Assembly: GCF_900411375.1 (NCBI RefSeq)
Contig: NZ_LS422998.1
Location: 1-64,000 of the forward strand
From: Lentilactobacillus raoultii
Lineage (GTDB): Bacteria; Bacillota; Bacilli; Lactobacillales; Lactobacillaceae
Direction of reading: 5' to 3'
DNA: 64,000 nucleotides
The notes under the pieces are model-generated. The model worked only from the letters and a program-made list of their open reading frames with translations, had not been told where the DNA came from and made no database searches. Position 1 is the stretch's first letter, and each line of letters starts with the position of its first letter. A program made the position numbers and the translations under genes. Shown in pieces: positions 1 to 64,000 of this stretch.

Positions 1-109
1 GCCATTTTCTCACGCATCTACCGGCCGTTTTGACCAGGGAATTAGTGTCAGCTTGAATTTCCATTTTCTGACGGATTATTCCAGGACGACTAAGGTGTTC
101 GGTTAATTT

Positions 110-727
110 TTAGCTTTCAAGTTTCAGTTCTTCAATGCTAAGTTGTGGATCGTCCATAAAGTCACCTGAAGTCATAACACCACCGGTAGCCATAACTTTG
201 ATTGCCATAGCTCCTCTTTTTAACCCAGTTCTGACAGCTTTTCTCATTTCATCTGGAGAATCAACAAGATGGCCAAAGTTAGGGAAGTCGCCGTGCCCGC
301 CTGTCATGGAATAAGGCCGTCCTGAAGGAAGAATATTAGGCACTTTTTTTAGTTCTCCTTGTTTATGTAACTCATTTAGATAAATGTCAATATCATATGA
401 ACTACCACATTCTCGGATATAGGTAACACCGGATTTTAATAATTGACGTAAATGTTGAACAGCATGGACGGTAGCATCAACGATATTGACATTCATACCA
501 CCATCACCCCTCAATGGATTCATGCAGATATGAGTGTGGCAGTTAATCAAGCCGGGCATCACATATTTACCATCCAAATCAACTTGTGCATCAGTCTTTG
601 GCACAGTTCCAGTTCCCATTTTTACAATTTTTCCAGTTGCATCATCTACCGTAAACCATGCCGATTGTTTTTCAGATTGATTTTTCCCATCAAATAAAGT
701 GAAATTTTCATACGTTATTTTACTCAA
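110..727 (-). pseudogene. Truncated metal-dependent amidohydrolase (N-terminal half only)
   Basis: The 205-residue reading frame starts at an ATG and carries the N-terminal half of an imidazolonepropionase/Xaa-Pro-dipeptidase-like amidohydrolase: a small beta domain, the metal-binding HTH motif in 'GLINCHTHICMNPLRG' (about residue 62-68) and the glycine-rich 'ATGGVMTSGDF' segment. Family members are usually about 400 residues. Here the frame stops just after 'LSIEEL', and no reading of bases 1-110 continues the fold (the next expected metal-ligand histidines are missing). I infer truncation by a deletion or insertion near base 120; the rest may lie outside the window but not contiguous with it. 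The gene is divergent from the carrier that follows, which may have moved its substrate. Confidence 0.75.
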
Positions 728-861
728 TTAAATCAACTCTCCTTTTTAATTTTATTAATTATTAGCGTAGCTCTCATATTATGATTAGTCAACCCGCTAA
801 TAACTGGCCAATTTCTAAATCTAGATAAAAATTAATGAGATATCCATGCTTAAATATAGAA

Positions 862-890
862 TTGACTAACAAACAAATGAGATATACTAT
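862..890 (+). promoter_or_regulatory. Sigma-A-type promoter of the membrane carrier gene
   Basis: TTGACT (862-867), 17-base spacer, TACTAT (885-890). It lies 52 bases upstream of the start codon at 942, which has an AAGGAG ribosome-binding site. Confidence 0.65.
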
Positions 891-941
891 AGAGTTTATT
901 ATAATTATTTTAATCTATTTTTTGCAAGGAGTGGTATACAT

Positions 942-2126
942 ATGAATTTCATTATTGCGTTTTTAGTTGTTATGGTATTTATGTTTATTGGTGAATGGGT
1001 GTCTAGTCTGTCACATGCATTTATTCCGTCAGTTTTTGTTTCTGCCGTATTATTTGTAATCGGTTTTTGGACAATTTTGCCGAAAGATGTTGTCACACAA
1101 GCTTCTTATGGAAGTGAGTTTATTAGTATTTGCGTTTCGATGCTATTAGTCCATTTAGGAACCTTAATGAGCCTGAAAGAGTTGCTTGAACAATGGAAAG
1201 CGGTTTGCATTGCTCTTTTGGGAGTGTGTGGGACAATGTTACTTTGCTTACTAGTTGGGACGTGGATTTTTAATTGGCGTACCGTAATTGCTGCTGTACC
1301 ACCACTGACAGGGGGACTTGTTTCAGCACTACTAATGACAAATGGTCTCAAGGCCCAAGGTGTAACAACGTTGGTTGCATTACCTGTTTCAATGTTTGTT
1401 ATTCACTCAGTTGTTGGTTATCCACTGACGTCATTGATGCTTCGGCAAGAAGGCGATCGACTAGTTAAGGAATTTAAGAGTAAAGGGAGCAAGCTTTCAG
1501 AAGAAGAGGCGACTTCATCTGTAAATTCGCAAGCTTTTAGGTCACAAAATGTTTTTAACTTAAAACCAGAATACGAAACATCAGCATTTACATTGGCAAG
1601 AGTGGCAGCTGTAGCATTGTTAAGTATGTGGTGTGCTAGTTTAATTAAAAATGTAATTAATCCTAACGTGGTTTGCTTAGTTTTTGGTGTTGTTGCACAT
1701 CAATTTGGATTCCTTGAAGACAATGCTTTGAACAGGGCTGGCGTCTTTAATTGGTTAATGTATGGTTTGTTAGCGTACGTTTTCGCTCAATTAAGTGTCA
1801 CGACGCCATCAATTATGGGAAACATCATTGTTCAAATTATTGTTTTGATTTTCTTAGGATTATTGGGAATGTTTTTGGCTTCTAGGGTTTTAGCTAAGCC
1901 ATTCGGAATGTCTTGGCAAATGGCTTATGCTTGCTCTCTGACATCATTGTTTGGCTTCCCGGCAGATTATATTTTAACTTCTGAAGTTGCTCACACAGTT
2001 GCGAGAGATAAAGATCAAGAACAATATTTACTTCACCATATGATGCCTAAAATGTTAGTTGGTGGTTTTGCAACTGTTTCGGTTGCATCTGTTATTATCG
2101 CATCGGTTTTCTTGAAATTAATTTAG
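942..2126 (+). CDS. Polytopic membrane carrier, substrate unknown
   Basis: This 394-residue protein is almost entirely hydrophobic, with about ten membrane segments and a cytoplasmic loop near residues 165-210. A central 'PPLTGGLVSALLMTNG' segment (about residue 117-132) resembles the re-entrant, glycine-rich transport motifs of GltS/2-keto-gluconate-type carriers. It has no signal peptide and no ATPase domain, so it is likely a secondary transporter. It is transcribed alone and divergently from the broken amidohydrolase; carriers of this type often sit beside amidohydrolases, so a peptide-like or ureido compound is a possible substrate (inference). The start has AAGGAG nine bases upstream. 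I cannot place it in a named family with certainty. Confidence 0.7.
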   Translation: MNFIIAFLVVMVFMFIGEWVSSLSHAFIPSVFVSAVLFVIGFWTILPKDVVTQASYGSEFISICVSMLLVHLGTLMSLKELLEQWKAVCIALLGVCGTMLLCLLVGTWIFNWRTVIAAVPPLTGGLVSALLMTNGLKAQGVTTLVALPVSMFVIHSVVGYPLTSLMLRQEGDRLVKEFKSKGSKLSEEEATSSVNSQAFRSQNVFNLKPEYETSAFTLARVAAVALLSMWCASLIKNVINPNVVCLVFGVVAHQFGFLEDNALNRAGVFNWLMYGLLAYVFAQLSVTTPSIMGNIIVQIIVLIFLGLLGMFLASRVLAKPFGMSWQMAYACSLTSLFGFPADYILTSEVAHTVARDKDQEQYLLHHMMPKMLVGGFATVSVASVIIASVFLKLI

Positions 2127-2160
2127 AGAGTAACGTTTAACGGTGTAAAATAAATTGAAA

Positions 2161-2215
2161 AGACCCCATGTAATCAATACTTTAATTCATTGATTACATG
2201 GGATCTTTTCGATTT
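2161..2215. terminator. Bidirectional rho-independent terminator
   Basis: An 18-base stem (AGACCCCATGTAATCAAT against its complement) with a 10-base loop, A-rich before and T-rich after. It separates the converging carrier and S9 peptidase genes. Confidence 0.8.
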
Positions 2216-2275
2216 TAAGCCTGATACAAAAGATTTAAATTGATTTTGGTATTCTAAACACTTCTATATTTAATC

Positions 2276-4214
2276 TTAATGTTTATCCCACCAACGCCTA
2301 GTTTCTTTAATCCTCTCGATTCTTAAATTTGGTAGCCCATCTCGAGAAACGCCGTGCCATGATTGAGGATAACGTGACATTTCAGTTTCTACGCCGTTTT
2401 CGGCTAAAGCACTGAAAAATTCTTCACCCTGGCCAATAGGAGTTCTCGTATCCCATTCACCTTGCATAATAAGAGTGGGAGTCTTGACCTTATTTGCGTA
2501 TGCGATTGGTGAAAAATGCCAAAGTTTCTTTACATCATAGCGGTTAGTTAAAAGTTCTTGGGGGGGTAAACATAAAGCCAATATCACTGGTTCCAGAAAA
2601 GCTGATCCAATCTGTAACTGGGCGTTGGGCGACTGCTGCAGCAAATCGATCGGTGTGTCCAACAATCCACGTTGTCATAAAACCTCCATAAGAACCTCCT
2701 GCGCAATACTGACGTTTTGAATCGAATTCCGGGTGTTCTTTTAAGATATAATCCATTCCCTCTATCAGATCGGAAAAGTCCTTTTCTCCATACTTCCCAA
2801 CATTTTCTTGGCAAAATTCTTGCCCATAGGTTTTGCTGCCACGGGGATTTAAGAGCAACAAACCATAACCATTAGCAGCGTGTACTTGCATCTCGAAGAA
2901 AAAATTCTCAGCATAGGCAAAGTGTGGACCGCCATGTACGTAAAGAACTAAAGGATTCTTTTTTTGAGGCTCAAACGGCTCCATTAACCATCCCTCAATT
3001 GGAAGCCCATCGCTAGCTTCATAAACAAAACGCTTTGGTTTAACATATTGATGATTTTTATCAAACACTTCATTAGGATTAAATAGATTGACTTGCTTAC
3101 CATGGAGATCTAGGGTGGCTAATTCAACCGGATGAGTGGTTGTTGAGTAAGTAATTAATAAGTGATCACTATCTAAGATTGACCAATCGGTGATTCTTTC
3201 CGCTTCATTGAAAAATGGATTAACTTTATCATTAGTTCCTAAAAACATTTTCGAACGACCATGGTAGGAGGTTCGAAAAGCGAAACGTTGGTCATCTAAC
3301 CAGAATGCGTTATCACCATTTAAATTTTGAGTAAAGTCTGTGAATAGATAATCATGGGCATCTTCATCCAGGCCTTTCATGTAATCATTAAGGCTCCGCG
3401 AAAGAATGTCATAGCTATAAACATGAAATTGTGTATTTGCTTGATATTTATCTGAATGACCTACTAGTAGTAATTTTTTTCCATTTGGCGAAAATTTAGC
3501 TTCAGTGAAAACCCAGTTAGGATATTTTGAAGTGCACGCCGTTAATTTACCAAGTTCAACGTCAAGTAGTTTAACTCCTTGACCAAAACTTAGATCATTG
3601 TCGGGATCATTGTCCATTGTTAAGGCTAACCGATTTCCACTTGCGTCGACATCAGCAAGATTGAAGTTATTTTGGGATGAATAAATTAGTTGAGTTTTTT
3701 TAGCGTTGGGATTGTATAAAAACAATTTGTACACGCCATCTGTTGGATAGAAGCCGAAGCCGTCTGCTTTGTGATCGACTCGATAAATATGACGAACCGA
3801 GGGAAATTTTTTATACGGTTTCTTTGGAACCTCAGTAGTTTCTCGAGTTTTGAAAAAAACCAGATTTGTGGTTCTAGGCGCTACTAATTGTTCAACTGAA
3901 TGTGAGAGTGTTGAAACTTGTGTAATAGTATGATCGCTATAAGCCAGTTGATAAAGTTGAAAAGGTGACTTTTCGGTTTTTTTAGCAATGAAAAATAAAT
4001 AGTCTTTGGCAGGAGTGGGTGCTTTTGAAGAATAATCATTGTTATCAAAATTCCCAATGTATTTACCATTTCTATTGAACGCCAACAGATTGGAACGGTA
4101 ACCATTAGTGGGCTTGTCTAGATACGTTTGAGTAGCAACGAGATACTTTCCGGCAGCAACTGGCTGACTAAGCGTTTTTAATTTATAAAAGTCTTCTTCT
4201 GTTAATTTTTTCAT
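2276..4214 (-). pseudogene. S9 family prolyl oligopeptidase/acylaminoacyl peptidase, frameshifted
   Basis: Two overlapping frames together make a roughly 645-residue S9 peptidase: an N-terminal beta-propeller region (about 1-390) and an alpha/beta-hydrolase domain. The nucleophile Ser is in 'GGSYGG' (about residue 508) in the first frame; the Asp ('GEWDTRTP') and His ('SWHG') of the triad lie in the second frame, which ends at 2276. The frames join at a run of seven C on the coding strand (2560-2566): removing one C turns 'TPPRTFN-stop' into 'TPQELLTN', which restores the family sequence. So the gene is one base too long. It may be a true pseudogene, a phase-variable tract or an assembly error. 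The start at 4214 follows AAGGAG and lies 11 bases after the oppA-like stop, so import and hydrolysis of peptides were probably co-transcribed. Confidence 0.85.
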
Positions 4215-4225
4215 CGTAATTCTCC

Positions 4226-5851
4226 TTACTTCCAATAAGCATATCGATACTGTGAATCAGTTAATAACGAATACTTGAGGCCACCAATTTTGGAAGAAAC
4301 TAAGTGTACTTCAGTATCTTGATAAGTTGGAACAACAGGCTGTTGTTTCATTGCTAAGTTGCCGGCTTTAACCATTAATTTCCATCGTCGTTCGCCCGTA
4401 TACTTAGCAGTATTATTAACTTTTGACATTAGTTTTTCATAATTGGAATTTGTCCAATGTGTAAAGTTGACCGTGTTAGATTTCGTCATCAAGTTTAGAT
4501 AGTCAGAAGGATCTGGAAAATCTGTGCTCCAACCCAAAGCAGTAATTTGATATTTACCACCAAACATCCGACTAAGTTGTTGTTGCTGTGGGACAGAAGT
4601 TAGGGTCATTTTTACACCATTTAATGTTGATTGAACAGCGCTTTGAATGTATTCACTTAGTTTCTTTTGATCACTATCATCTTCTGTTAGTAAGTTAACA
4701 GTCACTTTTTTAGTTCCAAGTTGCTTTTGGGCCTTTTTCCAGTAACTTTGAGCCATCTGTTTATTATGTGTGAGAGTTTGTTTCAGTTCAGAGTTGAAAT
4801 CTTTTCCGTTGGCTGGGTCAGTTTGTTCTCCCTCTGGAACGAGTGATTTAGCAGGAGTAGAGCCATCTTCCAGAATATTCTTTGTTAACTGATTTCGATC
4901 CAATGCGTAGCTAACAGCTAACCTAAAGTTTCGGTTATTGGTAACTTTATTTTTAGTACTGAAGTTTAAAAAACGCATTTGTCCTTTTTTGGTATACACA
5001 AGATTCTTTTTGAATTGGTGAGCGTCTGCTTTAACAAATCCTCCAGAAATCACGGTTTCTTGAACTTTGTTACTTGCAAAAAGATTTTGTGCTGTTGAGG
5101 GATCTTTAACTACTTGAACTTTCACTTTAGGGAGCTTTACATCTTTTGCATCCCAATAGTTCTTGTTCTTCTTATAAGTCCAAGTTCCCTTAGATGGGTC
5201 CCAATTTTGTAGTGTAAACGGTCCATTCGAAACGGTTTTCTTTGAGCTTGTCCCATATTTGGATCCCCACTTTTTAACAGCATTAGTGTTAATTGGGTAA
5301 TATTCGTTTGCAGCTTTAAAGTTAAAGTCAGGGTCAGGTGCCGATAGATTAATTTGCAATTTGTACTTACCCAAGGCTTTGACACCTAGTGCGGTTGGAT
5401 CCTTTGCTCCTTTTTGAATAGCAGTATAATTTTTAAACGAAGTAAATCTATTAGCATATTGTGATTTTGTTTTGGGATTTACCTGGCGATCAAATGACGT
5501 TACAAAATCTTGTGCAGTAACTGGTTGCCCATTCTGCCATTTGGCATTTTTCCTTAGATTGAATACGTAAGTTGTATTGCTATTCGTTGGTTTAACAACT
5601 CTAGTTGCGACACCTGGAACAACTTTTCCGCTGTTCGTTGTGTGATAAAGCCCTTCTAGGGTTTGGTTAATCATGCTGGCTGAATATACATCGGTATCCT
5701 TATTGGGATCTGCGGTTGACGGTTCCATTCCAATGGTAACGTTTAATGCCTTTTGCTTGGTACCTGAGTTTTGGGAACTTTTTGTAGAGCAAGCACTAAG
5801 TAATAAAACTGAAGTTGCTAGCAATAAGCTATATGTAAAAGTTTTTTTCAT
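4226..5851 (-). CDS. OppA/DppA-type peptide-binding lipoprotein
   Basis: The 541-residue product is an extracellular solute-binding protein of family 5 (SBP_bac_5), which captures oligopeptides for an Opp/Dpp ABC importer. It opens with a lysine start and hydrophobic stretch ending in the lipobox 'LLSAC' (Cys at about residue 21), so it is anchored to the outer membrane face. Family signatures include the 'VFNLRKNAKWQNGQPVTAQDFV' type region near residue 120, written here only in part, and 'SYALDRNQLTKNIL' near 320. No permease or ATPase is encoded next to it, so it must work with components elsewhere. It precedes the S9 peptidase gene in the same direction. Confidence 0.93.
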   Translation of the reverse strand: MKKTFTYSLLLATSVLLLSACSTKSSQNSGTKQKALNVTIGMEPSTADPNKDTDVYSASMINQTLEGLYHTTNSGKVVPGVATRVVKPTNSNTTYVFNLRKNAKWQNGQPVTAQDFVTSFDRQVNPKTKSQYANRFTSFKNYTAIQKGAKDPTALGVKALGKYKLQINLSAPDPDFNFKAANEYYPINTNAVKKWGSKYGTSSKKTVSNGPFTLQNWDPSKGTWTYKKNKNYWDAKDVKLPKVKVQVVKDPSTAQNLFASNKVQETVISGGFVKADAHQFKKNLVYTKKGQMRFLNFSTKNKVTNNRNFRLAVSYALDRNQLTKNILEDGSTPAKSLVPEGEQTDPANGKDFNSELKQTLTHNKQMAQSYWKKAQKQLGTKKVTVNLLTEDDSDQKKLSEYIQSAVQSTLNGVKMTLTSVPQQQQLSRMFGGKYQITALGWSTDFPDPSDYLNLMTKSNTVNFTHWTNSNYEKLMSKVNNTAKYTGERRWKLMVKAGNLAMKQQPVVPTYQDTEVHLVSSKIGGLKYSLLTDSQYRYAYWK

Positions 5852-5885
5852 CCAAATTCCTCCTAGTTAAGGTTACAAGTCAGAA

Positions 5886-5923
5886 AAGGAAAGCGACTAA
5901 GTTGAAGGTCAACTCAGTCGCTT
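5886..5923 (-). terminator. Terminator of the small membrane-peptide transcript
   Basis: On the minus strand, AGCGACTGAGTTGA pairs with TCAACTTAGTCGCT across a 3-base loop and is followed by TTCCTTTTCT. It sits between the 29-aa ORF and the oppA-like gene, so it could end or attenuate transcription into oppA. Confidence 0.7.
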
Positions 5924-5949
5924 GGCAGATAATGGAATGTTGTTTAAGA

Positions 5950-6039
5950 CTAAAAAGCCTTAGGACGATTCGAATCAAACGACTGATTGACCATAATCAC
6001 TAAGACAATAATAATCAAAATAATCATATCGATAGTCAT
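5950..6039 (-). CDS. Small hydrophobic peptide, 29 residues (possible type I toxin or membrane microprotein)
   Basis: The frame begins MTIDMIILIIIVLVIMVNQ, a single membrane helix, then has a short polar tail ending in KAF. AGGAG lies about 11 bases upstream of the ATG, a promoter (TTGACT-17-TACCAT) is 53 bases further up, and a strong hairpin terminator follows. This complete transcription unit is the main reason to call it real. The layout fits Fst/TxpA-like type I toxins or small membrane microproteins, but I see no clear antisense promoter, so function stays open. Confidence 0.5.
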   Translation of the reverse strand: MTIDMIILIIIVLVIMVNQSFDSNRPKAF

Positions 6040-6091
6040 TCGAATCCGCCTCTCCTCTTTTTGAAATGCAATCTAATTTTAATATATTCTC

Positions 6092-6120
6092 ATGGTATTC
6101 TTAAAATTGTATAAAGTCAA
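6092..6120 (-). promoter_or_regulatory. Promoter of the 29-aa peptide transcript
   Basis: On the minus strand TTGACT, 17 bases, TACCAT; reading into the small ORF at 6039. Confidence 0.5.
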
Positions 6121-6262
6121 TGGCCAATTTTAAGAATTAGGTCTAGATTCAAATTCAAGACGATTTTAATAATTAGCCTAGAAATTAAGGAAAAAGGAAA
6201 AATGATTTTAATTAAGCTATTATGTTTTGACAACCACAGTGATGTACCACGTATATCATTTT

Positions 6263-6300
6263 TTTACCACCATTTACAAAAAATTTACGATAATTTCACT
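6263..6300 (+). promoter_or_regulatory. PhoP-box-like array of four direct repeats
   Basis: TTTACC (6263), TTTACA (6273), TTTACG (6284) and TTCACT (6295) recur with 10-11-base periodicity, which matches the TT(A/T/C)ACA boxes spaced by about 5 bases that phosphorylated PhoP binds in Firmicutes. The array lies about 90-125 bases before the importer operon, whose last two genes encode phosphoesterases. Control by phosphate starvation is an inference from box plus gene content. Confidence 0.6.
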
Positions 6301-6387
6301 AAAAGTCATCATGTAAATTTACATTTGATTGATATTCTTTAAACGTTGTTAGAAGTTGATCAAGAAATTAGAGTGGGAGTGAAACCT

Positions 6388-7467
6388 ATGTTAAAACACA
6401 AGATTGTATGGGGGTTAGCGGTATTAACAATCATTGGGTTAGGCGGATGTGCAAAAAGTAGTGCTGAAAATACTTCGAATAATTGGCACACAATTGTTAA
6501 GCAAGCTAAAAAGGAAGGGACAATTCGTTCAGTTGGAATGCCTAATTCTTGGGCAAATTGGGGCGGCACTTGGGATAATATAAGAAACCAGTATAAAATT
6601 TTTCATTCAGATACAGACATGTCAAGTGCTGAAGCTCTTCAAAAATTCAAATCAGAAGGTACTTCAAAAAATGCACCGGATATGAGTGACATTGGTTTGA
6701 ATGTTTGCCCAACTGCTGTTAAGCAAAACCTTTTAACCAAATATAAAACGAAATACTGGAATCAAATTCCTAATTGGGCAAAAGATAAAGATGGCTATTG
6801 GGCTGCTGGCTACACAGGAACCATTGCTTTTATAACGGATACAAAAGATGTAAAAGCATCACAAGCACCAAAGTCATGGAAACAGTTAGCAAAAGGAAAT
6901 TACAAAGTTGCGATTGGAGATGTTGGGATGGGTGCCCAGTCTCAATATGCTTTGTTGGCCGCTGCATATGCTAATGGTGGAAATGAAAAGAATCTAAAAC
7001 CAGGATTAAACTTTTTCGCTAAATTAAAAAAAGAAAACAGGATAAGCGCTGCTGATACAACCATTCAGAACTTACAAAAGGGTGAACTACCAGTTACAGT
7101 ATTATGGGATTTTAATGCCTTGAATTATGCTCACCAAATTAATTCTAAGCGGTATAAAATTACAATTCCAACCGATGGGACTGTAAGTAGTGGATATGCA
7201 GAGGTTATCAATAAAGATGCGCCGCACCCATATGCAGCTAAACTTGCACGGTCGTATATTCTATCGAACAAAGGCCAAATAAACTTAGCTGAAGGATATG
7301 CACGACCAATTCGTAAAGGTGTGAAATTGCCCGAAAGCGCTAAAAGAAAGCTATTGCCATCTTCAGATTATAAAAAAGTTTTCCACGTAAAAGATAATGC
7401 GGCTTGGGATAAAGTGACTTTAAAGCTAGGCGATCTCTGGCGAAAAGACGTCTTAGGAGCAAAGTAA
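6388..7467 (+). CDS. ABC importer substrate-binding lipoprotein (PhnS/FbpA-like)
   Basis: The 359-residue protein begins MLKHKIVWGLAVLTIIGL and has the lipobox 'LGGC' (Cys about residue 22), so it is a membrane-anchored receptor. The rest is a family 1 extracellular binding protein of the iron/polyamine/aminoethylphosphonate type: 'GYWAAGYTGTIAFITDTK' near residue 130, 'APKSWKQLA' near 155 and 'VTVLWDFNAL' near 230. I placed the start at the ATG preceded by GGGAGTG, not at the upstream TTG, because only this start gives a normal signal peptide. First gene of a six-gene operon with two permeases, one ATPase and two phosphoesterases; an organophosphate or phosphonate ligand is inferred. Confidence 0.85.
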   Translation: MLKHKIVWGLAVLTIIGLGGCAKSSAENTSNNWHTIVKQAKKEGTIRSVGMPNSWANWGGTWDNIRNQYKIFHSDTDMSSAEALQKFKSEGTSKNAPDMSDIGLNVCPTAVKQNLLTKYKTKYWNQIPNWAKDKDGYWAAGYTGTIAFITDTKDVKASQAPKSWKQLAKGNYKVAIGDVGMGAQSQYALLAAAYANGGNEKNLKPGLNFFAKLKKENRISAADTTIQNLQKGELPVTVLWDFNALNYAHQINSKRYKITIPTDGTVSSGYAEVINKDAPHPYAAKLARSYILSNKGQINLAEGYARPIRKGVKLPESAKRKLLPSSDYKKVFHVKDNAAWDKVTLKLGDLWRKDVLGAK

Positions 7468-7471
7468 GACG

Positions 7472-8296
7472 ATGAAACGATTAAAAATTTATGCACCGTT
7501 GATGATTTTGGTGCTCATAGCATTGATAATTCCACTTGTTACTATGTTTGTTACGAGCTTCCAGACAATAAATGGACAGTTTAGTTTAGAAAACTATACT
7601 CAAATTTTCAAAAATCATGAATATCATGAAGCTATTTTTAATAGTTTGTGGATTTCTCTGGTTGCTTCTGTTCCATCTCTGTTGGTAGCAATTCTGGGAG
7701 CTTGGGCTTTGAAAAACTTAAAAACTCAAACTAAAGATGTTTTGATTACGTTTTTTGATATGTCATCAAGTTTTGCAGGAATTCCTTTGGCGTTTTCACT
7801 TATAATTCTTTTTGGAAATGCTGGAGTATGGAAAGCAATGGCAACGGCTTTTCATATAACAAAAGTTTTTAATATTTATTCAATGACGGGGATGACATTT
7901 TCTTATACATTCTTTGAAATTCCTTTAGGGATTATGTTTCTTTTCCCTGTATTTGAACAATTAAATTCTTCATGGTCGGAAGCTTCACAAGTTTTAGGCG
8001 CTAGTGATTTCTTCTTCTTAAAAAAGGTGGCTTTACCAATTGTTTTTCCAAACTTAATTGAGGTTTTCATATTGCTGTTTGCGAATGCGATGGGAACGTA
8101 TGAAACCGCATATGCATTAACAGGAAATAATGTTCTTTCAATTCCTATATTGATTGGAACGCTGATTAATGGAGAACTAACATCAAATTTGCCAATGGCA
8201 TGTGCAATTGCAGGACTATTTACTGTCCTAATGACGATGATGGTGATGACTGGAAATTATCTAACAAGGAAAAGAGAAGGGAATTTTAAAAGTTGA
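7472..8296 (+). CDS. ABC transporter permease, first subunit
   Basis: This 274-residue inner-membrane permease has about six helices and the binding-protein-dependent transport loop 'EASQVLGASDFFFLKKVALP' (about residue 170-190), the EAA motif that contacts the ATPase. It belongs to the PotB/PhnU-like branch. It begins 4 bases after the receptor gene and its stop overlaps the next permease start, so the two are translationally coupled and should form a heterodimer. Confidence 0.88.
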   Translation: MKRLKIYAPLMILVLIALIIPLVTMFVTSFQTINGQFSLENYTQIFKNHEYHEAIFNSLWISLVASVPSLLVAILGAWALKNLKTQTKDVLITFFDMSSSFAGIPLAFSLIILFGNAGVWKAMATAFHITKVFNIYSMTGMTFSYTFFEIPLGIMFLFPVFEQLNSSWSEASQVLGASDFFFLKKVALPIVFPNLIEVFILLFANAMGTYETAYALTGNNVLSIPILIGTLINGELTSNLPMACAIAGLFTVLMTMMVMTGNYLTRKREGNFKS

Positions 8297-9075
8297 AAAA
8301 ACGGTATCACGAATTGTCTGTTTTGTTTATTTCCTCAATACTTATTTACCTCACGCTTCCAATTTTGGCAACAATTGTTTATTCCTTTTCAACAAATTGG
8401 GTTAAGACAGTGTTACCTGAAGGCCTAACCTTACATTGGTATTACCAATTAGTTGCTAAACCAATTTTCTTATCTTCAGTATTAAGGTCTCTAACTTTAG
8501 GAATTGGAACAACCATTCTAGGAATGAGTTGTTTTTTGCCAGTAATTTTCTATGCAAATGTTTATCGACCTCAAATTAAATCAAAGTTACGATTTATTAC
8601 GATAATGCCATTCACCATTCCTGGAATTATTCTTGTCACAGGATTAATCCAGGCTTATCACAATCTTGTTATTCCACAAATTTTCATTTTGTTATTGGCC
8701 ATTGCCTTGTCAAGTTTACCTCTAACTTATCAGACCCTTGATAATGCGTTTATTTCGATGGATTTTAAAGGGATGTTTGAACAAGCGTTAATCCTTGGAG
8801 ACAATCCTATAAGAGCTTTTTTGAAAGTGATTTTACCCAATATAAAATCTGGAATATTGGTTACAGCCTTACTCACTTTCACAACGGCTTTTGGGGAATA
8901 TGTCATGACAAACTTATTGCTAGGTGGTGATTTTGTCACATTAAAGATCTACATGTATCAACTTATGAAAACAAATGGTCAAGCTGGAAGTGTGTTAACT
9001 ACGGTTTACTTTTTGCTTTTAGCAATCATTTCTCTGGTTATGGTAACTATAGTTAGGCATAAAAAAAGAATATGA
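8293..9075 (+). CDS. ABC transporter permease, second subunit
   Basis: The 260-residue partner permease has six membrane helices and an EAA-type loop 'EQALILGDNPIRAFLKVILP' around residue 160-180. It starts at TTG (8293) overlapping the upstream stop, with AAGGGA ahead. Its topology resembles PotC/PhnV. It pairs with the preceding permease to form the membrane channel. Confidence 0.88.
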   Translation: MKKRYHELSVLFISSILIYLTLPILATIVYSFSTNWVKTVLPEGLTLHWYYQLVAKPIFLSSVLRSLTLGIGTTILGMSCFLPVIFYANVYRPQIKSKLRFITIMPFTIPGIILVTGLIQAYHNLVIPQIFILLLAIALSSLPLTYQTLDNAFISMDFKGMFEQALILGDNPIRAFLKVILPNIKSGILVTALLTFTTAFGEYVMTNLLLGGDFVTLKIYMYQLMKTNGQAGSVLTTVYFLLLAIISLVMVTIVRHKKRI

Positions 9076-9105
9076 AAACTTTGGACAAAGGATGGGTGAT
9101 ATATT

Positions 9106-10134
9106 TTGACAGATGCATTTCTGCAAATTCAAAATTTGGAAATTTCTTTTGACGGTGACCGAATCATTGCAGGATTGAATTTTGCAATCCATAAAAATAC
9201 GCTAACTACTTTTTTAGGCCCAAGCGGAAGTGGAAAAACGACGGTTTTAAGGGCGATTGCGGGATTAAACCAAAAATTAAATGGTCGAATTTTGCTTGAT
9301 GGAAAAGAAATTCAAAAATTACCGGTTAATAAAAGGAAAATTGGAATGATTTTTCAATCATATGCATTATTCCCTAATCTTACTGTTTTTGAAAACGTTG
9401 CTTATGGGCTAAAGGCAAGAAAAAAATCCAATTCGGAGATTCATGATAGCGTAGAAAAGATGATCTCTTTAGTTGGATTAGATGACAAAATCAATGCATA
9501 CCCAAATAATCTTTCAGGTGGTCAAAAGCAAAGGGTAGCCATTGCGAGAGCTATGGTATTGAAACCAAAGCTTTTGTTACTTGATGAACCTTTAAGTGCT
9601 TTAGATGCGAAAACCAGAGTGGAATTGCGAAATCAAATTAGGCACTATCAACAACAACTTGGTATTACAATGTTGTTTGTAACACATGATCAAACTGAAG
9701 CGATGGCAATTTCGGATAATGTTATTGTAATGGATCATGGCATCCTTCAACAACAAGGTTCTCCTGCAGCAATCTATGCTCACCCTGCTAATAATTTTAT
9801 GGCAAATTTTATTGGTAGTCATAATGTCTTGGATGGGAAGGATCTTTTAAGATTAGGCTTTAACACGATTAAAAATCAAAATATTAATCCTAAGGCATTG
9901 TATGTTATTAGGCCTGAGCTTTTCTCTTTTGATCAAAAGATTGAAAACGCTTTGGAGATTTCTGGAAAAATAAAATCAATTTCGGTCCTTGGCGATAGGA
10001 TTAGTTGTGAGTTTCAAACAGAAAAGGGGTTATTATTAAGATTCGAAAGGCTTAATAAGAATTCATCATTTTCTATTGGGAAACTAGCTAAGCTATACTT
10101 ACGTGATTCAGATATTGTGAAAGTTGGTAGCTAG
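9106..10134 (+). CDS. ABC transporter ATP-binding protein (PotA/FbpC-like)
   Basis: The 342-residue ATPase has Walker A 'GPSGSGKTT' (about 37-45), Q-loop 'FQSYALFPNLTV', signature 'LSGGQKQRVAIARA' (about 134-147), Walker B 'LLLLDEPLSALD' and H-loop 'VTHDQTEA'. The C-terminal ~100 residues are a TOBE-like regulatory domain, as in importers for polyamines, iron or aminoethylphosphonate. The start is a TTG with GGGTGA upstream. It powers the two permeases encoded just before it. Confidence 0.92.
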   Translation: MTDAFLQIQNLEISFDGDRIIAGLNFAIHKNTLTTFLGPSGSGKTTVLRAIAGLNQKLNGRILLDGKEIQKLPVNKRKIGMIFQSYALFPNLTVFENVAYGLKARKKSNSEIHDSVEKMISLVGLDDKINAYPNNLSGGQKQRVAIARAMVLKPKLLLLDEPLSALDAKTRVELRNQIRHYQQQLGITMLFVTHDQTEAMAISDNVIVMDHGILQQQGSPAAIYAHPANNFMANFIGSHNVLDGKDLLRLGFNTIKNQNINPKALYVIRPELFSFDQKIENALEISGKIKSISVLGDRISCEFQTEKGLLLRFERLNKNSSFSIGKLAKLYLRDSDIVKVGS

Positions 10135-10136
10135 CG

Positions 10137-11012
10137 ATGTGGGGAAAGAATAAATTAAGGTATATTGATCGAAAATCTTGGAATGGCCATACCCACTCTG
10201 AATTTTGTCCACATGGGTCAGGTGAAAAAACAGAGCTGTTTATTGAAAGGGCTATTCAATGTGGTTTTAGAACCTATTCAATTACTGAACACTTTCCGCT
10301 TCCAGATGTATTTTATAGTCATCCAGTCGGGTCTCGACATGCTATTTATACAGCAGCAATGTTTTATGATGAACTTCCTAAATATTTTGAAATGATGAAC
10401 TATTTAAAAGAAAAGTATAAGGATCAAATTCAGATTTTGGTAGGATTTGAATTTGATTACATTGAGAAATACCGGGATTGGTATGCTGAACAATTCAGAA
10501 AATTTCATTCTCAAATTGATGATGCAATTTTATCAATTCATTTTTTGCCAACTCAAAATGGTCTTAGGGCGGTTGATGACTCAATCATTGATTTTAAATC
10601 TGGTGTTTTGGAACATTGTGGCAGCCCACTTGGAGTTGCTAAAACATATTTAAAAACCGTTAATGACGCCCTAGATTGGCGCACTCGGTATAAGCCTTTC
10701 CGTTATGGACACATAATGTTGTACAGAAAATGGCGAAATTTATTTCCAAATAACGAGCCTTGGGAAGATAACCAAACAAGAAACACCATGAATCGTATTT
10801 TAACAAAAATTGCGAATCAAAATTTATTTTTAGATTGCAATATGGCAGGCCTTTACCGTAAAACAGAAACGGAATCATCTCCAAATGAAAAGTGGCTTAC
10901 TGCGGCACAAAAAATAGGAATTCCGCTTGTTTATGGTTCAGATGCTCATAAGGTAAGAGACGTGTCCCAAGGCTTCAATACTTATTTGGAAAATAGGTAT
11001 TATAAATCTTAG
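10137..11012 (+). CDS. PHP-domain phosphoesterase (histidinol-phosphatase-like)
   Basis: The 291-residue protein is a PHP-fold metal phosphoesterase: 'NGHTHSEFCPHGSG' (about 19-32) supplies the first HxH metal ligands, 'ITEHFPLP' the next His, and 'YGSDAHKVRDV' near the end supplies the final Asp/His. HisK/HisJ histidinol phosphatases share this shape, but no his genes are nearby. It starts 3 bases after the ATPase gene and so belongs to the importer operon; I infer that it strips phosphate from the imported compound. Confidence 0.85.
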   Translation: MWGKNKLRYIDRKSWNGHTHSEFCPHGSGEKTELFIERAIQCGFRTYSITEHFPLPDVFYSHPVGSRHAIYTAAMFYDELPKYFEMMNYLKEKYKDQIQILVGFEFDYIEKYRDWYAEQFRKFHSQIDDAILSIHFLPTQNGLRAVDDSIIDFKSGVLEHCGSPLGVAKTYLKTVNDALDWRTRYKPFRYGHIMLYRKWRNLFPNNEPWEDNQTRNTMNRILTKIANQNLFLDCNMAGLYRKTETESSPNEKWLTAAQKIGIPLVYGSDAHKVRDVSQGFNTYLENRYYKS

Positions 11013-11025
11013 GGAGGAAAATATA

Positions 11026-11862
11026 ATGCCAGAAGAAAATCGTGTATATAAAATTTGTCAGCTAACAGATCTTCACTTTGGTCAAGCGCCATTTAATGAA
11101 AAAGATTGTCAGACGTTGAAAAAATTAGACACTTTTTTTAAAAAACATCATTCATATGATTTGGTAATGATAACTGGGGATCTAATGTGGGGAAAACAAG
11201 TGATAAGTCTCGAGGCGACCTTAGCTCCCTTGTATAATTTATTAAATCAGTACGATTTTTTGGTCGCGGTGACTTACGGTAATCATGATACAGAAAGTTC
11301 TTTTAACATAACCAATGTTAGAGATACTGAAAGCCTAATTGCTCATCCAGCATTAAAATTGAATTCTCGTATTATGGATAACCGGGAATGCTATTCACTG
11401 TTACTGGGGAGTCATGCAGTCTATGTTTGGGATAGTGGCGCGTATTCACATTGGTTGAAAGCCAATTCTCAAGATCTCTATGCCGCGATTGAACCGGAGG
11501 AAGTCCAGTGGTTTTTAGATGCTTCAGCATCTCGTTCATCCGAAAATGTAGACGTAGGTTTCTTGCATATTCCACTACCGGAGTATCATCAGGCGATTCA
11601 AAATAAATTTGATGGTATTAAGGGTGAAGAGATATGTTCACCAATTACTAATTCAGGATTATTTTATGCATTGCGAAGGCAAGGTAATGTGAAGGCGGTA
11701 TTTGCTGGACATGATCATTACAATAACTTTGATAGTGTTTTTCAAGGAATTGGTCTAAATTACGGAAATGTTACGGGATATAATTGTGATAGTAATTTAT
11801 CTCGAGGAGTTAAAGAAATTTTAATTTCGGATAAAATTACTACTGAGATTATTACTTTCTGA
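11026..11862 (+). CDS. Calcineurin-like metallophosphoesterase
   Basis: The 278-residue product shows the binuclear-metal signature in order: 'TDLHFGQ' (about 13-19), 'ITGDLMWG' (about 47-54), 'YGNHDTES' (GNHD, about 83-90), 'GFLHIPLPEYH' and 'AGHDHYNNF' (GHDH near 226). This family hydrolyses phosphomono- or diesters. It lacks a signal peptide, so it acts in the cytosol. GGGAGG precedes the ATG, and it is the last gene of the importer operon. Together with the PHP enzyme it gives two different phosphoesterases coupled to one importer. Confidence 0.88.
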   Translation: MPEENRVYKICQLTDLHFGQAPFNEKDCQTLKKLDTFFKKHHSYDLVMITGDLMWGKQVISLEATLAPLYNLLNQYDFLVAVTYGNHDTESSFNITNVRDTESLIAHPALKLNSRIMDNRECYSLLLGSHAVYVWDSGAYSHWLKANSQDLYAAIEPEEVQWFLDASASRSSENVDVGFLHIPLPEYHQAIQNKFDGIKGEEICSPITNSGLFYALRRQGNVKAVFAGHDHYNNFDSVFQGIGLNYGNVTGYNCDSNLSRGVKEILISDKITTEIITF

Positions 11863-12012
11863 AGTTTTTGTTATGGTTTGATACTTTTAAAAAGTATATG
11901 AAGTCGTAAAGAAGAGTTGCTCATTCGAAATTTTTTGCGAATTAATAGGTTAAAACGTTATTATTAATGACGCACTAACTACGAATCGATCACATCAATT
12001 TGTAAAATCCAA

Positions 12013-12058
12013 TTAAAAAACATTGACTCTAAAGCTCTGAAGTCAATGTTTTTTAGTA
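12013..12058. terminator. Terminator between converging operons
   Basis: AAAAAACATTGACT pairs with AGTCAATGTTTTTT across an ~13-base loop; functional on both strands. Confidence 0.75.
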
Positions 12059-12081
12059 GTGTAAGATACTTAGAATAATTA

Positions 12082-12867
12082 TTACTTTGGAATGACCGCA
12101 AAGGCTCTCACAGGGAATCCAGGAGCTTCTTCGGCCTTGGGAACAGAAATAAAAATATAGGAACCTGTTGCAGGAACCAAATCTAAATTGTCTAGTAATT
12201 CAACTTGATAGTGTCCATGTGATAAGACATAATATTCGCCAACAAGTCCATTGCTTTGTTTAACGGCGGTGTCAGTATCAAACGTTTCGTGACCATTTGC
12301 GGAGGCACCACGTTGTTCGTAAATGAACTTTAAAGCATCCAAATCCCAACCTGGGTAATGTGCTTGATTTTTATCATCAATATTTTCAAATTTTTCTTGG
12401 CTTGGCCAACGCTTTGACCAATCTGTTCGCAAAGCTACAAAAGAATTAGATGGAATTTTTCCATGAGATTTTTCCCATTCTTTAATATCGTTAACTGAAA
12501 GGGAGGCATCAGGGTTCTTCTTTGCAGCGGCTGAATGGTCAATTACGACAAGTGGTAGCACCAGTTCTTTTAGCGAGAAATTTTCAACGTATTTATCCTG
12601 ATGCTCATCGAAATGAATAGGTGGATCAATATGAGTTCCGAATTGCCCAGGGAAAGTGTATTGTTTCACATAGAAGCCGTCGGAATGTGTAAAAATTGTT
12701 TTAAAGTCCGGCTGTGCAAAAGATGGGAAACGGGGACTCTCTGGGCCAAAAGAGTGTGTTAAGTCGACCCAGTTGAAAGATTTCAGTTGTTCAACAACCT
12801 CATTAACGGATTGAGGTCTTGAGATTTTGCTCGTAATTTTTGCGTTTGCTTTTGTAGTGATTCCCAT
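12082..12867 (-). CDS. Cyclase-family hydrolase (kynurenine-formamidase-like)
   Basis: The 261-residue protein belongs to the cyclase family (PF04199), metal-dependent amide/ring hydrolases such as bacterial KynB. The family metal motif appears as 'FGTHIDPPIHFDEH' (about 110-123), and the N-terminal 'WVDLTHSFGPESPRFP' is typical. No other tryptophan-catabolic gene is visible, so the substrate is unknown. It follows the permease gene by 11 bases and so should share its T-box leader; the permease may supply the substrate (inference). Confidence 0.8.
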   Translation of the reverse strand: MGITTKANAKITSKISRPQSVNEVVEQLKSFNWVDLTHSFGPESPRFPSFAQPDFKTIFTHSDGFYVKQYTFPGQFGTHIDPPIHFDEHQDKYVENFSLKELVLPLVVIDHSAAAKKNPDASLSVNDIKEWEKSHGKIPSNSFVALRTDWSKRWPSQEKFENIDDKNQAHYPGWDLDALKFIYEQRGASANGHETFDTDTAVKQSNGLVGEYYVLSHGHYQVELLDNLDLVPATGSYIFISVPKAEEAPGFPVRAFAVIPK

Positions 12868-12878
12868 AATAAGTCCTC

Positions 12879-14225
12879 CTAATTTTTGCTTGAAAAGTCT
12901 AAGCTTGGGGTCTTCATTGAGAAGAAGTGAGTTTTAACAATTAAGATGATGAATCCAATCAGAATCCAAACAATTCCCACAATCTTTGATTCGATTGATA
13001 GACTCAAGAAGATCCAAGTGCTAACTGCAAAACCGATAAATGGTGATGCCAAATATTTGATAAATGATGAAAATGAGTTATGAACACCTCTAATATAAAA
13101 TTTCCAAATAACTGACAGATTTAACAGGATGAATCCAAACAAGGCACCAAAGCTGACCAAATTAGAAACTGTGTCTTGCGAAAGGGTTAGGGATAAGATA
13201 AGTGAGGCGATTCCAACTAGAATAATTGCGAAGATCGGGGTCCGATATTTCTTGTGCAATTTTGCAAAAACAGGTGGTAAAATACCATCACGTCCCATTG
13301 CATATAAGATTCGTGAAACAGCGGTTTGGCCTTCTTGGCCACTCGCAAATCCAAATGAAAGAATAATTGTAATATCTGCCAATTTGACTAGCCAGGTGCC
13401 ACCAACCCGTTGAAGAATCCCTAAGAAAGCCGTATTTGGATTTAAGTTTTGGTAATCAGGTGCCACGAAGCCAGCTAAAATTGTAATTACAACAAATAGA
13501 ATACCGATTGATAAGATTGAAAGAATAATAGCTCTTCCAATTGAGTGATGCGGGTCTTCAGCTTCTTCAGAAAGTGTACTAATTGCATCAAAGCCAAGGT
13601 AACTAACAATTACAATGCCTGTTGCTTGTAGAACACCTTGAATATTAAAATGCTGAGGATTGTAGAAAGAAATTGATTGTGGTTGAATTGTACCTGAAAG
13701 GAGCAATCGAATTGTTCCGATAATAAAAGCTACCAGTACGATTCCCTGAAGTGCAAATAAGGCCCAGCTAACTTTGGTGACAACATTTGCTCCTAAAATA
13801 TTTACGAAAGTATTGAATAGGACTAAAATAACAATCCAAGCCCAACCAGGAATGGCAGGAAATAGTGATTCGCCAAACGATTGACTAATTAAATACGTGA
13901 TTGTCGGGATTAAGAAATAGTCTAAGGTAATTCCCCAACCTCCTATAAACCCAAGCCCTGCATTTGTTCCTTGTTGAACATAAGTGTAGACGGAGCCTGA
14001 AAAGGGATACTTTGCTGACATCGTCGCGTAACTGAAGCCTGTAAATAACATTGCGACCATCCCCACAAAATAAGCCAAAGCCACCATTCCATTTGCAGGA
14101 GTTAAAAAAGACCCATAGAAAGCAAGTGGTGCAACTGGAATCATAAATGTAATGCCATATACCAATAAATCTTTTGTAGAAAGACTAACTTTAAGACCGC
14201 TTTCTACACTTACATTTTCCGCCAT
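12879..14225 (-). CDS. APC-superfamily amino-acid permease under T-box control
   Basis: The 448-residue protein has about twelve membrane helices and the APC-type opening 'LVYGITFMIPVAPLAFYGSF', with the conserved 'GFDAISTLSEEAEDPHHSIG' segment near residue 215. I chose the ATG at 14225 because AGGGAGG is 8 bases upstream; a TTG at 14231 overlaps that site. A T-box riboswitch and its promoter lie directly upstream, so expression should rise when a specific tRNA is uncharged. My tentative specifier is ATG (methionine). The cyclase-family gene follows in the same transcript. Confidence 0.88.
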   Translation of the reverse strand: MAENVSVESGLKVSLSTKDLLVYGITFMIPVAPLAFYGSFLTPANGMVALAYFVGMVAMLFTGFSYATMSAKYPFSGSVYTYVQQGTNAGLGFIGGWGITLDYFLIPTITYLISQSFGESLFPAIPGWAWIVILVLFNTFVNILGANVVTKVSWALFALQGIVLVAFIIGTIRLLLSGTIQPQSISFYNPQHFNIQGVLQATGIVIVSYLGFDAISTLSEEAEDPHHSIGRAIILSILSIGILFVVITILAGFVAPDYQNLNPNTAFLGILQRVGGTWLVKLADITIILSFGFASGQEGQTAVSRILYAMGRDGILPPVFAKLHKKYRTPIFAIILVGIASLILSLTLSQDTVSNLVSFGALFGFILLNLSVIWKFYIRGVHNSFSSFIKYLASPFIGFAVSTWIFLSLSIESKIVGIVWILIGFIILIVKTHFFSMKTPSLDFSSKN

Positions 14226-14305
14226 AAGCAATACCTCCCTAAAATAAAGTGAATAATATTTGTTGTAACCATTACCAGTATTTACACTTTTAATTCCTAG
14301 TTAAA

Positions 14306-14592
14306 CGAAAAATCGCCCCTTATTTGCCAAATTTATGACAAATAAGGGGCGATTTTAATCGCTTTACCACCCTACATTTACACCTAAAAGAAAGGTGCCT
14401 CAAACAGTACATGATAATACTAGGGAAGTTAACGGTTCCTACCGACCAACTCAGCAAACAACCAAGTGGTTCCTTTTAGAAGCTCATCTTCACCTCAAGA
14501 TCAATATCCATTTTCACCTAGCTGGACTCTCTTTGAATAATCTACTCAGTTACTCTTCTTCTCACAGGATTATTAAAACGGAATTAAAAGAT
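14306..14592 (-). promoter_or_regulatory. T-box riboswitch leader (specifier tentatively ATG, Met)
   Basis: On the minus strand the leader holds the T-box motif AGGGTGGTAAAGCG (14373-14360) followed by a 16-base-stem terminator (14310-14355). Upstream is Stem I: an AGTA S-turn, the AGAGAG apical bulge and GGTGAAAATGGA. On the 3' side of the specifier loop the sequence GAAGATGAG pairs up so that ATG (14487-14485) occupies the same place as TAC in the second T-box of this window. Met T-boxes are known in Lactobacillaceae. The T-box class is solid; the specifier is an inference. Confidence 0.85.
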
Positions 14593-14599
14593 TATGAAA

Positions 14600-14628
14600 A
14601 TAATAGTACCTAGATTGACGATTGTCAA
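14600..14628 (-). promoter_or_regulatory. Promoter of the T-box/permease transcript
   Basis: On the minus strand TTGACA, 17 bases, TATTAT: a near-consensus sigma-A promoter immediately before Stem I. Confidence 0.75.
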
Positions 14629-14782
14629 TACTTTTTTAATTTGAAATTGAAATTCAAAAGGTGAAATGCGTACAGATCCCTCAGTAGTAATGGAATAAAC
14701 CATTAAAAATAGATTTTAGGATTGATACTAATCTTTAATTTAATACTTCACAAATAATGATCATCGAGTTCTTTTGGAGCTA

Positions 14783-15367
14783 TTAATTTACAGTGTTGTC
14801 TTCAGTGAATTGATACATGGCTCTAGGACCACCAATTAACTTAGGACGAGAGTAAAGAGAAACAACGTTAGCCGCACCAATATGATGGTGAGTAGTCTGC
14901 ACCGGGATCTGAACAAACTTAACGTGCATGCCAATTTCTGTTCCACCGATATCCATGCCGCCAAAAGCTGAAACATGTTCTACTTCTACTGGGTCAGACA
15001 TCTTTTTATAGGCGACAACTTGGGCGCCACCGCCAGCATGCATTGCAGGTACTACAGAAACGACCTCTAAATTATTATTTTCAGCGACCGTTCTTTCAAC
15101 AAGCAAAGCTCTGTTAATATGCTGGCATCCTTGAACTGCTAAATTGATATGTCGTGGCATGAGAAAATTTTCTAGTGTTTCAATGATGATTCGACCAATG
15201 TTTAAGCTTGGATGAGTTCCCATCCATTCTCCACTAACTTCGCTAGTGCTACATCCTAAAACAAAGATGCTGTTTTGCGGGAATTTCACGATATCAAAAT
15301 AATCTGTAAGGACATTTTCTGTGTTTTCTTGAATTATTTTAAGATTTTTAGTTAATTCAATGTGCAT
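14783..15367 (-). CDS. TIGR01440/UPF0340 (YwlG-like) protein
   Basis: The 194-residue protein matches the conserved YwlG/DUF436 family of Firmicutes, whose function is not established. Family marks include 'FVLGCSTSEVSGEWMGTHPS' (about 32-51), 'LAVQGCQHINRALLVER' (about 80-96) and 'HVSAFGGMDIGGTEIG' (about 130). Length is typical. AGGAG precedes the ATG, and it stands alone between the permease leader and the tRNA pair. Confidence 0.85.
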   Translation of the reverse strand: MHIELTKNLKIIQENTENVLTDYFDIVKFPQNSIFVLGCSTSEVSGEWMGTHPSLNIGRIIIETLENFLMPRHINLAVQGCQHINRALLVERTVAENNNLEVVSVVPAMHAGGGAQVVAYKKMSDPVEVEHVSAFGGMDIGGTEIGMHVKFVQIPVQTTHHHIGAANVVSLYSRPKLIGGPRAMYQFTEDNTVN

Positions 15368-15672
15368 GTTGATTATCTCCTTATAATTAAATACATTTAG
15401 TGTTTAAACTGAACAAGCCAAAATTGAGTATGTTACAACGAAAAGATAGTACTTTTGACGGTTAGCAAATTTTAAATCATAAGAATTGCTAATCTGGTCT
15501 TTCCGCCGATTAAGTATACTCCCGATAGTTATGCTTTGAAAGCGCTTTAATTTTGAAAAAGGTTTATAAAGGCTGATGTAACGGCTTTAGTTGTGGATTT
15601 TTAGACAATACGTTATTTTTGTATAAAGCAATTATAATCTTTCTAGTGCATAATATAAGTTGTTCAGTAAAT
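15368..15672. promoter_or_regulatory. Intergenic region with a cre-like palindrome
   Basis: About 300 bases between the YwlG-like gene and the tRNA pair. TGAAAGCGCTTTAA (15537-15550) is a palindrome close to the catabolite-responsive element consensus. A TATAAT hexamer at 15633-15638 could serve the tRNAs. I see no coding frame here. Confidence 0.4.
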
Positions 15673-15744
15673 GACCCGTTGGTCAAGTGGTTAAGACACC
15701 GCCCTTTCACGGCGATAACATGGGTCCGAATCCCGTACGGGTCA
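15673..15744 (+). tRNA. tRNA-Glu (anticodon TTC)
   Basis: A 72-base cloverleaf: acceptor arms GACCCGT/ACGGGTC, anticodon loop CTTTCAC with TTC, and a T-arm with GGTCCGAATCC. CCA is not encoded. It lies 7 bases before tRNA-Gln, and both precede the gad-gltX cluster. Confidence 0.93.
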
Positions 15745-15751
15745 TTTTTAT

Positions 15752-15823
15752 TGGGTTGTAGCCAAGAGGTAAGGCAACGGGTTTTGATCCCGTGATGCGC
15801 TGGTTCGATCCCAGCTAACCCAA
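15752..15823 (+). tRNA. tRNA-Gln (anticodon TTG)
   Basis: Acceptor arms TGGGTTG/TAACCCA, D-arm with AGCCAAGAGGTAAGGC, anticodon loop TTTTGAT with TTG, and TTCGATC in the T-loop. CCA is not encoded. In lactobacilli this tRNA is first charged with glutamate and then amidated. Confidence 0.93.
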
Positions 15824-15828
15824 TTAAG

Positions 15829-15870
15829 CTTCCAGGACTTCACTTATTCTAGTTCTGGGAGTTTTTTAAT
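15829..15870 (+). terminator. Terminator of the tRNA pair
   Basis: CTTCCAGGACT pairs with AGTTCTGGGAG across an ~11-base loop, followed by TTTTTTAATTTT. Confidence 0.75.
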
Positions 15871-15993
15871 TTTAGTGGTTTTTATCATGATGGTATTAAA
15901 TTATCTTAATGATAAAACATTATACTTCGGCTTGTAATAAATTGTAAAAACAATCGAAACGTTTTAATTATAAGATTGAGAGGATTTATAATT

Positions 15994-16578
15994 ATGAAAT
16001 CATATGCAGAAGATAAGATGTGCGAATCACTGAGTCAACTGATTGAAAAGAAGTCGTTTAACGACATCACAGTTAAGGATATTGTTAAAGAAAGCCAAGT
16101 CAATCGGCAAACCTTTTATTATCATTTTGAAGATAAATATGATTGTTTGCGGGTGTACTTGGATAATCAATCTCAAAAAATTGTTGATGCGGTGACAATT
16201 GAAAATTGGAGTGAGTGCTATTTGCATATTTTTAGATATATTGATATGAGGCCAACATTTTTCTATCACATTGATGAATCGAGTGCGTCAAGCCTTTTTA
16301 ACGACTTTGTTTTAGAAGCAGTTATTTCCATTTTGAGGAAGTTAATTGTCTCATTGCAAAGTAGTTGTTCAGATTATGTATTTGATAAAAAGCCCAACAT
16401 TCAAGTTCTTAAGTACGGTATGCAAGGAATTGTGCTGAGTTGGTTTCGTGGAGGAATGCGGGAAAATCCAGAATTTTTGGTTAAAGATATTGCTGAAATT
16501 GATCGAGAAACTTTAATGCATATGTTAGGTGGTGTTAAAAATGGAAGCGTTTTCAATCACAAAACGCATTCTGTCTAA
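15994..16578 (+). CDS. TetR-family regulator upstream of gadCB
   Basis: The 194-residue protein has an N-terminal TetR helix-turn-helix ('FNDITVKDIVKESQVNRQTF', about 22-41, followed by YYHFEDKYD) and a divergent C-terminal ligand domain of the DhaS-like type. I start it at the ATG preceded by GAGAGG rather than the TTG at 15976. It is 125 bases upstream of gadC in the same direction, and TGTCTA/TAGACA inverted repeats overlap its stop codon and run into the gadC leader, so it is a good candidate regulator of the gad operon. Whether it activates or represses cannot be read here. Confidence 0.85.
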   Translation: MKSYAEDKMCESLSQLIEKKSFNDITVKDIVKESQVNRQTFYYHFEDKYDCLRVYLDNQSQKIVDAVTIENWSECYLHIFRYIDMRPTFFYHIDESSASSLFNDFVLEAVISILRKLIVSLQSSCSDYVFDKKPNIQVLKYGMQGIVLSWFRGGMRENPEFLVKDIAEIDRETLMHMLGGVKNGSVFNHKTHSV

Positions 16579-16606
16579 AAATTAGACAAATCCTTGTCAG
16601 TGTCTA
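16572..16606. promoter_or_regulatory. Inverted-repeat operator candidate before gadC
   Basis: TGTCTAA-AAA-TTAGACA (16572-16588) is a perfect inverted repeat, and a third half-site TGTCTA follows at 16601-16606. It overlaps the TetR stop codon and lies about 100 bases before gadC. Binding by the TetR product is inferred. Confidence 0.45.
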
Positions 16607-16702
16607 TTTAGAAACTATCATTTGTGATCTATAGTACATACTGTAATTACGAAAGACAGCGATCGATCGTTCGAATATCCTTTGTTGAAGGGAATGATTG
16701 TT

Positions 16703-18259
16703 TTGGACGAACAGAAGACATCTGATGTAGGTGTTAAAAGAAGCGCTAATCAAATTAATGGTTTTCAGCTTTTCTCAATGACTACCTCAATGGTTATGAC
16801 GGTTTACGGATTTGCAGCTTTGGCAAAGCAGGGTCCGGTTGCATTCTTTTATCTATTTTTGGCGGGTATCCTTTGGTTTATCCCAGTGACACGTACATCC
16901 GGTGAGATGGCGTCAATTGACGGTTGGAGTAAAGGCGGCATTTTTACTTGGGCTAGAAATATGCTGGGAGAAAAGACTGGATGGGCGGCGCTATTTTATC
17001 AGTGGATTCACATTACTGTTGGAATGAATACGATGATGTTTTTCATCATTGGATGTTTATCGATTTCAATTGATATGCCAATTATCAATAATAATCCCGC
17101 AATTAAATTTACATTGATGATGGTAATTTTATGGGGATTGATTTTGGCCCAGCAACACGGAACGGCCATTACAGGAAAAATTGCTCAGTGGTGCTTTAGT
17201 CTTGGCGTTATTATTCCAGTTTTCTTCTTGTTGATTATCTTTGTCATTTATTTGGTACAAGGTAATCCAATGTTGATTAACATTAATTTACACACGCTCT
17301 TACCTAAAAGCTGGAGCGGAAATGTCTTGGTTGGTTTTGTACCGTTTATGCTTGTTTTTGCTGGGGCTGAGGGATCAGCTCCACATGTTAAAAATCTTAA
17401 GAATCCACGTGTTTATCCTAAGGTTATGATGGCTTTAGCAATTTGTGCCATTGCTTCTGATATTATCGGAAGCATGGCTATTGCTGGAACGATTCCGGCT
17501 GATAAAATCCAACTGAGTGATGGAATTGTTTATGCTTATGGTGAATTAGTAGAAAAGTTTGGCATTAGCGTTGTTATTGTTGAAAAGGTAACAGGATTCT
17601 TACTTGCTGTAGGTGTCCTGGGAGAGATTAGTAGTTGGGTTGTTGGCCCTAATGCGGGAATGTTTGAAGCCGCCAAATCTGGATTCCTTCCCCCTAGATT
17701 TTCAAAAGCCAATAAATATGGGATAGAAACTAATGTCATGATTCTTCAAGGGTTAATTGTTTCCGCTATGGGGGCCCTGCTTACTTTTGGGTCTGGTAAG
17801 AATTCGTCTAATCTTTCCTTCCAAACCGCAATTAGTTTAACAGTTGCACTCTACACGTTAATGTATGTGTTATTATTTGCAAGTTACTTGGTACTTCAAT
17901 TTAAACATAAAGAATTGAATCGTACTTTTGTGGCTTCAAAAAATGCATTTTTTAGAAAAGTTTATGGTGTTTTAGGGTTGATATTATCAGCTTTTGGATT
18001 CGTCGTTACATTCTTTCCACCTGCTGAATTAGCACCCTCATCTCAACAAACGTATTTACTTTTACTTGGGAGTGCATTTGCAATTGTGGTGTTTATTCCA
18101 TTTGTCCTTTATCGATACCATAAGAAATGGGCTGGCGAATTGGGGATTCCAGTTACTCAATCACCTTCACAGGCAGGGAAGGCGACTCTTCCTGCGGGGT
18201 CTCAAACAGCACATGTGGTTTCTGGAACACACGAGGTTGATAATAAATCGTCACACTAA
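16703..18259 (+). CDS. gadC: Glutamate/GABA antiporter GadC
   Basis: This APC-superfamily antiporter imports glutamate and exports GABA; with GadB it consumes one cytosolic proton per cycle and provides acid resistance. It has about twelve membrane helices, the conserved 'VYGFAALAKQGPVAFFYLFL' helix near the N-terminus and 'GWSKGGIFTWARNMLGEKTG' near residue 75. The ~40-residue C-terminus is hydrophilic and His-containing, like the pH-sensing plug of characterised GadC. The start is probably TTG at 16703, ten bases after GAAGGG; an ATG at 16694 abuts that site. First gene of gadC-gadB-gltX. Confidence 0.95.
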   Translation: MDEQKTSDVGVKRSANQINGFQLFSMTTSMVMTVYGFAALAKQGPVAFFYLFLAGILWFIPVTRTSGEMASIDGWSKGGIFTWARNMLGEKTGWAALFYQWIHITVGMNTMMFFIIGCLSISIDMPIINNNPAIKFTLMMVILWGLILAQQHGTAITGKIAQWCFSLGVIIPVFFLLIIFVIYLVQGNPMLININLHTLLPKSWSGNVLVGFVPFMLVFAGAEGSAPHVKNLKNPRVYPKVMMALAICAIASDIIGSMAIAGTIPADKIQLSDGIVYAYGELVEKFGISVVIVEKVTGFLLAVGVLGEISSWVVGPNAGMFEAAKSGFLPPRFSKANKYGIETNVMILQGLIVSAMGALLTFGSGKNSSNLSFQTAISLTVALYTLMYVLLFASYLVLQFKHKELNRTFVASKNAFFRKVYGVLGLILSAFGFVVTFFPPAELAPSSQQTYLLLLGSAFAIVVFIPFVLYRYHKKWAGELGIPVTQSPSQAGKATLPAGSQTAHVVSGTHEVDNKSSH

Positions 18260-18283
18260 TTCAAAGAAAGGTTGCGTAATATT

Positions 18284-19723
18284 ATGACAAACAATGATGA
18301 ACAAAATTTGGACAGAGTAGATTTGGAAAAGAACTTTTTGGGTAGTATTGAATCTGGTCAATCTCTACCAACTGATAAGATGCCGGAACACCCGATGGCA
18401 CCAGATGTTGCTGCCCAGCTTGTCCAGCATTACCGATTAAATGAAGCTAAAGCAGATCAAAATTTAGCAACGTTTTGTACAACGGAGATGGAGCCTCAGG
18501 CAGATAAGCTAATGCTAAGTGCATTGAACACCAATGCAATTGATAAGTCAGAATACCCGAAAACTGCGGCAATGGAAAATTATTGTGTATCGTTTTTAGC
18601 TCATTTATGGGGAATTCCAGATGGGCAGAAAATGTATAAAGATTTTATTGGAACGTCAACTGTTGGATCATCTGAAGGATGCATGCTAGGAGGATTGTCA
18701 CTTCTCCTTGGTTGGAAACATCGAGCAAAAGCAGCTGGGTTTGATGTTGATGATCTCCATACACATAAACCAAACTTAGTAATTATGTCTGGCTACCAAG
18801 TTGTATGGGAAAAATTCTGCACGTATTGGAATGTCGAATTGCGTCAAGTACCCATTGACGGTGAGCATATGTCAATGGATATGGATCATGTAATGGACTA
18901 TGTAGATGAAAATACAATTGGAATCGTTGGTATCCAAGGGATCACATATACCGGAGCTGTTGATGATATTCAAAAGCTTGATAAGTTAGTTTCTGAATAC
19001 AATAAAACAGCTGTATTACCGATTAGAATTCACGTTGATTCTGCGTTTGGTGGGTTATTTGCACCATTCGTAAATGGATTTAAGCCATGGGATTTCCGAC
19101 TGAAAAATGTTGTTTCAATTAATGTTTCTGGTCATAAGTATGGAATGGTTTATCCAGGCATTGGATGGATCGTTTGGAAAAAGAACAATTATGATTATTT
19201 GCCAAAAGAAATGCGATTTCAAGTGCCATACTTGGGCAAAACAGTTGATTCAATTGCTATTAATTTTTCACACAGCGGTGCGCACATTGTTGCACAGTAT
19301 TACAATTTTGTCCGGTTTGGTATGAATGGATTTAGAGCAATTATGAACAATGTTAGAAAGGTTTCTCTGAAATTAACGGACAAGTTAAAGGAGTTTGGAA
19401 TCTTTGAAATTGTAAATGATGGTTCACAGCTGCCAATTAATTGCTGGAAATTAGCTGATGATGCTAACGTCAGCTGGACATTGTATGATCTCGAATCAGA
19501 GTTGGCAAAGTATGGCTGGCAAGTACCTGCTTATCCACTACCGAAAAATCGTGATGATACGACTATCAGTAGAATCGTTGTTCGTCCGTCAATGACGATG
19601 ACAATTGCGGATGATTTTCTTGATGACTTGCATTTAGCAATTAATGACTTAAATAAGAATCATTCGTTAGTTGATGCTACTTCAACTAGTCAAACTACCA
19701 CTCAACATATGGTGACAAAATAA
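18284..19723 (+). CDS. gadB: Glutamate decarboxylase GadB
   Basis: This PLP enzyme decarboxylates L-glutamate to GABA in the cytosol. The 479-residue length is normal. The PLP-binding lysine is in '[10 protein letters not shown]' (Lys at about 285), the PLP-nitrogen Asp is in 'IHVDSAFGG' (about 250), and '[12 protein letters not shown]' (about 127) binds the cofactor phosphate. The ATG follows AAAGG, 24 bases after gadC, so the two are co-expressed. The C-terminus, with His471 near the end, could act in pH gating as in other Gad enzymes (inference). Confidence 0.97.
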
Positions 19724-19752
19724 CAAATGATAGGTGGAGGGATGAATTAGTC

Positions 19753-21288
19753 ATGAATAATGAAGATAATCATAAAAATGTGAGGGTGAGGTATGCGCCA
19801 AGTCCAACGGGTTTTTTACACATCGGTAATGCACAATCAGCATTATTTAACTATCTTTTTGCACGTCATTTTGATGGCACGATGGTTTTAAGAATCGAGG
19901 ATACAGATTCGAAAAGAAATGTACCTCACGGAGAGGAAAGCCAAAAAGATAATTTGAAGTGGCTGGGGATTGACTGGGACGAAGGACCTGATAGGCCTAA
20001 TCCTAAGTATGCACCCTACCGGCAATCTGAAAGGACGAAAATTTATTCCAAGTACATCGAAGAGTTATTAAAAGAAGGAATTGCTTATAAAGATTACACA
20101 ACTGAAGATGAACTTGAAAGAATGAGAACTATTCAAAAAGCTCACGGTGTAGCCCCTCACTATGACGGGAGATGGTATGGCCGCAGTGTTGAAGATCAGA
20201 AAAGGGCGGCTGCTAGTGGATTAAAGCCTAGCGTGCGTCTTCACTTGCCACCTCATCACACTTATGCTTGGAACGATATTGCAAAGGGACATGTGTCTTT
20301 TGACAGTGACAACATGGGTGGCGACTTCATTATTCAAAAAAGTAATGGTATTCCAACTTATAACTTTGCTGTTGTAGTTGATGATTATTTGATGGACATC
20401 ACACATGTTCTTCGCGGTGATGATCATATTGCAAATACGCCTAAGCAAATTGCGATTTATGAAGCTTTAGGATGGAAGTGTCCAAACTTTTGTCATATTT
20501 CTCTGATCTATAATCCAAAAACTCGTAAAAAGTTGAGTAAGCGAGATAAAGATACGCTTCAATTTATTAGCGAGTATAAACGACAAGGGTATCTGAGCGA
20601 AGCAATCTTTAATTTTATTGCTTTCCTTGGTTGGTCGCCTGTGGGTGAGGATGAGATCTTTTCAAGAGATGAATTGATTAAGCAATATGATCTTGGTCGA
20701 ATGTCAAAGTCACCAGCATATTTCAATCAAGATAAATTAGATTGGATGAATGCTGAGTATATCAGAAAAGACTCAACTGAAGATTTGGTTGATCGAATTA
20801 CTGGATTAATCAAAGAGGGTGAAACGGATATCGCAAAAAAGTTGCAAAGATTATCCTTGACTAATCTACGGGAATTTATCTATCAGGTAACTAAAATCTA
20901 TCAAAATGAGTCTTATAAACTTACTGATATTATGAAACATGTTGACTTTTATGCTAATGTTTGCGATCAGGATATGAATTTGGAGGGTCTTGATAAACTA
21001 GCAAAGGATGATACGTTATCTGTGCTAAACTCTCTAAGTGATAGGATCAAGCAATTAAAGAATAGTCCTGATGATAAGGTTGACTTTAAAAAGATGATTG
21101 ATATGGTGAGTACAGAAACGGGAATTTCAGGAAGGAAATTGTATTTTCCACTTAATATTTCGTTTACTGGGAATCAATCTGCACCGCAAATTAATGAAAT
21201 CATGAATCTGTATTCGTATAGTACTATCTTAAAGTTACTTGATAAATCCATTAATTACTTGAAAGGTGATCAAGTACAATATTCATAA
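19753..21288 (+). CDS. gltX: Glutamyl-tRNA synthetase (gad-linked copy)
   Basis: This class I synthetase charges tRNA-Glu, and in lactobacilli also tRNA-Gln. It carries the HIGH-type motif '[10 protein letters not shown]' (residues 21-30), the 'RIEDTDSKR' signature and the KMSKS-type '[11 protein letters not shown]' near residue 258. At 511 residues it is near the usual length. GGAGG precedes the ATG, 29 bases after gadB. The gadC-gadB-gltX order is described in other lactobacilli; here both cognate tRNA genes lie 4 kb upstream. The C-terminal anticodon domain is rather divergent, so this may be a second copy. Confidence 0.95.
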
Positions 21289-21300
21289 GGAGTGTGTAAA

Positions 21301-21342
21301 GTCTAACGCTTAGTTAAAAGCTATCACGTTAGGCTTTTTTGT
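21301..21342 (+). terminator. Terminator of the gad-gltX operon
   Basis: GTCTAACG pairs with CGTTAGGC, followed by TTTTTTGTGTTTT. Confidence 0.6.
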
Positions 21343-21618
21343 GTTTTAAGAATTCTCACGTTACTTGATTTAGTTAATAAAAAATTGTCAGGGACAACAA
21401 TCACGGTCTGAATAAACGGCTTTATGATTAGATGTGAAATTTAGGAGTTAGACGCTTTTTATACATAATTGCTATTTTGTCTAACGAAAATTGCAGTAAA
21501 TAGATTGATAAAATGCAGAATTCCGTATATGATATTCAATAATAAATTTATTAATATAATCATTATTAATGAATTTAAATTAATTACGTCTAATCGTAAT
21601 AGAAGGAGGTCAAAAGAC
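21343..21618 (+). promoter_or_regulatory. Intergenic region with promoter of the 307-aa gene
   Basis: TTGATA (21505-21510), 17 bases and TATGAT (21528-21533) form a good promoter reading into the gene at 21619. The rest of this ~275-base AT-rich gap shows nothing I can name. Confidence 0.5.
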
Positions 21619-22542
21619 ATGATCACAGGATTATTGGCAATGGTAGGGATTGGTTATTATCTATTCGCATATAAGGGAGTTGAAAAAGTCCAGCCTGATA
21701 TGGTTGGTCAAAGTAACTTTTGGCCTTCTCGAAAATTTCAAAAGATGGTTGAAAAGGTTATTAATGATAACCCGGGATATAGCTTACCTAGTGAAATTGA
21801 GAATATTGGTGACGCATATTTGTACACAAGACGTTATCCAAACAATGATTTGCCAGATTTAGAGGACAGGCTAGCTTTATTTGATGAATTTGAGGATGAG
21901 GTAGCAAGCCTTCGAAAGCGAGGGCTAGTTGAATTTACGAAATCACGATATATTGATAAATTTGACAAATCGTTGCAAATTTCAACGGTTCGATCAATGA
22001 AGATCAACGATGTTGTTAGATTATATCAAAGACAAGTAAGATTTTTATCGATGTTTATGGATGGCAGTAATTCATTTCAAATCTTACGGGATGTTTTATC
22101 CAGTGCATCTGTCTATAGTAGGCCTGACAAAGATAATTTTAAAGACCCTAAAGATTATGCTGGAAGTTTTCCATCCTTTCTTCATGACTTCTATTTTCAC
22201 AAATATATTCCATCAGAAACTGAATGGAAACTGTATTTGATGCAACAACGAATGGCAATTAATGAGATTGAAAATGATGTTTTTTTGTTTTTGAATCCTG
22301 TTAAATTACAACAAGCGATTGATACTGATGGGGAGGTTACGATTACTGCATTTTCGACAGTTGGTTTGGAGTTGCTTGCTAATTTATTGCAACCATCAAG
22401 GACAGTTTCTCCGTATATAGATAAGTTTGAAGAGGCATTTGAAAAGAAAATTTGGAAAAACTATTTCCCCTATACTTGGGCTTTAGTAAATGAAAGTGAT
22501 GCGAAAGTCCAAATTAAGAATTGGAAAAATCGCACAAAATAA
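21619..22542 (+). CDS. Membrane-anchored protein of unknown function
   Basis: The 307-residue protein has one N-terminal hydrophobic stretch ('MITGLLAMVGIGYYLFAY') and then a soluble, charged, mainly helical body. I do not recognise a domain. The start is the ATG at 21619 because a perfect AGGAGG is 8 bases upstream; the longer upstream frame has no ribosome-binding site. It is monocistronic, with its own promoter and a strong terminator. Confidence 0.7.
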   Translation: MITGLLAMVGIGYYLFAYKGVEKVQPDMVGQSNFWPSRKFQKMVEKVINDNPGYSLPSEIENIGDAYLYTRRYPNNDLPDLEDRLALFDEFEDEVASLRKRGLVEFTKSRYIDKFDKSLQISTVRSMKINDVVRLYQRQVRFLSMFMDGSNSFQILRDVLSSASVYSRPDKDNFKDPKDYAGSFPSFLHDFYFHKYIPSETEWKLYLMQQRMAINEIENDVFLFLNPVKLQQAIDTDGEVTITAFSTVGLELLANLLQPSRTVSPYIDKFEEAFEKKIWKNYFPYTWALVNESDAKVQIKNWKNRTK

Positions 22543-22556
22543 TTAAATTTGAATAA

Positions 22557-22605
22557 GCTAAAAATGTCATCTCAAGCTCCCATTGAGATGACATTTTTAG
22601 CATTT
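22557..22605 (+). terminator. Strong rho-independent terminator
   Basis: GCTAAAAATGTCATCTCAA pairs with TTGAGATGACATTTTTAGC around a 7-base loop. Confidence 0.85.
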
Positions 22606-22679
22606 GATAAATTTATTCGGAAATCAGTGGCAGGTTTTCGACTACTGGATAGGATTTCTGTGTTCCTTGCTTAGTCACC

Positions 22680-22877
22680 GTGACGGCTGCGTATTTATTG
22701 GCATGTTTTATAACCGTAGGAATGTTCCCTCACTTGCATAATAAATGGGCAAACGAACCGGTAAAGGCACACCCCGGCACCAGTCATATCAAACTGACCT
22801 ATATTAATGAAACTATGACGCTTATAGTTGGCGATAACGTGGAAGCTCTGAATTTATATTTGCTTGAACACTCGTGA
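22680..22877 (+). CDS. Possible divergent or decayed HicA-like toxin
   Basis: This 65-codon frame from a GTG has no clear ribosome-binding site. Its C-terminal half, 'NKWANEPVKAHPGTSHIKL', has the spacing of the HicA dsRBD fold around the catalytic His (GW...GSH), followed by a hydrophobic beta strand. It ends 48 bases before a HicB-like gene, the usual hicA-hicB order. The N-terminal part does not look like HicA. I see it as a decayed toxin gene or chance similarity. Confidence 0.3.
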   Translation: MTAAYLLACFITVGMFPHLHNKWANEPVKAHPGTSHIKLTYINETMTLIVGDNVEALNLYLLEHS

Positions 22878-22924
22878 TTACATGTGCAATACTATGATTA
22901 TTCAGGAGGATGGCGGAACTAATT

Positions 22925-23209
22925 ATGAAATATATGTACTATGCATTATTCAATTTTGACCAAGAAAGTAAAGTGGAAGTTACCTTTCCCGACTTTACAC
23001 CGAATGCATCTACTTTTGGAAATAACATTGCTGATGCTTTATCGATGGCTAAAGATGTGTTGATGGAGTATTTGCTAACCGCAGAGGACTACGGAGATAA
23101 GTTACCAGCACCAACTGTTGATCCACAAACGATTCCTCATGATAATACACAATTGCTAATCCCGATTCAGGTTGACACAACTATTGCTCGAGAGCGTGAA
23201 GAAAACTGA
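22925..23209 (+). CDS. HicB-like antitoxin family protein
   Basis: The 94-residue product begins MKYMYYALFNFDQESKVEV and shows the HicB partial RNase H-like fold: 'VTFPDFTPNASTFGNNIADAL' type strand-helix, with the 'DAL..A' helix and a proline-rich C-terminal segment. HicB proteins bind and neutralise HicA toxins. AGGAGG abuts an ATG at 22910 and lies 15 bases before the ATG at 22925, so the start is uncertain. No C-terminal DNA-binding domain is present. Confidence 0.65.
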   Translation: MKYMYYALFNFDQESKVEVTFPDFTPNASTFGNNIADALSMAKDVLMEYLLTAEDYGDKLPAPTVDPQTIPHDNTQLLIPIQVDTTIAREREEN

Positions 23210-23350
23210 AGTGTTAATAAGACTTTAACCATTCCCAATTTGAAATAAAAGATCACTATAAATAGTATTATACAAAAAGTGTAAGCGGGTACAAAATAAA
23301 GATGTTGTAAAACTTGTGATTTTGATTTCAAGGAATGGAGAATAATCACT

Positions 23351-25216
23351 ATGGTAGAAATTAAGTCAATTAATTGGGATGCAACTTATGATGTCGCTAT
23401 TTTGGGGTTTGGTGGTGCTGGCGCAACGGCTGCTCGTTTTGCGGCTGATGCGGGGGCAAAGGTTTTATTAGTTGATTCTGCTCCAAAGGGACATGAGGGA
23501 GGCAATACACGTTATTCCGCACAGCTAATTGGGACAGGTGATGATTTTGATGAAACAAAAAAATACTATAAACGATTAACCTACCCAATGGAATTAGATG
23601 AAAAAATGATCGACACTTATGTGAATGGTATGGTAAATATGCGTAATTATGTTCGTCAATATCTTGGAGTATCACCGGTTAGTATTAAAAATGATTTTCA
23701 AAAGGGCGATTCAACTATTTCACTAGAGAGTGCGGTTCGTGAATATCCTGAATATCCCGGTGTCAATTCATATGATCTGACTGTAGTTCATAAGGGGATT
23801 TTTGATGCAGCTCTTTGGAAGCTTCTGAGAAAAGCAGTCGTTAAACGATCTGATAAAATCGATGTTTGGTTGGATTCTCCTGCTAAACATTTAATTCAAG
23901 ATCCGGAAACTAAGGCAATTATTGGTATTCAGATTGAAAGACATCATATACTTTTGAATATTCGAGCACTAAATGGTGTTGTCTTAACGATGGGTGGTTT
24001 CGAAAATAATCAATCAAACATTCAAGACTACTTGGGAGCAAATCATTTATCACCATTGGGAACGGTATTTAATAAGGGTGATGGAATTCGAATGGCTTTG
24101 GAGGTTGGTGCCGATCTTTGGCATATGGATAACTACGAGTCTTTAGGGATGTTGCATGGCTTGTCAGTTGCTGTACCCAAAGGAGAACGTGGCCAATTAA
24201 TTTTACAATGGCCAGATGCCTTTAACGGTAGCATTATGACGATAGGCGATGATGGTAGTCGATATTTTAATGAGTCGGAACCCAATCGTCATGGGCATAT
24301 TTATGACCACGGTACGTGGCGAGTTCCTCGTACAAATGTCCATCCATATTTGGTTTTTGATCAAGCACAGTATGATCAAATCAAAAATCATGGTCATATT
24401 CCAGTTGTTGACTTTTTTAAAAAAATGATTAAATCTGAAGACCCATCAAATTTGGCTCGAATTATTAAAGTTAATCCCAAAATTTTTCAGCAAACAATAA
24501 CCACCTTTAGTAAATTCGCCAAGCAGGGACATGACTACGAATTTGGCAGAGATCCCAAGACCATGCGTCCGTTCGGAAGTGGTCCATATTATGCTTTGGA
24601 GCTAACAAATAATGTTTTAAATACACAGGGTGGACCACGTCGAAATGCACGTTCTGAAGTCTTAAATGCAAGTGGTCATCCAATCCCACATTTGTACAGC
24701 GCTGGTGAGTTGGGCGGCATTTGTGCTAATCAATATCAAGGTGGTGGAAATTTAGCGGAATGCTTAATCTTTGGTAAAATCGCTGGGGAAAATGCTGCTA
24801 GGATTAAAGATGATTTTAAAAATGATAAGATGAGTGGTGCAGGATCCTCAGAAAATCAGTATTCTCAAAGGACAGATGAACTTTTGAACAACGATATTAA
24901 ATCGGTTAATCCGTTTGCTGGTGTAAAATTGGGACCTAATCAGTATCTGGGTGTCAGTGATGATGGTATTGGCGGCCAAGTAGTTGCTCGAGTCACATAT
25001 GTTAATAATAAAATACAAAATGTTGAGATCGTTAAGCAAAGTGAAAGTGGTGATATCGGCGGTAAGGCTGTTGATGAATTGCCTGAAAGGATGGTGGCAC
25101 AGAACACCTATGATGTAGATGCTGTTTCTGGAGCTTCAACGTCTAGTCGTGCTATTAAAAACGCGGTAAAAGACGCGCTCAAGAAAATCGATGAGGGTAC
25201 AAAAGTAAAACGATAA
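23351..25216 (+). CDS. Fumarate-reductase-type flavoprotein with C-terminal FMN-binding domain
   Basis: The 621-residue protein has an N-terminal FAD-binding Rossmann motif ('AILGFGGAGATAARFAADAG', about 16-35), a flavocytochrome c/fumarate reductase catalytic domain to about residue 480, and a C-terminal FMN_bind domain (about 530-615). The motif DAVSGASTS (590-598) fits the ApbE site where FMN is attached covalently to Ser/Thr. No signal peptide, so it is cytosolic. Relatives reduce fumarate, urocanate or hydroxycinnamates using NADH; the exact acceptor is unknown. An alcohol dehydrogenase follows 41 bases later and might supply or balance NADH (inference). Confidence 0.88.
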   Translation: MVEIKSINWDATYDVAILGFGGAGATAARFAADAGAKVLLVDSAPKGHEGGNTRYSAQLIGTGDDFDETKKYYKRLTYPMELDEKMIDTYVNGMVNMRNYVRQYLGVSPVSIKNDFQKGDSTISLESAVREYPEYPGVNSYDLTVVHKGIFDAALWKLLRKAVVKRSDKIDVWLDSPAKHLIQDPETKAIIGIQIERHHILLNIRALNGVVLTMGGFENNQSNIQDYLGANHLSPLGTVFNKGDGIRMALEVGADLWHMDNYESLGMLHGLSVAVPKGERGQLILQWPDAFNGSIMTIGDDGSRYFNESEPNRHGHIYDHGTWRVPRTNVHPYLVFDQAQYDQIKNHGHIPVVDFFKKMIKSEDPSNLARIIKVNPKIFQQTITTFSKFAKQGHDYEFGRDPKTMRPFGSGPYYALELTNNVLNTQGGPRRNARSEVLNASGHPIPHLYSAGELGGICANQYQGGGNLAECLIFGKIAGENAARIKDDFKNDKMSGAGSSENQYSQRTDELLNNDIKSVNPFAGVKLGPNQYLGVSDDGIGGQVVARVTYVNNKIQNVEIVKQSESGDIGGKAVDELPERMVAQNTYDVDAVSGASTSSRAIKNAVKDALKKIDEGTKVKR

Positions 25217-25257
25217 ACACATTATAATTGTTTATTTTATGTATGGAGGGAACAGAT

Positions 25258-26352
25258 ATGCGAATTTCAACAGCAGTTGTGAACGATCAAGGAAAATCCT
25301 TATCTATTGAGAAAGCTGAATTAAGTGCACCAATGCATAATGAGGTGCTTGTTAAAGTTTTTGCATCGGGAGTTTGCCATACAGACGCAGCTGGTAGAGA
25401 TTTAGGAATGACGCCATATCCAGTTGCTTTGGGGCATGAAGGTTCCGGGGTAGTTGAAAGGGTTGGTGATGGTGTGACAACGGTTAAACCAGGGGACCAT
25501 GTTGTGTTGTCTTTTTCTTATTGTGGACATTGCGAAAATTGCTTAACTGGTCATCCGGCGAGTTGTGTTCATCTTAATGAGTTAAATTTTGGAGGTCGTA
25601 ATTTTGATGGCACTCATAGGATCCATAGTATTTCAGGAAACGATATTTCGACCTTCTTTGGTCAGTCATCCTTTTCTACGTACGCAGTTGTAGATGAACA
25701 CGGAGTTACAAAAGTACCAAGTACCATTGACATTAGCTTGTTAGGGCCGTTGGGATGCGGATTTCAAACTGGTGCTGGTACAGTCTTAAATTATTTAAAA
25801 CCGAAGTTTGGCAGCTCGATTATAATCTTTGGTACAGGCGCTGTTGGGTTATCAGCTTTGATGGCAGCAAAAATTATTGGATTAGATAACATCATTGCAG
25901 TTGACGTTCACGAGAATCGGTTGAAGCTTGCTGAAGAATTGGGTGCGACAAAAACGGTTAATAGTAATCAAGAGAACGTTGCAGAAGTAGCGAAAGAACT
26001 GACGAAAAGCGGTATTGATTACAGCATTGATACAACTGGTGTACCATCAGTTATAAAAGAGGCAGTTAACGTGCTTAAACCGTCAGGAACGTGTGTTTTA
26101 CTGGGAATTGCTGGTGATGTGACCTTTAATATTCAACAAGAAATTATGGGGGAATCTAAGCAAGTTGTTGGTGTGATTGAAGGAGATGCTGTCCCGCAGT
26201 TATTCATTCCTAAATTAATAAGGTATTATCAAAAAGGATTGTTTCCTTTTGACAAGCTGATTAAATTTTATGATTTAAATGATATTAATCAAGCATTTGA
26301 TGACTCGAAAAATGGTAACGTCATTAAACCAGTTGTAAGAATTTTTAACTAA
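25258..26352 (+). CDS. Zinc-dependent alcohol dehydrogenase (MDR family)
   Basis: This 364-residue enzyme oxidises alcohols or reduces aldehydes with NAD(H). Catalytic zinc ligands are in 'GVCHTDAAG' (about 37-45) and 'ALGHEGSGVVERVGDGV' (about 58); the structural zinc site is 'CGHCENCLTGHPASC' (about 90-104); the NAD site is 'GTGAVGLSAL' (about 196). It is closest in style to aryl/benzyl-alcohol dehydrogenases. GGAGGG precedes the ATG at 25258. It follows the FMN/FAD reductase gene and ends at a strong terminator. Confidence 0.9.
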   Translation: MRISTAVVNDQGKSLSIEKAELSAPMHNEVLVKVFASGVCHTDAAGRDLGMTPYPVALGHEGSGVVERVGDGVTTVKPGDHVVLSFSYCGHCENCLTGHPASCVHLNELNFGGRNFDGTHRIHSISGNDISTFFGQSSFSTYAVVDEHGVTKVPSTIDISLLGPLGCGFQTGAGTVLNYLKPKFGSSIIIFGTGAVGLSALMAAKIIGLDNIIAVDVHENRLKLAEELGATKTVNSNQENVAEVAKELTKSGIDYSIDTTGVPSVIKEAVNVLKPSGTCVLLGIAGDVTFNIQQEIMGESKQVVGVIEGDAVPQLFIPKLIRYYQKGLFPFDKLIKFYDLNDINQAFDDSKNGNVIKPVVRIFN

Positions 26353-26427
26353 GTTAGGGTTTAGAAGGTAACCGTAAATTGGCTTATACAAATCTCGGAG
26401 TTGCTAACAAGAAATGACCATATTTTA

Positions 26428-26482
26428 AAAGAATCCTGTGCAATCAATTAAAGTGTTGATTACACGGGATTCTTCTGTTTAA
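26428..26482. terminator. Bidirectional terminator
   Basis: AGAATCCTGTGCAATCAA pairs with TTGATTACACGGGATTCT; AAAA before and TTCTGTTT after. Confidence 0.75.
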
Positions 26483-26568
26483 GTTCAATAAAAGAATATC
26501 GATGATGATTAACGTTTTGATTCTCTTTAAGAAAATAGGTTGTCCATCGCTGATTCAAAAAAGTCGAC

Positions 26569-28233
26569 TTATTTTTCCAGATACATCCCTTTGAAGTTAA
26601 AGGACACTCCGGCGCTATTATAAATGAGGCCTTTAATGGTTGATTTCCTCATTTGTGGAATAGTAGCTTGATAAATTGGCGCAACGCCTTGATCTTTCAT
26701 GATAAGCCGTTCAGCGTTAATTAGGTCCTGCCATCGTTGCGTAGGGCGATTAGCATCAATGGTTGCGGCTTTTGAAACTAATTTATCATAAGTTTTATTG
26801 GTCCAACCGCCTTCGTTAAAGGTGTTGTTTGATTGAAGAATTTGCAAAAAAGTATATGGATCAGCGTAGTCTGCACCCCAATTAGAAACAAAAAAGTCAA
26901 ATTGGTGATGGGTTTGTCGCTGAATTAACGTTTTTAATGGTACAGAAGCAATTGTTAATTTTAGGCCAGGCAAAACCTTTTCTAATTGACCCTGAACGTA
27001 ACTAGCTGAATGCTTGGCAGCAGTAGAGTCACCACTTAAAATTTGTAAATGAAGCGACTTCTTGTGAAGCTGTTTTAAAGCTAATCGATACTTTTTCTTA
27101 GCTTGAGTCGGATTATAGGCAATGCCAATTTGGCCAATCCCATTCCGAGCTTGTTTGGCAAAGTCTTCATTTGTTTTTAGATTGTTAGCCAAGCCGCTCG
27201 TAACAAAGCCGGTTGCTGGAATTGAACCATCAGCCAATACATTCTTGGTAAATGACTGCCGATTTAAAGCTAGTGAAAAGGCTTGACGGAGTGCCCGATT
27301 CTTAAAAGCAGGGCGGGTTCGTTGATTAAATTCAAGATAAAAAGTTCGTGAATCCTTTAAAACGTGCATTTGTTTACTATTTAATTCGTTTTTAACCTGA
27401 CTACCGGATAAAACCGCTTCATCAAGTTGGCCACTTTGAAACATATTATAAGCAGTGGCAGGGTCTTTAATTACCTGGTCATTAATTTTGTGTAAGTAAA
27501 CATGTTGTTTATCCCAATAATGCTGATTAGCAACTAATTGCCAGTTATCATTGGTTCCATTCCATCCTTTCATTACAAATGGACCATTATAAACAATTTT
27601 TGAGGAAGCTGTTGCATAATTTTTACCATATTTTTCAACAGTTTTTTGATTTTGCGGAAAGAAGAGTGGGAAAGCCATTAATAATTTGAAGTAAGGAATT
27701 GGCCGAACCAAAGCCACCTGAAGCTTATGAGTGTTCAGTGCTTTAATTCCCAATTTGGCCGGTTTTAATTTGCCAGCCTGAATTTGATTGGCATTTTTTA
27801 CCCCATCGAAAATATAGCCATATTGAGAAGCTGTCTTAGGATTAAGTGTTCGTTGCCAACCATAAACAAAGTTTTGGGCAGTGACGGGATCACCATTACT
27901 CCACTTAGCATTTTTCCGAAGTGAAAAAGTATAGACTTTACCGTGATTGCTAATGGTTGTTTTGGTAGCAATTCCCGGTTGAAGATGATGATTTTTCCCC
28001 AAACGATAGAGACCTTCATCCACGTTTCCAACTAAGGTTAGGTCAGCTGGCTCAGTTAATTTTGATGGATCAATACTACTAAGTTCAGTTGTTTCTGACC
28101 AATTGATGACTTGTTTATCAGCCATGTTGGCTTTTAAATTGCCATTATTTTCTTTAGATTGTTTTTGACCACATCCAACCAGCGTCAGCAAAGTGGCCAT
28201 ACTTAAACCGATTAACCAATGCGATATTTTCAT
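26569..28233 (-). CDS. OppA/DppA-type peptide-binding lipoprotein, second copy
   Basis: The 554-residue SBP_bac_5 lipoprotein starts MKISHWLIGLSMATLLTLVG with Cys in 'LVGCG' at about 21. The family motif 'YTFSLRKNAKWSNGDPVTAQ' is near residue 85. It is clearly related to the protein encoded at 4226-5851 but not a recent duplicate. The ATG at 28233 has GGAGGGG just upstream, and the preceding TTG does not. It ends an operon with an M42 aminopeptidase and a gamma-glutamyl hydrolase-like enzyme, which suggests uptake and breakdown of (gamma-)glutamyl peptides (inference). Confidence 0.92.
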   Translation of the reverse strand: MKISHWLIGLSMATLLTLVGCGQKQSKENNGNLKANMADKQVINWSETTELSSIDPSKLTEPADLTLVGNVDEGLYRLGKNHHLQPGIATKTTISNHGKVYTFSLRKNAKWSNGDPVTAQNFVYGWQRTLNPKTASQYGYIFDGVKNANQIQAGKLKPAKLGIKALNTHKLQVALVRPIPYFKLLMAFPLFFPQNQKTVEKYGKNYATASSKIVYNGPFVMKGWNGTNDNWQLVANQHYWDKQHVYLHKINDQVIKDPATAYNMFQSGQLDEAVLSGSQVKNELNSKQMHVLKDSRTFYLEFNQRTRPAFKNRALRQAFSLALNRQSFTKNVLADGSIPATGFVTSGLANNLKTNEDFAKQARNGIGQIGIAYNPTQAKKKYRLALKQLHKKSLHLQILSGDSTAAKHSASYVQGQLEKVLPGLKLTIASVPLKTLIQRQTHHQFDFFVSNWGADYADPYTFLQILQSNNTFNEGGWTNKTYDKLVSKAATIDANRPTQRWQDLINAERLIMKDQGVAPIYQATIPQMRKSTIKGLIYNSAGVSFNFKGMYLEK

Positions 28234-28289
28234 GGAATACCCCTCCAAGATAAACTAATAGCCCGATAAACGCTCCCTCTGATATCTAA

Positions 28290-29021
28290 TTACTTTTTGT
28301 TGCTGAAGTTTTTTGCCCGCTCAATCAAATCCGCAAACAATCTCGCCATCACCTCATCAGCTTGATACATCGTCTCAGGATGCCATTGAACGGCAATGAT
28401 CGAATCGTCATCCAAACTTTCGGCACCTTCAACCACGTCATCACTGGCAGTCGCTGATAATTTTAAACCAGAGGCCAGCTGCTTGACGGATTCATGATGA
28501 TGACTGTTGGCTAATAAGGAAGTGACCCCAAAAATCTTGCTAAGCTTGGACCCTGCCACAATTGAAACGTGGTGAGTGCCTTGTGACATTGGGGCATCTT
28601 GGTGGTGCTTTAAGAGTCCCTTCGGTTTTTGCGTCGTCAAATCCTGGTAAAGGGTCCCGCCGAGTGCCACATTAATAATTTGCAGGCCGCGGCAAAGACC
28701 AAAAATTGGGATATGTTGTGCGACGGCCAACTTCACTAATTGAATCTCACTTTGATCAAGTAGCGTGTCGGTTGGACCGATTCCCGGAATAGGTTCTTCC
28801 CCATACAGAACAGGAGAAACGTCTGGTCCACCCGGCAGAAGTAACCCATCGATTAACGGCAGGTAGTAGGGCATGAGTTCCGGGTGACGAGTTGGAATCA
28901 TTAACGGGACGCCGCCATAGTCGGCAATCCCGTTAATTTCAGGTTCATTGACACTATTTCGAAAGGCGCCGGCTAATAAACGGCTTTCAGCCGGAACGCC
29001 AATGATGGGTTGTTTTTGCAT
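28290..29021 (-). CDS. Class I glutamine amidotransferase-like gamma-glutamyl hydrolase (PuuD-like)
   Basis: The 243-residue protein belongs to peptidase family C26. PuuD splits gamma-glutamyl-GABA; relatives hydrolyse other gamma-glutamyl amides. The nucleophile Cys is in 'FGLCRGLQIINVALGG' (about 106), and the His/Glu pair in 'VQWHPE' (about 214). 'LLLPGGPDVSPVLYGE' supplies the oxyanion loop. Start chosen at 29021, nine bases after GTGAGG. The upstream aminopeptidase gene ends 12 bases before it, and the OppA-like gene follows 57 bases later. Confidence 0.88.
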   Translation of the reverse strand: MQKQPIIGVPAESRLLAGAFRNSVNEPEINGIADYGGVPLMIPTRHPELMPYYLPLIDGLLLPGGPDVSPVLYGEEPIPGIGPTDTLLDQSEIQLVKLAVAQHIPIFGLCRGLQIINVALGGTLYQDLTTQKPKGLLKHHQDAPMSQGTHHVSIVAGSKLSKIFGVTSLLANSHHHESVKQLASGLKLSATASDDVVEGAESLDDDSIIAVQWHPETMYQADEVMARLFADLIERAKNFSNKK

Positions 29022-29032
29022 GGTCATCAACC

Positions 29033-30109
29033 TCACAGTTCTTTGATTTTCTCAGTATCTAGATGACGGATAATTTCAGTTAAAAGTTTTACGGTATTTT
29101 CAAAGTCGTCGTAAGCCACCAGACTGTAATTGGTGTGTTCATAACGAACCGGAATGCCAATGCAGATGGTTGGAACTCCTTCATAGGTTACAAATTCGGC
29201 AGCATCTACACCGCCACCGGTCCGCACTGAACGAGTAAACGGGATTTGATGCATCGTTGCCTGGTCGATCGCAAATTGTTGAAAATGCGGGTTGGCAATA
29301 AAGGAAGTGTCCATGTCACGAAGCATGGGGCCGCGGTGCAGGCCGGTTTGAATTAGCCAGTCGGGCGTGAAAGTATCGTCGGCCGGACAGCCTTCCAAAG
29401 AAATGGTAATGTCCGGTTTTACTTTTCGAATCGTGACTTTTGCACCACGAGTGCCAACTTCTTCTTGAGCGGCGACAGCTCCAACCACGTTGATTGGCAA
29501 AGATTCTGAAGCTAACTCTTTTATGGCAGTTAATAATGCCGCGGTTCCAATCCGGTTATCAAAGGCTTTAGCCAACATCACGTCCTGCGGTTTTAAATAT
29601 TGCCAGGCTGTGTCGGGAACAATCGGACAACCAGTATCAATTTTGAGCTTGGTTTTAGTTTCTTCAGCCGAGGTTGTGCCAACGTCAATCGATAAATGAT
29701 CGATGGTAATTGGTCGACGACGTTCTTCAGCAGTCATGAAGTGGGGGGGCTTGGTTGCTACCAACCCGGTTAGCCAATCACCATTCTGATTGCGAATCCG
29801 CATTTTTTCAGCAGTTAAGTTAGCCGGCACCCAGCCGCCCAATGTGGTGAATTTCAAAGTCCCATTGGGTTTAACGGCTTGCACGATTAACCCGACTTCG
29901 TCTAAATGGGCATCGATCATTAAGGTTGCTGGCTTTTGAGCATCATTTTGACGGTGTTCAATAAAACAGTTATTCATTGAATCAGCATGGGCGGTTGAAA
30001 ATGGATCAGCGGCTTTGAGGATAACGTCACGGACTTCATCCTCAAACCCACTGGGGCCATTGGCATTTGTGAGTGATTGAATCAAATTTAACGTAGTTTT
30101 TTTTTCCAA
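29033..30109 (-). CDS. M42 family metallo-aminopeptidase (glutamyl aminopeptidase-like)
   Basis: The 358-residue enzyme has the M42 dinuclear-zinc ligands: 'MIDAHLDEVG' (His about 66, catalytic Asp 68), 'KAFDNRIG' (bridging Asp), 'AQEEVGTRGA' (catalytic Glu-Glu), 'DTSF' region and 'YEHTNYS' near the C-terminus. PepA-type members remove N-terminal Glu/Asp from peptides in the cytosol. The only suitable start is TTG at 30109, which has just a weak AGAAAG ahead. It leads an operon with PuuD-like and OppA-like genes. Confidence 0.9.
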   Translation of the reverse strand: MEKKTTLNLIQSLTNANGPSGFEDEVRDVILKAADPFSTAHADSMNNCFIEHRQNDAQKPATLMIDAHLDEVGLIVQAVKPNGTLKFTTLGGWVPANLTAEKMRIRNQNGDWLTGLVATKPPHFMTAEERRRPITIDHLSIDVGTTSAEETKTKLKIDTGCPIVPDTAWQYLKPQDVMLAKAFDNRIGTAALLTAIKELASESLPINVVGAVAAQEEVGTRGAKVTIRKVKPDITISLEGCPADDTFTPDWLIQTGLHRGPMLRDMDTSFIANPHFQQFAIDQATMHQIPFTRSVRTGGGVDAAEFVTYEGVPTICIGIPVRYEHTNYSLVAYDDFENTVKLLTEIIRHLDTEKIKEL

Positions 30110-30435
30110 ATTAAAACCGGCTTTCTGTTAAATCGTTTGGTAAAGTCGATGAATGGTTAGTTTTCATTGATCTCATCATATTTTAATTAATATCAGGCTA
30201 TACTTATTTTAGAATGCTGTCAATTGCTTCTCTGAATAATTTTGGGCTCTCAGAAAGGATCTATTAGGCAAAGCGAAAGTAGTTATTGCTATACAGCTGG
30301 TCTGAAAACGGGTAAAATTTTGTTGGTAATTATCTTTTGAAATTGTGCGGATACATGGGGCCATTCTAACTAATGGCGATTTTGTTTCTGCAAATAAATC
30401 TAGGGTGAAAATATCGACTTAATGGAGGAAAAGGA
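30110..30435. other. Intergenic region, 326 bases
   Basis: Divergent spacer between the M42 peptidase and HigA-like genes. No HigB-like toxin frame precedes the HTH gene and I see no other feature except the AGGAAAAGGA ribosome-binding site at its right end. Confidence 0.4.
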
Positions 30436-30702
30436 ATGAATGAAATTCCAACGCCTAAAATTAGTGAAATTTTGAAAGAAGAATTTATGGAACCGTTGAA
30501 TCTATCTGTAGCTGTTTTAAGCCGGTCGTTGCATATGAGTGAGCTTAAGATTCAAGATCTCTTAGATGATCGATGTAAAATGACAGCTGATGTCTCTGCT
30601 AAGTTAGGGAGATTCTTCAATATTTCGGATGATTATTTCTTGAAATTGCAGACTGATATTGATCGGCGAAATGGTGAAAAGAGCAGTCGCAAATATCACT
30701 AA
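30436..30702 (+). CDS. Orphan HigA-like XRE antitoxin/regulator
   Basis: The 88-residue protein is a compact XRE-type HTH of the HigA addiction-module family: 'ISEILKEEFMEPLNLSVAVL' at the N-terminus is the typical family opening, then the HTH and 'AKLGRFFNISDDYFLKLQTD'. HigA proteins normally follow a HigB RNase toxin gene, but none is encoded upstream, so it is solitary. GGAGGAAAAGGA precedes the ATG. It converges with the ADP-ribosyltransferase gene across a shared terminator. Confidence 0.8.
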   Translation: MNEIPTPKISEILKEEFMEPLNLSVAVLSRSLHMSELKIQDLLDDRCKMTADVSAKLGRFFNISDDYFLKLQTDIDRRNGEKSSRKYH

Positions 30703-30724
30703 CAAGGCATCGTCTTGGTTAATG

Positions 30725-30773
30725 AAAAAGATCGAAGCCGCGTATGAGATATACGTGAACTTCGATCTTTTTG
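30725..30773. terminator. Terminator between higA-like and ADP-ribosyltransferase genes
   Basis: AAAAAGATCGAAG pairs with CTTCGATCTTTTT; A/T flanks make it bidirectional. Confidence 0.75.
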
Positions 30774-30860
30774 AGTTGAGAGTGTTTAATAGGTGCTGCT
30801 GGAAAAGAGTAACGTGGTAGGCATGACAATTAAGCCAACCGTGGGCATCGCTTAGAAAAT

Positions 30861-31832
30861 TTAGTTTGTCAAATCCAACGTGACAAACCAATATCTGAAA
30901 TGTCGGTTAAGCGTTTGGACCTTCTTTTTACCGTCAGACTGCTTTTTCATCACTTTAATGCTGATGGTGGTGTAGCCCTTTTGAAGTTTGGTAATGATCA
31001 TTGGTGTGCCGGCATTCAGTAGGTATTCTTTTTCGCCTTTGTTTTTTGAAATTGGATCAATATAGGCACCATGATAGCCTATGGGGACATTGATTTTTAA
31101 AATCACGTGTTTTGAAAATTCGACTGCGACTGAACGAGTTAATGTCGTTGAAGAATAAGCTGGGTCGAGATATTGGCCGCCAACCTGAATCGCATGGGTA
31201 TCTAAAGATTTTTTCAAGCCAGCAGTCGAAGTTCCTCGAAAGACCGTCATGGGTTTAGTCAATTTGAATTTCCGCAAGCCACTGTTGATGTTTTGAATTT
31301 TTGCATTGATTTTGGTGGCCTGTTTCTTTTCTAATCCCCGGAGTGTGTTATTAATAGCGTCATAACCGTCACCGGTGTAATATCGAATAGCTCGTTTCTG
31401 GTCAGATGTTAAATGTTTCGCCCATTTTAGCGAGGAAGTCGTTAGCCGCTTGATTTTTTGAGGATCACTTTTCAGCGATTTAAATGAATAAGCGGATTGC
31501 TTTGGATTTTGAACCATTATCTCGGCTGGATTGCCGGGAACTGTCACAAGATAACGATTTCCGGCAAGTTTTTCGTGGACGGTCAGGGCCGTATTCTTTG
31601 GGATCGTGACTGGATTATGAGTATCCGGCTGATCATTCACCAGTTCAAAACCAGTGACGGTCCGTTTAGTGACAAAGCTTTGCGGCCCAACGTTTTGAAT
31701 GGTCGTATTTGACGTTACCTCAACGCCAACCATTGGCTCTTTTTGATGTGTTGCCTTGGCCGCGGCTGGATGCGAGGCAGAAATACCGATTAATAATGTT
31801 GCTGTTAAAATGACGAACCTAACTTTTTTCAA
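30861..31832 (-). CDS. Secreted ADP-ribosyltransferase (R-S-E class, ADPrib_exo_Tox-like)
   Basis: The 323-residue protein has a Sec signal peptide (basic start, 'FVILTATLLIGISASHPAAA', cleavage near 25). Residues ~30-110 form a beta-rich N-terminal region. Residues ~130-320 match the VIP2/iota-type ADP-ribosyltransferase fold: 'AIRYYTGDGYDAINNTLRG' (148-166), the catalytic Arg in 'VFRG' (Arg199), the Ser motif 'YSSTT' (226-230) and the ExE motif in 'GEKEYL' (Glu267 and Glu269). All three elements needed for NAD binding and transfer are present and correctly spaced, so it should be active. TTG start with AAGGGGTG nine bases upstream. No immunity or translocation partner is obvious nearby. Target unknown. 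Confidence 0.88.
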   Translation of the reverse strand: MKKVRFVILTATLLIGISASHPAAAKATHQKEPMVGVEVTSNTTIQNVGPQSFVTKRTVTGFELVNDQPDTHNPVTIPKNTALTVHEKLAGNRYLVTVPGNPAEIMVQNPKQSAYSFKSLKSDPQKIKRLTTSSLKWAKHLTSDQKRAIRYYTGDGYDAINNTLRGLEKKQATKINAKIQNINSGLRKFKLTKPMTVFRGTSTAGLKKSLDTHAIQVGGQYLDPAYSSTTLTRSVAVEFSKHVILKINVPIGYHGAYIDPISKNKGEKEYLLNAGTPMIITKLQKGYTTISIKVMKKQSDGKKKVQTLNRHFRYWFVTLDLTN

Positions 31833-32200
31833 AATAAGTCACCCCTTCAAATGATAATTTGATTTTACCTGAATTTTTGAAGAGGTAATGGGCTTATCAG
31901 AATCGTTAAGTAAATACTAAAGAAGTTAAAAAACTCTTTATAATAAAGCCAAAAAGAATTTGGTTAAAATACGTATAGAGAGTGTCATGCATTAATTCAA
32001 GCTTATTTTTTAAGAAAAAAGCATTGCTAAAGATAACAACATCTTTTTAACAACGCTTAATTAATTAATGATTTAATTCTACCAATATGATAAAATAATT
32101 AATTGTAGAGTTTAGTTGGGCGGTAACAGTCTTCCAAAGAAAGGAGCGATGCGTATGGAACGTATCAATCAAATTCTTAGTGGAAAGGTGTTATTCTTTG

Positions 32201-32332
32201 ATGTCTTGGGCAGTCCTGCTTTTTGGCGGGGCTGCGTTAATCAGGGCGATTGCCAAGTACAACGCGTCAATTGCGGATTTAATCCGTGCGTTGGCAGAGT
32301 TTATGCAGGCAACAAAAAAGAACCGTCGTTAG
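32201..32332 (+). CDS. Type I toxin-like membrane peptide, 43 residues
   Basis: The frame begins MSWAVLLFGGAALIRAIAKY, one membrane helix, followed by an amphipathic basic tail ending KKNRR. GGAAAGGTG is 10 bases upstream of the ATG. The stop codon lies in a hairpin whose stem AAGAACCG/CGGTTCCTT is a terminator, and an antisense promoter with a TATAAT box lies just downstream, as in TxpA/BsrG-type loci. The codon frame extends upstream to a GTG giving '..YSLMSWAVLLFGG', reminiscent of the YESLM start of those toxins. A competing frame (32153-32370) has a strong AAAGGAG and may be a leader peptide that couples translation. Confidence 0.55.
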   Translation: MSWAVLLFGGAALIRAIAKYNASIADLIRALAEFMQATKKNRR

Positions 32333-32360
32333 CTTTGGCAGGTTGCTGCGGTTCCTTTTT
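32314..32360 (+). terminator. Terminator of the toxin-like transcript
   Basis: AAAAAAGAACCG pairs with CGGTTCCTTTTT; the stop codon of the 43-aa frame is inside the loop region. A near-identical copy lies at 32500-32550. Confidence 0.65.
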
Positions 32361-32387
32361 GGGTCTGTAGGAGCGTTGCCGCTCTAC

Positions 32388-32440
32388 TAAAACAGCTCTT
32401 ATCTATGATTACATTATACCATAGATAAGAGCTGTTTTTG
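32388..32440. promoter_or_regulatory. Long hairpin with antisense promoter in its loop
   Basis: AAACAGCTCTTATCTATG pairs perfectly with its complement ending GCTGTTTTT. On the minus strand the loop reads TGGTATAAT (-10 at 32418-32413, extended TGN). It can terminate plus-strand transcripts and start a minus-strand RNA that overlaps the 3' end of the toxin-like mRNA (inference). Confidence 0.5.
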
Positions 32441-32497
32441 GTTAAATTTAAATCGAGTGTGTGGTTCATCAGCACGTCGACTAAGTTAAGGCAGAAA

Positions 32498-32595
32498 ATA
32501 AAAAAGAACCGCTGTTAACTTCAACTTTGGCCAGTTGCTGCGGTTCCTTTTTGGATCTGTAGGAGCGTTGCCGCCCTACTAAAACGACTCTCATT
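32498..32595 (+). repeat. Decayed second copy of the toxin-locus 3' region
   Basis: About 90 bases repeat 32312-32400 with few changes, including the CGGTTCCTTTTT terminator arm and the TCTGTAGGAGCGTTGCCG block, 187 bases downstream. The toxin reading frame itself is missing, leaving only codons resembling its KKNR end. Confidence 0.75.
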
Positions 32596-32800
32596 TATAA
32601 CTATATCATATTATCACAAGCGATATTCTTCGAAAATAATTACTGCCTATAGCGTCAGTAAACCTAGCAAGCTTAAAAATCACCTTTAGGACTGCTGACA
32701 CTTGATAATAATTAATCATTTCATTTAACTATTTATTGATATATACTGGTAATAATTAATTAAATAAGCAAATTACTTAATAACACGAGGAGTGCTGCAT

Positions 32801-33244
32801 ATGCTGGATCCAAATGATGAAAAAATCCTTAATTTACTTCAGGCAGACGGTCGCCTATCGGTCAAACGACTTTCGATGGTATTGGGACTCAGTGCGCCGG
32901 CGGTCTCACAACGGTTAACTAATTTAAAGAATAAGGGAATTTTGAAAGGATATCGGGCAGAAGTTGATTTAAATAAGTTGGATTTAAGTGTGCGGGCTTT
33001 TGTCCAAGTTGATGTTAGTCCAAATCAGAAAACGCAATTCTATTCGTTTATCAAGCATATTCCGAATATTTTAGAGTGCAACGTTGTGACTGGTCCTTAT
33101 GCGATGTTGCTGAAAGTCGCGTATCAGGTACCGGAGGAATTGGATGATTTGGTTAATCGGCTACAGCGATTTGGCAAGACCAACACTATGATGGTCTTTT
33201 CAACGCCGGTGAGGCCGAGGGGCTTCTTTTTCGAAATTCAGTGA
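32801..33244 (+). CDS. Lrp/AsnC-family transcriptional regulator
   Basis: The 147-residue protein has an N-terminal winged HTH ('DEKILNLLQADGRLSVKRLS', then 'GLSAPAVSQRLTNLKNKGIL', about residues 6-50) and the C-terminal RAM/AsnC ligand domain, so it should respond to an amino acid and form octamer-type assemblies. Start is the ATG nine bases after GAGGAG. Its stop codon lies inside the first bases of a hairpin-element remnant (33240-33296). Its target is not evident; the S53 peptidase gene converges from the other side. Confidence 0.9.
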   Translation: MLDPNDEKILNLLQADGRLSVKRLSMVLGLSAPAVSQRLTNLKNKGILKGYRAEVDLNKLDLSVRAFVQVDVSPNQKTQFYSFIKHIPNILECNVVTGPYAMLLKVAYQVPEELDDLVNRLQRFGKTNTMMVFSTPVRPRGFFFEIQ

Positions 33245-33296
33245 GCGGATTCAAACGGTTAGACTTTGTAAGACATTAATTTTGGAGCTGGGCTAA
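33240..33296 (+). repeat. Internally deleted copy of the 57-kb hairpin element
   Basis: The left end matches units at 57245-57739 (AGTGAGCGGATTCAAACGGT, then TAGAC..TGTAAG) and the right end (GGAGCTGGGCTAA) matches their GGAGCTGTCCTAA. The central hairpin is gone. It supplies the Lrp stop codon. Confidence 0.7.
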
Positions 33297-33316
33297 AAAT
33301 AAATTGACGACCAATT

Positions 33317-33373
33317 AAAATCCCGTTAAATCAATCTCCATAAAGTATGAGGATGATTTAATGGGATTTTACG
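33317..33373. terminator. Bidirectional terminator
   Basis: TAAAATCCCGTTAAATCA pairs with TGATTTAATGGGATTTTA. Confidence 0.8.
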
Positions 33374-33392
33374 ATTGCTCTTTCAAACGCAG

Positions 33393-35315
33393 TTACTTGT
33401 ATACTTTGGCCAATTTGGCAAAATCAATGGTGCCTAAGCCGCTTGCCTGATTATAAACGGTTCCTGGTTGGCCCGTATAATACATGTTAGAATTATTGGT
33501 TGTGTCGTTGAGAGGATGGAAAGGTGAATCCGGTTGTTGCGCTAACTGATAAATTTGAGCGTTCCAAAAGCCCATTCTTGGTCTTCCAGATTGACTGTTG
33601 ATTAAAGCTGTCATCCCGGCAAATTGCGGACCGACAATACTGGTACCGCCACCACCAGTCCAAGGGGAATACTTTTTCTCTTTTTGATAAATTAGATAGC
33701 CCTTTAATCCACCGGCATCAGCAGCAACATCCGGGTAATTTCGACCGGAATCTTTTCCATGAATCAAAGGTGGATTAAAAATGGGTTGGGCAAGATTCGA
33801 GAAATATTGTCTGGCGTTGAACGTATTAACACCTGGAACGCCGAGTTGGTAAGTGGGTGTCGCAGTCAGATGGCTAAAGCCGCCGCCACTTCCGTCCAGT
33901 CCATGAGTGATTGCGAGGATCATCTTCATATTGTGAGCGTGTTTTTGAAGATATTCCCACGCATAATCTGGGCCCCACGAACGTTCTTTCTTGATAGAAG
34001 CTTTAAAGTTTAATCCCTTTTGGTGAATAGTTCTTGTGGCTGGCGGAATTGTCCCGCCGCATGAAGTAATCCACGGATTAGCACTTAGCGGATCTGAATC
34101 ACTGATTGTCCGATCAAGTAGCGCGTGATTACCGGAAATCCCCCGTAAAGAATTAATCAGGGCACCCGTATCACCGGCTGCAGTAAAACAGGAAATTCCT
34201 TGTAATGCGCCCTGTGCTAAAACTAAATTTAGCGCTTGTCGGTAGTCTGGAGATTGAACTTTACGGTTAACCAACATTTTGGATATCGAACTGGGTCCAA
34301 TTCCCCAACTGTTTGAAAGTGAGCTGACCTGGTTTTCATTAAAGGCATTCGAATAGGCGTTGATCGTATCCATGGGCGTTGCTAATGGATTTTGCTCCCA
34401 ATAGACTTTGACGTTTGCTTTTGGAGCCAGTGCGCCGGCGTATTCTACATCCATAGTTGTTTCCGCCTCATCCCGGCTGATGTAGCCCTTTTTAAAGGTA
34501 CTGCCTGGGACTGATTCAACTTTAAGCCGATCATGGTTGGTTCCGGCACCTTGGTGCTGCCAAAATTTAAAAGCGTTCGATTTAACCAAAGTTCCAAAGG
34601 CGATGATGCCAATCGTTTGGCCTTTACCAGTTAAGCCTTCTTTGTAGAGTGGCTCTGTGTGGTATAAATCAGCAAATTGCTTTGGCGTATTGATCTGTTT
34701 TGGCATGTTAAGGTGATGTGTCATCATTTGAACATCGGCATCTGGAAACACATACTTGCGATTATGGGCACCCATCCCGAGAACGGTCCAAACAGTTTTA
34801 GCCAGGTCTTTTGGAATGGTTGGTTTGGCTTTACTGAATTGCAACGGATTAGCGTGATAAGTGGCTTTACTAACATTTGTCTTGAAAGTTTTGTCAATAT
34901 ACCTCACTTTTCCAGAAACTCGTAATAGTAGTCCGTTATCGTAGACAAAAGTCTTCAAATGATGCCTTTTAAGGTAAACTTGCCACTGGTGAGTCACACG
35001 GGTTGATTGCCCATAGGCAGCTCGAATTCCAGATGGCGTTAAATAATCTTTAAATTGAGCATTGCCTGGCGTATTAACAGCCATGGCGCGTTTGAAAAGG
35101 CCCTGCTCATTTTTAGGCTTTAACACAATATCAAAGGTCATGTGCGTGTTTAGTTTGACACGACTTGGCCTAAGCAATGGCGCCGTTGTGATCTGATTGT
35201 AAGCCTTATTAATTGGATTGATCGGCTTTGCGGCAACTGCCTGATGATGGCTACCGCCTATTGCAACTAATACCCCGGTCATTGATAAAACAATGTACTT
35301 ACCCCAACACTTCAT
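33393..35315 (-). CDS. Secreted S53 (sedolisin/kumamolisin) pro-peptidase
   Basis: The 640-residue protein has a signal peptide (cleavage near residue 29), an activation propeptide (about 40-190, Pro-kumamolisin type) and an S53 catalytic domain. The catalytic Glu and Asp are in 'DEAETTMDVEYAG' (Glu285, Asp289), the oxyanion Asp in 'AAGDTGA' (Asp382) and the nucleophile in 'GGGGTSIVGP' (Ser559). A C-terminal calcium site is suggested by 'YPDVAADAGG' and 'GLGTIDF'. S53 enzymes are acid-active serine-carboxyl endopeptidases, which suits an acidifying bacterium. AAGGAAG precedes the ATG. It acts outside the cell, with no wall anchor visible. Confidence 0.92.
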   Translation of the reverse strand: MKCWGKYIVLSMTGVLVAIGGSHHQAVAAKPINPINKAYNQITTAPLLRPSRVKLNTHMTFDIVLKPKNEQGLFKRAMAVNTPGNAQFKDYLTPSGIRAAYGQSTRVTHQWQVYLKRHHLKTFVYDNGLLLRVSGKVRYIDKTFKTNVSKATYHANPLQFSKAKPTIPKDLAKTVWTVLGMGAHNRKYVFPDADVQMMTHHLNMPKQINTPKQFADLYHTEPLYKEGLTGKGQTIGIIAFGTLVKSNAFKFWQHQGAGTNHDRLKVESVPGSTFKKGYISRDEAETTMDVEYAGALAPKANVKVYWEQNPLATPMDTINAYSNAFNENQVSSLSNSWGIGPSSISKMLVNRKVQSPDYRQALNLVLAQGALQGISCFTAAGDTGALINSLRGISGNHALLDRTISDSDPLSANPWITSCGGTIPPATRTIHQKGLNFKASIKKERSWGPDYAWEYLQKHAHNMKMILAITHGLDGSGGGFSHLTATPTYQLGVPGVNTFNARQYFSNLAQPIFNPPLIHGKDSGRNYPDVAADAGGLKGYLIYQKEKKYSPWTGGGGTSIVGPQFAGMTALINSQSGRPRMGFWNAQIYQLAQQPDSPFHPLNDTTNNSNMYYTGQPGTVYNQASGLGTIDFAKLAKVYK

Positions 35316-35528
35316 TTAACTCGCTTCCTTTGAAATCTGACATGTAATGTGTTTCTAAAAAACAGTTTAAGAATAAAATAAACATTAAAGTCACGATTGC
35401 CTGCCTGTTTTAATGTATTATTTCACTATTACACTATAACTCGTTTTTCTATGATTGTCAGCTGGAAATGAATAAAATTATCATTTTATTTTAGAAGACA
35501 GAGAAAACTATAGATTTGGAGGAGAAGA

Positions 35529-36089
35529 ATGATGTTCTTTAAACACCGCACAAAGTGGGGACTAATAGTCGGTACATTAGGTCTTTTAATAATCGCCGGC
35601 TTCGTTTTTGCTGGAAAGATTGTCAATCATGGATCTCAGTCGACCCAGATTAAAACGCACCAACTCAGGAAAAATCACATCCACAAGTATCAACCACTGA
35701 CGCTCAAAGCTTTTAAAAGTCATCGAGACCTGGCATTCTGCAGCGTGATTTATTTTGCAATTAAGCACGTTAAAATACAGCGCTGGCAAGAGGTTTCCGA
35801 CTTCAATCTTGGTTGGCAAATTGAAATCCACCGAACCAGCCAAGGGGCTCACTATTTAGTGTGGCCAGATAAACGTATTACAGCTAAAGAGAAACAACTC
35901 GAGCCAAATTGGTTTGAGTTAAAAGAAAATGGCCGGGTGATCTATCACAGCTTTGTGGTCCATTCGTTTCGGAAAAATTTGACGCAGACAGCGACAGTCA
36001 GGAAAGTGATCAATCAGATTAATTCAGATCGAGCGGCCGGTCGGGTTCGGGGAATGCAGAAGAATTTAGTAATTCGGAATGATAATTGA
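35529..36089 (+). CDS. Membrane-anchored or secreted protein, unknown
   Basis: The 186-residue protein has one N-terminal membrane helix ('WGLIVGTLGLLIIAGFVFAG', about 10-29) and a basic extracellular domain with a beta-strand-rich region ending in a charged helix. I do not recognise a domain. GGAGGAG precedes two adjacent ATG codons. It is divergent from the S53 peptidase gene, and could be co-regulated with it. Confidence 0.65.
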   Translation: MMFFKHRTKWGLIVGTLGLLIIAGFVFAGKIVNHGSQSTQIKTHQLRKNHIHKYQPLTLKAFKSHRDLAFCSVIYFAIKHVKIQRWQEVSDFNLGWQIEIHRTSQGAHYLVWPDKRITAKEKQLEPNWFELKENGRVIYHSFVVHSFRKNLTQTATVRKVINQINSDRAAGRVRGMQKNLVIRNDN

Positions 36090-36154
36090 ATGTTGGCTGG
36101 CTGAAAGTTGGTCAGAAATCAAGGCTTTTAAAATGTAATTGTATTTTGAAAAGA

Positions 36155-36216
36155 GATTACATTTCTAATTTATGTAATCACATTTTTTATTTAATTACTT
36201 TTTTGATAAAAGTAAT
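36155..36216. promoter_or_regulatory. Two inverted repeats in the abiE promoter
   Basis: GATTACAT-9-ATGTAATC (36155-36179) and ATTACTTTT-5-AAAAGTAAT (36194-36216) lie 65-125 bases before abiEi and share the GTAAT half-site. In characterised systems AbiEi binds two inverted repeats in its own promoter and represses it, so these are the likely operators. Confidence 0.65.
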
Positions 36217-36280
36217 CTTTTTTATAAATTAATTGCATTTTTTGAAAAAATCTTCATACTTAATCTATGAGGTGAAGAAA

Positions 36281-36910
36281 ATGTCAACAATTAATTGCTT
36301 TTTTAATACTTATCAGAGACGCTTAGAAGATCTTGAGAAGAAACTAAATCGAGATCAATTGTTAGTTGCTGATGAACTAACGTCTGCGGAGAGAGAGTTA
36401 GCAATGGAAATGGTTCACATGGGATTATTAGAAAATATTGCTCAGCGTGTTTTCGTTACAAAGCAATTTCCAATTAATGATTTTCTTTTGCGCCAATTAG
36501 TTTTAGGACAAGGAGTTTATACGGGAAATACAGCATTATATTTGTGGCATTTAAGTGATGCGTTTCCTTACACTATTCAATTAGCAGTTCGTATGGGATA
36601 TCAAGTTCCTAAGCAACGATATTTGGAATGGACTGAAAATGTTCAGTTCAAGCAGGTTCGCCAACCACGCTTAGAAGAGGACGTAAAAAAAATTGATGTG
36701 GCAAAAACGACCCGAAAAATATTAGTTTATTCACCTGAACGTGTATTAGTAGAATTGATTAAATCTACAGAAACTGATAAAGAGTTATTAAAAGCTGGAA
36801 TTCAACGTTATTTAAGATCTCCTCAGCGTAATTTAAATCAGTTACTAATGGTTTCTAAACGGTTAAAGGCTGAAAAGAAAGTTCAGTTTATTATGGAGAC
36901 GTTACTGTGA
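36281..36910 (+). CDS. abiEi: AbiEi-family antitoxin/autorepressor
   Basis: The 209-residue protein matches type IV antitoxins of the AbiEi family: an N-terminal winged-helix DNA-binding part, then 'GQGVYTGNTALYLWHLSDAF' (about 78-97) and the C-terminal 'VYSPERVLVELIKS' region. AbiEi counters the AbiEii nucleotidyltransferase and represses the operon. Start is the ATG seven bases after GAGGTG rather than the upstream TTG-type frame. Its stop overlaps the abiEii start (GTGA). The region is markedly AT-rich, which suggests transfer. Confidence 0.87.
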   Translation: MSTINCFFNTYQRRLEDLEKKLNRDQLLVADELTSAERELAMEMVHMGLLENIAQRVFVTKQFPINDFLLRQLVLGQGVYTGNTALYLWHLSDAFPYTIQLAVRMGYQVPKQRYLEWTENVQFKQVRQPRLEEDVKKIDVAKTTRKILVYSPERVLVELIKSTETDKELLKAGIQRYLRSPQRNLNQLLMVSKRLKAEKKVQFIMETLL

Positions 36911-37752
36911 ATGATGATAAGCAAGTTAATCGCCTAAGGGATCGTTTGAAGACTATTCGAGCACAGACAGGAATTGACATGACTATCTTACTTAGAAAGT
37001 ATTTTATCGACGGCTTTTTAAGCTTATTATCAACATCAGATTACCAAACAAGGTTTATTTGGAAGGGTGGTTTTGTGCTATCAGCAATTACTGGTGTGCG
37101 TGAACGAACGACGGTCGATCTTGATACGATGATCCAAGGAATAAGTGTCGAGACCGCTAATCTTGAGCAATTGGTGAATAAGATAATCACTTCTCGCAAC
37201 TATTATGGCGTAAGATATTATTTACTTGATATTCAGAATATTCAAGAAACAAAAGAGTATTCTGGAAAACGGATAAGGCTGCAAGCTCGTTTAGGACAAA
37301 TTAAGGATAGTTTTCATCTTGATGTGGCTACAGGTGAGAAATTAATTCCAGACGAGATTCAATATTCATATACACCGTTATTGGGGACTGAAAAGATCAA
37401 TTTGCTGATTTACCGGCCTGAACGAATATTAGTAGAAAAGTTACAAACAGTTATAACAAGAGGCGCTTTTAACACTAGAATGAAAGATTTTTATGATATT
37501 TACATTTTGACCAAAATGGAAGAAATCAATTTATCAATTTTAAAAGTGGCTTGGTCAAATTTATTATCAGAGCGACAATTTCAATCCGACTTTGAGCAAT
37601 GGTCAGAAATCTTGTCAGCAATTAAGGATAACAAATCAATGGAAACATTTTGGTTGCATTATCGACGAGAGCATAAATTTGCTACAGGAATTGACTTTTC
37701 TGAAACGATTATCATGGTAGAACAGTGGCTGACTGAATTAAGCTATCTCTAG
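36907..37752 (+). CDS. abiEii: AbiEii-family nucleotidyltransferase toxin
   Basis: The 281-residue protein has the AbiEii/AbiGii nucleotidyltransferase fold: 'FIWKGGFVLSAITG' (GG motif, about 49-62) and 'RTTVDLDTMI' (catalytic D-x-D, about 67-76), followed by 'NLLIYRPERILVEKLQ' and 'TRMKDFYDIYIL' typical of the family. Such toxins halt growth by modifying tRNAs or using GTP and abort phage infection. GTG start overlaps the antitoxin stop by 4 bases, so production is coupled. All expected catalytic residues are present. Confidence 0.9.
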   Translation: MNDDKQVNRLRDRLKTIRAQTGIDMTILLRKYFIDGFLSLLSTSDYQTRFIWKGGFVLSAITGVRERTTVDLDTMIQGISVETANLEQLVNKIITSRNYYGVRYYLLDIQNIQETKEYSGKRIRLQARLGQIKDSFHLDVATGEKLIPDEIQYSYTPLLGTEKINLLIYRPERILVEKLQTVITRGAFNTRMKDFYDIYILTKMEEINLSILKVAWSNLLSERQFQSDFEQWSEILSAIKDNKSMETFWLHYRREHKFATGIDFSETIIMVEQWLTELSYL

Positions 37753-37845
37753 TATTTGAAATCCTATTTTCAGTTATTAATAAAGTTAGATAACGTATAA
37801 TTAGGTTGTGACAAATATTTTCACTTGAAAGGACAGGTTTTCAAA

Positions 37846-38703
37846 ATGAAAAAAGTGCTTCACGTTTCCCATGAACGGCCAGGATTATGGCAGGATACCA
37901 ACGTTACGTATGCGCAAGTGCCAGGTTGGCTGGGACATTCGACATTAGAGTTGCATCTGACGGTTTTGCGACAATTCGAAGGCCAGCCTAAGCCGTTACC
38001 GGTTATTTTCTGGTTTGGTGGCGGCGGTTGGATGACCGTTGATCACAACGTTCATTTGCCAAACTTAGTTGATTTTGTTCGAGCGGGCTTTGTGGTGGTA
38101 AGTGTTGAATACCGCAACAGTAATCAAGCCGTTTGGCCAGCCCAATTAGAAGACGCTAAAGCTGCGATTCGTTATGTTAGAGCGCACGCTGACAACTATC
38201 AAATCGATCCAGCAAAAGTGGTTGTGATGGGGGAGTCAGCCGGCGGCCACTTGGCCAGTATGGTAGCTGTTACAAATGGTCAATCTCAATTTGACGTAGG
38301 TGATTATTTGACTCAATCAAGTCAGGTCCAAATCGCCGTTCCTTGGTATGGTGTGGTTAATCCACTTTCTGCCAAACAAAACAGTACCACGTCGGATTTT
38401 GACTTTGTTTATCGAAATCTTTTGGGTGGTGAGCCGGAAACTCATCCGGAATTGGTGGCTCAAGCCGATCCGCACACTTTCATTAGCGGCCAAACCGTCC
38501 CGTTTTTAATTCTGCATGGAACTGATGATGAAGTAGTGCCAGTAGATGACAGTCGGACACTATACGATGATCTGGTTAGTCATGGGGTTGATGCTGACCT
38601 CTATGAGTTGCAGGGCGCTCATCACATGGATGAAGCATTTATGCAGCCGGAGATTGCGCAACTGATTATTCGATTTCTCAAGGCGCATTTAATTGAAAAC
38701 TGA
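37846..38703 (+). CDS. Alpha/beta-hydrolase esterase (BD-FAE-like)
   Basis: The 285-residue cytosolic esterase has the nucleophile elbow 'VMGESAGGHLASM' (Ser about 132), the acid in 'HGTDDEVVP' (about 226) and the His in 'GAHHMDEAF' (about 258). The oxyanion loop reads 'WFGGGGW' where most relatives have HGGGW. It resembles carboxylesterases of the hormone-sensitive-lipase/feruloyl-esterase type that deacylate small esters. Start at the ATG downstream of GAAAGGA. Monocistronic with a strong terminator. Confidence 0.88.
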   Translation: MKKVLHVSHERPGLWQDTNVTYAQVPGWLGHSTLELHLTVLRQFEGQPKPLPVIFWFGGGGWMTVDHNVHLPNLVDFVRAGFVVVSVEYRNSNQAVWPAQLEDAKAAIRYVRAHADNYQIDPAKVVVMGESAGGHLASMVAVTNGQSQFDVGDYLTQSSQVQIAVPWYGVVNPLSAKQNSTTSDFDFVYRNLLGGEPETHPELVAQADPHTFISGQTVPFLILHGTDDEVVPVDDSRTLYDDLVSHGVDADLYELQGAHHMDEAFMQPEIAQLIIRFLKAHLIEN

Positions 38704-38730
38704 TTTTCAATCAATAACTTAAGATGTGAA

Positions 38731-38784
38731 AAAACAAAGCCGCCCAGGAATGCCATTGAAGTTGCATTCACCTGGGCGGTTTGA
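38731..38784. terminator. Bidirectional terminator
   Basis: AAAGCCGCCCAGG pairs with CCTGGGCGGTTT around a ~20-base loop. Confidence 0.75.
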
Positions 38785-38816
38785 TAGTTACGTTAAGATG
38801 CTTAAATTAGGAGGGC

Positions 38817-40331
38817 TTAAACAATGTTGTTGTGGCCCCAAAGTTGGTTGTACTTAAAGCCGGTTAAATCTTCAACGACTTTCTTGGTTTCTGGCGTGAC
38901 ATCACTCATCTTACCACCAGCCTTAAGGCGATCAATTTCGGCCCGCAAAATACTGTGATGCTTGCGATCCAATCGGAAGAGGTAAGAAGTGAGGTGAGCC
39001 GCTAATAGCATCACACCTGAGCCCAGCAGCATCCAAATGATTAAGCCATTTAAGGCGCCGGCACTTTGGGTTTTGGCAGTTTCACTAAAGCCAAATGCTG
39101 ATAAAACAATCCCGGTTAAGAAGGGTGCTAAGGCGGAAGTCGTCTTTCGGGCAAAGGTCATGATGCCGGCAAAGACACCTTCACGACGCTCTTTAGTGAC
39201 CATTTCATCGACATCAGGAATGAAGGTGTAAACAGTCCATGGCACATAACCGGTACCGGAGTTTGAAATGCCCCAAGTTACCTGGAGTGCGTAAAGTGCC
39301 ATGATGCCCCAACTGGTACCGGCAGCTTGACCGTAGTACAAACCAGCGTAGCAGGCAACCGTAAAGAACATGGTGATGTACATAATTCGAAGCAGTTTAG
39401 AAGGCCCGAGTTTACTCATGATTCGTGGCCACAACAGGTTGCATGGGATTCCAATGATTGAGCCAAACGTTAGGATGTTTGAAGCTTCTGTCGGGTTTCC
39501 CTGCATTGCGTAAACAACGTAGAAGACGTAAGTAGCACCCACAATATCTCTGGCAGTAAAGGAGCAGAGGTAGATAATTAAATGTAATGCGTAGGATTTG
39601 ATTCGGAAAACCGATCCCATATCTTTAAGCATGTTCCAAAGGGAAGCTAATGGATTTTCACCTTTGTTGGAACTTTCTTCAATAATGGCTTTCTTCTCTT
39701 CAGGTGTCCCGTCAGTTTCACGTTCAAAGGTTGAGAAGTAGGTTAACCCAATGGCTAAAACAAAGACAATGGCTAAAACAATTCCGACAGTTAGGAAGGC
39801 TTCGGGGTTATTTTTACCCATAATAGCAAAGACTCGACCTGGTAACCATGACGCCAGGAAGGTTGCCAGAGCTGACCAAAGCATTCGCGAACTGGAAAGC
39901 TTGGATTTCATGTCGTAATCATCAGTCATTTCGGCTGCCAGGGTTTCGTATGGAATCATGACCAAGGCTGTAAAGGCTTCCATTAATAGGTAAGTAAAGA
40001 GATAATACCAGAATCCCATGTGGGCAACCCAAATAATAACGTAGATAAACATTAATGGAATTGAAATTAACAGGAAGAATCGCCGACGGCCAAACTTGCG
40101 ACCTAATTTAGTTGCGCCAAAGTGGTCGGTCAAATAACCGGTCAATGGACTGATAAATGAGTCGGCAACCCGGGCGATGGCTAAAATGGTGCCACCAAGG
40201 ACTGGTGATAGACCACCAAATGATGTGTAGAAGAACAGCATCCAAGTGGAAGCAACCGTTAACGCCCCGTTTCCAAACAAGTCGGCGGCACCGTATCCAA
40301 CGATGTTTCGCCAAGTAACTTTTCGTTTCAA
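38817..40331 (-). CDS. GPH-family glycoside:cation symporter
   Basis: The 504-residue carrier has twelve membrane helices and the glycoside-pentoside-hexuronide pattern: 'IVGYGAADLFGNGALTVAS' at helix 1, 'DHFGATKLGRKFGRRRFFLL' in loop 2-3 and a hydrophilic central loop with 'EETD'-type charges. It imports sugars or glycosides with Na+ or H+; the sugar is unknown. I start it at the TTG (40331) nine bases after a perfect AGGAGG, 24 codons shorter than the longest frame. Two cre-like sites lie 70-105 bases upstream, which points to glucose repression. Confidence 0.88.
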   Translation of the reverse strand: MKRKVTWRNIVGYGAADLFGNGALTVASTWMLFFYTSFGGLSPVLGGTILAIARVADSFISPLTGYLTDHFGATKLGRKFGRRRFFLLISIPLMFIYVIIWVAHMGFWYYLFTYLLMEAFTALVMIPYETLAAEMTDDYDMKSKLSSSRMLWSALATFLASWLPGRVFAIMGKNNPEAFLTVGIVLAIVFVLAIGLTYFSTFERETDGTPEEKKAIIEESSNKGENPLASLWNMLKDMGSVFRIKSYALHLIIYLCSFTARDIVGATYVFYVVYAMQGNPTEASNILTFGSIIGIPCNLLWPRIMSKLGPSKLLRIMYITMFFTVACYAGLYYGQAAGTSWGIMALYALQVTWGISNSGTGYVPWTVYTFIPDVDEMVTKERREGVFAGIMTFARKTTSALAPFLTGIVLSAFGFSETAKTQSAGALNGLIIWMLLGSGVMLLAAHLTSYLFRLDRKHHSILRAEIDRLKAGGKMSDVTPETKKVVEDLTGFKYNQLWGHNNIV

Positions 40332-40403
40332 AATAGATTTCCTCCTTAGGAACACAAAAGTTGTGTTGATTTCATGACTAATACTTGATGTAAAGTAGAA
40401 CAA

Positions 40404-40437
40404 CGTAACCGCTTACAAGAATATTTAACCGCTTACA
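40404..40437 (-). promoter_or_regulatory. Two cre-like (CcpA or LacI-type) sites in tandem
   Basis: TGTAAGCGGTTACG (40417-40404) and TGTAAGCGGTTAAA (40437-40424), read on the minus strand, repeat 20 bases apart, about two helical turns. Both fit the CcpA/LacI operator pattern ahead of the sugar symporter. Confidence 0.6.
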
Positions 40438-40824
40438 GGTAAAGCTGTCAATATTTTTTCTTAATTTTAGTAAATAAACGAAGAATCTATTTAGATATGG
40501 TACGGTAATGTGCCATATGTACAGGTGGAAAGGTATAGAATTAATGGTTTCTTTTCAATTGGTTTTGTGATTCGTAATTAAGAAATTGTAATCGTGCATC
40601 CAACCAAAGTGCTTTCCTTGTTTTTAGTAAAATTAAATATCTTAATGGCATTTGGCTGAAGTATCGCAAACAAGTGTGATCGAACAACGAATGGATGACT
40701 AAATGGAAAATGCTGCGTCGTCATGGCCAGTTACTGGTAAAAGATAATCGGTCACTTTAAGTAGGGACTGATTCTTATACGTAAATGAAACTGATTTTTT
40801 TCCTTGTATCTAATTAATATCCAT
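40438..40824. other. Intergenic region without recognisable gene
   Basis: About 390 bases between the symporter operators and the coiled-coil gene. Short open stretches exist, but none has a start, ribosome-binding site or recognisable sequence. Confidence 0.4.
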
Positions 40825-40839
40825 ATATAATGATTATAT
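40825..40839. promoter_or_regulatory. PerR/Fur-box-like palindrome
   Basis: ATATAATGATTATAT matches 12 of the 14 fixed positions of the TTATAATNATTATAA PerR box; a partial second box (TTATAATGATT) follows two bases later. It is 108 bases before the coiled-coil gene. AT-richness makes chance a real possibility. Confidence 0.35.
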
Positions 40840-40947
40840 AGTTATAATGATTGGCATTTTTTACTGATACACGATCAATGGTTGAAGTTAATAAGCGTTG
40901 CTGATAGCATGACTATAAAGCATTTAAAATAAAGAGAGGTGGATGAT

Positions 40948-42432
40948 GTGCGATATGATCCAGAACGAATGACGGATAAGCAGAAAAAAATTCAAAGATT
41001 GGCAGATCAACATCGTCATAGAGTTTTAGAAGAATTTAAAAAGAAACAGGAACTTTTAGCAAAACAAACGTCAGAGACTAAAGATTCAGTTAAAAAAGAG
41101 TCGAAGATTAAATCTCGTCAAAATAAGTTGGGCAGTCGACTTAAAAAAGCTCGGCATCACAATAAGCAATTAAAGGCCAAGCTTCAAAAGATGCAAACTG
41201 ATCGTCACACGCAACAGCAAAAGCTTCATCAATTAAAGAAAAAGGAGGCAGATTTAAATGATCAAAACACGGCTTTACAGGAACAGTTAAAGGTTGTTAA
41301 GGCAAATTTGAATGATATGAAGGGCAGTAAGCAGTATATCAAGCAATTGTTCGATGCCCGGAATGAATTGGAACGGGCTTATCAAATTCAGCGACGCTAC
41401 AATCAATCCCTTTCAGCGACTAATCGACACTTAAATCATCAGTTGCAAAATCTGATTCATAGTACCGAAAATCAACGGTTAGAGGCATTAAAATCAAAAA
41501 ATCAGGCGTTGAGTAATCAAATCAATCAGTTAAAACAGAATCAGCAGCAGTTAAAGAAGTCACTGACCGAAACTAAAAATCAGTTGGCGGGCCAGTTGGT
41601 GATTGATCGGGCAACGCCTCGACAATTAATTGATGAATTATTTGACCGGTTGGATGTTCAGAATGTTAAAACCTATTTACCAATTTTGGGGCTGTACCAC
41701 CGGGTTGAATATTTACTGAAGATTGCAACAGAAGATAAGGAACTACATAGAGCTGACCGACTTAGATTACATGATAATCAGCAGCTTTACGGTTACCTCA
41801 AAACAATTGAAGATCAGGAAGCCTTTGTGTCATTGGATGGGTCAGTTTTCCCCAATCCCCAAGTTAAGGATGAAAAATTTCCGCTGGTTGAAAATGATGT
41901 GTACCGAGGAAATTATATTGCGGCAACAGACCAATTTATCATTAATAAACGCTATGCTGCCTTATCAGCCAGCCAGATAGCGGCTGGTGATCTACCAACT
42001 TATCAGCACCATAAGACTAGGGAGCTTTCCAAGGACGCCTTTTTAGCTCGGTTTGTGGAGGAATATCCCGATGCCAAAAGAATTTTAGCCGGTAAAAATG
42101 TTAAGGTAGTTACCTGGTTCAAACAAATCAGCTATAAACGACTTTTTCAACCTTTTGATGTCAATTTAGAGGTTTTAGATCCAAGTGAACGGAGCGGGGA
42201 TTACATTTATCAAAAAATTGAAAATCTCGATACTGATCTGGCCTTTATTTTAATTGAAGGTTCCCACCACGTAAACAGTCGGATTTATAAGGATCGACCG
42301 GCAGCTCATCCGGAAAAAATTCGCGTATTAAACAACGCGTCACCTAAGGAATTACTTCAAATGGCTTATGACCATTTTAAGTCGGAAGCAACGCGTCAGC
42401 GATATTTAGATTCCCAAAGTCAGCCGGAATAG
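40948..42432 (+). CDS. Long coiled-coil protein with C-terminal DUF2325-like domain
   Basis: The ~494-residue protein has a highly charged coiled coil over about residues 5-215 (K/Q/E/L-rich heptads), then a globular C-terminal half. The last ~110 residues ('KVVTWFKQISYKRLFQPFDV', 'TDLAFILIEGSHHVNSRIYK') resemble DUF2325-type Rossmann-like domains. No signal peptide or membrane helix, so it is cytosolic. Start taken as GTG at 40948, eight bases after GAGAGG; another GTG at 40939 overlaps that site. Function unknown; a scaffold or nucleic-acid-associated role is possible. Confidence 0.7.
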   Translation: MRYDPERMTDKQKKIQRLADQHRHRVLEEFKKKQELLAKQTSETKDSVKKESKIKSRQNKLGSRLKKARHHNKQLKAKLQKMQTDRHTQQQKLHQLKKKEADLNDQNTALQEQLKVVKANLNDMKGSKQYIKQLFDARNELERAYQIQRRYNQSLSATNRHLNHQLQNLIHSTENQRLEALKSKNQALSNQINQLKQNQQQLKKSLTETKNQLAGQLVIDRATPRQLIDELFDRLDVQNVKTYLPILGLYHRVEYLLKIATEDKELHRADRLRLHDNQQLYGYLKTIEDQEAFVSLDGSVFPNPQVKDEKFPLVENDVYRGNYIAATDQFIINKRYAALSASQIAAGDLPTYQHHKTRELSKDAFLARFVEEYPDAKRILAGKNVKVVTWFKQISYKRLFQPFDVNLEVLDPSERSGDYIYQKIENLDTDLAFILIEGSHHVNSRIYKDRPAAHPEKIRVLNNASPKELLQMAYDHFKSEATRQRYLDSQSQPE

Positions 42433-42446
42433 AAAAAATGAATTAA

Positions 42447-42495
42447 AAAAAGAGGCTATCTAAGTGAAAATGCTTAGATAGTCCCTTTAATTTTC
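42447..42495 (+). terminator. Terminator of the coiled-coil gene
   Basis: AGGCTATCTAAG pairs with CTTAGATAGTCCCT, A-rich before and TTTAATTTT after. Confidence 0.75.
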
Positions 42496-42508
42496 GAACG
42501 TTTCAAAA

Positions 42509-42631
42509 TCATTGACCCTTTAATACTGAATTCCAGAACAATCGATTCCTAACAGCTGTTTTTGAACTGTCTGGGTGACGGGTACCCTTTTTTCTAAAGA
42601 TCCGATTCAACAAACTCTTAAAGTTTTTCAT
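42509..42631 (-). CDS. Small basic peptide, 40 residues
   Basis: The frame reads MKNFKSLLNRIFRKKGTRHP and continues for 20 more residues, ending VLKGQ. It is strongly cationic, with an amphipathic N-terminal helix. A perfect AAGGAGG lies nine bases before the ATG, the main evidence that it is translated. No membrane helix or double-glycine leader. I know no family for it; an RNA-binding or membrane-surface peptide is possible. Confidence 0.5.
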   Translation of the reverse strand: MKNFKSLLNRIFRKKGTRHPDSSKTAVRNRLFWNSVLKGQ

Positions 42632-42820
42632 ATCGAAATTCCTCCTTAGCAGATGAGCTTAACGAGTGGTGCGTTTATGAAATGCACCTCTTTCTTTCCC
42701 TCTACTTTTAGTATAGAGCAACTATCATTAAGGGGGTTCATAATTTGCTCAACTTTTTGTAGCCAAAATTTAATCATAATGTTTAAAAAGGGTAACTTTA
42801 AGTGGTTTCTTGAATGACTT

Positions 42821-42934
42821 TTAGAAGAAAGCCATCGAGGTTAAAACAACGATGATGGCAACCCCGATCATTAACCAGTAAAGTTTATCTTTATACCAGA
42901 CAGTTAGTGGTCGTCGCCGATTTTTTTCGTCCAT
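42821..42934 (-). CDS. Single-pass membrane microprotein, 37 residues
   Basis: It starts MDEKNRRRPLTVWYKDKLYW and then has one membrane helix (LMIGVAIIVVLTSMAFF) running to the end. Positive residues before the helix predict an inside N-terminus. GAGGTG precedes the ATG. It lies between two other small minus-strand genes, which may share a transcript. Confidence 0.6.
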   Translation of the reverse strand: MDEKNRRRPLTVWYKDKLYWLMIGVAIIVVLTSMAFF

Positions 42935-42994
42935 GGTGTTCACCTCATTAATGTGGCCTTGAGTTAATTAACAGTATTTTGACAAAAGCTAAGA

Positions 42995-43246
42995 TTATCG
43001 CATCGAATCAGCAGAGACGGCCAACGCTTGGATTTGATCCAGCTTTTTCAAAAGGGACTTGTCACTCAGTTTAGCAACGGTCCGTTTAACTGGTTTTTCC
43101 CGCGCCTGAATTAATTGAGAAATCAGTTGTGGACTCCCCACGGAACGGTACATATAACCAAAATCATCGTGAATGGTTTCATCCAGAATATAATTGACCA
43201 GAATTTCCTCAAGGTGCTTGCGAGATTTTCGGTTTAGTTTACTCAT
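42995..43246 (-). CDS. Small helical protein, 83 residues, unknown
   Basis: The sequence begins MSKLNRKSRKHLEEILVNYI and is predicted to be mostly helical, soluble and basic. GGGGAGG lies eight bases before the ATG. Size and helicity recall bacteriocin immunity proteins of the enterocin-A type, but no bacteriocin gene is visible, so I do not claim this. Confidence 0.6.
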   Translation of the reverse strand: MSKLNRKSRKHLEEILVNYILDETIHDDFGYMYRSVGSPQLISQLIQAREKPVKRTVAKLSDKSLLKKLDQIQALAVSADSMR

Positions 43247-43382
43247 AATTTTTGCCTCCCCTAAAAATTATTATGGCACAAATTGAAGAAAAAAGCACTA
43301 TTTTTCAAGGTTTTAAAAGCTTAAGAACTGAAAAATTGAGGTACACTAGCTTCATACTTATAGATTGAAAGGAAACGAGATC

Positions 43383-43493
43383 ATGCAACGCTATCAGCAA
43401 TTGGAATTACTGTCAGATTGGTTATTGGCTGATCAGATTCAACGATTATATTTAAAAGGGTGGCGGCCGCTGGGAAGCAAGCGGCTGACTTAA
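43383..43493 (+). pseudogene. Short orfA-like frame of an IS3-type element
   Basis: A 36-residue frame (MQRYQQLELLSDWLLADQIQ, then RLYLKGWRPL) overlaps the transposase frame by 34 bases in the relative -1 phase, the arrangement used for programmed frameshifting in IS3 elements. A slippery-looking AAAAGGG lies in the overlap. A normal orfA has about 90-170 codons with an HTH, so this one is truncated. Confidence 0.45.
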
Positions 43494-44407
43494 CCAATCA
43501 TGAAATTTCTCAATTTATTTTTGGCTTACGGGAAAAATTTACTTTAACGGCTATTTTGAATGCGTTGGCTTTTCCCAAAGCAACCTATATGTATTGGCAG
43601 AAACGTTTGTTTATGGTTGACCGGGATGCCCAATTAGAACACCGGATTTTGGAAATTCACCAAGCTCATCCCGACTATGGTTACCGAAGAATTACCATGA
43701 CGCTTCGCCAGCAACGATTACTGGTTAACAAGAAGCGCGTTCAACGCCTGATGCGCAAAATGGACCTTCATGCAGCCGGTTACGTCAGGCGGATTTCCGG
43801 ACCAGCCAGCACTTATCACTCTTATGAAGGTCAGGTGGGGATGATTTGTCCAAATCGGATTCACCGCCGATTTGAAACGTCAATCTGCCATCAAAAGATA
43901 ACAACCGATACGACCGAATTGGTGTATTTTGATAAACAGTTTGGCCAAGAAAGCCAGTCCCATTCTTTGTACTTAGACGTTTTTTTGGATATGTTCAATA
44001 GTGAAGTGATTGTTTATCGGCTTTCACGACAGCCCACAGAGCAAACAGTCCTGGATGGATTGGCTGAAGCCATTCAAGTGACGTCAGATTGCCGATTTCG
44101 ACGGACCTTTCATTCAGATCGCGGGTGGATTTACCAAATGCCGGCCTATCATCAAAAACTTAAGCAGCAGCGAATTTTCCAGAGCATGTCGCGAAGGGGC
44201 AGCTGTCTGGACAATGCGATGATGGAAAATTTCTTCAGTATTCTAAAACGGGAAATGTACAATGGCCGGATTTATCGCAGTTATGATGACTTAAAACAAG
44301 CAATTGAGCGCTATCTTGATTATTACAATTGTCACCGAATCAAACAAAAATTAAATTGGCAAAGTCCAGTGGATTACCGATTAAATGCTGATGAAGCCAA
44401 ATATTAA
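43460..44407 (+). mobile_element. IS3-family transposase orfB (probable remnant)
   Basis: The 315-residue protein is an IS3/IS150-group integrase: an HTH_21 region ('HRILEIHQAHPDYGYRRITM', about 62-81) and an rve domain with the DDE residues in 'TTDTTEL', 'FHSDRGWIYQ' and 'SMSRRGSCLDNAMMENFFSI'. The DDE triad is intact. I could not find terminal inverted repeats or a target duplication, and orfA is shortened, so mobility is doubtful; it could be a resident single-copy relic. Confidence 0.8.
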
Positions 44408-44465
44408 AACTTGACTTCTCATCGTAAAATCAGTTATGCGAATAATAATTGTTAACCCAAGCTGG

Positions 44466-44519
44466 TTAAAATCATGGAAAAATCGTGGTATGATGTTAAA
44501 TAGTATCTATTACTATTTA
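44466..44519 (+). promoter_or_regulatory. Promoter with Zur-like operator
   Basis: TTAAAA (44466-44471), 17 bases, TATGAT (44489-44494), then a 23-base palindrome (44497-44519) with arms TAAATAGTA and TACTATTTA around TCTAT. The Bacillus Zur box has arms TAAATCGTA and TACGATTTA with the same spacing. The site covers the transcription start, so bound Zur would block it. Confidence 0.65.
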
Positions 44520-44537
44520 GTTGAAAGGGTGATGAAC

Positions 44538-45704
44538 ATGGGGCAACGAGTGCCCGTAACGATCATTTCGGGGTATCTGGGTGCCGGCAAAACCACATTG
44601 ATTTTGCATTTACTGAAGTGCAAAGAAGGTAAACGCGTCGGCATTATCGTCAATGATTTGGCTGCGGTTAACGTGGATGAAAAGATGATTCAAAGAAGCC
44701 CTGATTTTTCCAAAGCCGATCAACTGGTTGCTTTAACGCATGGCAGCATCGGTGGCCAACTGCAACAACAATTAATTGACCAAACTTATCGATTAGCTGC
44801 TTCGGGAACTGTGGATCTGATTTTAGTTGAATCGTCTGGCATTGTCCAACCTGACATGGCTGCCAAGGCAATTGCCAGGGGCACAACGACTGATGGCGAA
44901 AAATTGGCAACCGTGTGTCGATTAGACACCAACGTCACGGTGGTGGATGGCTTTCGGGTACTGCACCAATTTTTGCCGGGAGATGGCGCGTACAATCAGG
45001 ATTTTACACAAAGCAACCAGTTGATTATCAACCAAATCGAGTTTTGCGATGTGTTGTTATTCAATAAGACTGATCTGTTAACGGCTGAGCAACAGACCTA
45101 TCTCGAAAAATTTGTTCGCCAGTTGCAGCCGCGGGCCGTTTTCCTGGAAACTAAATTTGCAATTGTCCCTGTCAGTAAGGTGATCAACACCCATTTATTT
45201 GACGAAAAACATGAACTTGAGGCCTATGATCGCTCAGACGACTTGAGTCATTTTAAGGAACATCATGATTTGAAGTTCGGAATTGATTCTTTCGTGTACC
45301 GGCGCCGTCGGCCATTTAATCCGATGCGGTTTGATGCCTGGCTTGATCAATGGCCACCTGCCATTACCCGTTGTAAGGGAGTGATGTGGGTAATTACCCA
45401 GCCGGAACGGGTCTTCACGATTTCTCAATCGGGTCGGGCCATGGATATTATTCCTTCGGGGTATTGGATTGCGTCGATGAAGGATTGGGAAATTAAAAAA
45501 ATATTTACGGTTCGTCAGAATCTTCGCCAAATATGGGATCCACGCTTTGGGGATCGGATGATTGAATTGGTTTTTATTGGTCAGAATATGAATCGCAATA
45601 AAATTATTCATGACTTGGACCAGTGCTTAATGCGTGAAGATGAAGTGATTGATGTCCGCCAAGATCCCTTTAGATTAAGGCATTCTAATGCTCACTCAAA
45701 GTGA
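44538..45704 (+). CDS. COG0523/CobW-family GTPase, zinc chaperone candidate (ZagA/YciC-like)
   Basis: The 388-residue G3E GTPase has Walker A 'GYLGAGKTTL' (about 11-20), Walker B-type 'DLILVESSG', the base motif 'LLFNKTDLL' and a C-terminal CobW_C domain. It delivers metal to client proteins, and ZagA relatives act in zinc limitation. The usual CxCC metal motif after switch I is not visible: that region reads 'LTHGSIGGQL', so metal handling must differ. ATG at 44538 has AAAGGGTG eight bases upstream. The Zur-like operator supports induction by zinc starvation. Confidence 0.87.
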   Translation: MGQRVPVTIISGYLGAGKTTLILHLLKCKEGKRVGIIVNDLAAVNVDEKMIQRSPDFSKADQLVALTHGSIGGQLQQQLIDQTYRLAASGTVDLILVESSGIVQPDMAAKAIARGTTTDGEKLATVCRLDTNVTVVDGFRVLHQFLPGDGAYNQDFTQSNQLIINQIEFCDVLLFNKTDLLTAEQQTYLEKFVRQLQPRAVFLETKFAIVPVSKVINTHLFDEKHELEAYDRSDDLSHFKEHHDLKFGIDSFVYRRRRPFNPMRFDAWLDQWPPAITRCKGVMWVITQPERVFTISQSGRAMDIIPSGYWIASMKDWEIKKIFTVRQNLRQIWDPRFGDRMIELVFIGQNMNRNKIIHDLDQCLMREDEVIDVRQDPFRLRHSNAHSK

Positions 45705-45723
45705 TGAGTTAAAGTTTCTGATT

Positions 45724-45771
45724 AAAGAATCTGTTTAACTGATAAGGTTAATCAACCAGATTCTTTTTTAA
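45724..45771 (+). terminator. Terminator of the COG0523 GTPase gene
   Basis: AAAGAATCTG pairs with CAGATTCTTTT, followed by a T-rich tract. Confidence 0.75.
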
Positions 45772-46030
45772 ATTTTTTGGCTTGAGAAATTGTATTAAGT
45801 TGCAAAACGTGCTAAAGTTAAATTATTAAATTGTACGCAATTAGTTTACCCGTTTGTAAAAGCGTTTTAATTTAGCAAATTAAAGAGGTGACGAGCCATC
45901 ATTATAGCTTAATAATGAATAGATTCTCAAAAAATAATTTCATTGGACTTATTATTGTGTTACGATGTGAGTATATTAAACCAATTTTAAGTTTATCCTG
46001 ATCGCCATCTTCGTGAGGAGGAGATGCATA
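45772..46030. other. AT-rich intergenic region before spx-like gene
   Basis: About 260 bases with no coding frame. It should carry the spx-like promoter, but I cannot choose between several weak hexamers. Confidence 0.35.
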
Positions 46031-46426
46031 TTGTTAAATTTATTAGTTGCACCAAGTAGTACATCAAGTCGCAAAGCACGTCAATGGTTAAGTGAACACG
46101 ATTTAGCGTTTAATGAGCGTGATATTTTTCGGCACCCACTTCACGCTAATGAGATTAAACAGCTGCTTTGCCTGAGCGAAAATGGCTGCGAGGATATTGT
46201 GGCAACTCGTTCCAAAGCATATAAGAAAATGAAAGCCGAACTGAGTGAGATGCCACTTTCCAAGTTTATTCAGGTATTGGCTGAACATCCGGAAATGTTA
46301 AAACGGCCAATTATTTTTAATGAGGAAAAAATGCTGGTTGGCTTTAATGATGAAGAAATCCGTAATTTCCTGCCACGGGAACTGCGGAAACGAAACTTGG
46401 AGCTTTTGTTAAAAAGGACCAGCTGA
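46031..46426 (+). CDS. Spx/ArsC-family regulator lacking the CxxC redox switch
   Basis: From TTG at 46031 the protein is 131 residues, exactly the usual Spx length, and AGGAGGAG sits about seven bases upstream. Spx binds the RNA polymerase alpha C-terminal domain and redirects transcription under thiol stress. The fold marks are present: 'SRKARQWLSEHDLAFNERDI', the alpha-CTD contact glycine in 'ENGCEDIVATRSKAYKKM', and 'RPIIFNEEKMLVGFNDEEIR'. The redox motif, CTSC in canonical Spx, reads 'PSSTSSRK', with both cysteines replaced by serine. It therefore cannot sense oxidation by disulfide formation and may be a constitutive or differently controlled paralogue. Confidence 0.88.
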   Translation: MLNLLVAPSSTSSRKARQWLSEHDLAFNERDIFRHPLHANEIKQLLCLSENGCEDIVATRSKAYKKMKAELSEMPLSKFIQVLAEHPEMLKRPIIFNEEKMLVGFNDEEIRNFLPRELRKRNLELLLKRTS

Positions 46427-46463
46427 TGGAAGTTGGTTCAACAATTGTCAGACTTGAAACAAC

Positions 46464-46511
46464 TAACCGCGTTATCGCTTCTTTTTGGAAGTGACAACGC
46501 GGTTCTTTTTG
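46464..46511 (+). terminator. Terminator of the spx-like gene
   Basis: AACCGCGTT pairs with AACGCGGTT across a loop, followed by CTTTTT. Confidence 0.75.
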
Positions 46512-46586
46512 CCAATTTATCAGTCACTTAGTTGGAAAAATTGGGATAATTACTAAAATAACGCAAAAAGGACTTGATTAAATAAA

Positions 46587-46600
46587 AGAAAGCGCTTACT
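46587..46600. promoter_or_regulatory. cre-like site
   Basis: AGAAAGCGCTTACT contains the AAGCGCTT core of catabolite-responsive elements and lies 164 bases before the 113-aa gene, in an otherwise featureless 250-base gap. Confidence 0.4.
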
Positions 46601-46763
46601 ATAATTGACATAAGCTAATTTATTAATTTAGCTTAAAAAGTAAATGCCGAGATTATCGAATTTACCGTCCTTGGGATATTGGTTTATTGAAATATTGAGA
46701 TCAATTTTTAATTTGTCTGATCAATTTTGCTAGTTGACTAAGTGACTCGAAAAGAGGGAAAAT

Positions 46764-47105
46764 ATGGATTCAAAACAAGCTAAGACATCACCAAATAAGA
46801 ATCAGAAACTGACAACTGACGATTTGCTGAAATACCGTTATGAAACCAAGGGTGAATTAATCAATGCCCAAATGGATGGTCGCTCGATTATTAATCCCAA
46901 AGATGACCCGGCCAAAATTCCTGCTAGTGGCGATTATACAGGGATTGTCAAGATTGCCGATCAGGAGCGGATTACCCCAATGACGGTTAAAAATTCAAGT
47001 AAATCAGACGTCAATGCGGTGATTTATCTGGATCTTCAAGGTTTTACCAAATTACCACACTATAGCCCAATACCGGTTTCAATCAAGTGGATCAAGCGGT
47101 TGTAG
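46764..47105 (+). CDS. Hypothetical protein, 113 residues
   Basis: The soluble protein starts with a hydrophilic low-complexity stretch (MDSKQAKTSPNKNQKLTTDD) and has a beta-rich C-terminal part ('VNAVIYLDLQGFTKLPHYSP'). No domain recognised. AGAGGG precedes the ATG. A terminator follows at 47180. Confidence 0.65.
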   Translation: MDSKQAKTSPNKNQKLTTDDLLKYRYETKGELINAQMDGRSIINPKDDPAKIPASGDYTGIVKIADQERITPMTVKNSSKSDVNAVIYLDLQGFTKLPHYSPIPVSIKWIKRL

Positions 47106-47179
47106 TATCGGCGACATTCATGAGTTGGTGGTTGGAACTGAATGATGATTTTTAGAAACATATTAATTAAACTTACTTA

Positions 47180-47226
47180 AAATCGGGAATCCAGGCAATT
47201 GAGCCGGATCCCCGATTTAATTTTAA
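47180..47226. terminator. Bidirectional terminator
   Basis: AAAATCGGGAATCC pairs with GGATCCCCGATTT; A/T-rich flanks. Confidence 0.7.
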
Positions 47227-47231
47227 GTGTG

Positions 47232-48818
47232 TTACTGAGAGATTTTAGAGTGAGCTGCCAGTTGTTCTTCTTTTGCTTTGAAATCTGGCCGATCAGGTTC
47301 ATACCGACCCATTGCCGAGGCAGCTAAAATGATCATTGGCAGATACCAGGAAATTTGGTATCGGCTTTGGACTTCTACCAAACTGGAAGCGATTAGTACC
47401 CCGTCCAAGATGATCGCCATTAATAAAAGGCCATTGCCGATCCGCCAATGCTTTGAGTTTGGCCAATCAACCAATAAACTCAAAAGGGCTAGGGCGTTTA
47501 AAATCAGCTGGAAGCCAAAGTTAAAACTGATAAACCAACGGGAAAAGGGGGTTCTCAAATTGTTAGCGAAAGGTCGACCGTTTACCTGATGGGTATTCTG
47601 CTTAAATAGTTGCAGGCCGTAGATCGGTTGAGAAATGATTCGGCTTTTAATGGTTAATAGTGAAAACCATTGATGATATTGCTGTAGTGATCGTAAATTG
47701 TGGCTAAGCTGTTTTCTTAGTAATGCCACCATTTTGCTATCACGCTGACTTCTGGGACAATGATGGTTGATCTTTTCAAGTTGATTAATCAGAATTGGAT
47801 CATACATCCCCTTAGCGCGATAATTACTACCGACCGCAAGTGAATAAAGAGAGGTATGAGTTGTAAAAGGGATGTGATAAATTTGTCGATCAATTTTTGG
47901 GCTGGCAGTCATAAAAACCAGAAAGACTGTTAAGATCAACAAGCAGCCACCTAACTGATGCGCAGTTCGGGTTTTGGAATGAGTGACTAAGTGATTGTCA
48001 TGAATCATGAAGATGGCGAAAATCACAAAGGCTAGTGGCCAAATTAAGACAATCGGGCGAATCAATTGAGCCAATGTTAGAAAGACAATCGTCAAAGTCA
48101 GCCAACTCCAATAGTAGCCGTTAGTCATTGACCAGTGACCAAGTCGCCAGCGGTTAAAGCACAGCATGGCAATGGTTAAACAAAGCAGCCACAGTGGTTC
48201 GGCGCCCAACAAAACGCTGTATATGTAGTAGTTGGGCATCAGGTAGAAGACCAGTGCGGCTAAAACGCCGATAAAATGATGGCCGATTTGGCGACCAAGA
48301 TAATAAAATAAAACCGCTGTAATTAACGTAATGACTAAGTTAAAAAGTTGGATGGTTAGCGGCCGATTAATAAAGAATCGGTCGATCCAGCCAAAAGTAC
48401 TACTAATATGAATCACATGTGGAAACAGGGTGTTCAGGTCAAGACCATTGTGAAGATAAAGCCATTTCCACGAATCACCGCTGGCACTGGAGCCACCGAT
48501 GACACTATAAGAATACATATCTGAAGCCGGTTTGATTTTAAAAAAATAAATTAAAGGGAATTTGGGGATTGTCAACACAATTAAGGTTGTCACCAACCAG
48601 CCAACATATCGGTTAGCCAGCCAGTAAGCCCCACCCCAGATTAAAGCAAAACTGCCAAGGGCGACGATGGCCCCGATAATCAACTGAGTTTTACTAGGTG
48701 CTAAAACATGTTGTTCATCGATGAAATAACCGGAAATCGTCATTATTAAATAATATCCCAGTATGCCAATTGTTAAAAATCGAATGGTCCACTGACTGCC
48801 GAGTTTAAAGAGTCGCAT
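47232..48818 (-). CDS. Membrane glycosyltransferase (GT39/PMT-ArnT-like)
   Basis: The 528-residue protein has about ten to twelve membrane helices and resembles polyprenyl-phosphate-sugar-dependent glycosyltransferases of the PMT/ArnT type. An acidic residue in the first outside loop ('KIKPASDMYSYSVIG', about 97-111) is where these enzymes carry their catalytic Asp. Its ATG overlaps the stop of the GT2 gene (TAATG), so the pair is translationally coupled: the GT2 enzyme may load a lipid-linked sugar that this protein transfers to a wall polymer or protein (inference). Confidence 0.8.
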   Translation of the reverse strand: MRLFKLGSQWTIRFLTIGILGYYLIMTISGYFIDEQHVLAPSKTQLIIGAIVALGSFALIWGGAYWLANRYVGWLVTTLIVLTIPKFPLIYFFKIKPASDMYSYSVIGGSSASGDSWKWLYLHNGLDLNTLFPHVIHISSTFGWIDRFFINRPLTIQLFNLVITLITAVLFYYLGRQIGHHFIGVLAALVFYLMPNYYIYSVLLGAEPLWLLCLTIAMLCFNRWRLGHWSMTNGYYWSWLTLTIVFLTLAQLIRPIVLIWPLAFVIFAIFMIHDNHLVTHSKTRTAHQLGGCLLILTVFLVFMTASPKIDRQIYHIPFTTHTSLYSLAVGSNYRAKGMYDPILINQLEKINHHCPRSQRDSKMVALLRKQLSHNLRSLQQYHQWFSLLTIKSRIISQPIYGLQLFKQNTHQVNGRPFANNLRTPFSRWFISFNFGFQLILNALALLSLLVDWPNSKHWRIGNGLLLMAIILDGVLIASSLVEVQSRYQISWYLPMIILAASAMGRYEPDRPDFKAKEEQLAAHSKISQ

Positions 48819-50077
48819 TATTTGTCAACCTCCCTGGATCCGCTTGGCATCCGATGGGCTGTTTTAACCCAGTTGTTTTGGCCAGTTACTAGTCGCCAGA
48901 GTGAGATAAATGGGACTGGAATCAGGCACCAGATATAGAGGAGATTTCCCAGAATCATTTTGAAAGCGACTTTAATGGTAATCATTGGATAATTTGGTGA
49001 ATGCATTCGAGAAGCTGCAATGATCATCACGGCCGAAACGTTGGCGCCTAAAATGATAATGGTCATTAGGATTCCGAAAGTTTCCTGATAATTTGAAATC
49101 AATAAGTAATACATCGTCATAATTGAGGTAAAGGCACCTAACGAAAATAACATTGAGCCAAATGGAATCAGCATGAATAAGAGTAAATTGGCTTTCAGAG
49201 CAGATGGAATTCGCTGACTGGAAAAGATTCGTCGTCCATATTTGAAAAGACATTGCATGCCACCTTGACACCACCTGGTCCGTTGCTTAATCAAGGCGTG
49301 ATAGTCGGTCACGGCCTCTTGAGGCATGAGCACTTCCGGTAGAAAGCCACCATAGAAGCCGTTAAAAAGGCCATTAATTGAGAACTCTAAGTCATCCAAT
49401 AGGGAGGCACGCCATCTAACGGTACTGGCCATTTCCAATGTCATAAATTGACCGTTGCCACTAGCCATTGCTGAGCCAAAGTCCATTCGTAGAATTTGTT
49501 CGAGATAGTTGGAAACCTGAAATTCGAACGCCTGCATCAAAGTCAAAAATGACGATTGGTTAAAGATGCCAATGCCGGTTTGAATCAAGTCATAATTTGA
49601 GTGGGTAAAAGCATGATAAATTCGAGCCATAATTTGAGAGTCGGGCCGGCTGTCGCTATCAATCACACCGATAAGGGTTCGCCGTGAATTGAGGTTGAGT
49701 GACTCGACCCAGGCCAATGCGTTGTTTAAGGCCATTCCCTTTCCCTTTTGGGCATTCGGAAAATGCCGAAAAATAATTTTGAGGCCTGGCTGATGGGCGA
49801 GGCCTTTTAGTTTTTGGGTGGTGCCATCTTGTGAGGCATCGTCAATGACGACCAAAGTTGTTTCGACTGACAAACCGTTAAGAGAATTCAATAATCTCTT
49901 AACGGTTTGAACAATTGTCTGAACTTCATTTAAAGCGGGAACAAAAACGAACAGATGATCAAAACTTCTGACCGGATCGTCCGTGTAGTGTTGGATATCA
50001 TGTTTGTCCCGCATGGCTGTGAACAGGTTCCAAATACTGAAACCCACAGCGTCTAACAGTGAAAGCCATAATAACAA
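48818..50077 (-). CDS. GT2-family processive-type glycosyltransferase
   Basis: This membrane glycosyltransferase has an N-terminal helix, a GT-A domain with 'VPALNEVQTIVQTVKR' (about 50), 'VIDDASQDGT', the DxD motif in 'GVIDSDSRPDSQ' (about 138) and the acceptor motif 'QRTRWCQGG' (QxxRW, about 270), then three to four C-terminal helices, as in BcsA/HasA-like enzymes. The first standard start is TTG at 50077 without a ribosome-binding site. A strong AAGGGGG lies exactly 8 bases before an in-frame ATT at 50095, which would add ISILIY to the first helix; that may be the real start. Confidence 0.85.
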   Translation of the reverse strand: MLLWLSLLDAVGFSIWNLFTAMRDKHDIQHYTDDPVRSFDHLFVFVPALNEVQTIVQTVKRLLNSLNGLSVETTLVVIDDASQDGTTQKLKGLAHQPGLKIIFRHFPNAQKGKGMALNNALAWVESLNLNSRRTLIGVIDSDSRPDSQIMARIYHAFTHSNYDLIQTGIGIFNQSSFLTLMQAFEFQVSNYLEQILRMDFGSAMASGNGQFMTLEMASTVRWRASLLDDLEFSINGLFNGFYGGFLPEVLMPQEAVTDYHALIKQRTRWCQGGMQCLFKYGRRIFSSQRIPSALKANLLLFMLIPFGSMLFSLGAFTSIMTMYYLLISNYQETFGILMTIIILGANVSAVMIIAASRMHSPNYPMITIKVAFKMILGNLLYIWCLIPVPFISLWRLVTGQNNWVKTAHRMPSGSREVDK

Positions 50078-50222
50078 ATAAATAAGGATTGAAATATAGT
50101 TAACCCCCTTAATATATAACGCCGGTATACAATTAACTTATATAAAATAAAGTCTTGTTTAATACATTAGTGTATCATGAGATACCTAACGATTGAAAGG
50201 GGGATTTGCTTTTAATGAATTT

Positions 50223-50270
50223 AAAACAGGTCAGTTCCTCCGATTATGGGATGAACTGACCTGTTTTTAA
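50223..50270. terminator. Bidirectional terminator/long hairpin
   Basis: AAAACAGGTCAGTTC pairs perfectly with GAACTGACCTGTTTT around a ~14-base loop; serves the minus-strand... gene at 50292-50654 as well as any plus-strand transcript. Confidence 0.75.
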
Positions 50271-50291
50271 ATGGTGGGCATCAAATGCTCC

Positions 50292-50654
50292 TTAGTCTTT
50301 AGCCAAAATTTGTTGCTTAACCCAGCCATGTTTTTCAACAATGTAGTAGAAAAGTTGGGAGTGCCCCTGGCGATCCTTGACGTGGGTTTTGCGTAGAGCA
50401 TGGTAACTTTGGCCCTGGGTTAACGTTGCTTTTGGTTTGTAGACGATACTTTCACCGTCGTTTTTAAGCAACGCTTGATAAACCTTGGCAGTGCTTTTTT
50501 TAACGTGATACCGTTTGGGGTGAGTGAATGTTTGACTGTGGTTGGTTATCTTATAAGTTTGAGCCGGTTTTTGAGCAGCTTTAACAGTGGTGGCAGTTAA
50601 AGTCACTAAGCTAACGGCAACTAATAATGGCGTTGCGAAGCTTCTTTTTGACAT
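50292..50654 (-). CDS. Small secreted protein with SH3/GW-like repeat region
   Basis: The 120-residue product has a Sec signal peptide (cleavage near residue 27, after 'TVKA') and a basic, beta-rich mature part. The ending 'YYIVEKHGWVKQQIL' resembles the surface-binding GW/SLAP/DUF5776-type modules of lactobacilli. Start is the ATG nine bases after GAAAGG. It is probably a wall-associated protein of unknown function. Confidence 0.7.
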   Translation of the reverse strand: MSKRSFATPLLVAVSLVTLTATTVKAAQKPAQTYKITNHSQTFTHPKRYHVKKSTAKVYQALLKNDGESIVYKPKATLTQGQSYHALRKTHVKDRQGHSQLFYYIVEKHGWVKQQILAKD

Positions 50655-50880
50655 ATCATGCATCCTTTCCAGTATTCAATTGGCTATCGATCTACTTACC
50701 GAGTAGGTTACAGGATAATTTCTCTTGTCGCAAGGTCCCATTTTTTGAAATATTTGTCAGTTATCGTCATAATTAACCAGATTACTGACAAAAAGTAAGA
50801 AAAATTGATACAATTTGATGACTTTGTCACAATTTTTATTTCATTATCTTATAATAAAAGAAGAAGGAGGAATGTCGGAA

Positions 50881-51162
50881 ATGAAATTACCTGAACTGAT
50901 TCTCCAACTGCAACTATCGTTTGAGGACTATAATCAAGCGGCAAAAAAACAGGATCTGGACGCGTACTACGTAGAAGATTTAAATGGCATGGCAACGGTT
51001 CACAGCAGCCGTAGTAAGCTATATTTTGAGATTCCCCATGATTTACCCAGGCTGATGACCCACCTTAAGAAAAACGCTCAGAACAACGAGTGCACGATGG
51101 GAACACTGGCGGATTTAGAAAAAATTGAGAAAAAGTTAGTGGCTGGTCAGTCAAGAAGTTAG
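50881..51162 (+). CDS. Hypothetical protein, 93 residues
   Basis: A small acidic-helical soluble protein beginning MKLPELILQLQLSFEDYNQA. Start chosen at the ATG about nine bases after AGGAGG; an ATG at 50872 is too close. No domain recognised. Terminator follows at 51186. Confidence 0.65.
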   Translation: MKLPELILQLQLSFEDYNQAAKKQDLDAYYVEDLNGMATVHSSRSKLYFEIPHDLPRLMTHLKKNAQNNECTMGTLADLEKIEKKLVAGQSRS

Positions 51163-51185
51163 CAATATTGATATCGTTACAATCA

Positions 51186-51226
51186 TTAAAAAGATTCCGA
51201 GAGCGTTAATGCTTTCGGAATTTTTT
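51186..51226 (+). terminator. Rho-independent terminator
   Basis: AAAAAGATTCCGA pairs with TCGGAATTTTTT around a ~14-base loop. Confidence 0.75.
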
Positions 51227-51366
51227 CGTCATATTTGTAGATGACCCGGTAAGATTTAAAAAAATAATGATTTTACTAAAAAATCATACTGACACGGCAT
51301 CTCCTTTATTCTATAATTATTATATTGGTATTACTTGAAAACATTTAATCAAGTGGGGGAATGATC

Positions 51367-52824
51367 ATGGCATCAAGTAATGGCGGGCAACCGCAAGCAG
51401 TGGCTTTTTGTCCTAATTGTGGCCAGAAGGTTGCAACCAGCGATGAATTTTGCCCTAACTGTGGGTATCATTTAGCAGCATACCGAAAGGGACAATTGTC
51501 TCAACCGGCAGCTCCAGCTGGTAAGTCAGCCAAAAGTAAAAAGAAATTGTTTAGTCGAACTGGTAAAAAGCAACTCAGCAAGCGTCAAAAAAGACGTAAG
51601 CGATTAATTAGCTTAGGTTTGGTACTGGTTGCTGGAGTGGCCGGATTGATTGGCTATGGGGAGTATTATTATTCAAAGGCCAATACATTAAATCGACTTG
51701 TCCGATCAGTGAAAAGACATCAGGGGGTACATACTTACTTTTACACTAAAGATCCGACATTAAAAGTTAGTCGGGCAACATTGCAACCCTTGTTTAGATA
51801 TTTTCAGGATAATCCTAAAGCTTTGGCTGCATTTAAGCAACAGCTGAAGACTTTGGGTAAATTTGATAATAACCGGCTTGAATATCGTCAAAATGGTCAT
51901 CACTTTTTAATCTTGCCAAAGTATCAAGTTCAAATTAGGCCGGTATATGCATCATTAAGTGTTAACAAGAAGAATGCCAAGCCCAAACAGGATGGTCAGT
52001 TAATTGCAACTTCCAATTCGACCCATTTTGTGAAGAAAATCGGCCCATTGGTTCCTGGTAACTATCAGTTGTCCAGTTCGGCAAATATTAACGGTCACCA
52101 ACTTTCGAATAATAATACTTATCATTTAAATACCGGTCAACAGACGATTCCACTAACTTTAAAGACCGTTACTTTTAATGTTCACGGCCCGCAAGGCACA
52201 GAAGTTGTCATTAATTCGAAAGATCAGGGAAGAATTGGGACAACTGGTGTCATGAACTTCAAGGATTTCCCATGGACGCAAGAAATTAAAGTCCAAGGCA
52301 TTTATCAGACTGGCAAGCAGAGTGTGACATCTCAGTCAAGAATGATTAGCGATCGAAATGGCGATCATGATGTGACACTGCCATTTAAAGGACTGGTTAG
52401 CTATGATGATGCCGACACGTTGTTGAGTAATCTATGTGATGCAACGTCTGGCTTGAGTAATAATGGGGATCTTGCGGATGCTACCGATGATGATGGGGAT
52501 GATTTATCATCTTTCTTTGTTGGTGGTGAATCGGATACCAATTATCTCCAATTTGAAAAAATGGGGAAAGGCTATTATAACGACGATGACATTGATGGGA
52601 CGGACATGAGTGAAACAATCGATACGATTAAACTCAGTTCCCAGAACAGTAGTGACGTGACGTTTGACTTAAAATATAAATTTGATGCCGGCGACCATTA
52701 TCATATTCAAGTTTTTCGTTATACTGCCAATGTGGTAGTAAATGGTGACGACAGTGATCAGCCGTTGCAGATCAGTTCAATGTCGGGCGCCCAAAAAGTG
52801 GATGATTATGACGAAGACGAGTAA
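51367..52824 (+). CDS. Zinc-ribbon membrane protein (TcaA-like), first of three
   Basis: The 485-residue protein opens with two zinc-binding knuckles ('CPNCGQKVATSDEFCPNCGY', about 13-32), a basic linker, one membrane helix ('ISLGLVLVAGVAGLIGYGEY', about 77-96) and a long extracellular region resembling the repeated domains of staphylococcal TcaA/YvbJ. The tail is rich in Asp/Glu ('DDYDEDE'). Topology should place the ribbon inside and the large domain outside. Relatives influence wall stress and glycopeptide susceptibility. ATG at 51367 follows GGGGGA. Two further zinc-ribbon genes follow directly. Confidence 0.83.
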   Translation: MASSNGGQPQAVAFCPNCGQKVATSDEFCPNCGYHLAAYRKGQLSQPAAPAGKSAKSKKKLFSRTGKKQLSKRQKRRKRLISLGLVLVAGVAGLIGYGEYYYSKANTLNRLVRSVKRHQGVHTYFYTKDPTLKVSRATLQPLFRYFQDNPKALAAFKQQLKTLGKFDNNRLEYRQNGHHFLILPKYQVQIRPVYASLSVNKKNAKPKQDGQLIATSNSTHFVKKIGPLVPGNYQLSSSANINGHQLSNNNTYHLNTGQQTIPLTLKTVTFNVHGPQGTEVVINSKDQGRIGTTGVMNFKDFPWTQEIKVQGIYQTGKQSVTSQSRMISDRNGDHDVTLPFKGLVSYDDADTLLSNLCDATSGLSNNGDLADATDDDGDDLSSFFVGGESDTNYLQFEKMGKGYYNDDDIDGTDMSETIDTIKLSSQNSSDVTFDLKYKFDAGDHYHIQVFRYTANVVVNGDDSDQPLQISSMSGAQKVDDYDEDE

Positions 52825-52852
52825 CTGATTTTGAACAAAGGTGGCAATGATA

Positions 52853-53500
52853 ATGGAAAATGAAAGTAAATTTTGTCCCAAATGCGGGACTAAGGTCAAA
52901 GCAGATGCCAAATTTTGCCCCAAGTGTGGGAATAAGTTTATTGATATGGTGGCCGGAAATTCTGAATCAGAGGAATCGGAGAGACCAGCACCACAACCCT
53001 TGAGAAGTACGGGTAAGAAGTCCTTTCGACATCGAAACTGGTTGATTGCGGGCATCATCACAGCGGTACTTCTCGTGGTGACGATTACGATTGCCGGTTC
53101 AATCATTACTAAGCAACAGACACAAGCAAAAAAAGCAGCTATGATTCAATCGTCTCAGTTAAAAGAAAGCATTAAAAAGAAAAAGCAAGCCAAAGAAAAT
53201 CATATCGAAAAACAATTAGCGCATGAGTCGGTAGATGTGGTCACCGATATGATTCAAAATGATTGGGATTTGGATGCTGAATGTGACGATGTGACGATCA
53301 CTTCAAGCTACGGTGACAACCAATATGGTGGGTACGCCAGTGTTTCAGATGATGATGGTGATCAAACGACGGTTGATGTCACTGTTACCAATGTCAAATA
53401 TGATCATAATGTGTCAGTTGAAATTGACGGCGACGGACATGATACATTGGATAATACGTTCAATACTTATGACGATGAAGATGATGTAGATGATTATTAA
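52853..53500 (+). CDS. Zinc-ribbon membrane protein, second of three
   Basis: The 215-residue protein has a zinc ribbon 'CPKCGTKVKADAKFCPKCGN' (about 8-27), a basic linker, one membrane helix (about 63-85), a Lys/Gln-rich coiled stretch and an extracellular beta domain ending in 'YDDEDDVDDY'. It shares this plan and the acidic tail with the preceding protein. AAAGGTGG precedes the ATG at 52853, 28 bases after the first gene. Likely a partner acting at the membrane; function unknown. Confidence 0.8.
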   Translation: MENESKFCPKCGTKVKADAKFCPKCGNKFIDMVAGNSESEESERPAPQPLRSTGKKSFRHRNWLIAGIITAVLLVVTITIAGSIITKQQTQAKKAAMIQSSQLKESIKKKKQAKENHIEKQLAHESVDVVTDMIQNDWDLDAECDDVTITSSYGDNQYGGYASVSDDDGDQTTVDVTVTNVKYDHNVSVEIDGDGHDTLDNTFNTYDDEDDVDDY

Positions 53501-53520
53501 TCTGAAAAGAGTGATTGAAG

Positions 53521-53982
53521 ATGCTTAGTGAAGTCTATCGAATTTGCGCCAAATGTGCGACTGCCAATGAAGTGACCGCCAACTTTTGCTTGAAGTGTGG
53601 GACTAAGCTAACAGCAGCTGATGAAAAACCACTTTTAAAACATGGTGGTCAGTTTGGGGATGCACTGGATAAACTATCCCTAACTAAGGAAGAGCATCAG
53701 GCAGCCAAAAATCTTATTATTTTGGCCGGCCCAATTCCTCAAGGGTACGTTTTTTCCGATATGGTTTATGCGAATGTTGAGAGCGATGCCAGTCAATCGG
53801 ACCAATTGATGATGACCAAATTAGTGCAGAATTTGTACCGCAGCTTATACAGTTTGCAACTAAGTGGAGTGGCGAATTTAAAGATTGTTCCTACGGTGAG
53901 TTCCAGTGGTCTTTCAAGCACGCGGCGCCATTTACTGGCATATGGGGATGGCTTTAAGGCGATTGCCCAGTCCCAGTCTTAA
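53521..53982 (+). CDS. Zinc-ribbon cytosolic protein, third of three
   Basis: The 153-residue protein has a ribbon with 'CAKCATANEVTANFCLKCGT' (about 10-29) and then a soluble alpha/beta domain without membrane helix. It is the last gene of a likely three-gene operon, 20 bases after the second. It may be the cytosolic partner of the two anchored proteins. The C-terminal domain is unknown to me. Confidence 0.75.
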   Translation: MLSEVYRICAKCATANEVTANFCLKCGTKLTAADEKPLLKHGGQFGDALDKLSLTKEEHQAAKNLIILAGPIPQGYVFSDMVYANVESDASQSDQLMMTKLVQNLYRSLYSLQLSGVANLKIVPTVSSSGLSSTRRHLLAYGDGFKAIAQSQS

Positions 53983-53995
53983 CCTATGGATTGCA

Positions 53996-54040
53996 AAAAA
54001 GCAGCTGAGCAGGTAAATTCCTGTCCAGCTGCTTTTTACA
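53996..54040. terminator. Bidirectional terminator
   Basis: AAAAAAGCAGCTG pairs with CAGCTGCTTTTT. Confidence 0.75.
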
Positions 54041-54057
54041 ACTAATGATGATTCTAA

Positions 54058-54207
54058 TTAGTTTTTCTTTTCTTCAAATAATACTTTTCGTCTGAGCTTT
54101 GGTGAGTACTTCATCAATTTCAAACGATCGGGATTATTTCGGCGATTTTTGGAAGTCAAATATTCCTCGCCAGTTTCCTTACTACGTAAAACAACGTGAA
54201 TGCGCAT
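54058..54207 (-). CDS. rpmG: 50S ribosomal protein L33, cysteine-free (zinc-independent) paralogue
   Basis: The 49-residue protein begins [20 protein letters not shown] and contains the L33 signature '[20 protein letters not shown]'. Zinc-binding L33 has two CxxC pairs; here all four cysteines are absent (SKET and SPKL replace them). Such C-minus copies replace the zinc form when zinc is scarce and are classically repressed by Zur. The ATG follows AAAGGAGTGAG. A Zur-like palindrome and promoter lie directly upstream. Confidence 0.93.
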
Positions 54208-54225
54208 TAGACTCACTCCTTTAAA

Positions 54226-54248
54226 AAGATAGCAATACATACTATTCA
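54226..54248 (-). promoter_or_regulatory. Zur-like operator of the L33 gene
   Basis: On the minus strand the arms read TGAATAGTA and TGCTATCTT around TGTAT. 18 of 23 positions equal the operator at 44497-44519. A promoter (TTGACA, 16 bases, TATATT) ends just before it, the same geometry as at the COG0523 gene. Confidence 0.6.
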
Positions 54249-54410
54249 AATATAAAGCATTTCGCAAATTTGTCAATACCATAACTTGGCTGACCAAATC
54301 AAATTGGCTAATTTGCGGGATTAAGCAAAAATTAATTTTTAACAGTTACTTTGAAAAAGTGGCCTAAAGCGATTACGATAAACTTGAAATTAATTTCAAA
54401 GGAAGTGTAA

Positions 54411-55265
54411 ATGGTGCGCATCGGCTTTGTTTCAGATTTACATGTTGATTTTAATCGGCAGCATGATTTCATTTCGACGCTGACCGAGTTGGTTGCTAAA
54501 AAGCATTTGGACCGGCTGGTTATTATGGGGGATACGGCAAATGGCCTTGAGCGAAATTTGGCTTTTGATGATCAATTAGCCGCCAAACTGCCGGTGCCAT
54601 TTCAAACCCTAATTGGCAATCATGATCTATATGTCGATCATCCGCGGCAAAAAACGGTTAGCCAGATTCAACGAGCATCCCGTGAAGCTTATCGTCAATT
54701 GAATCAGTTGCCATTTTCACTGACACAACATCCATTAAAGACGGCTCACTGGGTAATTACAGGCATTAACGGGTGGTATGATGACACCTTTGCCAGCCGT
54801 TTTACCGAGCAACGCGGCCCAAAGTTGGCAACTAACTGGATTGCGCGCCACGTTTGGCCGGATCAGCTGTACATCAACGGTAACCAAATTGATTACTACC
54901 GCGATCGACGCTGGGTCATTTCTCAAATATTTGATTGGCAGCACCAGATTAATCAACTCTCGCTGGGAAATCGAAAGTTATTGGTGGCAATGCATATGCT
55001 GCCGACTAAAAAGTTGGTTAAAAGCTTGCCTATCCCGTTCTATGATCGATTCTTGTATCAGCTCGGCAGTGAACGGTATCGGGAAATCTTTGAACAAAAT
55101 CACGTTAGTCGATCACTAAGTGGCCATTCTCATATGCCTAAAATTATTCGCTATCGAGGCATTGATTATCAAAACATTTCGTTAGGATATGATTTCCAAT
55201 GGCAAGATCCAGCCGATGCGTTAGGTGAACTTGAGCGGGTCATGTTTATTTTGGAGGATGATTGA
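54411..55265 (+). CDS. Calcineurin-like metallophosphoesterase
   Basis: The 284-residue protein carries the dinuclear-metal motifs 'SDLHVDFNR' (about 8-16), 'IMGDTANG' (about 42), 'LIGNHDLYV' (about 66), 'VAMHMLPTKK' (about 194) and 'LSGHSHMPKI' (about 238). It is a cytosolic phosphoesterase of the YpbG/YvnB-like kind, and not closely similar to the one at 11026. GGAAGTG precedes the ATG. A 27-codon frame follows its stop immediately. Confidence 0.88.
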   Translation: MVRIGFVSDLHVDFNRQHDFISTLTELVAKKHLDRLVIMGDTANGLERNLAFDDQLAAKLPVPFQTLIGNHDLYVDHPRQKTVSQIQRASREAYRQLNQLPFSLTQHPLKTAHWVITGINGWYDDTFASRFTEQRGPKLATNWIARHVWPDQLYINGNQIDYYRDRRWVISQIFDWQHQINQLSLGNRKLLVAMHMLPTKKLVKSLPIPFYDRFLYQLGSERYREIFEQNHVSRSLSGHSHMPKIIRYRGIDYQNISLGYDFQWQDPADALGELERVMFILEDD

Positions 55266-55266
55266 A

Positions 55267-55350
55267 TTGAAAGATTTAGAAATACTTTATTGTGATTTAG
55301 CTTATTTTTTAGCTAAACGTTGGCATGTTCATCGAAAAAAACATTACTAA
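55267..55350 (+). CDS. Tiny basic peptide, 27 residues
   Basis: From TTG, the frame reads MKDLEILYCDLAYFLAKRWH and ends VHRKKHY. A GGAGG inside the end of the phosphoesterase gene is nine bases upstream, so translation coupled to that gene is plausible. Amphipathic helix with a basic tail; function unknown. Confidence 0.35.
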   Translation: MKDLEILYCDLAYFLAKRWHVHRKKHY

Positions 55351-55351
55351 A

Positions 55352-55400
55352 ATGGAGAAAGCATTAGGCTTTAAGGCCACAACTGCTCTCTCCATTATTT
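55352..55400. terminator. Bidirectional terminator
   Basis: AATGGAGAAAGCA pairs with TGCTCTCTCCATT, followed by ATTTAAT. Confidence 0.65.
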
Positions 55401-55429
55401 AATATCTAAAAGGATTTTGAAACTTAAAA

Positions 55430-56851
55430 TTAGTTTGAATTTTGGGTAGCAACGGCTTGATTGCCGGCGTTTTCTTTTTCGGAATCCAGTCGTTTCAACC
55501 CGATGCCGGTAAATCCGCTCAGGAGCGAAAAGACTGGGCAAAGGAGACTGAAGAAGACAAATGGCAGGTAAGTCATCGTTGGAACACCTAACGTGTTGGC
55601 GATGAAGACACCGCCGACACCCCATGGTACTAAGTAGTTGAGGACGGTCCCCCCGTCTTCAAGAACCCGCCCCAGTGCGGCACTTGCCAAACCACCTTTG
55701 TTAAAGGTTTGTTTAAAAGCTCGTCCCGGTAGGATAATTGAGAGAAATTGTTCACCAACAAAGATATTAACGCCAATGCAGGCAAGCAGAGCAGCGGTAA
55801 TCAACTTAGCGGCACTGTTTAACTTGGAAGCCAATGGTGACATCACCGCGCTGATTAACCCAAAGTGGACCAGTAGCCCGCCTAGCGACAAGGTTAAGAC
55901 GATCAGGGCAACGGTTGGCATCATGCTGACAATGCCGCCACGGGATAGGAGTAAATTAACTTCGTGGTTGGATGTTTTGGCAACGAAACCATTTGTAATA
56001 ATATTGCTGGCTTTGGTGATGGTTAACTGAGGGTTGTTCATAAACATCATTCCCGCTGAAACAAAGATGTTTAGAAGCATAGTTGGAATAGCGGCCATTT
56101 TGAAAGCGGCACAAGCAAAAACCAACACAATTGGAATCAACGAAATAATTGAAATGTGAAAATCTTGATTAAGTGCCGTGACGGTTGTGGTGATTTTAGC
56201 CATGTCTGCGTGATTATGCCCCATCCCCAGGAGTGCAAAAGCAAGGGTTGAAATGGTCGCTGCTGGAAGAGTTGACCATAAAATGGTTTTCATATGATTA
56301 AATAAATCCGTGTCAACAACGGCCGCCGCCAGGTTATTGGTTTCGGATAACGGAGACAACTTATCGCCGAAAGTGCCGCCGGCAATAATGGCACCGGCAA
56401 CCAAGGCTGGATTGAAATTCATAGTGACGCCAATGCCAAAGAAGGCGATGCCTACGGTTGATACAACGGTAAAACAGCTACCGACTGCCGCACCAACTAG
56501 TGAGCACACCAGAAAAACGGTTGGCAGGAACCATTGTGCGCTAATGGCTTTAAAGCCAATCACCATCAGAGTTGGAATGGTACCGGCAGCGATCCAAGTA
56601 CTGATCATGGCACCAATTAAAATGAAAATGACGATTGGGATAATCCCTTTATCAATTCCATCTTTAATACCGGCGTTAATTGCCTGCCAATCAAAGCCCC
56701 GAACTTTAGCCCAGAAGATGGCGACGGTAATTGCCAAAAGGACTGGGACTTGTGGAGAAAGGCCAAAACCGATTACACCAATCCCCATAATTGCTAAAAT
56801 TACCATTAATACAAGTGCTGCTTCACCTAAACCTAATTTGTTTTTTGTCAT
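55430..56851 (-). CDS. NhaC-family carrier under Tyr T-box control (putative tyrosine transporter)
   Basis: The 473-residue protein has about eleven membrane helices and NhaC signatures, such as 'AGAIIAGGTFGDKLSPLSET' (about 167-186). NhaC proteins are Na+/H+ or malate/lactate antiporters, but T-box-controlled NhaC homologues in Firmicutes have been predicted to import tyrosine. The leader here is a full T-box with the tyrosine codon TAC in the specifier position, so I favour tyrosine transport over sodium export. CGAGGTT precedes the ATG. Confidence 0.85.
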   Translation of the reverse strand: MTKNKLGLGEAALVLMVILAIMGIGVIGFGLSPQVPVLLAITVAIFWAKVRGFDWQAINAGIKDGIDKGIIPIVIFILIGAMISTWIAAGTIPTLMVIGFKAISAQWFLPTVFLVCSLVGAAVGSCFTVVSTVGIAFFGIGVTMNFNPALVAGAIIAGGTFGDKLSPLSETNNLAAAVVDTDLFNHMKTILWSTLPAATISTLAFALLGMGHNHADMAKITTTVTALNQDFHISIISLIPIVLVFACAAFKMAAIPTMLLNIFVSAGMMFMNNPQLTITKASNIITNGFVAKTSNHEVNLLLSRGGIVSMMPTVALIVLTLSLGGLLVHFGLISAVMSPLASKLNSAAKLITAALLACIGVNIFVGEQFLSIILPGRAFKQTFNKGGLASAALGRVLEDGGTVLNYLVPWGVGGVFIANTLGVPTMTYLPFVFFSLLCPVFSLLSGFTGIGLKRLDSEKENAGNQAVATQNSN

Positions 56852-56974
56852 ATTGATTAACCTCGTTTTTTAAATTATATTTTTAACGTCACTGCTAAAA
56901 CTTGGTCAATCAATATCGTGCCAAGCCCCCGTTAGTCGATCGTGTCAACCTCAACATCCCTTTCTATAAAGTCA

Positions 56975-57205
56975 AAAAATCGTCCCGATTACAAATTACT
57001 GTAATCGGGACGATTTTTACCGTGGTACCACCCAACTTGCGTTTTAAAAAAGAAAACGCCGCTCACTAGAAGATAATGGCATCTAGTTATTGCCCATTGC
57101 CGATGATAGACGGTATTTCGTGAAACCTTACCCTGATCGGTTTGCAGCAACCACCGACTTCCTGACACCCAGATAAGGACCTACTTCAATGTCACTCGAC
57201 TTTAA
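56975..57205 (-). promoter_or_regulatory. T-box riboswitch leader, specifier TAC (Tyr)
   Basis: On the minus strand: Stem I with AGTA S-turn, apical AGGAAGTCGGTGG with CAAACCGA, and GAAA-TAC-C at the specifier loop (TAC at 57115-57113); T-box motif GGGTGGTACCACGG (57033-57020); then a perfect terminator stem ATCGTCCCGATTAC (56980-57014). Uncharged tRNA-Tyr should release termination and allow carrier expression. Confidence 0.9.
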
Positions 57206-57216
57206 ATATTGGGATA

Positions 57217-57245
57217 AGTATAGAACGTGTGGAGAAAAAAAGCAA
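57217..57245 (-). promoter_or_regulatory. Promoter of the Tyr T-box transcript
   Basis: On the minus strand TTGCTT, 17 bases, TATACT. The -35 touches the first unit of the hairpin array. Confidence 0.65.
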
Positions 57246-57364
57246 GTGAGTGGAGCAAAGCGGTTAGCACCCGGAGGATAAGGCGTCGATTGGGGAAATC
57301 CTGATTTTGGATTTTTCCGATCGATCCCTTATCCTCCGGGTGCTGCTTTGAGGAACTGTCCTAA
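57245..57364. repeat. Hairpin element, unit 1 of 4
   Basis: A 120-base imperfect palindrome. Nested arms: CAAAGC/GCTTTG, GCACCCGGAGGATAAGG with its perfect complement, TCGAT/ATCGA and GAAATCC/GGATTTT. Ends AGTGAGTGGA and ACTGTCCTAA. Confidence 0.9.
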
Positions 57365-57367
57365 GCG

Positions 57368-57488
57368 AGTGAGTGGATTCAAGCGGTTAAATGACGAAGA
57401 CCAAGGCGTTCATTTGTGAAAAGCCCGGTTTTGGCTTTTTGCGAATGAATCCCTTGGACGCAGTCATTTGCTTGAAGGAGCTGTCCTA
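57368..57488. repeat. Hairpin element, unit 2 of 4
   Basis: Same architecture with different arm sequences: TCAAGC/GCTTGA, ATGAC/GTCAT, CCAAGG/CCTTGG, TTCATT/AATGAA and AAAGCC/GGCTTT. Nearly identical to unit 4. Confidence 0.9.
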
Positions 57489-57493
57489 GGAAA

Positions 57494-57613
57494 AGTGAGC
57501 GGATCCAAGCGGTTAGACTCCGGAATGTAAGGCGTTAGATGGGGAAATCCTGGGCCTGGATTTTTTCATCTAATCCCTTACGTGCAGGGGTCTGCTTGGA
57601 GGAGCTGTCCTAA
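57494..57613. repeat. Hairpin element, unit 3 of 4
   Basis: Arms CCAAGC/GCTTGG, GTAAGG/CCTTAC, TTAGATG/CATCTAA and GAAATCC/GGATTTT; ends AGTGAGCGGA and GCTGTCCTAA as in the other units. Confidence 0.9.
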
Positions 57614-57617
57614 TAAC

Positions 57618-57739
57618 AGTGAGTGGATTCAAGTGGTTAAATGACGAAGACCAAGGCGTTCATTTGTGAAAAGCCCGGTTTTGGCTTTTTGCGAATGAAT
57701 CCCTTGGACGCAGTCATTTGCATGAAGAAACTGTCCTAA
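57618..57739. repeat. Hairpin element, unit 4 of 4
   Basis: Differs from unit 2 at only about four positions (including CAAGT for CAAGC and GCATGA for GCTTGA), so units 2 and 4 are recent duplicates flanking unit 3. Confidence 0.9.
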
Positions 57740-57751
57740 GAAAAGTGACCC

Positions 57752-58396
57752 CTACCCCTCAATCCGACTAGTCAAGAAACTGTCTTCACCAGTTAAAATT
57801 CGGACAGTTTCTTGAGCCACAGCGGTTCTTGGGATGAACCGCAACCGTTTAAAATAAGGGCTTAGAGTGGTTACTTTGGCAATGGCTTTGAATAGTTTAA
57901 CTAGTGGTTTTGACTGATCAGTGATAATGCCGGGGTAAATGGCGACCGAGTTTTTAGGTAGTAGTTCTGCCATATCCTTTTCCACTTCCAGCTTGGCTTT
58001 TAAGTAATTTTTCATTAGTGATGGCGCATAGTTGGCAGAAACAAATAGAAAGTGGGTGTTGGGTGTCTTATCAGCTGCCAGGTTTTGGCGATGAATCAGA
58101 TTGATCAGCGTTTTAGCTGGTTGAACGCTGTTTTTCCAATAGGTCGTTTGTTTAATCGGGTTAGGTAATAAGATACCAACACAGTCAATCACCCAGTCAC
58201 TTTTAGCAATGATGGCTTCCCAATCACCGGACTGGGTGACATCGCCTTTGATCCAGTGGACGTTTTTTAGCATCGATGAGCGAGCCGGTTGGCCGCTTCG
58301 CGAAATACTAAAAAGCTGAAAATCCGCAAATTGACTTAGTTCCAGTAGAAGGCCGCTACCCACGTAGCCGTTACCACCTACAACCGTGATAATCAT
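57752..58396 (-). CDS. Atypical SDR/NAD(P)-binding oxidoreductase
   Basis: The 214-residue protein has the dinucleotide motif 'VVGGNGYVGSGLLLEL' (about 4-19), 'GDVTQSGDW' and 'VIDCVGILLP', as in NDUFA9-like atypical short-chain dehydrogenases. The active-site YxxxK is 'YLKAK' (about 131), without the usual tyrosine spacing being certain, so it may be a sensor or chaperone-like SDR. The ATG has little ribosome-binding sequence. Its transcript runs into the hairpin array. Confidence 0.8.
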   Translation of the reverse strand: MIITVVGGNGYVGSGLLLELSQFADFQLFSISRSGQPARSSMLKNVHWIKGDVTQSGDWEAIIAKSDWVIDCVGILLPNPIKQTTYWKNSVQPAKTLINLIHRQNLAADKTPNTHFLFVSANYAPSLMKNYLKAKLEVEKDMAELLPKNSVAIYPGIITDQSKPLVKLFKAIAKVTTLSPYFKRLRFIPRTAVAQETVRILTGEDSFLTSRIEG

Positions 58397-58638
58397 TCGT
58401 CGTCAATCCAATCGTTTTAGTTTAGTGGTTCGTTGGGCTTGATTTGTTAACGGTGTCAACAAAAAGGCCGTCCTATTATTGTACACCGAAGTATCGGCAT
58501 TTGCATCCGACACCATGGTACAGGGTAAAAGAAAGCTAAAATTGTACCCGTTTTGGGCAACTCAATGGTGTAAAATGGTAATGGTTGCTAGTTATTTTTA
58601 GCGATCATTAACCGTTTTCGATGAAAGGAAGTTTCGAG

Positions 58639-59004
58639 ATGGATCAAAAATTTTTAGACGTCATGAAGCATGAAGGCCCCGTGACGATCGTGACAATTAA
58701 TGCTCAACCGGCACATGTTGTGAACACTTGGGCATCGTATGTTAAGGTGACCGATCATCAGTTATTGATTCCGGCAGCTGGCATGCACAGCATTGAGCAG
58801 GACTTTGCCGCGGATAATCACGTGACCGTTGCGGTTGGCAGTAAGGAAGTCGAGGGAACGGTTGGCCCTGGTGCGGGCTTTCACGTTCACGGTACCGGTC
58901 AATTCATTAAGTCGGGGACCGAATTTGATGAAATGAAACAAAAATTTCCTTGGATTACCAGAGTATTGGAAATCAACATCGATCAAATTGAACAACGAAT
59001 TTAA
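58639..59004 (+). CDS. Pyridoxamine-phosphate-oxidase-fold FMN-binding protein
   Basis: The 121-residue protein has the split-barrel flavin fold: 'GPVTIVTINAQPAHVVNTWA' (about 13-32), 'VTVAVGSKEVEGTVGPGAGF' (about 64-83) and a short C-terminal helix. Related small proteins reduce nitro or quinone compounds or bind F420/FMN; the substrate is not evident. Start at the ATG downstream of AAAGGAAG; the ATG at 58621 overlaps that site. Confidence 0.8.
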   Translation: MDQKFLDVMKHEGPVTIVTINAQPAHVVNTWASYVKVTDHQLLIPAAGMHSIEQDFAADNHVTVAVGSKEVEGTVGPGAGFHVHGTGQFIKSGTEFDEMKQKFPWITRVLEINIDQIEQRI

Positions 59005-59035
59005 CGATCAAAAATATGGGATGATATCAAGTGGC

Positions 59036-60019
59036 TTAGGTGTGCTTGGCATCATCTTTTTTTGCTCTGGCAGCCAAAAATCTCAGCACACTGTCTGCAT
59101 TTAAATAGCCGATTACCTGGTCCTGTTGTTTAACAGCTAATTGGTGGTTCTCGGCCAGAATCTGGTAGGTGGTTCCCAACGTCTGATCGCCGGCAATTGT
59201 TGTAATCTCAAGGCCCTGAAATGGTGTTGATTGTCCATAACCTGCCAAGACCAGTCGGCGGAGATAGACGTTTTGGGTTTGGTGAGCCTCACTACCGTTA
59301 AATAACGTTTTGACGTAAGCATTATTAGGATGCCGAACAATTTCATCCGGTGTGCTCAACTGTAGAACTTGACCGTCTTTCACGACGCCGATTCGTTGGC
59401 CCATTTTCAGAGCTTCATTCATATCGTGAGTAATGAACAGAATCGTGTTATTAAAGTGGGCGTGAATTGCCAGGGTCAAATCCTGCAGCTGTTCTCGTGA
59501 GACCGGATCCAGGGCGCTGAAGGGTTCATCCATTAAGATTAACGCCGGTCGGGTCCCAAAAGCGCGAATAATTCCAACTCGCTGTTGCTCACCACCGGAT
59601 AATTCACTGGGATATTTTGACAGATAATCAAGGGGAAGTTTGGCGGCCGCCATCAATTCCTTAATGATTTGATCGGTCGGCTTTTTCGCTTGATGTTTAA
59701 TTTCTGGTAGTAACGTTAGGTTTTGCTTAATGGTCATGTTTGGGAAAAGTGAAATCTGCTGAAGCACATAGCCCATATTCAAGCGAATATGACGCAGATT
59801 TTCTTTATTTAACGGTAGCCCATTGACCGAGATCTGGCCGCTGATCGGTTTGACCAGTCCACTGATGGTTCGCAAAATGGTGGTTTTACCACCACCGGAT
59901 TCACCGACCAGAACCAGAATCTCATGAGGGTAAACCGCTAAAGAAAGGTGGTCGATAGCCGTTTGTTGGCCAAAGACAACCGAAACGTTGGCTAGTTGAA
60001 TAATTGGTTTTGATGACAT
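59036..60019 (-). CDS. Osmoprotectant/ergothioneine-type ABC ATPase (OpuCA/EgtV-like)
   Basis: The 327-residue ATPase has Walker A 'GESGGGKTT' (about 36-44), 'LSGGEQQRVGIIRAFG' signature (about 138), Walker B 'LILMDEPFSALDP' and the H-loop 'ITHDMNEAL', then a CBS-like C-terminal region ('YLNADSVLRFLAARA'). It powers the fused permease-receptor encoded upstream, whose stop lies six bases before this ATG. GGGAAGTGA precedes the chosen start. Confidence 0.9.
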   Translation of the reverse strand: MSSKPIIQLANVSVVFGQQTAIDHLSLAVYPHEILVLVGESGGGKTTILRTISGLVKPISGQISVNGLPLNKENLRHIRLNMGYVLQQISLFPNMTIKQNLTLLPEIKHQAKKPTDQIIKELMAAAKLPLDYLSKYPSELSGGEQQRVGIIRAFGTRPALILMDEPFSALDPVSREQLQDLTLAIHAHFNNTILFITHDMNEALKMGQRIGVVKDGQVLQLSTPDEIVRHPNNAYVKTLFNGSEAHQTQNVYLRRLVLAGYGQSTPFQGLEITTIAGDQTLGTTYQILAENHQLAVKQQDQVIGYLNADSVLRFLAARAKKDDAKHT

Positions 60020-60024
60020 AAAAG

Positions 60025-61569
60025 TCACTTCCCTAGTAAATGATGGGCGCGTAAGTATGACTTGGCAACTTTGTCAGCGCTGATGTTTTTGACGTTGACC
60101 TGATAATTCATTTCCCGCATTTGACTGGCCGTGATGTGACCGGCCAAGCGATTTAATTGCCTAACAATGTTAGGATGCTTTTTGGCAAAGGTGGTGGTCA
60201 TTAACGGGGCACCCTGATAGGTCGGAAAGAGGTGTTTGTCGTCTCTCAAGGCCACCAAATGATACTGGCGGATTTGTGAATCGGTTGAGTAACCGTCGAT
60301 GACTTGAACCTGACCCCGCCGAATGGCCTGATACCGTAAATCCGGGTCCAAATCGGTATTGTGGAAGTTTAATCCATATTTTTTAATCAAGCCCAGATAG
60401 CCATCCTGCCGGTTCATGAATTCCAGATCAAACCCGCTGTGAAGGCGGGTGGGCAGCTTCTTGAGATCGCTGATTGTGCGGAGATGGTGGATTCGTGCGA
60501 AATGGCGGGTGGTAACAATTGCATAAGTATTGTTGTAGTTTAAAGGCGTTAAATAAGTCATGTGAGCCCGATCAGCCAATTCGGATTTAGCCAAGTGATA
60601 AATTTGGGGAGCTGACTTGGCTTGGAGTTGTCGATTCTTTACTGGAAGCAGGTCTTCCAAGACAGTGCCGGTAAATTCCGGGTAAACGTCAATTTGATGA
60701 CTTTTAAGGGCGGAAAACAAAAAGCTGGTTTTACCGAAATTAGGCTTTAAAGTAACGGTTGCTCGAGAATCATCGGCTTCAATCAAATCTTTGTACATAT
60801 GAATGAGAATATCCGGTTCAGAGCCCAACTTACCGGCAATGACAATCTTTTCCGGTTGAGTTGCCTGGTAGATTTTGGGAGCGGCAGTCCCGATTAATAG
60901 TAAGGCTAATCCACTGGCACCAATGATGACCATGGTTTTGGCTTTTAACCGGCCAAACTGGGTAATCAACCAGCTAAAGATAATCGCCAGTGCAGCGGAA
61001 CCAATCGCCCCAGTTAGGGTGAGGGCACTGTTACTGCGATCAATACCCAATAAAATAAAAGTTCCCAAACCACCGGCACCAATTAAAGCGGCCAGAGTGG
61101 CGGTGCCGATAATCAAAACGGTGGCGGTTTTAATGCCGGCCAGAATATTAGCTTTGGCAAGGGGCAATTCAATTCGAAACAGTCGTTGCCATCTGGTTAA
61201 ACCAAAAACTTCAGCGGCTTCGGTTAAATTAGGATCAATGGTGGTCAAAGCGGTATATGTATTGCTATAAATTGGTAAAATGCCATAAAGCACCAAGGCA
61301 ATTATTGCCGGCTGACTGCCAATTCCGACGATTGGAATCAAAATTCCCAAAATGGCCAGTGACGGAATTGTTTGCATAATTGAAGCAAAGCCCAACGCTA
61401 AACGTGCAAAAAAAGCGTGGTTGCGAGCATAAACTGCTAGCGGAATGGCAATTAAAATGGCAATTGCCAATGAAATAATGGTCAGGTAAAGATGTTCAGT
61501 GAGTGCATTAATAAATTTAGCGTTAGCAGCTAAGAAATGCGAAAGGGCAGTAAACGGCAAAAAAGACAT
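60025..61569 (-). CDS. Fused ABC permease and substrate-binding protein (OpuCB-OpuCC/EgtU-like)
   Basis: The 514-residue protein fuses a six-helix permease (about 1-210, with the EAA loop 'EAAEVFGLTRWQRLFRIELP' around 137-156) to an extracellular QAT-type binding domain (about 238-514, 'KIVIAGKLGSEPDILIHMY' at its start). This fusion transports quaternary amines such as glycine betaine, carnitine or choline; the EgtU branch takes up ergothioneine. Sequence inspection cannot decide. A flavin disulfide-reductase-like gene is divergent from it. Confidence 0.92.
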   Translation of the reverse strand: MSFLPFTALSHFLAANAKFINALTEHLYLTIISLAIAILIAIPLAVYARNHAFFARLALGFASIMQTIPSLAILGILIPIVGIGSQPAIIALVLYGILPIYSNTYTALTTIDPNLTEAAEVFGLTRWQRLFRIELPLAKANILAGIKTATVLIIGTATLAALIGAGGLGTFILLGIDRSNSALTLTGAIGSAALAIIFSWLITQFGRLKAKTMVIIGASGLALLLIGTAAPKIYQATQPEKIVIAGKLGSEPDILIHMYKDLIEADDSRATVTLKPNFGKTSFLFSALKSHQIDVYPEFTGTVLEDLLPVKNRQLQAKSAPQIYHLAKSELADRAHMTYLTPLNYNNTYAIVTTRHFARIHHLRTISDLKKLPTRLHSGFDLEFMNRQDGYLGLIKKYGLNFHNTDLDPDLRYQAIRRGQVQVIDGYSTDSQIRQYHLVALRDDKHLFPTYQGAPLMTTTFAKKHPNIVRQLNRLAGHITASQMREMNYQVNVKNISADKVAKSYLRAHHLLGK

Positions 61570-61743
61570 CTCCTAAAATTGAAAACACATTGTATAAAAT
61601 CATATTATACAACTGGAAGAAAGGTGACTCAAATTGTTGAATTCTCATGACACCCAAAAATCAAACGGAAATTTCAAGTATCAGTCAGACCACCTGGTTC
61701 AAAATCCGTTACAATTAAAGTATATGTGAAAGGGGTGGCGATT

Positions 61744-63078
61744 TTGAAAACACAGTATGATGTGATTGTTTTTGGCGCGGGACCAGCCGGCACGGCAGCT
61801 GCTTATGGATTGATCGGTCAGAAATCGGTTTTGGTCATTGAAAATGATTTATTTGGCGGGACGTGTCCCAACCGCGGCTGTGATCCCAAGAAAATGCTAT
61901 ATTCAGCGGTAGAAGCTAAAGATCGGGTTGCCAGAATGCAGGGTAGCGGCTTAACCGATGTTCCACAAATCGATTGGCCGCAGTTGATGGCCTTTAAGCG
62001 GGCGTACACGTCACAGATTCCGAGCGGCACGCAAAAAGGTCTGACTGCTGCCGGCATTGAGACTTATCATGGGCAGGCTGAATTTGTTGATGAGCATCGG
62101 GTAAAATTGGCGGATCAATCGATTGTTTCGGCTGATCATATTATTTTGGCAACTGGTCGAAAGCCGCGTCAGCTGAATTTGCCCGGCAGCGATTTGTTAA
62201 AAACCAGCACTGATTTTCTGGATTTAAGTACGCTGCCAGCCCATATAACCTTTATTGGGGCGGGGTTGGTGACCATGGAATTAGCCAACATTGCCAATCA
62301 GGCCGGTGCGGATGTTGACATTGTCCATCATAACGAGCAACCCTTAAAAGCATTTGCCCAACCACTAGTTGAGATTCTGATTCAGCAAATGATTGATGAG
62401 GGGGTGACGTTTCATTTTGATCAGACGGTTAAAGCGGTGGCTAAAACTGAGTCGGGATATGAGTTAACAACTGATAAGGAGACGCTGGCTTCCGACTATG
62501 TTGTTGCCGCAGTTGGTCGGGATGCCAGTCTTGAAGGCTTGCAACTTGCGAAAGCCGGTGTACGGACTTCCAAGAAGGGAATCATTGTCGATGATCATTT
62601 ACAGACCAGTGCGACCAGCATTTATGCAGTGGGGGACGTTTTGGACAAGCCACAACCCAAACTGACGCCCGTTTCCTCGTATGAGGGCCGGTATGTCGCC
62701 CAACTTCTAACGGGCCAAACAACGCAGCCAATTCAATATCCAGCGATTCCCCACATTCTCTTTGGCACAACGGAAATCGGTCAGGTAGGCGTTAGCTATC
62801 AAGAAGCAAGTGCACATCCGGATCGCTTTGATATCAGCTCATTGGACGTTACGCACTGGTACACTTATAATCGGGTTAAAGATGAAGCAGCTAGAGTGAT
62901 TGTGATTCGATCCGCAAAAAGCCATCAAGTGATTGGGGCAACGGTCTTGTCATCAATGGCGGAACACCTGCTGAATGCACTGACGGCAGTGTTGGATTTG
63001 AAGCTGACAAATCAACAGATTCAGCAGACAATCTTTGCTTATCCGTCAATTGCAAGTGATTTACAATATTTAATTTAG
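61744..63078 (+). CDS. FAD/NAD(P) pyridine-nucleotide disulfide oxidoreductase
   Basis: The 444-residue enzyme is of the glutathione-reductase/dihydrolipoamide-dehydrogenase family: FAD motif 'VFGAGPAGTAAAYGL' (about 8-22), redox-active disulfide 'GGTCPNRGCDPKK' (Cys about 41 and 46), NAD(P) motif 'FIGAGLVTMELANIA' (about 172) and 'YAVGDVLDKP' (about 294). The C-terminal dimer domain reads 'FAYPSIASDL' where glutathione reductase has HPT..E, so the partner His-Glu acid is missing; substrate is probably not glutathione itself. TTG start, eight bases after AAAGGGG. Confidence 0.88.
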   Translation: MKTQYDVIVFGAGPAGTAAAYGLIGQKSVLVIENDLFGGTCPNRGCDPKKMLYSAVEAKDRVARMQGSGLTDVPQIDWPQLMAFKRAYTSQIPSGTQKGLTAAGIETYHGQAEFVDEHRVKLADQSIVSADHIILATGRKPRQLNLPGSDLLKTSTDFLDLSTLPAHITFIGAGLVTMELANIANQAGADVDIVHHNEQPLKAFAQPLVEILIQQMIDEGVTFHFDQTVKAVAKTESGYELTTDKETLASDYVVAAVGRDASLEGLQLAKAGVRTSKKGIIVDDHLQTSATSIYAVGDVLDKPQPKLTPVSSYEGRYVAQLLTGQTTQPIQYPAIPHILFGTTEIGQVGVSYQEASAHPDRFDISSLDVTHWYTYNRVKDEAARVIVIRSAKSHQVIGATVLSSMAEHLLNALTAVLDLKLTNQQIQQTIFAYPSIASDLQYLI

Positions 63079-63084
63079 TCAAAC

Positions 63085-63117
63085 GAAAGGGTACTCGAAT
63101 CAAGGAGGCCCTTTTAA
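63085..63117 (+). terminator. Probable terminator
   Basis: AAAGGGTACTC can pair with GAGGCCCTTTT, followed by TAATTT; modest stem. Confidence 0.5.
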
Positions 63118-63326
63118 TTTCAACGTTTTTAAATGTAAAGTTTATTAACATCTATACTAATAAAGCCTGCTATCGATGGTCTTTAAAGGCCTAAAAATTC
63201 TATTTATGATTTCATATGTAAAAAAACATGACACTGATTGTGGAAATGTGGTAAACTATGACTATTAAAATGAGAAATGTTTTAATAGTCGTCTTATCCA
63301 GCTCTTATTTTACAGGAGGAAAGCTT

Positions 63327-64000
63327 ATGAAATCAAAAATTGTCGAGAATCAAGATGGCACCATGCGGGCTTTGAGCAATCGGCATGTTCAAATGATTGC
63401 GATTGGCGGCACTATTGGTACCGGGTTATTCTTGGGAGCGGGTAGCACAATTAGTAAGACCGGACCATCGGTGATGCTGGTTTATTTGGTGTTGGGACTC
63501 TTTTTCTTCTTTATGATGCGGGCCATCGGCGAAATGTTTTATTCCGATCCTTCCCAACACACCTTTGTGTCATTTATTTCCCGTTATTTGGGACCAACGG
63601 CCGGCCATTTTACTGGTTGGACCTATTGGATTGGCTTAATATTTGTCTGCATGGCCGAATTGACGGCAACCGCCACCTATGTTCAGTATTGGTTTCCAAA
63701 CGTGCCGTCATGGTTGGTAGAACTGCTCTTTTTGGGAATTTTAGCCGGTGTCAATCTAATTGCCGCCCGGTTATTTGGTGAAGCGGAGTTTTGGTTTGCG
63801 ATGATTAAAATTGTTGCAATTATTGCCATGATTGTAACTGGTATCTTTATGATGAGTAGTCATGCGGTCACACCGCTTGGCCATGCGACACTGACTAACG
63901 TTTTCCACCATTTTACATTATTTCCCCACGGGATTTTTAACTTTGTGGCTGCTTTTCCAATGGTTTTCTTCGCCTTTCAAGGAATTGAATTTGTCAGCAT
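63327..64000 (+). CDS. Amino-acid permease (AAT/APC family), cut by window end
   Basis: At least 224 residues are present before the window ends. It begins MKSKIVENQDGTMRALSNRH and has the classic AAT-family first helix 'IAIGGTIGTGLFLGAGSTI' (about 25-43), then 'GPSVMLVYLVLGLFFFFMMR' and 'GWTYWIGLIFVCMAELTA'. Relatives import lysine, aromatic amino acids, D-alanine or GABA. AGGAGGA lies seven bases before the ATG. The 3' end is outside the window. Confidence 0.92.
   Translation, partial: MKSKIVENQDGTMRALSNRHVQMIAIGGTIGTGLFLGAGSTISKTGPSVMLVYLVLGLFFFFMMRAIGEMFYSDPSQHTFVSFISRYLGPTAGHFTGWTYWIGLIFVCMAELTATATYVQYWFPNVPSWLVELLFLGILAGVNLIAARLFGEAEFWFAMIKIVAIIAMIVTGIFMMSSHAVTPLGHATLTNVFHHFTLFPHGIFNFVAAFPMVFFAFQGIEFVS

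Follow-up and report, generated by a model that had tools for sequence, protein, structure and literature searches.

A head-to-tail hairpin array in Lentilactobacillus raoultii as the probable site of a mobile, REP-like repeat family

Our analysis indicates that the array of four hairpin units at 57245..57739 of the window, that is, of the whole 64,000-nt stretch of Lentilactobacillus raoultii DNA that was analysed, is probably one of the sites occupied by a dispersed repeat family that is mobile and non-autonomous and resembles REP repeats; we put the probability of this reading at about 0.7. Members of the family are mostly intergenic, stand head-to-tail, are bounded by AGTG and TCCT and are separated by A-rich spacers of mostly 5-6 nt. 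If this reading is correct, industrially important lactic-acid bacteria would harbour a large family of repeats (~100 or more copies in several genomes), and the occupied and unoccupied sites, the nearly identical plasmid cassettes and the strong docking rule would provide a testbed for the movement of non-autonomous palindromic repeats. The family would also be a good case in which to separate selection on RNA structure from covariation left by template switching, a standing question.

The array and the extent of its family

The array consists of four head-to-tail units, each 120-122 nt long, followed by five bases of a fifth (Table 1). Their ends, order and boundaries are as claimed in the first-pass annotation of this DNA, and the duplication that it proposed for units 2 and 4 agrees with their identity (Table 1), that of units 1 and 3 being 74%. 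The complementary arms that it named are present, except that the outer helix of unit 4 (TCAAGT against GCATGA) is partly broken, as seen in both sequence and fold. Unit 1 is without the internal loop found in most other units. The array is flanked on one side by a Na+/H+ antiporter gene with a T-box leader and on the other by the 3′ end of an epimerase-like gene; both genes are encoded on the minus strand. The T-box leader (57003-57203, minus strand; 65.4 bits, E 1.6e-13, which is under the Rfam gathering score of 93) precedes the antiporter gene at 55430-56851. A candidate promoter of this leader, with what we take to be possible -35 and -10 boxes, overlaps the array by one base: read along the minus strand, the array ends on the T that opens the -35 box. 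At another locus, L085, a T-box (2693-2888, minus strand) and an array are arranged as in the window.

Table 1. Units of the array and features at its edges
Feature	Position in window	Strand	Evidence and remarks
Unit 1	57245..57364	+	covariance model, 123.9 bits; stem perfect, family's inner loop lost
Unit 2	57368..57489	+	covariance model, 120.6 bits
Unit 3	57494..57613	+	covariance model, 131.2 bits
Unit 4	57618..57739	+	covariance model, 118.1 bits; shares 96% identity with unit 2; outer helix broken in part
AGTGA, truncated start of a fifth unit	57744..57748	+	sequence; after spacer GAAA
Possible promoter of the antiporter leader	57217..57245	-	TTGCTT, 17 nt, TATACT; candidate, by eye

Units were located with nhmmer, and a covariance model was built on the 63 units of the first 30 loci from the L. 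raoultii genome. A blastn search of this genome gave 46 matches. The covariance model gave 117, nine of which are the opposite strand of hairpins already listed, leaving at least 108 places including the window's four; this is a lower bound from the best 150 of 1903 candidates. Taken with the sites described below that are filled in one sister species and empty in another, these places make a mobile palindromic unit of REP type the best supported of the three options that the first-pass annotation had offered. Among 60 relatives, the L. raoultii genome included, 20 were matched: 18 from the 24 genomes of the genus and a single one from each of two further genera. A genus-wide model was then built on 90 diverse units (89 of 127 representatives, 38 being left out by eye, plus one window unit). 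The search of Lactobacillaceae genomes that had been suggested for such a model gave matches in 145 of 397 genomes and 24 of 40 genera, under stricter filters and with the best nine candidates per genome scored. The weakest of these matches may be chance hairpins, which hardly applies to those below 1e-15. At least 150 matches were found in a single genome of another genus (G094).

A pattern search of named records returned 98 stretches, 96 of them in Lentilactobacillus; those in Dyadobacter and Pediococcus held no unit in a subsequent scan and look like chance. A phage collection was also searched and held no match to the units. Plasmids with units or fragments were found in L. plantarum, L. 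parabuchneri, L. reuteri, S. paracollinoides and L. brevis. In L. plantarum and L. parabuchneri, units lie on mobilizable plasmids that carry a cassette of LacI, MFS transporter and alpha-glucosidase genes (L228-L243), and one unit lies beside copper genes on an L. reuteri plasmid; such plasmids offer a possible route between genera. Genomes from several genera (among them G146, G183, G355, G372, G389 and G404) have equal matches of 118 nt and 86.5 bits, a sequence pattern which suggests a single recently spread copy, perhaps carried by a mobile element.

Placement at gene edges and turnover between relatives

Docking at gene edges was scored on 152 of 259 arrays (33 from L. raoultii and 119 from other species) using genes from a simple ORF finder. 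The scoring left out duplicate loci and any array that had no complete unit, stood less than 700 nt from a locus end or did not have genes on both sides; each orthologous site in a sister species counted as a site of its own. When the left gene points at the array, the left (AGTG) end lies at the stop codon (-6 to +10 nt) in 44 of 59 arrays (12/15 in L. raoultii and 32/44 elsewhere, against 1.6 and 8.3 expected under uniform placement). The right end does so in 9 of 72 (0/14 and 9/58). Where the left gene points away, the left end lies 10-30 nt from the start codon in 51 of 93 arrays; 50 of these are among the 75 from other species (9.9 expected under uniform placement) and one is among the 18 from L. 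raoultii. No right end was near a start codon in 80 cases (0/61 in other species, 0/19 in L. raoultii). Between the left end and the start codon there is usually a CCTCC-like complement of a Shine-Dalgarno site, as judged by eye. Of the ten L. raoultii arrays found 31-140 nt from the start codon of a left gene that points away, nine start 2-17 nt ahead of the best -35-like box, a count that has no null and includes some poor boxes. By eye, at least six arrays at four sites come after terminator-like hairpins with T-runs. A second genus has a stop codon 1-9 nt from the start of 12 of 15 arrays faced by their left gene, and four of its loci follow T-runs (by eye). Among 20 loci of a third genus, about seven follow T-runs (by eye) and four lie 17-28 nt before a start codon. 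Six arrays from other species lie inside a called ORF.

At two stop-codon sites the TGA comes from the unit itself and the protein end matches that of the ortholog (for one of them, L004 against L136). A native empty site reads AGTAA, like the start of a unit, so part of the fit may be due to likeness of the target. Docking as a result of left-flank erosion was considered, and empty sites in which the flank is kept argue against it.

The arrays are also polar. A 5′ fragment of a further unit follows the array in 29 of 33 cases in L. raoultii and 44 of 149 in others, and a unit end precedes it in 0 of 33 and 12 of 149; the shuffled rate for such flanking fragments is 2-4%. Of 242 spacers, measured from TCCT to the next AGTG, 186 are 5-6 nt long and 194 open with AA. 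Their sequences are similar to the left flank of the array, with 64 of 128 letters identical in L. raoultii (45 by permutation) and 233 of 380 in the others (165 by permutation), and 0 of 2000 permutations gave as high a likeness. Spacers also resemble one another beyond permutation. Exact target duplication was not borne out, since the flank copies beside units are alike and not identical.

Arrays were found to come and go between sister species, in comparisons of filled and empty sites made without ancestral-state reconstruction. A two-unit array and a single unit of L. dabitei are both missing in L. rapi, and at a third site the inner hairpin has been deleted in L. dabitei. A two-unit array of L. 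rapi is missing in L. dabitei. At two further L. rapi sites, L. fungorum and a genome taken as L. kisonensis (G003) have an empty site. The window's own site holds one unit and a fragment in L. farraginis (G019) and AGTGT alone in G018. Some of the filled and empty pairs could be losses, and no case was seen of an insertion that separates strains of a single species. A comparison was also made of eight near-identical plasmid cassettes, which come from seven records. Three of the eight are without one shortened unit, lost between direct repeats. In the second unit, compared in four cassettes, one has a 37-nt inner deletion, and two differ from the other two by a clustered replacement through which one arm comes to complement the other exactly.

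Fold, covariation and the strand that counts

Each unit had been described as one long hairpin, and all four folded better than every one of 200 dinucleotide shuffles on both strands, with 0 shuffles as good as native in any of the eight folds. The z scores for units 1-4 were -9.6, -5.9, -7.0 and -5.3 on the plus strand and -9.3, -5.6, -5.1 and -3.8 on the minus strand; in all four the plus-strand fold is the more stable. Among the 63 L. raoultii units, double changes are kept in 26 of 36 pairs and the covariation score was reached by 0 of 500 shuffles, which ignore the relatedness of units. Paired cells amount to 98.2%, compared with 82.5% after shuffling and 38-48% with slid partners, a control that favours the structure because the structure was derived from the same alignment. 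In the genus-wide set, 35 of 43 pairs have kept double changes and 86.5% of cells are paired, in an alignment whose inner helix is poorly aligned between subfamilies. The AGTG foot, a GGTTA bulge and the internal loops are constant, and the three foot pairs vary (AGC/GCT, AGT/ACT, AAC/GTT, TGC/GCA). The AAGG/CCTT pairing, thought constant, holds in the window's four units; across the genome its last pair is A-U in 10 of 63.

Mismatches in the stems are strongly asymmetric between strands. On the plus strand, G.U and A.C stand at 93:10 in the L. raoultii units (shuffled mean 207:134) and at 344:118 in 243 units of the other subfamily (897:696 shuffled), counts that omit pairs in which G.U is the majority. 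Since the complementary strand would show A.C in place of G.U, the folded plus strand is the form that counts, and its fold appears, from these sequence counts, to be under selection. Strand-biased deamination could be a contributor to the excess. Where both neighbouring genes are co-directional with the array the ratio is 46:3 for own-type units and 34:11 for others, and where both oppose it the ratio is 69:16 and 72:27, somewhat weaker for own-type units. Local transcription alone thus does not account for the excess. The option of a structured RNA accordingly draws support from the apparent selection on the plus-strand fold, with the qualification that the excess extends to arrays opposed by both flanking genes.

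These data bear on the view that the units are functional UTR elements, that is, transcribed hairpins which protect or process mRNA ends, with arrays kept for that purpose and mobility secondary. Several observations fit such a role: stop codons and Shine-Dalgarno sites adjoin left ends far more often than under uniform placement, G.U pairs are consistent with RNA, and REP repeats are credited with mRNA stabilisation (in the part of PMC3733652 available). Yet 103 of 296 classified units oppose both neighbours, so that the mRNA would be the other strand, and still have more G.U than A.C; array number and presence also vary between sister species. We consider this view unlikely as the primary explanation. 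A role as mRNA-end structure is possible within the mobile-repeat reading.

Somewhat less probable still is that the covariation is mainly mutational, with template switching in long DNA hairpins keeping the arms complementary and no structure being selected. Such switching between hairpin arms has been proposed in print (PMC8794818, available in part), the clustered replacement in the plasmid cassettes looks template-switch-like from its sequence, and perfect stems occur in unit 1 of the window and in the L176 unit. A symmetric DNA process, however, predicts equal G.U and A.C on the plus strand, against the excess observed. Correction would also erase both the G.U pair at columns 42/84, which is kept in 60 of 63 L. 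raoultii units, and the bulge and loops, which are still unpaired. The correction of an arm between near-identical plasmids nevertheless means that the covariation is not all due to RNA selection. Since template switching yields complementary arms and the stem of unit 1 is perfect, some compensatory changes may be single events. The earlier statement that compensatory change shows structure to be conserved was therefore too strong when taken alone, as arm-to-arm switching gives the same pattern.

Known repeats and the search for a mobilising enzyme

By behaviour, the units appear closest to REP repeats. Like REP and BIME sequences, they are high-copy palindromic intergenic repeats that form dimers and clusters near ORF 3′ ends at varying distance from the next ORF, with G-T pairs in the stems and an unpaired tag at one end that often supplies a stop codon. 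REP repeats, as described in the available part of PMC3733652, are palindromes of 20-40 bp with a GTAG or CGTC tag, many of them in opposite orientation (further REP and RAYT literature: PMC2817692 and PMC8266576, likewise in part). In contrast, our units are about 120 nt long with an AGTG foot (TAAGG-like or TGAGCG-like in other genera), and they also dock before Shine-Dalgarno sites and -35-like boxes. They stand head-to-tail where BIMEs alternate, with arrays defined as same-strand units joined within 60 nt; close opposite pairs (L174, L132) were seen too. Because length and tag, the lack of a RAYT in the L. raoultii genome and orientation all set the units apart, we would not file the family as REP.

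No match to the Y1 transposase domain (PF01797) was found in the L. raoultii genome. The domain is present in 7 of 24 genomes of the genus: 6 of the 16 that have at least 20 unit matches and one of the 8 that have no more than two. Elsewhere, 5 of 12 array-rich genomes have it. Many genomes with REP repeats can lose their RAYT (PMC3733652, in part), and loss of Y1 from L. raoultii is therefore possible. Reverse transcriptase (PF00078) occurs in 8 of 24 genomes of the genus, with one match in L. raoultii; the proportions, 5 of 16 genomes with at least 20 unit matches and 3 of 8 with two or fewer, give no association with unit abundance. SINE-like retrotransposition of the plus-strand RNA, which would give a precise 5′ end and a variable 3′ end in accord with the polarity of the arrays and with left ends that by eye follow terminator T-runs (RNA 3′ ends), is improbable given that missing association, the absence of reverse transcriptase from 11 of 16 genomes with at least 20 units, and 5′ fragments that are much rarer outside L. 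raoultii and may be due to later deletion. With ter assumed opposite ori, no replication-strand bias was seen in G094, where 45 of 99 arrays are co-directional (118 of the best 150 matches); in G005, 10 of 14 are (15 of its 84 matches).

For a mobile, REP-like family, we infer that the folded single plus strand, as ssDNA or RNA, would be recognised by an enzyme still to be found or since lost. A unit would then insert at the edge of a gene, its AGTG end facing the stop codon, Shine-Dalgarno site, -35 box or terminator there. More units would be added or copied by recombination, and units would be lost through deletion between repeats or inside the hairpin. A bolder and rather doubtful extension is that these are Lactobacillaceae-wide bacterial short interspersed elements that move as a folded single strand and whose insertion is purposely targeted to the edges of genes, at stop codons, ribosome sites, promoters and terminator ends, by machinery that is neither RAYT nor a standard reverse transcriptase. 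To our knowledge, there is no case of safe-harbour targeting of this kind for repeats of this size.

The first-pass annotation did not recognise the family. No Rfam 15 covariance model scored above its gathering cut-off on the units, and the miRNA-like matches fell far below. The Rfam scan also marked an adjacent pair of tRNA genes at 15673-15823 (plus strand) of the window. No description of the family was found in the literature covered, which lay outside subscription papers and preprints. The Lactobacillales RNA motifs of Weinberg and colleagues are likewise RNA-like, found by covariation and from the same order; no motif of that set present in Rfam 15 fits the units, and Lacto-int has no Rfam number (PMC2864571, in part). 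Among stem-loop repeats of Firmicutes, Bcr1 and Efa-1 are likewise intergenic, structured and partly of similar size, as compared by description only; Bcr1 is 167 nt long, and the genomes of that study included Lactobacillus johnsonii (PMC2267715, in part). Set against MITEs, which have terminal inverted repeats, an exact target duplication and a related autonomous transposon, the units have hairpin ends that pair and flank copies that are alike and not identical.

An intrinsic terminator or attenuator was rejected on reading the sequence, since the units end in CTGTCCTA and no T-run follows them in the window; this, together with the genome-wide spread of the family, also disposes of the suggested termination module after the SDR gene. 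Variants of the unit were seen in a few relatives. The L073 unit (G015) has a nearly perfect stem with different ends (GGGCCAGCAAGC...GCTTGCTGGCCCACGTTTTT) and a terminator-like look. L065 and L069 each have one unit with an extra internal-loop insert of about 33 nt (CGCCAAGTAGGCTAGGC...GGCCGTCGG), which is nearly the same in the two species and is possibly an extra domain.
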